A DNA stretch of 24,631 nt from a virus. Location: the IMG/VR virus record IMGVR_UViG_3300025892_003288, positions 1-24,631 of that record; one strand, 5' to 3'. A program made the translations under genes and the position numbers. The first letter of the stretch is position 1, and each line of letters begins with the position of its first letter. The notes beneath the pieces are model-generated. The model saw only the letters and a list, made by a program, of their open reading frames with translations. It was not told the DNA's origin and made no database searches. Positions 1 to 24,631 of this stretch are shown in pieces.

Positions 1-1
1 T

Positions 2-1174
2 GTTTTTGTACACCTTGATGATAGTAAAGCAAATACTATTGCTTTACCAGATGACTTAGTTGATAAAGTATCTGATAAAGAAATGGTTATTGGTCATTGT
101 AAGATTGCAAGCAGAACCGATTCGACACATGATTTAGAAAATATACCAGAATATCCACCAATGAATCCTGATGAGGGAATTCCATTAATAGGAGAAGTAG
201 TACAGTTGATAAAAATTGGGGCTACACTATTTTATAAACGAATACCAAGTATAGATATTAATACAGGTAACGCAGTTGAAAATGCATTACTAGAAGGAAC
301 TCCAAAAGAAGAAAAATCTGTATCACAAGGAAAATCATATAATGAAACATCTCAAACAGGTATTGCTAATAATACTAGTAATACTGATAATTCTGTTAGA
401 GAAACTAAAATAGGAGAATATTTTGAATCAACTCAAATTAATCCTTTAAAATTTTATGAAGGTGATAAGATAATTCAAAGTAGGTTTGGTCAATCAATTA
501 GATTTAGTGGATATAATAATGAAGAAAATAAACTAGCTCCAACTATTATTATTCGTAACAGACAGAATGATAAATCTATTGAAGATTTAAAAGAGTTCGA
601 ACCAACAGAAGAAGATATTGTAAATGATGGTTCTTCAATTATTCTTTCGAGTGGAGAGTATGAGCTTCCATTTTTACCTGGAAACGATGAAGTTACATTA
701 GAAACAAATGATAATGTAGTTTACCACGAATCACCAGAACTAAAAGGAACAGACCAAGTTTTAATCAATAGTGGTAGAATAGTTTTATCCGCTAAAGATT
801 CAGAAATGATATTTTTCTCAAAAGGTAATTATTCATTTATATCAGATGGAAAACTTACAATAGATAATGGATTAGATGGTGCTGAAATGGATTTTAATGG
901 AGAAGTAAGAATAACAACTAATGATAATCCTGTTTTTATTTTAGGACAAGGAGAAGAAGGTAAAATATTTCTTAATACGGAAGAAACAAAAGAACCAATT
1001 GCAAGAGGACAAACTTTAATTGATTTGTTAGCAGAATTAATAGATACTATTAACAAACAAATATTTTCAACCCCTGCAGGGCCAACAGCAGTAGGACCAA
1101 ACAATAAAGCAGATTTTAAGAATATAAAAAATAAACTAGATACAATATTATCTTCTACAAACTTTACTGAATAA
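2..1174 (+). CDS. Baseplate hub protein, gp5-like, without lysozyme domain (5' end outside window)
   Basis: The reading frame is open from base 2, so the gene starts left of the window; the ATG at 83 is only an internal methionine. About 390 residues are visible. The first part has the look of the OB-fold domain of T4 gp5-type hub proteins (short strands around 'GEVVQLIKIGATLFY'). A Ser/Thr/Asn-rich linker follows, then a 'QSRFGQSIRFSG' segment typical of gp5-like proteins of marine T4-like phages. Next come many short beta-strands (VLINSGRIVLSAKDSEMIFF, then IFLNTEE), as expected for the intertwined beta-helix needle, and a helical C-terminus with 'RGQTLIDLLAELIDTI'. In T4, gp5 forms the trimeric puncturing needle under the tail tube and carries a lysozyme domain. 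I see no lysozyme between the OB-like and needle parts; the next gene supplies a different hydrolase. Family assignment comes from recalled sequence pattern, not a search. Confidence 0.72.
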   Translation, partial: VFVHLDDSKANTIALPDDLVDKVSDKEMVIGHCKIASRTDSTHDLENIPEYPPMNPDEGIPLIGEVVQLIKIGATLFYKRIPSIDINTGNAVENALLEGTPKEEKSVSQGKSYNETSQTGIANNTSNTDNSVRETKIGEYFESTQINPLKFYEGDKIIQSRFGQSIRFSGYNNEENKLAPTIIIRNRQNDKSIEDLKEFEPTEEDIVNDGSSIILSSGEYELPFLPGNDEVTLETNDNVVYHESPELKGTDQVLINSGRIVLSAKDSEMIFFSKGNYSFISDGKLTIDNGLDGAEMDFNGEVRITTNDNPVFILGQGEEGKIFLNTEETKEPIARGQTLIDLLAELIDTINKQIFSTPAGPTAVGPNNKADFKNIKNKLDTILSSTNFTE

Positions 1175-1175
1175 G

Positions 1176-2582
1176 ATGTCTGTTTCCATTTTTAAAAAAA
1201 ACCTACTAAGTTATATGGAAAATCAATCCGGTATAAAACGGTTTGAAGATTTTGCAGATAAACTAACATTTGAATATGATTTATTAATTAAATCAGGATT
1301 TCAAACAATAAATAATAATAAAATTATTAGTGGAAATACCGAGTTAATGAAGAACTCAGTAATATTTGCTTGTAGAAAAAGTTTACAAAAAAAATCTGGT
1401 ACACATGACTTTGTTAATGATTTAGGAGATGCAACAAGACAGTATTGGATTGGTGCAGAGTTTATTGTAGGAGTACCACCAGTAATACCTGCAATTGCAA
1501 CAATTGGTAATATATTATTAAATTCATCTATTGTTAGTAACATAGGAACATGGGCACCACAACCACCAACATTTCCTAACAATGATAGTAACATTTTACT
1601 AGATAGTTTAATTTTAGGAATACAACAGCATCTTACAACAGTAAGTGGGTTTTATTTTACAACATCACTATATCCTTCAATTCCATCACCAATTCCACAA
1701 AAAGGAATTAGGCCTTGGACAGGATATACTATTATTGGAGGCGGAACCCCATCACAAACCTCAGAACAACCTGAGTCAGAAAGTTTTCTAACTAAAGTTT
1801 TAAAGAAACTTGGAAACCTTTTAAAGAATGATGAAATGGATGAAGAACATAAACAGGAAGCAGAAAAAGAAAAATTAGAAGCAGATGGAGTTGCAAATGA
1901 TACTTCTTTACCACAACAAGGAAGAACATCTGCACAAGAATATTCTAAATTAAAACAAACTCAATTAAATGAGGGTAAAGTAAATAGTGTACCTGTAAAT
2001 ATATCTGAAGAAGAAGCCGAAGAGTTAGAAAAAGAAACACCTGAAGAATATAAATGTGAAGCAGGAGAAAAGGTAGTTCAGATAGCTAAAAAAGATATTG
2101 GAATATTAGAAACAGGTTCACCACCTGGTAATAATTATGGTGGTTTTCCTGGCGGAGTTCAGAAAGATGAACCTGGTAGAATAGATGAAATGTTTGATAA
2201 TTGTGGATTAGATAATCAGGCTAAAGTTAGAAAAACTGGTAGTGGTTATTATTGGTGTGCAGCCGCAGTAACAACTTGGTGGAAAGAAGCTGGATTACCT
2301 CTACCACCAAATGGAAGAGCTGGTTGTGATTTTTGGATGAATTGGGGAAAACAAAATGGTTATTGGTCTACTACTCCAAAGGTAGGTGCAGCTGTTTTAT
2401 ATGGTTCAGTATCAGATGCTCATCATATAGGAATTGTAGCAGCTGTCACTAAATCGGGTGGTATAATTACAATAGAAGGAAATACAAGTGGTGGAGGATT
2501 TAATAGAAATGGTTGTGGTGCATTTAGAAAAGTACCAAAAAAATATTTAGGCTTTGTTTTACCCCCATCATGTGTTGATTAA
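1176..2582 (+). CDS. Baseplate-associated CHAP-domain peptidoglycan hydrolase
   Basis: 468 aa, starting one base after the hub gene stop. Residues 1-190 form a virion-protein-like domain I do not recognise, rich in Pro/Ile ('GVPPVIPAIATIGNILLNSS'). Residues about 200-300 are a charged Glu/Lys linker. From about 300 to 460 there is a CHAP (NlpC/P60-like) amidase/endopeptidase domain: the catalytic Cys is C361 in 'GYYWCAAAVTTWW', the His is H417 in 'DAHHIGIV', and E434/N436 in 'IEGNTSG' complete the usual triad region. CHAP enzymes cut peptidoglycan stem peptides or the amide bond to muramic acid. Position next to a gp5-like hub that lacks lysozyme suggests it opens the cell wall locally during tail penetration rather than acting as a holin-dependent endolysin. 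No signal peptide is visible, which agrees with virion incorporation. The CHAP call is strong; the baseplate location is inferred from context. Confidence 0.82.
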   Translation: MSVSIFKKNLLSYMENQSGIKRFEDFADKLTFEYDLLIKSGFQTINNNKIISGNTELMKNSVIFACRKSLQKKSGTHDFVNDLGDATRQYWIGAEFIVGVPPVIPAIATIGNILLNSSIVSNIGTWAPQPPTFPNNDSNILLDSLILGIQQHLTTVSGFYFTTSLYPSIPSPIPQKGIRPWTGYTIIGGGTPSQTSEQPESESFLTKVLKKLGNLLKNDEMDEEHKQEAEKEKLEADGVANDTSLPQQGRTSAQEYSKLKQTQLNEGKVNSVPVNISEEEAEELEKETPEEYKCEAGEKVVQIAKKDIGILETGSPPGNNYGGFPGGVQKDEPGRIDEMFDNCGLDNQAKVRKTGSGYYWCAAAVTTWWKEAGLPLPPNGRAGCDFWMNWGKQNGYWSTTPKVGAAVLYGSVSDAHHIGIVAAVTKSGGIITIEGNTSGGGFNRNGCGAFRKVPKKYLGFVLPPSCVD

Positions 2583-2600
2583 CCATAAAATTAAAGAACA

Positions 2601-2611
2601 TATATTTATAT
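2601..2611 (+). promoter_or_regulatory. Putative phage late promoter element, copy 1
   Basis: Exact TATATTTATAT in the 49-base gap before the 194-aa gene, ending 20 bases before its ATG. The same 11-mer occurs upstream of three other virion genes. Its reverse complement contains TATAAATA, the T4 late promoter core, and its forward form resembles the Bacteroidota -7 element (TAnnTTTG) with A in place of G. Promoter function is inferred from recurrence and position. Confidence 0.55.
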
Positions 2612-2631
2612 TAAGATAAACAGAATTCAAA

Positions 2632-3216
2632 ATGAACAACAAACAATTAATAAAAGTAATAAAGACTCTTGTTGAGGTAGAAACTGCCAAACAACAAGAA
2701 CGATTTTTATCGAAAACTTTTCCAAAGATATTGGCAGAAGAAGTAAATAAAAGATTAGCAGAGGTGAAGGGAGGTGTAGTCAGCGTTCCCTCTACGCAAG
2801 TTGCAGAATTAATAAATGAAGTAGACCCATTTGAACAAGCAGAACTTGCACTTGAGGAACAAAGACAAGCACCCAAAAAACAATTCACTAAGAATGCTAT
2901 TATAAATGAAGTTTTGAATAATACAAAACCATTTACAAAAGCACAAAGAAGTACAACACCCGGTGGTGGAACATCTGTATTAGATAAATTTCAACAACCT
3001 GTAAATGAGAGTATGGATAAAACAGTTAGTTTTACATCTCAAGGAGCAGGTGCAGGTATTGACGGTATGAAAGCTCAGATGGCACAGAAGATGGGATATG
3101 GTGAAGTAAGACAACAACCAAATAAAACTGGATTAGGTGTACAAACAGGATTACCTGGTTTAGATAGAATTTTAAATAGAGATAATTCAGAACTTGTAAA
3201 AAAGTTTAAAAGATAG
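2632..3216 (+). CDS. Hypothetical virion-cluster protein, 194 aa
   Basis: I do not recognise this protein. It begins with a basic, probably helical segment ('MNNKQLIKVIKTLVEVETAK', residues 1-40). A Glu/Gln-rich helical part follows around 60-85. The remaining half is low-complexity and likely disordered, rich in Gly, Thr, Gln and Lys, and ends in a basic 'LVKKFKR' tail. It has no membrane segment, signal peptide or catalytic motif. It lies between the CHAP hydrolase and the gp25-like wedge gene and is the first gene after a TATATTTATAT element, so it probably belongs to the late virion/assembly set. Its disorder and charge would suit an assembly factor or flexible baseplate component, but no function can be assigned. 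Confidence 0.75.
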   Translation: MNNKQLIKVIKTLVEVETAKQQERFLSKTFPKILAEEVNKRLAEVKGGVVSVPSTQVAELINEVDPFEQAELALEEQRQAPKKQFTKNAIINEVLNNTKPFTKAQRSTTPGGGTSVLDKFQQPVNESMDKTVSFTSQGAGAGIDGMKAQMAQKMGYGEVRQQPNKTGLGVQTGLPGLDRILNRDNSELVKKFKR

Positions 3217-3226
3217 GGAGTAAATT

Positions 3227-3658
3227 GTGGCATATATTCTTGATAAAAAAGTAGTAAAAGATACTGAAGAGTTTAACGACTTTGCATATGGTATTACTTT
3301 ACCTGTACAACGAGGTGAAACAGGAATGTTTGCACAAGCATTTTCATCATTTGAACAAGCAAAATCAAATTTAAAGAATTTGTTATTAACTTCAAAAGGT
3401 GAAAGAATATTACAACCAAATTTTGGTACTGGTTTAAAATCATTATTATTTGAACAGAATACCGATTTATTGGCTGAAAACATACAAAAGGTAATTACAA
3501 GTAGTGTTAAGTTTTGGTTACCATATATTAACATAGATGAAATTGATGTAAAAATGACGGATGAGATGAAAGATAATAACAGAGCAGATGTATCAGTATC
3601 GTTTACAGTAGGTAATCAAATAGATTTACAAGAAATAACATTTACAGTTAGGGGATAA
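3227..3658 (+). CDS. 25: Baseplate wedge protein, gp25-like
   Basis: 143 aa, the length of the T4 gp25 / P2 gpW-gp25 family. Diagnostic features are the N-terminal 'GITLPVQRGETGMF', the helix ending 'NLLLTSKGERILQPNFGTGL' with the conserved Arg and Pro-x-Phe-Gly, and the closing strand 'VSFTVGN'. gp25 is a structural wedge subunit that binds gp6 near the tail sheath; related proteins were once thought to be lysozymes, but the family is structural. The start is GTG at 3227 with a GGGAG ribosome-binding site at 3216-3220 that overlaps the previous stop codon. The gp6-like gene follows 7 bases after its stop, matching the physical partnership of the two products. Confidence 0.92.
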   Translation: MAYILDKKVVKDTEEFNDFAYGITLPVQRGETGMFAQAFSSFEQAKSNLKNLLLTSKGERILQPNFGTGLKSLLFEQNTDLLAENIQKVITSSVKFWLPYINIDEIDVKMTDEMKDNNRADVSVSFTVGNQIDLQEITFTVRG

Positions 3659-3665
3659 ATAAGAT

Positions 3666-5678
3666 ATGGCATTAAATAGTGTAACAAGGAAGAGTAATCA
3701 AGGTAGAGATATAAAATATCTTAATAAAGATTTCGGTCAATTTAGAGAAAATCTAATTGAGTATGCAAAAACATATTTTCCAAAAACATATACTGATTTT
3801 AATGAATCTTCTCCTGGTATGATGTTTATTGAGATGGCATCTTATGTTGGGGATGTTTTATCTTATTATGTAGATGATTCATTAAAAGAATCAATGTTGT
3901 TATATGCGGAAGATAAGAAAAACGTATTAGCATTATCAGAATACTTAGGATATAAACCAAAAGTAACTTCACCTGCAATTACTAAATTAGCAGTTTATCA
4001 ATTAGTACCAAAAATTGGTAGTGGAGAGGACATAAGACCCGATTCAAAATACTACTTAAGAATTAAAGAAGGAATGATAGTAGAAAGTACTGAAGGACCA
4101 TCATTCAGAACTACTGAGTTAGTAGATTTTAACGTAGAGGATGATAGAGAAATAACAGTATATGAAACTGATGGTTTAAATCAACCAACAAAATATCTTG
4201 TAAAGAAATTTGTAAATGCAATATCAGCTGAATTAAGAATAGTTGAAATAGAGTTTGGAACATCACAACAGTTTTCAAAGATAGATTTAGGAGAAGATAA
4301 CATAATTGATATTTACGATGTAAGAGATTCAAATGGAAACAAGTGGTACAAAGTTCCTTATCTTGCACAAGAAATGGTTTACGTTGATTATGCAACATCA
4401 GAACAAACTGATGAAGATTTATTACAATTTAAAGATTCAGTTCCTAATGTTCTTAAAGTAATTAAAACTTCAAGAAGATTTACTACAAGAGTAAATGAAG
4501 ATAACACAACAACTATTGTATTTGGTGGAGGAAATCAAACCAATGATGAAACACTAATTCCTAATTTTAAAAATGTAGGATTGGGATTAAACAACTCAAT
4601 AGATAGATTGGGTGCATCATTTGACCCATCTAATTTCTTAAAAACAAAATCATATGGACAAGCACCATCTAACACAACACTAACAGTAAGTTATTTAGTA
4701 GGTGGTGGTGTTACTGCAAATGTTCCATCAGGAACTATTACTAGAATAGATAGAGTAGAGTTTGATGAAGACACATCATTTTTCACAACATCTGAGTTAT
4801 CATCTTATAGAGAAGTTCAAAATTCAGTAGCGTGTGATAACGAAGAGCCAGCAACTGGTGGAAAAGGTGCAGATACGATTGAAGAGATTAGAGAAAATGC
4901 ACTTGCAAACTTTGGTTCACAAAACAGAGCGGTAACAAGAAAAGATTATCAAGTTAGAGCATTATCTCTACCTCCAAAGTATGGTGGTATAGCAAAAGCA
5001 TATTGTGCACCAGATGGTGAGTTAGATTTAAATTCACCAGCTTCTATTTTATCAAATAAAGATTCTTTAGAAGAATTTACAGGTTTAGTTCAAAGTTTAA
5101 GAGATAAAGATTTAACAGAACAACAAGTTAAAGATGAAGTAACTAAGTTTCTTGCAAATAAGAAAAGTTCGGTTAGTGAAAAGAACAATCCATTTGCAAT
5201 TAATTTATATATACTTGGATATGATTCAAATAAAAACTTAACTACATTAAACAGAGCAGTAAAAGAAAACTTAAAAACATATTTAAGTGAATACCGATTA
5301 CTTACAGATGGTGTTAATATTATAAATGGATTTATTATAAACGTTGGAGTTGATTTTGAGATACGAGTATATGGTGGATATAATAAAAGACAAGTATTAA
5401 CAAGAGTAACTTCAGAACTTAAAAACTATTTTAATACAGATAATTGGACATTTAATATGCCAATAAACATTTCTGAAATTGAATTATTAATAGCTGGTGT
5501 AGAAGGAGTACAATCAGTACCAAAATGTGAAATCATTAACAAATGTTTAGGAAACTATTCTTCTAATTCATACAACATACAAGAAGCAACTAAAGGTAAA
5601 ATGGTTTATCCATCTTTAGACCCTTCTGTATTTGAAGTAAAGTTTCCTAACAAAGATATAAGAGGGAGAGTAGTATAA
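3666..5678 (+). CDS. 6: Baseplate wedge protein, gp6-like (baseplate J family)
   Basis: 670 aa, similar to the 660-residue T4 gp6. The N-terminus is the typical gp6 signature: 'YLNKDFGQFRENLIEYAKTY', then 'DFNESSPGMMFIEMASYVGDVLSYYVDDSL' and 'LGYKPKVTSPA'. The central part carries the baseplate J-type beta fold ('TIVFGGGNQTND', 'YLVGGGVTANVPSGTI'), followed by the 'NFGSQNRAVTRKDYQVRALSLPPKYGGIAKAY' region conserved in the family. In T4, gp6 dimers form the ring that ties baseplate wedges together and drives sheath contraction. The gene is directly downstream of the gp25-like gene and its stop overlaps the next start by one base (TAATG), indicating translational coupling. Confidence 0.93.
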   Translation: MALNSVTRKSNQGRDIKYLNKDFGQFRENLIEYAKTYFPKTYTDFNESSPGMMFIEMASYVGDVLSYYVDDSLKESMLLYAEDKKNVLALSEYLGYKPKVTSPAITKLAVYQLVPKIGSGEDIRPDSKYYLRIKEGMIVESTEGPSFRTTELVDFNVEDDREITVYETDGLNQPTKYLVKKFVNAISAELRIVEIEFGTSQQFSKIDLGEDNIIDIYDVRDSNGNKWYKVPYLAQEMVYVDYATSEQTDEDLLQFKDSVPNVLKVIKTSRRFTTRVNEDNTTTIVFGGGNQTNDETLIPNFKNVGLGLNNSIDRLGASFDPSNFLKTKSYGQAPSNTTLTVSYLVGGGVTANVPSGTITRIDRVEFDEDTSFFTTSELSSYREVQNSVACDNEEPATGGKGADTIEEIRENALANFGSQNRAVTRKDYQVRALSLPPKYGGIAKAYCAPDGELDLNSPASILSNKDSLEEFTGLVQSLRDKDLTEQQVKDEVTKFLANKKSSVSEKNNPFAINLYILGYDSNKNLTTLNRAVKENLKTYLSEYRLLTDGVNIINGFIINVGVDFEIRVYGGYNKRQVLTRVTSELKNYFNTDNWTFNMPINISEIELLIAGVEGVQSVPKCEIINKCLGNYSSNSYNIQEATKGKMVYPSLDPSVFEVKFPNKDIRGRVV

Positions 5679-6736
5679 TGTTTTATTTCGTAACCGCATC
5701 AAAGGATGCTAGTATATATTTACAACAACCAAAACAAAATACTGGTTTTGATGAGATACTAGAGGTATCTAAAGTTTACTATGGCAACCTTAAAGATACT
5801 GCTCGTTCATTAATCAAATTTGAGACAACACCACTTTCACAATCTATCGATAGTGGAGAAGTTACAATGAGTTTGGCAACAATGATTATTAGACAATGTG
5901 ATACAAACGAAATACCAAGTGAATATACAATCTATGCATATCCTGTTTCACAATCGTGGGATATGGGTATTGGTACTAGATTTGATAAAATATCAACTGA
6001 GGGAGTAACTTGGAACACAAGAAAAACTTCAACTAATTGGTTAGTGGGTTCTGCTTCATTAGAAAGTTCTGGTTCATATAATGGTAAGGGAGGAATGTGG
6101 TACACTGGTTCATTTGCATCTCAATCATATAGTTATGAAACTGCTGATATTGAAATGGATGTAACAGTACCTTTTAATAGTTGGATTAGTGGTACGCTTG
6201 GAAATGAAGGATTCATAATAAAACACGATTCATCATTAGAAAACGATACCGTAGATTACGGACAATTAAAATTCTTTAGTAAAGAAACAAATACTATCTA
6301 TCAACCAAAAGTAAGAATAGGTTGGGATGATTCTGTTTTTAATACAGGTTCTCTAACTGAACTTACATCGGATGATATTCATATAACATTCAAAAGACTA
6401 AAAACTAGATATAAGAGAGGAAGTAAACCTCAAATCAGAGTTTTTGGAAGAGAAAAATATCCTCTTAAAACTTACACCAATCAATACTCTTATACAGATG
6501 TATATTATTTGCCATCAACAACATATTATCAAATCAAAGATATAATAACAGATGAAGTAATAGTTCCATTTAGTGATTACACAAAAGTTAGTTGTGATGC
6601 AACTGGTAATTATTTCAAATTGAATTTAACAAATTGGGAAATCAATAGAGATTATTATATTGAAATAAAAGTAGATAGAGATGGTGTAATTGAATATTTT
6701 GAAGATAGAGATTTAACGTTTACTGTGGAATTATAA
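5678..6736 (+). CDS. DNRLRE-like tail/baseplate structural protein
   Basis: 352 aa, coupled to the gp6-like gene by a TAATG overlap. Residues about 5-190 look like a beta-rich DNRLRE/CBM96-type domain: 'DASIYLQQPKQNTGFDEIL' near the start, 'SLIKFETTPL', 'YTIYAYPVSQSWDMGIGTRF' and 'GVTWNTRKTSTNW', a pattern known from bacterial surface and phage structural proteins. The second half is also beta-rich with many Tyr and Asp residues and no catalytic motif. Its place directly after gp6, where T4 has wedge genes gp7 and gp8, suggests a peripheral baseplate or fibre-connecting part. The domain call is moderate and the exact role is unknown. It has no signal peptide or membrane segment. Confidence 0.7.
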   Translation: MFYFVTASKDASIYLQQPKQNTGFDEILEVSKVYYGNLKDTARSLIKFETTPLSQSIDSGEVTMSLATMIIRQCDTNEIPSEYTIYAYPVSQSWDMGIGTRFDKISTEGVTWNTRKTSTNWLVGSASLESSGSYNGKGGMWYTGSFASQSYSYETADIEMDVTVPFNSWISGTLGNEGFIIKHDSSLENDTVDYGQLKFFSKETNTIYQPKVRIGWDDSVFNTGSLTELTSDDIHITFKRLKTRYKRGSKPQIRVFGREKYPLKTYTNQYSYTDVYYLPSTTYYQIKDIITDEVIVPFSDYTKVSCDATGNYFKLNLTNWEINRDYYIEIKVDRDGVIEYFEDRDLTFTVEL

Positions 6737-6737
6737 A

Positions 6738-7952
6738 ATGGCATTATCAGATAGATTTAGAATAAACGAACTTGTAGAAAAGGGTTCAAAGGCAATTAGA
6801 AGAGATTCTAATGGTAATATTCTTGTGTCTAAGATTAATAAAAAAGAAACAAAGCCAAAAAAGAAAAAGGAAGAACCGTTTGGTTCTATGCCAATAAAAG
6901 GAAAACAAATATCTCCAAGATTTAAATCTGATTTAAATGAAGTAGAAGAACCCTTCGTACAAGAACAAACATCTTTTGATGGAGAAACATCAGGATACAT
7001 TGAAAAACCAAAGTATAACGAAGAAGAATTACAAAAGGCAATTGATGTAAGGGTAGATGAGTTAATTAGAAAAGAAAAACTTAAAAAAGGTAAGTATGTA
7101 AAGCAGGAATTATTTGATAAACTTAATAACAGATTTAATCTAAGTACAGATGAAATAGAAGATTTAAGAGAAAGATTAAATAATGCACTATCACAAATTA
7201 GTGGATTGGAATCTAGAAATCTATCATTACAACAACAACTAGATGCTAGTTTACAACAGAAGGCAGTTGCAGATAATCAAAATACAATCCTAAGTGATAG
7301 ATATGGGGCATTATTAGCAGATTTTCAAAACTCTATTATAAAAGGTACAAAGGAAGCAGTTGAAAGAGTTTCACTTACTGCACAGGTAAGAGGTTTACAA
7401 GCACAAAAAATAAGTTTACTTGAACAAATAAAATTAAAAGATAGAATAGAGGAACAAGAAGAGGCACAACAAGAAAATGCGGCAATACTTGCAAGTTTAA
7501 GTGGTCCTACAAATTCATTTGAACAAAAAGGAGATTATGCTTGGAAGATACCAGAAGACCAAATAGATAATCAAGGAGAATTAGATGATGGATATACATT
7601 CTACTTTAGGTCAAATAGAAAAAGTAGTGGTTGGCATAATGGAACAACACTTGAGTTATATAACTTTAATGAAGAAAACGAAGTATCATATTCTTTTAGT
7701 ATAAGTGCAGGTTCTGGTGGACATGGACAGCCATGGTTTAAACTTTCACCTGAATCAGGAACAATACCAGCAAGAAGTGGTAGTACACCAGGTAAAGTTA
7801 TTTTAGATGCAAGTAAAATAAGAAACGTAAATTCTCCAAAAGGACGAAGAAAAACATTTGATGATGATATTACTCTAACAATAGATAATACATCATTTAA
7901 CATGAAAGCAAGATTTTATAGAAAATTGAAAACTGGAGGAAAAGGTAATTAA
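6738..7952 (+). CDS. Coiled-coil virion protein
   Basis: 404 aa, starting one base after the previous stop. Residues 1-95 are basic and probably flexible ('KKETKPKKKKEEPFG'). Residues about 95-255 form a long heptad-rich coiled coil ('LRERLNNALSQISGLESRNL', 'LQQQLDASLQQKAVADNQN'). The last 150 residues form a beta-rich domain with Gly/Ser loops ('SAGSGGHGQPWFKLSPESG'). A coiled-coil stalk with a beta-domain tip is common in trimeric fibre or baseplate short-fibre proteins. It sits between the DNRLRE-like and DGSC-repeat genes, 2 bases from the latter, so it is part of the same structural operon. I do not recognise a specific family. Confidence 0.7.
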   Translation: MALSDRFRINELVEKGSKAIRRDSNGNILVSKINKKETKPKKKKEEPFGSMPIKGKQISPRFKSDLNEVEEPFVQEQTSFDGETSGYIEKPKYNEEELQKAIDVRVDELIRKEKLKKGKYVKQELFDKLNNRFNLSTDEIEDLRERLNNALSQISGLESRNLSLQQQLDASLQQKAVADNQNTILSDRYGALLADFQNSIIKGTKEAVERVSLTAQVRGLQAQKISLLEQIKLKDRIEEQEEAQQENAAILASLSGPTNSFEQKGDYAWKIPEDQIDNQGELDDGYTFYFRSNRKSSGWHNGTTLELYNFNEENEVSYSFSISAGSGGHGQPWFKLSPESGTIPARSGSTPGKVILDASKIRNVNSPKGRRKTFDDDITLTIDNTSFNMKARFYRKLKTGGKGN

Positions 7953-7954
7953 TA

Positions 7955-9700
7955 ATGGCTGAACAATATTTTAAAGAAATCGTAGATAGAAAAGGATACA
8001 AGGTAGACTCCGAAGATAGGGCGATATTTGAAAAAGAAATATCTAAATCTAACTTTGGTCTAGGTTGTGCTGATATGATTGAATTCATTTTGTATGATTC
8101 GGCTAACAATCAATTACCACAAGGAGATTCTGGTGAGTTAGTTAGATACATCTTTATTGATGATGATAATGTTAATGATTATTTTATAATTTCAAAAAAT
8201 AATAAAACAAAAAAGAAAAACGATACAATTGAGTTTATTGTTGATTTAGAAAAACTAATAATAGAAGCTGGATATGCGAATGGAATATTCAGAACTCAAG
8301 TAACTCTACTAAACAGAAGAACAGGTATTGAAAACATAGAAGGTAACAACTTATGGGTACATGAGATTTCACCATCAAGAACAGAAATTAGATTATTACC
8401 AAACAGAGCAAAGGGTAAAAATAAAGATTTAGAAAGAAGATACTCTATGTTTACGGATGAGAAAAACTTTAGAGATGATACAATATATTATGTAAATGTT
8501 TTTATTGAAAATATTAATTTACAAAAAGTATTAGAAGATTTCTTTTTAGTAAAAGGTAAAGAAGAAGATGGTATAAGATATGCTAAATTAATTTTAAAAG
8601 AATTTAAATTAGATAGTTTTGAATTACTCTTACAAAGAGTTAAAACAAAGTTTATAGAATCAATGCAATATTATTCCCAAAAAAGAATTTGGGATATCAA
8701 TGATAATAGATATGGAAAACCAATTGGACCAGATTATGATTGCGTAGAGTTAAGTATTTCAGATATAGAAAACGCATCTTTTGAATCATTAATAAGATGT
8801 ATTGATTTTTATTTACCAAAAAGAGATATTAAAACAAAAAGTGTTTTAACTAAAGAAGAACAAATAACATTAGATAAGGTAAAACAAATTTTAAAATCAA
8901 GTACTTCTAATACAGTTTATGAATCAACAGAACCAGATTCTGCAGAAGTACAAGGATGTACAGACCCTAACTCATTGAATTACAATAAGTATGCAACAGT
9001 AGATGATGGTAGTTGTATGTATCCAGATATTGATGTGGAAATACAAGGTTGTACAGACCCTAACGCATTAAACTACAATCCTAATGCAACAGTAGATGAT
9101 GGTAGTTGTACATTTAAACCAAATACAGAAACTAAAAATTACTACATCCATTCTGATGTAGGTACTATAAAATACAGAACATCAGATGGTAAAGCTGAAC
9201 AAAAAAATGGAGTAATGTATGATTCGTTTAGTTGTACACACATCGTAGGTTCTGTAAAGTTCAAAGGAGATGTTAGAGAATATCCAAAATTAAAATTAAC
9301 AAATACAAGTTCATTATATAGGTTAAGAAATACACGAGCTAATGGAATTGATGCAATTGGATTTAATGATATTAATCTTGATTATAAACCGTTTAGAAAT
9401 AACCAAGCAAGTCCTATATCATTAACATACAAAGATGCAAGTGGAGCATCACAAAAAACAAGTTACATATCAGCCGGTGAAGAAACAACTATATGTGCAC
9501 AAGATGGTAGTATAATTGGATTTCCAGGTATATCGGTTACAAAAATAGGTAATTGTACAGATGGAATAACACCACCACCAGATATTGTAGATACTTTTGA
9601 TGAGATACCTAACTTTGAAGAGGTAGTAGTTTTTGGTAATGATTCATTTGGTAATGTAACATCAGATACAATAATAATTGATTCAACTAATTATAGATAA
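7955..9700 (+). CDS. Virion protein with two Cys-Thr-Asp-Pro / Asp-Gly-Ser-Cys repeats
   Basis: 581 aa with a GGAGG-type ribosome-binding site at 7935-7939 and a 2-base gap from the previous gene. Residues 1-325 are mixed alpha/beta with 'RYIFIDDDNVNDYF' and 'EISPSRTEIRLLPNRAKGKN', a pattern I associate with structural proteins of marine T4-like phages but cannot name. Residues 334-354 and 365-385 are two tandem copies of the short repeat that starts Gly-Cys-Thr-Asp-Pro-Asn and ends Asp-Asp-Gly-Ser-Cys; each has two Cys and several Asp/Asn residues fit for a disulfide and metal binding. This repeat is frequent in secreted Bacteroidota proteins. The C-terminal 195 residues are beta-rich. The role is probably structural, exposed on the virion, possibly surface binding. 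Confidence 0.75.
   Translation: MAEQYFKEIVDRKGYKVDSEDRAIFEKEISKSNFGLGCADMIEFILYDSANNQLPQGDSGELVRYIFIDDDNVNDYFIISKNNKTKKKNDTIEFIVDLEKLIIEAGYANGIFRTQVTLLNRRTGIENIEGNNLWVHEISPSRTEIRLLPNRAKGKNKDLERRYSMFTDEKNFRDDTIYYVNVFIENINLQKVLEDFFLVKGKEEDGIRYAKLILKEFKLDSFELLLQRVKTKFIESMQYYSQKRIWDINDNRYGKPIGPDYDCVELSISDIENASFESLIRCIDFYLPKRDIKTKSVLTKEEQITLDKVKQILKSSTSNTVYESTEPDSAEVQGCTDPNSLNYNKYATVDDGSCMYPDIDVEIQGCTDPNALNYNPNATVDDGSCTFKPNTETKNYYIHSDVGTIKYRTSDGKAEQKNGVMYDSFSCTHIVGSVKFKGDVREYPKLKLTNTSSLYRLRNTRANGIDAIGFNDINLDYKPFRNNQASPISLTYKDASGASQKTSYISAGEETTICAQDGSIIGFPGISVTKIGNCTDGITPPPDIVDTFDEIPNFEEVVVFGNDSFGNVTSDTIIIDSTNYR
8954..9109 (+). repeat. Tandem 93-base repeat encoding two DGSC-type motifs
   Basis: Two copies of a 63-base unit begin 93 bases apart (8954-9016 and 9047-9109). 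They share long identical runs, for example the end of each unit, GCAACAGTAGATGATGGTAG followed by TTGTA, while the linker between them differs. The near identity at DNA level indicates a recent duplication or gene conversion, since the third codon positions also agree over most of the unit. Confidence 0.85.
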
Positions 9701-9708
9701 TAGCACTA

Positions 9709-12700
9709 ATGGATGATAAATCTTTATATAAAAAACTAAGAGGACTATCTACTGATAGGGCATATACAGATAGTGTCATTAAAAATAATGGCGCAGTAAT
9801 TGTAAGTGGAGGAACTCCTAGTGATAATGCACTAATTAATTCTGGTCAAGCGATAGGTCCTGTAACTACTACAAGTAGTGGTGAACGAGTTGCTCAAGTT
9901 GGACCAAATACTAAACAAACAGGATTTTTAGATAATAATGGAAATATGACTACTAATATAGAGTTATCATCTCCTGCAGTAGAGCAAAAACCATTAATTA
10001 AAGAACCATTAATTGAAGAACTTACATATGAAGCTACAAGTAATACGATTCAAGTTAATATTAAATCAACTCCTATTGGAGGAACTGTTATTGTTGATGG
10101 AAAAGATACAAAAACATTAACTAATAAACCAATGATTTTTGGTGGAAAAGAATTACTTACACCTAGAATAATTGAAGTACAAAAAGGTAAGGCAAAATCA
10201 ACTGATAAGTACAAAATATATACAGTAAAACAAAACATTATAAAAAATGTTAAACCAATACTTCCACTCGAAGTGTTTGAACCAAGACCAATAGATGAAA
10301 CATTTAATATTGAAAGAAGGGGATTTGGAACACAAGTTTATTTAGGATTTCAAAAAAGACAACCATTACCAATTCCACCAAGACCTCTTACAGTTGGTAG
10401 AGTTGGGTTCTCATATTATCAATTAAGAGTTGAAAAAAATGGAAAAGAGATAAATGTTAATAATCAAATTAATGATATAACAGGTACTATAAATAAAGCA
10501 TTTTCAGTAGATTTAACTTTTAAACTGAAAGATGAAATTGTAATAGACCCACCAAAACCAAAAGTATATTCAATAGAAATTGAATCTAATATGGTTGATG
10601 GTGATATTAAATATATTACATCTTGGGGAGAAGAAGGACTCTTAGAAGATGAAGGTTTAATAACTTTAAGTAAGAAACCTAATCTTTCCAAAGAACAATG
10701 TTATGTTGATTTCAAACCAAATAACATAAGTAATTTAACTCATACTGTAAGTTATGATATTCAAGCTCCAACAACTAAATCAATTAATACAATTAAAACT
10801 CTTGAAACAAGAGTAGTATTATCACCTGGTAATACTAAAGTAGAAGTTAATTCAGTTAAGATACCAAAAGAAGAAGTAAATAAACCTATTTTAAATGTTT
10901 CAATAGATAATTTAAAAGTTAATATATTATCTGAAGAAGATACAAAAATTGTTTATAATACACAAAATACAGATGAAGTTGTTTATACATTAGGAAAAAC
11001 ATCTAGAACATTAAAACCAAATGGAACTATCATTTTAAATAAAAATGATTTCTATAATGGTGTTGGTAACTATGTAATTTACTTACAACCAAATTCTTCT
11101 AAGGCAGGTAGTGGAGATATAAAAAGGATTAATGTAAATGTAGTAAGTAGAGAATACCTACCTGGTCCAGATATTACTCATATAAACTATCCACAAAACA
11201 TTGTTGGTGCAGATTTCAAAGGATTCGATGTACCATTTGATGTAAGTTGGCAATCTATAAACACTAATTTTGTTTACGTTTATGCAGGAAAATATTCCAA
11301 GGATACTAGGTCTAATTTCTTAGGACAGTTTGAACCAAATGGTAAAGCTAAATTCAAAGTATCGGATGTTTTAAAAGCAAGTGGAATAAACATTACAGAA
11401 AATTCAGATGTAGTACAATTCTCTTTAAACTTAGTTCCTTTTAATATTGAAGGAAACGAAAGAACAGAAGGTAAAATTGAAGTAATAAATATTACTTTTG
11501 ATAAAGGAGATTTAACATTAAGAAGAGAAATTGTAATTAATGATATTAAAGAAAGTTTTAGAAAACAATTTGATAAAAAAATATTTGAAGATGTTTCTCC
11601 TTTCCTTACACATTATTTACACTTAGGTGGTGGTAATAATAAACTAATTGCAACTTGGGATATTGATAAAAATTCATTATCTACATTTAAGTTTGATGAA
11701 GAAACAAACGAAAATAAAAAGGTAGAAGAAGTAAAGGCATTGGTTTTAAAACTATATGAACCATTACCACAAGATATAAATTTAAATCACAAAACTTGGA
11801 TATCTAAAATACAATCAATTCCTATAATTGATACAATCACACTTATAGATGGTGAAACTGCAGAATGTACACCATTGACACCAAACTTTAACTTGGATGT
11901 TGGTGATGATATAGGATATCAAATTCTTGATGATTTAATAGCAAGTGGTTCAACAACTTCAACAGATGTTGTTAATCAATTTATTTCTTCAAGTGATTTT
12001 GATTTATCTAAACTTGATATATTATATGTAACAAGTTCTACAACAGTAGTAGAAACAGATAATGGTAAAGTAAAACAAGATACAGGAGCACATGATTACA
12101 ATTGGGCAGGATTTGTAAAATATTCTTCTGCAGAAGAAAGAAGTGCAAACTTTTTATATAAAGTTCAATTGATAGAATCTTATGAAAATAAAATTCTTAG
12201 TTTAGATTCTGGTTCAGCAACAACAAGTTCTGTTGCAATTCAAAACGAAAGAGAAAAAACAGTAACTAAAATAAATGATGTTAAAAAAGGATTTGATTCA
12301 TTTGAGAAGTTCTTATATACGAGTTCATCCCTTAATGATTTAACTTATCCTGGTGCGGGTCAAACTACATTATCTGCATCAAGTGATACAACAGTAACAG
12401 ATTGGTATAGTGGTTTACAATCATCTGCAAGAACTTATGATTATGATAATAAATCAAGATTTGTAAATAACTTACCACAACATATACAAGATGATTTCAA
12501 AGGAGAAGAGTTTACATTATTCTTTGATATGGTTGGACAACACTTTGATAATATATGGGCTCATATAGAAGGTATTTCTAAATCTAAGAAAACTGAAAAC
12601 AAATATGATGTAGGTATTGTAAATGATTTAGTTTATCATATGTTAGAATCTCTTGGTTGGGATGCTGATATGGGAGTTAAATCTCAACTTCTTTGGGAAT

Positions 12701-14967
12701 ATGCATTTGGTAAACATTCAGATGGTACAGTTGTATCTAACATGAGTGGTAAAGATAGGCAATCTGAAATATGGAGAAGAATACTAAATAACTTACCATA
12801 TCTTAATAAACATAAAGGTACAAAAAGAGCACTTCATGCGGCTATGAGTATATATGGTATTCCACAATCACTTTTAACTGTGATGGAGTTTGGAGGACCA
12901 AAAGACCCAAGTAAAGAAGGAACTACTAAGTTCTCATTTGAAGATAGAACCGCGGCTATTAGTTTAGTTAGTGGAAGTTTCATTTCTATTCCTTGGAAAA
13001 AATATAATAGTAGTTTCTCTAATGAGTATCCTAACTCAGTTGAACTTACATTAAATACAGACCAAAAACAAGACCAACAAATAATATCTGCAAGTAACTG
13101 GTCAGTAGATATTATAAACACGAGTACAGGTTCACTAGGACAAATAAAACTTACAGTAGGAGCAGAATCTGCATCTACAAATCCAATGCCTATATTCAAT
13201 GATGAATATACTCAGATAGTTATAAATAGAGCTAGTGGAAGTACTTCTGATACCTTTGAAATTTTTGCAAAAGAAGCGGTTCAAGGAAGAATAAGAAATC
13301 AAGTAAGTGCTTCATTAACAACAACAACTAAAGCGTGGACAAGTGGTAGTGAATTCCATGTAGGACAAACACTAACAGGTTCGGTTGATGAAATTAGATT
13401 ATGGAGAACTGCATTAGATGAAAACAAAATTGATAATCATACTTTATTACCTGATGCAATAGATGGTAATCATATATCTGCTTCAACTACTGATTTAATA
13501 TTTAGAAATGATTTTGAATATCCAAAAAATAGAGGAACTGATGTAGAGATTAAAAACGTTGCACTAACAACTTCATATGCAACCTTTTCGACTGCATCAA
13601 ACTTTGAAAACATATCAGATTATCCATATAATTATATACCATATGATAGAGATGTAACTGCTGATGTACCTGCAAGTGGATTCAATGTTGGTAATAAAAT
13701 TAGATTTGAAACTCAAACAATAATATCAGATTTAACTTACAAAAGTAGAGCAACTAAAAAATCATTTGATAATGCACCGATTGATTCAAATAGGTTAGGA
13801 TTATTTTTCTCACCAATCAAAGAAATCAACATGGATATATTAAAATCACTTGGTGGATTCGATATAGGAAATTATATTGGTAATCCTGCCGATGATTTTT
13901 CTCCTGAGTATGGTGAATTAAAAACACTAAGAAACTATTACTTTGATAGATATTCGTTAAATATAAATGAGTATATTCAATTAGTTAGATACATAGATAA
14001 ATCATTATTTGATGTATTAGAATCATTAACACCAGCGAGAGCTAAAGTATCTAGTGGTTTATTAATAGAACCTCATATTCTTGAAAGAAGTAAGATTGAA
14101 CAAAAACCAACTGTTGCAAGTAAACACAATTATGAATCTAAAATAAATACTCAAGAAGATATTACAATTAACTTTTCTAATAAAGGAATTGAGGGTATTG
14201 TATCTTCCTCTGCAGATATTAGCTTAGCAGGTACAAAGGATAATTATGTAACAATAGTAACTGCATCTGATAATCATATTTTAAGTGGAGATAGAACTGA
14301 TTATCTAGCAATAATTACTCAATCTGATAATGTTGTAACAACAGGAGAAATTACAACAAACTCTGGTTCTAACATGGGAGGTATAAGTATTACTGTTGAT
14401 GCATCGTTTACAGGTTCAGCACAAGGTGAGTTTGATTCAACTGCATATCAACAAATAGGAATGGGACCAGAATCATTAACACAAGCTGGTTTTGGATTGT
14501 ATGGTGTGAATGGTACTGCGGTAAGAACAAGATTAGATAAAAACAATAATTTTGTAAAAGAAAGAGTTAAGGTATATTTATTAAAAGAACAGTTTACTCA
14601 AGATGTACCAGAAAATATTGATGCAAACGATTCATCATTAGGTACACAATTGGTTTCAACAACAAAACACAGATTTAAAGTAAATATTTTACCATTTACT
14701 GGTTCTGATGGAAATGAAACAAGTTCATCTGTTGCAGGTGATATTGTAGAGGTTACTGCACTAAACGGTTATTTCCCAACACATTATAGTAACGTTGGTG
14801 ATTTAACAAGTGGAATGGAGAATTCGTTCTTCAATGGTTCAAAACAAACAAGTGCTACTACTTTAGATGGCGGTTCACCTGTTCAAACGTTTACTACTAA
14901 TCCAAATACATTAAGAGTTTCGGATGCAGGTAGAGGAAGCGGAGAACCAATTTTAGAAGTAGATTAA
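9709..14967 (+). CDS. Giant tail/baseplate protein with LamG-like lectin domain (1752 aa)
   Basis: The largest gene here. Residues about 100-170 resemble a PEGA-type beta domain ('STPIGGTVIVDGKDTKTL'); several Ig-like beta segments follow to about 620. Residues 930-1060 are helical with 'LWEYAFGKH', 'EIWRRILNNLPYLNKHKGTK' and 'AMSIYGIPQSLLTVMEFGGP', a block I recall from large structural proteins of marine T4-like phages. Residues about 1080-1250 look like a concanavalin/LamG lectin-type domain, closing with the typical 'TGSVDEIRLWRTAL' motif. Near 1512-1546 there are two 19-residue repeats, then a beta-rich C-terminus. It probably forms a large peripheral baseplate component (T4 gp7/gp10 occupy this part of the cluster) and may bind glycans. 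The ATG at 9709 has only a weak ribosome-binding site. Confidence 0.75.
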   Translation: MDDKSLYKKLRGLSTDRAYTDSVIKNNGAVIVSGGTPSDNALINSGQAIGPVTTTSSGERVAQVGPNTKQTGFLDNNGNMTTNIELSSPAVEQKPLIKEPLIEELTYEATSNTIQVNIKSTPIGGTVIVDGKDTKTLTNKPMIFGGKELLTPRIIEVQKGKAKSTDKYKIYTVKQNIIKNVKPILPLEVFEPRPIDETFNIERRGFGTQVYLGFQKRQPLPIPPRPLTVGRVGFSYYQLRVEKNGKEINVNNQINDITGTINKAFSVDLTFKLKDEIVIDPPKPKVYSIEIESNMVDGDIKYITSWGEEGLLEDEGLITLSKKPNLSKEQCYVDFKPNNISNLTHTVSYDIQAPTTKSINTIKTLETRVVLSPGNTKVEVNSVKIPKEEVNKPILNVSIDNLKVNILSEEDTKIVYNTQNTDEVVYTLGKTSRTLKPNGTIILNKNDFYNGVGNYVIYLQPNSSKAGSGDIKRINVNVVSREYLPGPDITHINYPQNIVGADFKGFDVPFDVSWQSINTNFVYVYAGKYSKDTRSNFLGQFEPNGKAKFKVSDVLKASGINITENSDVVQFSLNLVPFNIEGNERTEGKIEVINITFDKGDLTLRREIVINDIKESFRKQFDKKIFEDVSPFLTHYLHLGGGNNKLIATWDIDKNSLSTFKFDEETNENKKVEEVKALVLKLYEPLPQDINLNHKTWISKIQSIPIIDTITLIDGETAECTPLTPNFNLDVGDDIGYQILDDLIASGSTTSTDVVNQFISSSDFDLSKLDILYVTSSTTVVETDNGKVKQDTGAHDYNWAGFVKYSSAEERSANFLYKVQLIESYENKILSLDSGSATTSSVAIQNEREKTVTKINDVKKGFDSFEKFLYTSSSLNDLTYPGAGQTTLSASSDTTVTDWYSGLQSSARTYDYDNKSRFVNNLPQHIQDDFKGEEFTLFFDMVGQHFDNIWAHIEGISKSKKTENKYDVGIVNDLVYHMLESLGWDADMGVKSQLLWEYAFGKHSDGTVVSNMSGKDRQSEIWRRILNNLPYLNKHKGTKRALHAAMSIYGIPQSLLTVMEFGGPKDPSKEGTTKFSFEDRTAAISLVSGSFISIPWKKYNSSFSNEYPNSVELTLNTDQKQDQQIISASNWSVDIINTSTGSLGQIKLTVGAESASTNPMPIFNDEYTQIVINRASGSTSDTFEIFAKEAVQGRIRNQVSASLTTTTKAWTSGSEFHVGQTLTGSVDEIRLWRTALDENKIDNHTLLPDAIDGNHISASTTDLIFRNDFEYPKNRGTDVEIKNVALTTSYATFSTASNFENISDYPYNYIPYDRDVTADVPASGFNVGNKIRFETQTIISDLTYKSRATKKSFDNAPIDSNRLGLFFSPIKEINMDILKSLGGFDIGNYIGNPADDFSPEYGELKTLRNYYFDRYSLNINEYIQLVRYIDKSLFDVLESLTPARAKVSSGLLIEPHILERSKIEQKPTVASKHNYESKINTQEDITINFSNKGIEGIVSSSADISLAGTKDNYVTIVTASDNHILSGDRTDYLAIITQSDNVVTTGEITTNSGSNMGGISITVDASFTGSAQGEFDSTAYQQIGMGPESLTQAGFGLYGVNGTAVRTRLDKNNNFVKERVKVYLLKEQFTQDVPENIDANDSSLGTQLVSTTKHRFKVNILPFTGSDGNETSSSVAGDIVEVTALNGYFPTHYSNVGDLTSGMENSFFNGSKQTSATTLDGGSPVQTFTTNPNTLRVSDAGRGSGEPILEVD
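14242..14346 (+). repeat. Two 19-residue protein repeats in the giant tail protein
   Basis: Residues 1512-1527 (NYVTIVTASDNHILSG) and 1531-1546 (DYLAIITQSDNVVTTG) of the 1752-aa protein align without gaps at a period of 19 residues. Hydrophobic positions alternate as in a beta-strand followed by a Ser-Asp-Asn turn. The DNA copies have diverged, so this is an old internal duplication of a beta-hairpin or beta-solenoid rung. Confidence 0.6.
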
Positions 14968-15004
14968 GAAAAAACATTATAATTATTTAATTTTATAAAA
15001 TACT

Positions 15005-15015
15005 TATATTTATAT
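15005..15015 (+). promoter_or_regulatory. Putative phage late promoter element, copy 2
   Basis: Exact TATATTTATAT in the 74-base gap after the giant tail gene, 26 bases before the ATG of the 209-aa gene. Downstream, AAGGAAAGAAACTATGGC combines ribosome-binding site and start, and AGAAACTATGGC is repeated exactly at the start of the 60-aa gene after copy 4. The rest of the gap is almost pure A/T and holds no other clear signal. Confidence 0.6.
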
Positions 15016-15041
15016 ATTGAATAACAACAAGGAAAGAAACT

Positions 15042-15671
15042 ATGGCTTATTTAAATAACACAGAAATTACAGTAGATGCTATCTTGACCAAAAAGGGTAG
15101 AGAGAAGTTAGCATCTGGTGAAGGTTTAAATATCTCAAAATTCGCATTAGGTGATGATGAGGTAGATTACACACTTTACGAACCAGCACATCCAAAGGGA
15201 AGTGCGTTTTATGATGCGGCAATTAAAGCAATTCCAATTACGGAAGCATCTCCAGATGAAACACAAGTATTAAAATATAAATTGGTAACATTACCAAAAG
15301 GAACAACAAAAATTCCAAAAGTAGAATTTGGTATTCCATCTATCTCTGTTAATCAGAACTCAGGTCAAGTTCAACTTTCCCCTACTACTTCACCAAGTGG
15401 TAATACACAGAGTGGATATACTGTTATTCTTTCTAACAAAAACGCAGGTTCTATTGTTGGAAGTGGATTATCGGCTGGAGCAAGTTCAACTCCATCATTC
15501 TTGGGTGATGAGATAACTGCAACTGCTGCAATTGAAACTGGATTAGAATTTACATTTATTCCAAATCCAAATATAACTGCAACGATTCAAACAACTATTA
15601 CAGTATATGGTAACGAGACCGGTGGTTCACAAACCGTTCCTGTGACTGTTACTTATGTACAACCAAGTTAA
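15042..15671 (+). CDS. Virion structural protein, 209 aa
   Basis: The N-terminal 60 residues ('AILTKKGREKLASGEGLNIS', then 'KFALGDDEVDYTLY') form a segment I recall from structural proteins of many aquatic phages, where it precedes variable beta domains. Residues 95-209 are Ser/Thr/Gly-rich beta-sandwich-like sequence, ending in 'ITVYGNETGGSQTVPVTVTY', similar in character to Ig-like or Hoc-like decoration domains. It has a good AAGGAAAG ribosome-binding site and its own upstream TATATTTATAT element, suggesting strong late expression. It is followed after 18 bases by the first appendage paralogue, which is probably co-transcribed. Function is structural by context; whether it is tail, neck or capsid decoration cannot be said. 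Confidence 0.7.
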   Translation: MAYLNNTEITVDAILTKKGREKLASGEGLNISKFALGDDEVDYTLYEPAHPKGSAFYDAAIKAIPITEASPDETQVLKYKLVTLPKGTTKIPKVEFGIPSISVNQNSGQVQLSPTTSPSGNTQSGYTVILSNKNAGSIVGSGLSAGASSTPSFLGDEITATAAIETGLEFTFIPNPNITATIQTTITVYGNETGGSQTVPVTVTYVQPS

Positions 15672-15689
15672 TAAAAAGGAAAAAAGAAA

Positions 15690-16892
15690 ATGGCAAATAT
15701 AACAGGACAAGCAGGAGTAAACTTAACATCAGAGTTAGCATCTTACTTAGATGCGAACCAAGGTAACCTAACTTCTGAACAATTATCACAGATAATAAAT
15801 CAGTATTTAACTGGTGGTGATAAACTAGGTGCATCTGGTGGACAGATATCTACTGGTATTTACAAAAGATTTGGTGAGTTTGACCAAGTGACTGGTAAAG
15901 TAGAAGTAGTTACAACTGGTTTGTGGAGTGGTGATACAGGAAGTTTAACTACATTCTTTACATCATCTGCTCAATCAGCTGCAAGTAAAAACTATTACTA
16001 TGATGTATATCAAACTGCAGACTTATCCTCAGTACAATTTGCGTTAGCATATGGACACAAATTTGGTAGTGGTTCAATATCATTAGATAATGATGATACA
16101 TCAACATTAGCAACTAAAGCAACTTATGCTCAATATAAAAACTTACTTCTTGACCAAGGAGATGATAAATTCTTATTTGCATCTTCATCAGGAGCAACAT
16201 TTGCTTCAGATGATGTTTACATTATAAATTTATCTCGTGCAAGATATAAAGAAAAAATGGATGCTGGAAACTGGTCATTAAAGATTAGTGGTTCAAAATC
16301 AGAAGCAGTATTGATTGATGATAGTGGAAAGAAATTCTCAGATACAGTTGGAAAAGCTGGTAGAGTATTTGATGTAGTAAGTGGTTCATTAAACTTAGGA
16401 ACAGAAGCAGAAGCAACAATTGGTGGAAGATATGATGCAAATGGTAGAGGATTTGGTAAATTCTATCCTGACCAAGGTATTATAGTTCTTAACCCAAGTG
16501 CATTATCTGAACAATATGGCTTAACAACAACCGGTGGTGATTTAAGTGGTTCGGATTCAATTACAGTTGAAGGACAAAATCACAAACACTTGTGGAATGG
16601 TATTGCAGGTGGAGGAGATTTTCAAGCAAGAAGAACAGAGAATGTTTCTACATCTCATTACTTCGTAAGAGCAACAAACAGAGAATTTAACTTCTCTAAC
16701 AATCCAACTTACACGACTGGTTCAGATGGTTCATTTGCAGAATCAACTTTTGAAAGAGACCCTAAATCATTTATAACAACAATTGGATTATTTAGTGATT
16801 CAAATGAAATGATTGCGGTGGCTAAAACATCACAACCAATCCCTAAATCATTTGATAAAGAAGTATTAATCAAAGTAAAACTTGATTTTTAA
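15690..16892 (+). CDS. Appendage-like virion protein A (paralogue of the 16979-18148 product)
   Basis: 400 aa, with ribosome-binding site AAAAAGGAAAAAAG. The N-terminus ('ANQGNLTSEQLSQIINQYLT') is helical; the rest is beta-rich with many Ser, Gly and Thr residues. A central 'VYIINLSRARYKEKMDAGNW' and 'GKFYPDQGIIVLNPSAL' and the C-terminal 'SFITTIGLFSDSNEMIAVAK' plus 'LIKVKLDF' all have counterparts in the downstream protein. That C-terminal ending is a pattern I recall from virion proteins of marine T4-like phages. There are no catalytic motifs. The gene ends 28 bases before a strong terminator hairpin, closing the transcription unit that begins at 15005. It is probably a tail or neck appendage; the exact role is unknown. 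Confidence 0.72.
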   Translation: MANITGQAGVNLTSELASYLDANQGNLTSEQLSQIINQYLTGGDKLGASGGQISTGIYKRFGEFDQVTGKVEVVTTGLWSGDTGSLTTFFTSSAQSAASKNYYYDVYQTADLSSVQFALAYGHKFGSGSISLDNDDTSTLATKATYAQYKNLLLDQGDDKFLFASSSGATFASDDVYIINLSRARYKEKMDAGNWSLKISGSKSEAVLIDDSGKKFSDTVGKAGRVFDVVSGSLNLGTEAEATIGGRYDANGRGFGKFYPDQGIIVLNPSALSEQYGLTTTGGDLSGSDSITVEGQNHKHLWNGIAGGGDFQARRTENVSTSHYFVRATNREFNFSNNPTYTTGSDGSFAESTFERDPKSFITTIGLFSDSNEMIAVAKTSQPIPKSFDKEVLIKVKLDF

Positions 16893-16920
16893 ACCGTAGG
16901 CACGCATTTCAAACATAAAC

Positions 16921-16950
16921 AAACCCCATCGTGAATGGGGTTTTTTATTT
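16921..16950 (+). terminator. Rho-independent terminator
   Basis: Stem AAACCCCAT (16921-16929), loop CGTGA, stem ATGGGGTTT (16935-16943), followed by a T-rich run to 16950. The GC-rich core of four G-C pairs stands out in this AT-rich DNA. It ends the unit carrying the 209-aa and 400-aa genes and lies 4 bases before the next promoter-like element. Confidence 0.9.
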
Positions 16951-16953
16951 CCA

Positions 16954-16964
16954 TATATTTATAT
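16954..16964 (+). promoter_or_regulatory. Putative phage late promoter element, copy 3
   Basis: Exact TATATTTATAT between the terminator and the ATG at 16979. Only 14 bases separate it from the start codon, and the ribosome-binding site AGAGGA (16965-16970) follows at once, so transcription starting about 6-7 bases downstream would leave a very short leader. This spacing is tighter than in the other three copies (20, 26 and 21 bases). Confidence 0.55.
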
Positions 16965-16978
16965 AGAGGAATTATACT

Positions 16979-18148
16979 ATGTTAAAAACAATTCAAAAAT
17001 CAAACATATCTAGAAGAAGCTTTAAAGTATTTAAAGATTTCTCAATCACTAATGGAAATGATGCAGAAGATATAAATATAATATCAGCTTCTCTAGCAGC
17101 CGCTTTATTTGATTCTGGTTCTTCTTCATTTATATCAGCATCAAATCAACCAAAATTATTTACTGAACCTCTTTATGATTCAATAAAAAGTAAATATTAT
17201 ATTAACGATGGTAATCCACTAACTCTTTTTGGAAAGGTATCAAATATAGGTAATATAAAAAGTGAAAGAACTATTGGTAATACAATTTTCATAATAAAAA
17301 TTCCACAAGCAAAATATGGTGAAGAAATTAAACCTGGTTCTGTAACAGTAGTTGATAATACAAACAGTACAACATATTCAGATAGTGGAGATGGAGGTAT
17401 GCGTTCGGGTAATTCAACTTATACTCTTTTATCTATAAACTTTAATTCAGGTGATGTACAATTACAAGATAGAGATTTACAAATATTTAATGGAACAATA
17501 ACCAATTTCAATGCAGAAACTGGTTTAGCTAGTATGACATTTCAAGGGCAAACTAGTACAGTTACTATTGTAAAAATAGATTTACCAAACTCAACCCTTG
17601 AAACATCAGTTAAATTAGATACTCTTTTTCCTGGCGTAGATATAGATGAAGCATTGACTGGAAATATATTTTATTCCGATGGATTAATAGTATTTAGTGG
17701 TGTAAGTAATTTTCATGAATATACTTTAACATACAAATCAACAAAAACAATTTACGAAACTGAAATATTCGTAAATGCAAAAGCAGGTGAATTTAATTAT
17801 TCACAAAACCCATCAGCAGTAGAAGTTCAAATTAGTGGTTCTTATGATTTTGAAACAACTTCTATATTTAACGATGAACCTGCTGGGACTAAAAAAATTA
17901 CAATAATAGAAGATATCAAACGAAAGCCTGCAATATCAGGTTCATTCAATTCATCAATAAGTGGTTCTTGGGATGATTACGAAGCATCTGCTTCAATAGA
18001 CCCAACAGGTTCTTATTTAGCTCCATATATAACAACTATTGGGTTATATGATAAGAGTGGAGAGATGGTTGCAGTTGCAAAATTACCTAAACCAATAAAG
18101 AATTTACCTGATTACGATGTAAACTTTATTATTCGTTTAGATACTTAA
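16979..18148 (+). CDS. Appendage-like virion protein B (paralogue of the 15690-16892 product)
   Basis: 389 aa, beta-rich and Ser/Thr/Asp-rich. Matching blocks to protein A occur in the same order: 'TIFIIKIPQAKYGEEIKPGS' against A's 'VYIINLSRARYKEKMDAGNW', 'GNIFYSDGLIVFSG' against 'GKFYPDQGIIVLNP', 'EFNYSQNPS' against 'EFNFSNNPT', and 'YITTIGLYDKSGEMVAVAKL' against 'FITTIGLFSDSNEMIAVAKT'. The C-terminal third from residue about 262 is the best conserved. The N-terminus differs, so each may attach to a different partner. It has its own promoter-like element behind a terminator, allowing different expression from A. Probably a structural appendage; function unknown. Confidence 0.72.
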   Translation: MLKTIQKSNISRRSFKVFKDFSITNGNDAEDINIISASLAAALFDSGSSSFISASNQPKLFTEPLYDSIKSKYYINDGNPLTLFGKVSNIGNIKSERTIGNTIFIIKIPQAKYGEEIKPGSVTVVDNTNSTTYSDSGDGGMRSGNSTYTLLSINFNSGDVQLQDRDLQIFNGTITNFNAETGLASMTFQGQTSTVTIVKIDLPNSTLETSVKLDTLFPGVDIDEALTGNIFYSDGLIVFSGVSNFHEYTLTYKSTKTIYETEIFVNAKAGEFNYSQNPSAVEVQISGSYDFETTSIFNDEPAGTKKITIIEDIKRKPAISGSFNSSISGSWDDYEASASIDPTGSYLAPYITTIGLYDKSGEMVAVAKLPKPIKNLPDYDVNFIIRLDT

Positions 18149-18150
18149 TC

Positions 18151-18161
18151 TATATTTATAT
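18151..18161 (+). promoter_or_regulatory. Putative phage late promoter element, copy 4
   Basis: Exact TATATTTATAT directly after the stop of appendage protein B, 21 bases before the ATG at 18183. The following AAAGGAGATAGAAACTATGGC carries a strong AAAGGAG ribosome-binding site (18167-18173) and the same AGAAACTATGGC start context as the gene at 15042. Confidence 0.6.
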
Positions 18162-18182
18162 AATACAAAGGAGATAGAAACT

Positions 18183-18365
18183 ATGGCATCAATACTTGAC
18201 AAATACAAACAATCAGAATTTGCAAAACTTGCAGATAACAATAAGGATAAGACTCCTATTTCTGCAGATAATCAGAATAAACTACACAAAGATAATAAAG
18301 CTCTTGCAAATGCGAGAGGAGGAAAGTTAAATCAGACAAAATATTCTGATAACGTAACTTATTAA
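18183..18365 (+). CDS. Small hypothetical protein, 60 aa
   Basis: A small, charged, soluble protein with a helical start ('SILDKYKQSEFAKLADNNKD') and a basic Gly/Asn-rich end ('ARGGKLNQTKYSDNV'). It has no Cys and no membrane segment. Translation is well supported: it has the best ribosome-binding site in the window (AAAGGAG) and its own TATATTTATAT element, so it is probably abundant late in infection. That would fit a minor virion protein or assembly factor, but I do not recognise it. Its stop codon lies 9 bases before, and in the same frame as, the TTG start of the sulfotransferase-like gene. Confidence 0.75.
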   Translation: MASILDKYKQSEFAKLADNNKDKTPISADNQNKLHKDNKALANARGGKLNQTKYSDNVTY

Positions 18366-18374
18366 TTTTTCAAT

Positions 18375-18950
18375 TTGAGTTTATTAATCAATCGTACTCA
18401 TAAATGGGTATATATTCACATACCAAAAACAGGAGGTTCATCCATTTCTCATATACTTAATACAGTAGAGGGAACTGAATCAATATCAACCCATGGTTCT
18501 ATACTAGAAGTAAAAGATAATATTTCTGATTATTTTAAATTCACAATAGTAAGAAATCCATATACAAGATTTCTATCAGAATATTTTCATCAAAAAAGAA
18601 ATAAGTTGACAAATCAAAATTTTGAATACTACATTAGAAAAGTAGATACAAAAGATTTACACTTAATCCCGCAAAGTTACTATGTAAACACGGAGTTGGA
18701 TAAAACAAAAGAATTAACTTACATTGGAAAGTATGAAAACTTTGTTGATGAAGTTAATTTATTATTTAATAAAATAAATATTAATAAATCTATCCCACAT
18801 CGAAATAGAAATCCAATATATGATAAGCATCCAAATTTAAAACAAGAAGATTATTATAAATCTTTTTATACTGAAACATGGATGAAAGATTGGATTAGAG
18901 AGAGATACAGAGATGATTTCAAGATTTTTAACTATGAGTTGGACATATAA
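18375..18950 (+). CDS. Sulfotransferase-like protein
   Basis: 191 aa. The PAPS-binding 5' loop is 'HIPKTGGSSI' (K18-S23) and the 3'-phosphate site is 'FKFTIVRNPYTRFLSEYFH' with R60 and S68, the two hallmarks of the Sulfotransfer_2 family; H40 may be the catalytic base. Such enzymes move sulfate from PAPS to hydroxyl groups of carbohydrates. The gene has no ATG near its start: TTG at 18375 is the only usual initiator before the conserved loop, and there is no visible ribosome-binding site. It follows the 60-aa gene in the same frame after one TAA, so expression by re-initiation, or by stop-codon read-through, is possible. Sulfotransferases occur in some marine phages; a role in modifying a cell-surface or virion glycan is inference. 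It is short for the family but both binding motifs are present. Confidence 0.8.
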   Translation: MSLLINRTHKWVYIHIPKTGGSSISHILNTVEGTESISTHGSILEVKDNISDYFKFTIVRNPYTRFLSEYFHQKRNKLTNQNFEYYIRKVDTKDLHLIPQSYYVNTELDKTKELTYIGKYENFVDEVNLLFNKININKSIPHRNRNPIYDKHPNLKQEDYYKSFYTETWMKDWIRERYRDDFKIFNYELDI

Positions 18951-19386
18951 CGGAAGAAGTATAACAGAAATATCAGATATGCCAGAAGGTACTATCGGAT
19001 TCATATACAAAATAACCAATGGTGAAACTGGTCAATATTATATTGGGAAAAAATCCCTATATTCACATAGAACATTACCACCATTAAAGGGTTATAAAAG
19101 AAAAAGAAAAGTAATCAAAGAATCTAAGTGGGTAGATTATCGTTCATCAAACCCATCAGTACAATTATGGTTTCATTCAAACGAAATGGCCTTAGAACAA
19201 GAACCAAGAGGAGAAATAAACGATACATTAGAACTAAAAATACTTAGATTCTGTAAAACTAAGAAGGCTTTAACCTATTATGAACTACAAGAACAGTTCG
19301 CACACGATGTATTAGGAGATGATTTATCCCTAAATGATAATTTATTAGGAAAGTTTTTTAGAAAAGACTTGGAAATTACGAAATAA
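18934..19386 (+). CDS. GIY-YIG nuclease-like protein
   Basis: 150 aa from the ATG at 18934. 'GFIYKIT' (G22-T28) and 'YYIGKK' (Y35-K40) match the two strands that name the GIY-YIG fold. 'ESKWVDYRSSNP', 'LRFCKTKKALTYYELQEQFA' and 'NDNLLGKFFRK' match a compact protein family I recall from many T4-like and other large phages, which usually begins Met-Ser/Asn-Trp. I chose 18934 for that reason; an in-frame ATG at 18913 with a purine-rich stretch upstream would add 7 residues. The start overlaps the sulfotransferase gene by 17 bases. No separate DNA-binding domain is visible. It may be an endonuclease of host DNA or of recombination intermediates, or a free-standing homing-type enzyme. Nuclease activity is inferred from the fold only. 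Confidence 0.72.
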   Translation: MSWTYNGRSITEISDMPEGTIGFIYKITNGETGQYYIGKKSLYSHRTLPPLKGYKRKRKVIKESKWVDYRSSNPSVQLWFHSNEMALEQEPRGEINDTLELKILRFCKTKKALTYYELQEQFAHDVLGDDLSLNDNLLGKFFRKDLEITK

Positions 19387-19399
19387 TTTCGTATATTTG
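19369..19399 (+). promoter_or_regulatory. Bacteroidota-type promoter of the primase operon
   Basis: TATATTTG at 19392-19399 is an exact match to the Bacteroidota -7 element TAnnTTTG, and a TTG at 19369-19371 lies 20 bases upstream, where the -33 element is expected. Transcription would begin near 19405, leaving a leader of about 14 bases before the primase ATG at 19419. The site differs from the TATATTTATAT elements by G in place of A, so it could be read by host RNA polymerase early in infection. Function is inferred. Confidence 0.5.
19377..19393. promoter_or_regulatory. Perfect 17-base palindrome in the primase promoter (candidate operator)
   Basis: TACGAAAT-A-ATTTCGTA is a perfect inverted repeat with 8-base arms and one central base. 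It spans the stop codon of the GIY-YIG gene and fills the spacer between the -33-like TTG and the -7-like TATATTTG, sharing its last two bases with the latter. This is a classic place for a repressor or activator dimer. It could also form an RNA hairpin, but no T-run follows. Confidence 0.5.
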
Positions 19400-19418
19400 T
19401 ATTGTTAAAAGTGTAATT

Positions 19419-20363
19419 ATGCTCTCACATCACGAGAAACAAGAAGTTATAAATATATTAAATGATGTTTTGGGCCCTGGTACATCTATGAAAAATGATG
19501 AACAGGCTCACTATTGTCCATTTTGTCATCATCATAAGAAAAAGTTACAAATTAACTTAAAAACTCAATATTGGCATTGTTGGGTTTGTGATGCAAAGGG
19601 AAGAAAGATTCAGAGATTACTTAAAAGACTTCATGTAGATTCTCGTAAATTAAAGAAATTATATGAAATCTATGGTGATGATTACATAGTTTATAGTAAA
19701 GATACTGAAGATGAAAAGATAGAATTACGATTACCAAATGAATTTAAATCACTTTTAAAAGAACCAAAGGGTAAAATTAACCCAATATATAAAAAATCAA
19801 TTCAATATGCTAAAGATAGGAAAATCAGTAATGAAGATATTATCAAGTATAACATTGGATATTGTGATGGTGGTATGTACTCTGGTAGGATTATTATTCC
19901 TTCTTATGATTCTGATAATAGACTTAACTATTTTATCGCCAGGTCGGTCTTTATCGATGAAAAGTTTAAATATAAAAATCCACCGGTTTCTAAAAACGTT
20001 ATCATGTTCGAAAACCAAATAAATTGGAATGAACCTATAACATTAGTAGAAGGTGTATTTGATGCAATTGCAGTAAAACGAAATGCAATTCCTATACTCG
20101 GTAAGTTCGTACCTAGAAAATTAAATGATGCTATATTTAGTAATGGAGTAAAAAATCTTAACATCTTATTAGATGAAGATGCTCAAAACCAAGCGTTACA
20201 TTACACTATGCAATATACCAACCAAGGTATTCAAACAAAAAACATTAAACCCACAGACAAAGATGCATCTGATATGGGATTCACAGAAGTAAATAATAAA
20301 TTAAAAGAATCTAAGAAAACAGGATTCGGTGATGTTATATCACAAAAGTTAAAAGGTTTATGA
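19419..20363 (+). CDS. DNA primase (zinc finger plus Toprim)
   Basis: 314 aa. Residues 31-57 form a zinc ribbon, 'HYCPFCHHHKKK' and 'YWHCWVCDAKG', with C33, C36, C54 and C57 as ligands. The Toprim catalytic domain has E211 in 'LVEGVFDAIAVK' and the acidic D252-E253-D254 in 'LLDEDAQ', with 'DKDASDMG' closing the fold. This is the DnaG arrangement and corresponds in role to T4 gp61, which makes RNA primers for lagging-strand synthesis with the phage helicase. It is shorter than bacterial DnaG and lacks an obvious C-terminal helicase-binding domain, as usual for phages. The gene is first in an operon with the fused Mre11-Rad50 gene, overlapping it by ATGA (20360-20363), and has its own promoter-like site. 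Confidence 0.9.
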   Translation: MLSHHEKQEVINILNDVLGPGTSMKNDEQAHYCPFCHHHKKKLQINLKTQYWHCWVCDAKGRKIQRLLKRLHVDSRKLKKLYEIYGDDYIVYSKDTEDEKIELRLPNEFKSLLKEPKGKINPIYKKSIQYAKDRKISNEDIIKYNIGYCDGGMYSGRIIIPSYDSDNRLNYFIARSVFIDEKFKYKNPPVSKNVIMFENQINWNEPITLVEGVFDAIAVKRNAIPILGKFVPRKLNDAIFSNGVKNLNILLDEDAQNQALHYTMQYTNQGIQTKNIKPTDKDASDMGFTEVNNKLKESKKTGFGDVISQKLKGL

Positions 20364-23300
20364 TAATAAATAAAGTTTACCATTTGGCAGATTTACATAT
20401 TAGAAATCTCCAAAGGCACAAAGAATACAAATTCGTATTCAAAAAATTCTTAAAACAAGTTAAACAAGACAATATAGAGGATTCTCTAATCTATATTGCA
20501 GGTGATATTGCTCACGCAAAAACTGAGATGTCACCAGAACTAGTACATGAAATAAGTTGGTTTCTTACCGAATGTGCTAAGTTAAGAGAAACTGTATTAA
20601 TCACAGGTAACCATGATTGTAATTTAAATAATTCACACAGACTCGATGTACTCACACCTATTATCCAAAATCTTGGAAACGATAGAATTCATTATCTTCG
20701 TGATACTGGTGTTTACAATATCCATAATCTTACTTTCGTTGTCTATTCTATATTGGATAACAAAGAAAATTGGCCTAAAGGAAATACCATTGATGGAGAA
20801 AATACAATCTGTCTTTTTCATGGACCGGTAAACAAAGCTCAAACAGATATCGGCTATACCGTTTCCTCTAACTCATTTCAAGTAGATATGTTTGATGGAT
20901 TCGATATGGCCATGTTGGGTGATATCCATAAAAGACAAACATTTGGACCTGGTTATGAACACATTGCATATGCTGGTTCTATGGTTCAACAGAATCATGG
21001 TGAGTTATTGGAAAACCATGGTTATCTACTTTGGGATATCCCTACAAGAACTTTTACAGAACATCATATCCACAATGATTATGGATTCTTAACAGTTGAT
21101 GTAGTTGATGGTAAAATACCTCAATGGGTGTATGATGAAGTTGGTACTAAACTTCCAAAGTATCCAAGATTAAGATTGAGATTCACAAGAACAGAAGCTT
21201 CTGATATGAAGAGAAAAATAACTGAACTAAAGAAGTTATTCAAAGTTGCTGAAGTTACTGTAACAAGAACTGATACAATCGGACAACTAAAAACAAATCA
21301 AAAGGTAAACAAAAACATTGTTGGTAATGTTAAAGATGAAACCTTCCAAAATCAACTCATCAGAGATTACTTAGAAAGACAGTATTTGTTAGAAGATGAA
21401 GAGTTGGATAAGATTGCAGAAATCAACTCAGAACTAAATTCACATATAGATGATTCGGATTCAATGGGTAACATTCTATGGACACCAAAACAATTTGAAT
21501 TCTCTAATATGTTTTCGTATGGTGAAGGTAATTTAATCCGATTTGATAAAGCACAAGGTATCATGGGTATCTTTGCTCCTAACGCAAGTGGTAAATCTTC
21601 TATGTGGGATGCACTATCGTTTTGTATCTATGATAAAACTTCTCGTACAAATATTTCTAAAAACGTTTTAAACAATCGTAAATCAACTTTCTATTGTAAG
21701 TTTAACTTTGAGATAGATGGAATAGATTACTTCATTGAGAGAAAAGCAAAGTATGTTAGGAAAGGTACATCTGTTAAGGTTGATGTAAACTTTTGGAGTG
21801 ATGACAATGGAGTTATAGAATCACTTAATGGAGAACAACGAAAAGATACTAATAAAGAAATAGAAAAGTACTTAGGTAAGTTTGAAGATTTCGTCCTTAC
21901 TGCTCTTTCCCTACAAGGAAACAATGCACTGTTTATAGATAAATCACAAAGTGAAAGAAAAGAAATACTTTCACAATTCATAGGTGTAAACATCTTTGAT
22001 AAACTATATCAGAAAGCATCTGATGAGAACCGAGATAATGCAACACTTATCAGAAAATTCAAGTCGGATGATTTTACGACAAAATTAGCGGAAATCGACA
22101 CAGATTTAAAGTCAAACAAAAACGAGTATAAGTTATTAGAGATAAACCAAAAATCTTTAAAGGACGAAGAAGATGTGTTGAACAAAAGGATTATATCCCT
22201 TAATGGAAAAATTGTAAATCTAAATGCTGATAGTGGAGTATCGATAGAAGAGTTAGAAAAAAGATTTAACATCCTCGAATCCAAACGAGATACAATTCAA
22301 ACAAATAAAAAATCTACACAAGATAGAATTACACATCGAGAAGAACTACAACTTACATTAGAAGAAATATTAGATAAGTTTGATGAAGAAGATTTAGAAG
22401 AAGGAATTACAAAATTAAAAACATTAAAGAAGAATTTAAGTAATATTGACACAGAAATAGAAAAAGTAAATATAAAATTAGAATCTTTATACGAAAGAAA
22501 AGAACATTTAGATTCTCACAAATATAATGAAGATTGTAATATTTGTATGGAAAATTCTAAATCTATTTTAGAAACAAAAGTAGAAGTAGATTCTAAAATT
22601 CAAGATGGTGAAAGTTACTTACAAGATTTTGAGAAACAAAAATTAGATTTAAATATTGAAATAGATTCTTTAAAAGGTTATGAAAAAGAGTGGAGTAATT
22701 TTCAAGAGGCACAAGAAAAAGAAGATAAGATTGATAGAGAGATTGGTGGACTTATAAACAAGTTATCAACAATTGAAACTGAAGAATTACGAAATTCACA
22801 ACAAATTACTCAACAAGATACTCTTATAAAAGAATATTACAAGAATGAAAAGCAAATTAATAAGAATAGAGAAATCAGAGATGAGATTAGTGGAGTAAGA
22901 GAAAAACTTAAAATTGTTAAGGATGAACTCAAAGGAGTTAATACAGATATCCTTAAATTAAATGGTAAAGTATCGGCATTACAAAACCAAAAAGAAACTA
23001 TTGAAGATAGAATCAATGAGGTTAAAGAACTAGAATCTCAGAGTAGATTATTTGATTTCTACTTAAATGCTCTTTCTAAAGATGGTGTATCTTATGAATT
23101 GATTGAAAAAGCATTACCAATGATTGAGGGTGAGGTAAATAATATTTTAGGTCAAATAGTAGACTTCGGAATGCAGTTAGAGATTGATGGTAAGAACATT
23201 AATGCATATCTTGTATATGGAGACCAAAGATGGAGTTTAGAAATGTGTAGTGGTATGGAAAGATTTATTAGTGGGTTAGCAATTAGAGTTGCTTTAATCA

Positions 23301-23518
23301 ATGTATGTAACCTACCAAGACCTAATTTCCTTGTGATAGATGAAGGGTTTGGAACATTAGATAGTGAGAACTTACAATCTTTATTTATGTTGTTTACATA
23401 TCTTAAAACTCAGTTTGATTTCGTTATGGTAATCTCACATATTGATTCAATGAGAGATGTTGTAGATGGTTTGATTGAAATTAAAAAAGAAAAAGGATTT
23501 TCCCAAGTTAAATTTTAA
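20360..23518 (+). CDS. Fused Mre11-Rad50 (gp47-gp46 / SbcD-SbcC) recombination nuclease
   Basis: 1052 aa in one uninterrupted frame. Residues 1-340 are a complete Mre11/SbcD phosphodiesterase: D11-x-H13, 'AGDIAH', G83-N-H-D86, 'LFHG' and G187-D-I-H190 bind two Mn ions. After a short linker, residues about 370-1052 are a Rad50/SbcC ATPase: Walker A G403-S414 with K412, a long coiled coil (about 560-930) with a CxxC zinc hook at C726-N-I-C729, ABC signature 'MCSGMER' (962-968), Walker B D994-E995 and D-loop L1000-D1001. In T4 these are separate proteins, gp47 (339 aa) and gp46 (560 aa), which resect DNA ends for recombination-dependent replication and degrade host DNA. All motifs are intact, so the fusion should be active. 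M369 could start a separate Rad50 part, but has no ribosome-binding site. It is coupled to primase (ATGA) and followed by rmlB after one base. Confidence 0.95.
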   Translation: MIINKVYHLADLHIRNLQRHKEYKFVFKKFLKQVKQDNIEDSLIYIAGDIAHAKTEMSPELVHEISWFLTECAKLRETVLITGNHDCNLNNSHRLDVLTPIIQNLGNDRIHYLRDTGVYNIHNLTFVVYSILDNKENWPKGNTIDGENTICLFHGPVNKAQTDIGYTVSSNSFQVDMFDGFDMAMLGDIHKRQTFGPGYEHIAYAGSMVQQNHGELLENHGYLLWDIPTRTFTEHHIHNDYGFLTVDVVDGKIPQWVYDEVGTKLPKYPRLRLRFTRTEASDMKRKITELKKLFKVAEVTVTRTDTIGQLKTNQKVNKNIVGNVKDETFQNQLIRDYLERQYLLEDEELDKIAEINSELNSHIDDSDSMGNILWTPKQFEFSNMFSYGEGNLIRFDKAQGIMGIFAPNASGKSSMWDALSFCIYDKTSRTNISKNVLNNRKSTFYCKFNFEIDGIDYFIERKAKYVRKGTSVKVDVNFWSDDNGVIESLNGEQRKDTNKEIEKYLGKFEDFVLTALSLQGNNALFIDKSQSERKEILSQFIGVNIFDKLYQKASDENRDNATLIRKFKSDDFTTKLAEIDTDLKSNKNEYKLLEINQKSLKDEEDVLNKRIISLNGKIVNLNADSGVSIEELEKRFNILESKRDTIQTNKKSTQDRITHREELQLTLEEILDKFDEEDLEEGITKLKTLKKNLSNIDTEIEKVNIKLESLYERKEHLDSHKYNEDCNICMENSKSILETKVEVDSKIQDGESYLQDFEKQKLDLNIEIDSLKGYEKEWSNFQEAQEKEDKIDREIGGLINKLSTIETEELRNSQQITQQDTLIKEYYKNEKQINKNREIRDEISGVREKLKIVKDELKGVNTDILKLNGKVSALQNQKETIEDRINEVKELESQSRLFDFYLNALSKDGVSYELIEKALPMIEGEVNNILGQIVDFGMQLEIDGKNINAYLVYGDQRWSLEMCSGMERFISGLAIRVALINVCNLPRPNFLVIDEGFGTLDSENLQSLFMLFTYLKTQFDFVMVISHIDSMRDVVDGLIEIKKEKGFSQVKF

Positions 23519-23519
23519 T

Positions 23520-24401
23520 ATGAAAGTAGTAGTAACTGGTGGTTTAGGGTTTATTGGTTCATCATTCGTGGATTTATGTGTTAGTAAAGGCATTGAAGTT
23601 TTAGTTATTGATAAAATGACATACGCATCAAATGAGGATTGGTTACCAATGGATACTGAATTGTTAGTAAGTGATATATGTGATGTAACTAAAGAAGATT
23701 TAGGTGAATATGATTATCTTGTAAACTTTGCAGCAGAATCTCATGTAGATAGAAGTATCAAAGATGGATTACCATTTGTAAACTCAAACATACAAGGAAC
23801 TTATAATCTTTTAGAACTTGCAAGAAAAAATCCTAAATTAAAAAAGTTTGTACAAATCAGTACCGATGAAGTTTATGGTGATTTAGAATTTCTATTTGTT
23901 GATGAAGTAGATGAAACTCATGAATTAAAACCATCATCTTATTATTCATCAACCAAAGCATCAGCAGATTTAATTGTACAAAGTTGTGGACACACCTATG
24001 GTCTACCTTATCTTATAACAAGAACTTGTAATAACTTTGGTATCAGACAACATAGTGAAAAATTTATTCCTACAATTATTGATTGTATAAAAAATAAAAA
24101 AGAAATACCAATGTATGGAGATGGAAAACAAGTTAGAGAATGGATTTGGGTAGAAGATAATGTTAGACAAGTATTTAGGTATATGTTAGATTCAGATGAA
24201 GGAATCCGAAATATCGGTTCTAAGGAACGATTAACTAATAAACATATAATCCAAAAAGTAGGAGAAATTCTTAAGACAGAACCTCTTATAACATCAGTAG
24301 AAGATAGATTAGGACATGATAGAAGGTATGGATTAAAAACAAATTATAAAGAAACACCAATAACTAAAACATTATTTGAATATGTTAGTGAAATTAAATG
24401 A
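23520..24401 (+). CDS. rmlB: dTDP-glucose 4,6-dehydratase
   Basis: 293 aa, an extended short-chain dehydrogenase. The NAD-binding 'TGGLGFIG' (G7, G10, G13) opens the protein, followed by 'AAESHVDRSI', the dehydratase-specific T115-D116-E117 in 'ISTDEVYGD', Y142-x3-K146 in 'YYSSTKAS', 'TRTCNNFGIRQHSEKFIPT' and 'REWIWVEDNVR'. The Asp-Glu pair distinguishes RmlB from simple epimerases. It makes dTDP-4-keto-6-deoxyglucose from dTDP-glucose, the second step of dTDP-rhamnose synthesis. It is shorter than the usual 330-360 residues, mainly through short loops. I chose the ATG at 23520, one base after the previous stop, because an ATG at 23475 would add a 15-residue Lys-rich extension before the strand that starts the Rossmann fold. 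Confidence 0.9.
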   Translation: MKVVVTGGLGFIGSSFVDLCVSKGIEVLVIDKMTYASNEDWLPMDTELLVSDICDVTKEDLGEYDYLVNFAAESHVDRSIKDGLPFVNSNIQGTYNLLELARKNPKLKKFVQISTDEVYGDLEFLFVDEVDETHELKPSSYYSSTKASADLIVQSCGHTYGLPYLITRTCNNFGIRQHSEKFIPTIIDCIKNKKEIPMYGDGKQVREWIWVEDNVRQVFRYMLDSDEGIRNIGSKERLTNKHIIQKVGEILKTEPLITSVEDRLGHDRRYGLKTNYKETPITKTLFEYVSEIK

Positions 24402-24631
24402 ATTCCAAGATGATAGAGGTTCTCTTACTTGTATAGATACAAAAAAATGGGACCAAGTTAATATAAGTAAAAATTTAAAAGAATTTACTTTTAGAGGAAT
24501 GCATTATCAAACTAACCCAAGACAAGAAAAACAAATAATTGTAACCAAAGGAAAAATAATTGATTTTATTTACAATCTAAAAACTAAAATATTAGAAGCA
24601 TATCATTTATCTGAAGGTGAGTGCGTATATG
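24382..24631 (+). CDS. rmlC: dTDP-4-dehydrorhamnose 3,5-epimerase-like protein (3' end outside window)
   Basis: 83 residues are visible and the frame is open to the window edge. 'FTFRGMHYQTNPRQEKQIIV' matches the RmlC cupin signature Arg-Gly-Leu-His-Tyr/Phe-Gln, with H41 as the expected catalytic base and K50 as a substrate-binding Lys; 'TKGKIIDFIYNL' follows as in the family. The N-terminal 'DDRGSL' is also typical. RmlC converts the product of RmlB to the L-configured 4-keto sugar. The ATG at 24382 overlaps the end of rmlB by 20 bases, supporting co-expression. A 3,4-ketoisomerase of the FdtA type is less likely because the Arg-Gly-x-His-Tyr-Gln form is the epimerase one. Confidence 0.83.
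   Translation, partial: MLVKLNEFQDDRGSLTCIDTKKWDQVNISKNLKEFTFRGMHYQTNPRQEKQIIVTKGKIIDFIYNLKTKILEAYHLSEGECVY

Follow-up and report, generated by a model that had tools for sequence, protein, structure and literature searches.

The window, a stretch of 24,631 nucleotides of the IMG/VR virus record IMGVR_UViG_3300025892_003288, encodes homologues of Mre11 and Rad50 (SbcD and SbcC) in one polypeptide. As judged from its sequence, the gene is a genuine Mre11-Rad50 fusion that is conserved among relatives, and its product very probably acts as a single-chain phage SbcCD, a nuclease for the processing of DNA ends of the type known from Mimivirus R555. The order of nuclease followed by ATPase in a chain of 1052 residues, proposed earlier in a sequence-only reading, was borne out. 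The frame is uninterrupted (Table 1), and both Metallophos (residues 5-191, 2e-7) and AAA_23 (residues 382-628, 1.9e-9) match above the curated Pfam cut-offs; matches to SbcC_Walker_B at the C-terminus and to SMC_N fall below theirs. The protein also matches PHROG 77 (SbcC) at 1.2e-56, and comparison with PDB sequences returned archaeal Rad50 and E. coli SbcC, with both lobes covered. The fixed 1:1 ratio of nuclease to ATPase that the same reading foresaw follows by construction from the fusion.

Table 1. Features of the fusion gene and the adjoining primase (positions in the window; residues of the fusion protein)
Feature	Position	Strand	Basis and remarks
Mre11/Rad50 (SbcD/SbcC) fusion gene	20360-23518	+	ATG start, 1052 aa, no internal stop
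Mre11-like phosphoesterase core, residues 1-240	20360-21079	+	Metallophos, conservation, model; D11, H13, D49, H52, N84, H85, H154, D188, H190
Mre11 capping-domain position, residues 241-303	21080-21268	+	Secondary structure of model; assigned by position in Mre11
Helix-loop-helix, residues 327-360 (helices 327-341, 346-360)	21338-21439	+	Model; expected Rad50-binding element
Interdomain linker, residues 361-373	21440-21478	+	Without secondary structure in model
Rad50 N-terminal lobe, residues 374-543	21479-21988	+	AAA_23; Walker A (APNASGKS), Q-loop Q519
Coiled coil, residues 544-905, broken by zinc hook	21989-23074	+	Long helices in model
CNIC zinc hook (CxxC), residues 726-729	22535-22546	+	Conservation
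Rad50 C-terminal lobe, residues 906-1052	23075-23515	+	SGME, Walker B/D-loop IDEGFGTLD, H1027
DnaG-like primase (Zn ribbon, Toprim)	19419-20363	+	Directly upstream of fusion; phrog_47 DNA primase, 1.8e-45

The nuclease half has all phosphoesterase motifs and metal ligands of Mre11/SbcD, two of them in substituted form (D11-x-H13, GD49xxH52, GNH85D, H154 and GD188IH190). The Rad50/SbcC set is complete and comprises a Walker A motif with GKS at 411-413, the Q-loop (Q519), a coiled coil with the hook C726xxC729, a signature that reads SGME (964-967) rather than SGGE, a Walker B motif within IDEGFGTLD, and H1027. When the window protein was aligned with 129 relatives, the metal ligands and the Walker, signature and hook residues proved invariant in the 130 rows, barring gaps in partial rows, except that H13 is replaced by Q in seven and I993 by V in seven. 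The zinc hook, noted before as retained, is present in 127/127 rows that reach its position. The earlier statement that every catalytic motif is present was nearly right, the departure being two changed positions in the Mre11 metal site, GDxxD to GDxxH and GHxH to GDxH; H52 and D188 are invariant in all 130 rows.

The two changes could mean that the nuclease half has lost or altered its activity and that the chief role of the protein is to tether DNA in the manner of SMC proteins, or lies in counter-defence. The ATPase half does match the profile of Lamassu LmuB (5.2e-30); this match fits either reading, because LmuB is itself an SbcC-like ATPase. All other ligands, however, the catalytic H85 among them, vary little or not at all, and the nuclease half has a very low dN/dS. 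Moreover, the same changes occur singly in phage SbcD proteins encoded as separate genes, GDxxH in SPO1 and 000TH009 and GDxH in the T5-like PSTCR5. We therefore regard loss or change of activity as very improbable and prefer an end-processing nuclease.

The window is a metagenomic contig, and an error of sequencing or assembly might have removed a stop codon or frameshift and so joined two separate genes; positions 21350-21500 had been singled out as the place to look. This region, however, is open in all 129 distinct IMG/VR relatives, with near-constant length, and the coding sequence also crosses the junction in one frame in the genome deposited for Microcystis phage Mel-JY01 as well as in others. 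The first 80 IMG/VR loci fetched were all in one frame across the junction, the incomplete ones being cut by the contig end. A missed stop or frameshift is ruled out by these independent relatives, and the chance that an artefact created the fusion is negligible. The linker, thought to span perhaps 30 residues, is shorter in the structure model, at approximately 13 residues, because residues 327-360 are predicted to fold as a helix-loop-helix. Of the 130 rows, 126 have 19 residues in segment 356-374 and the other four have 18. In the pairs examined, dN/dS in the helix-loop-helix and linker is well below 1, and by this sequence measure the junction region is under purifying selection.

Constancy of linker length speaks for a functional tether and against a single translation product that works as two, the Rad50 half being freed by an internal start or a protease. 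An ATG at M384 is found in 130/130 rows and could provide such a start, but it sits past the first Rad50 strand (374-381 in the model) and in most rows is not preceded by a strong Shine-Dalgarno sequence (a four-base match in 10/130). Within the linker, no conserved start codon was found in the 130 aligned rows, and an internal start for a separate Rad50 was rejected on this ground. The chain may be split by proteolysis after translation. Taken as a whole, two products are very improbable, and a single working chain is the preferred reading.

The structure model was built from 32 sequences of the window's own family and is of moderate quality (mean pLDDT 76.8, pTM 0.46). In Mre11, a helix-loop-helix grips Rad50, and the predicted helices 327-341 and 346-360 are expected to be this element, given their position and known Mre11-Rad50 structures. 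Foldseek matched the model to Mre11-Rad50 complexes, SbcCD and Mre11 dimers. The best viral fold matches (BFVD) were giant-virus DNA-repair proteins of comparable length, from Tupanvirus (25% identity), Harvfovirus (20%) and Catovirus (20%). The coiled coil is the fastest-evolving part of the protein.

From these elements, a working model can be proposed. Two chains would dimerise through their nuclease domains, ATP-bound heads and zinc hook, such that the usual M2R2 complex is made from two polypeptides rather than four. The helix-loop-helix would hold each nuclease domain in cis on the Rad50 coil, with the linker of some 13 residues as tether. If T4 gp46/47 and SbcCD are a guide, ATP-driven closure and opening of the heads would gate access to the nuclease, double-strand ends would be resected, and ends would be tethered through the zinc hook. 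The resulting 3´ ends may then pass to RecA/UvsX of the phage itself, in support of recombination-dependent replication and of repair. RecA was present in 10/10 related records tested.

The primase stop codon overlaps the start of the fusion (ATGA, 20360-20363), which suggests that the two are translationally coupled. Sub-threshold Pfam matches of the primase are to CHC2, DnaG_N and Toprim. A primase homologue lies directly upstream in 155 of 166 related loci, in which some contigs are counted twice, with a median overlap of 4 bases. Upstream in 36 related loci is an ORF family, the tested member of which matches Phage_endo_I of the T7 gp3 type (PF05367, 3.1e-58). Just upstream of the primase in the window is a SegE-like GIY-YIG endonuclease (18913-19386; PF19835, 7.3e-23), and about 105 related loci likewise have ORFs of this cluster on the upstream side. 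The primase-fusion block is flanked by a sulfotransferase-like ORF (18375-18950; phrog_3347) and an NAD-dependent sugar epimerase (23475-24401; PF01370, 3.1e-52). Elsewhere in the window, a 1752-aa ORF without PHROG match (9709-14967) lies amid baseplate-wedge genes.

How widespread the fusion is among related phages had been left open. A scan with two conserved patterns, followed by confirmation, located relatives on at least 588 IMG/VR stretches, and fusion is the rule: every relative of at least 36% identity that reaches the junction and was examined is fused there. In 13 of 14 large related records, mostly of unestablished completeness, the fusion is the only AAA_23 (Rad50-type) protein and a second, unfused copy is absent; the exception is the 735-kb phage LR756501 with two further AAA_23 proteins (three in total). 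Mel-JY01, deposited as a complete genome, has a relative of 37.6% identity annotated as "AAA domain containing protein". Some database annotations of such genes name one half only. The fusions of Rhizobium phage RHph_TM30 (L085, 3851-6730) and XacN1 (L086, 3410-6709) are annotated as single subunits, namely "SbcD-like subunit" and "recombination endonuclease subunit".

The one split gene is that of the 484-kb phage LR756508.1 (L083, 3950-8175), where an ORF of 305 aa breaks the nuclease half of the fusion homologue directly past the metal-site motif GDIH. The inserted ORF has motifs resembling zinc fingers and matches a TnsA-like endonuclease (PF08722, 5.8e-6). The interruption resembles a mobile intron or the insertion of a homing endonuclease; no known intron was detected in the split gene with Rfam. 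A scan of genome contigs for a cellular source of the fusion returned three contigs only, which are short, come from MAGs and may be of phage origin, and plasmids gave partial matches only. Fused homologues on two short MAG-binned contigs (L168, Nitrosopelagicus; L169, an unnamed bacterium) are probably on phage contigs in bins and are therefore without value as host evidence.

The sequence-only reading derived the fusion from loss of a stop codon in a T4-like 47-46 gene pair, an origin that the present data do not support for the window family. Trees were made for each half separately (25 rows, the Mre11 row of LR756508 being joined from two gene parts). They have several long branches and no stable placement of the Rhizobium fusion. 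In both, the window family and the 735-kb phage form one group (Rad50 95/92, Mre11 98/98) apart from T4, P-SSM2, SPO1, a T5-like phage and E. coli. Sub-groups of the window family are largely concordant between the two trees, as expected from one fusion inherited as a unit. Furthermore, genes 47 and 46 are separated by two ORFs (46.1 and 46.2) in T4 and by one in P-SSM2, and the Walker-B/D-loop and signature of the window family resemble SbcC, not gp46. XacN1 joins T4/P-SSM2 on both halves (Mre11 98/95, Rad50 93/81) and is probably a second, independent fusion of T4 type. Stop loss fits XacN1 better than the window protein.

The main value of these observations lies in the prevalence of the fusion, its near-universal status as sole copy, a linker of almost constant length and the probably independent fusion in XacN1. 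A broader interpretation, which we put forward tentatively and hold to be somewhat less likely than its opposite, is that a whole aquatic lineage of large phages depends solely on a single-chain form of Mre11-Rad50, with a tether of 13 residues that hardly varies in length and with an altered metal site (H52, D188). With such a tether, each nuclease would be confined to the Rad50 of its own chain and subunits could no longer be exchanged. Phages would have arrived at the design at least twice, the T4-type XacN1 being the other case. An M2R2 complex of two polypeptides would suit structural and mechanistic study of Rad50 control over Mre11.

The fusion is not new in kind. Mre11 and Rad50 homologues are indeed separate genes in T4, as the sequence-only reading stated, but the rarity that it implied for fusions must be qualified: R555 of Mimivirus was described as a Mre11/Rad50 fusion in 2011, together with twelve further fusions from bacteria, plasmids, eukaryotes and Bacillus phage 0305phi8-36 (Yoshida, Claverie and Ogata, 2011; PMC3175470). 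Our limited search of the open literature found no later papers on phage Mre11/Rad50 fusions. Aquatic R555 homologues were reported to be abundant, enriched in viral fractions and located on scaffolds shared with phage primases and T7-type endonuclease I, and some were suggested to belong to phages (PMC3175470). The window family has the same primase and T7-type endonuclease neighbours. What could then be inferred from short reads only is confirmed in assembled phage contigs: among the R555-like genes that abound in aquatic samples is a phage family whose members are, as a rule, fused.

R555 shares with the window fusion the nuclease-then-ATPase order and a short linker, estimated at 9-12 residues in 2011, and by its published description also the GDxxH change and the D-for-H206 change that gives GDxH, both common to the window family (PMC3175470). 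It is a protein of 1351 aa from a giant virus, whereas the window fusion has 1052 aa and is from a large, aquatic tailed phage. The window family may share descent with R555, an indirect grouping that draws on fold matches, the top ones being repair proteins of Tupanvirus, Harvfovirus, Catovirus and Klosneuvirus with 20-25% identity, and on the gene neighbourhood. Bacillus phage 0305phi8-36 likewise is a tailed phage with a fusion, but this is described as being without one P-loop NTPase segment and the cap/helix-loop-helix, both of which the window protein has (PMC3175470). ORF305 of XacN1 combines Mre11 and Rad50 in one chain of 1099 aa, as in the window, but groups with T4/P-SSM2 on both halves, with the window family outside. 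The gp47/gp46 pairs of T4 and P-SSM2 are phage SbcD/SbcC homologues like the window halves; they are encoded by separate genes with a gp46-type signature and D-loop, whereas the window family is fused and stands apart in both trees. SPO1 (21.3/21.9) and Bacillus phage 000TH009 have GDxxH and a primase near the SbcC gene (21.95 in SPO1). Their SbcD and SbcC are separate with the primase downstream, in contrast to the fused gene with the primase upstream in the window, but their gene context is closer to that of the window than T4's.
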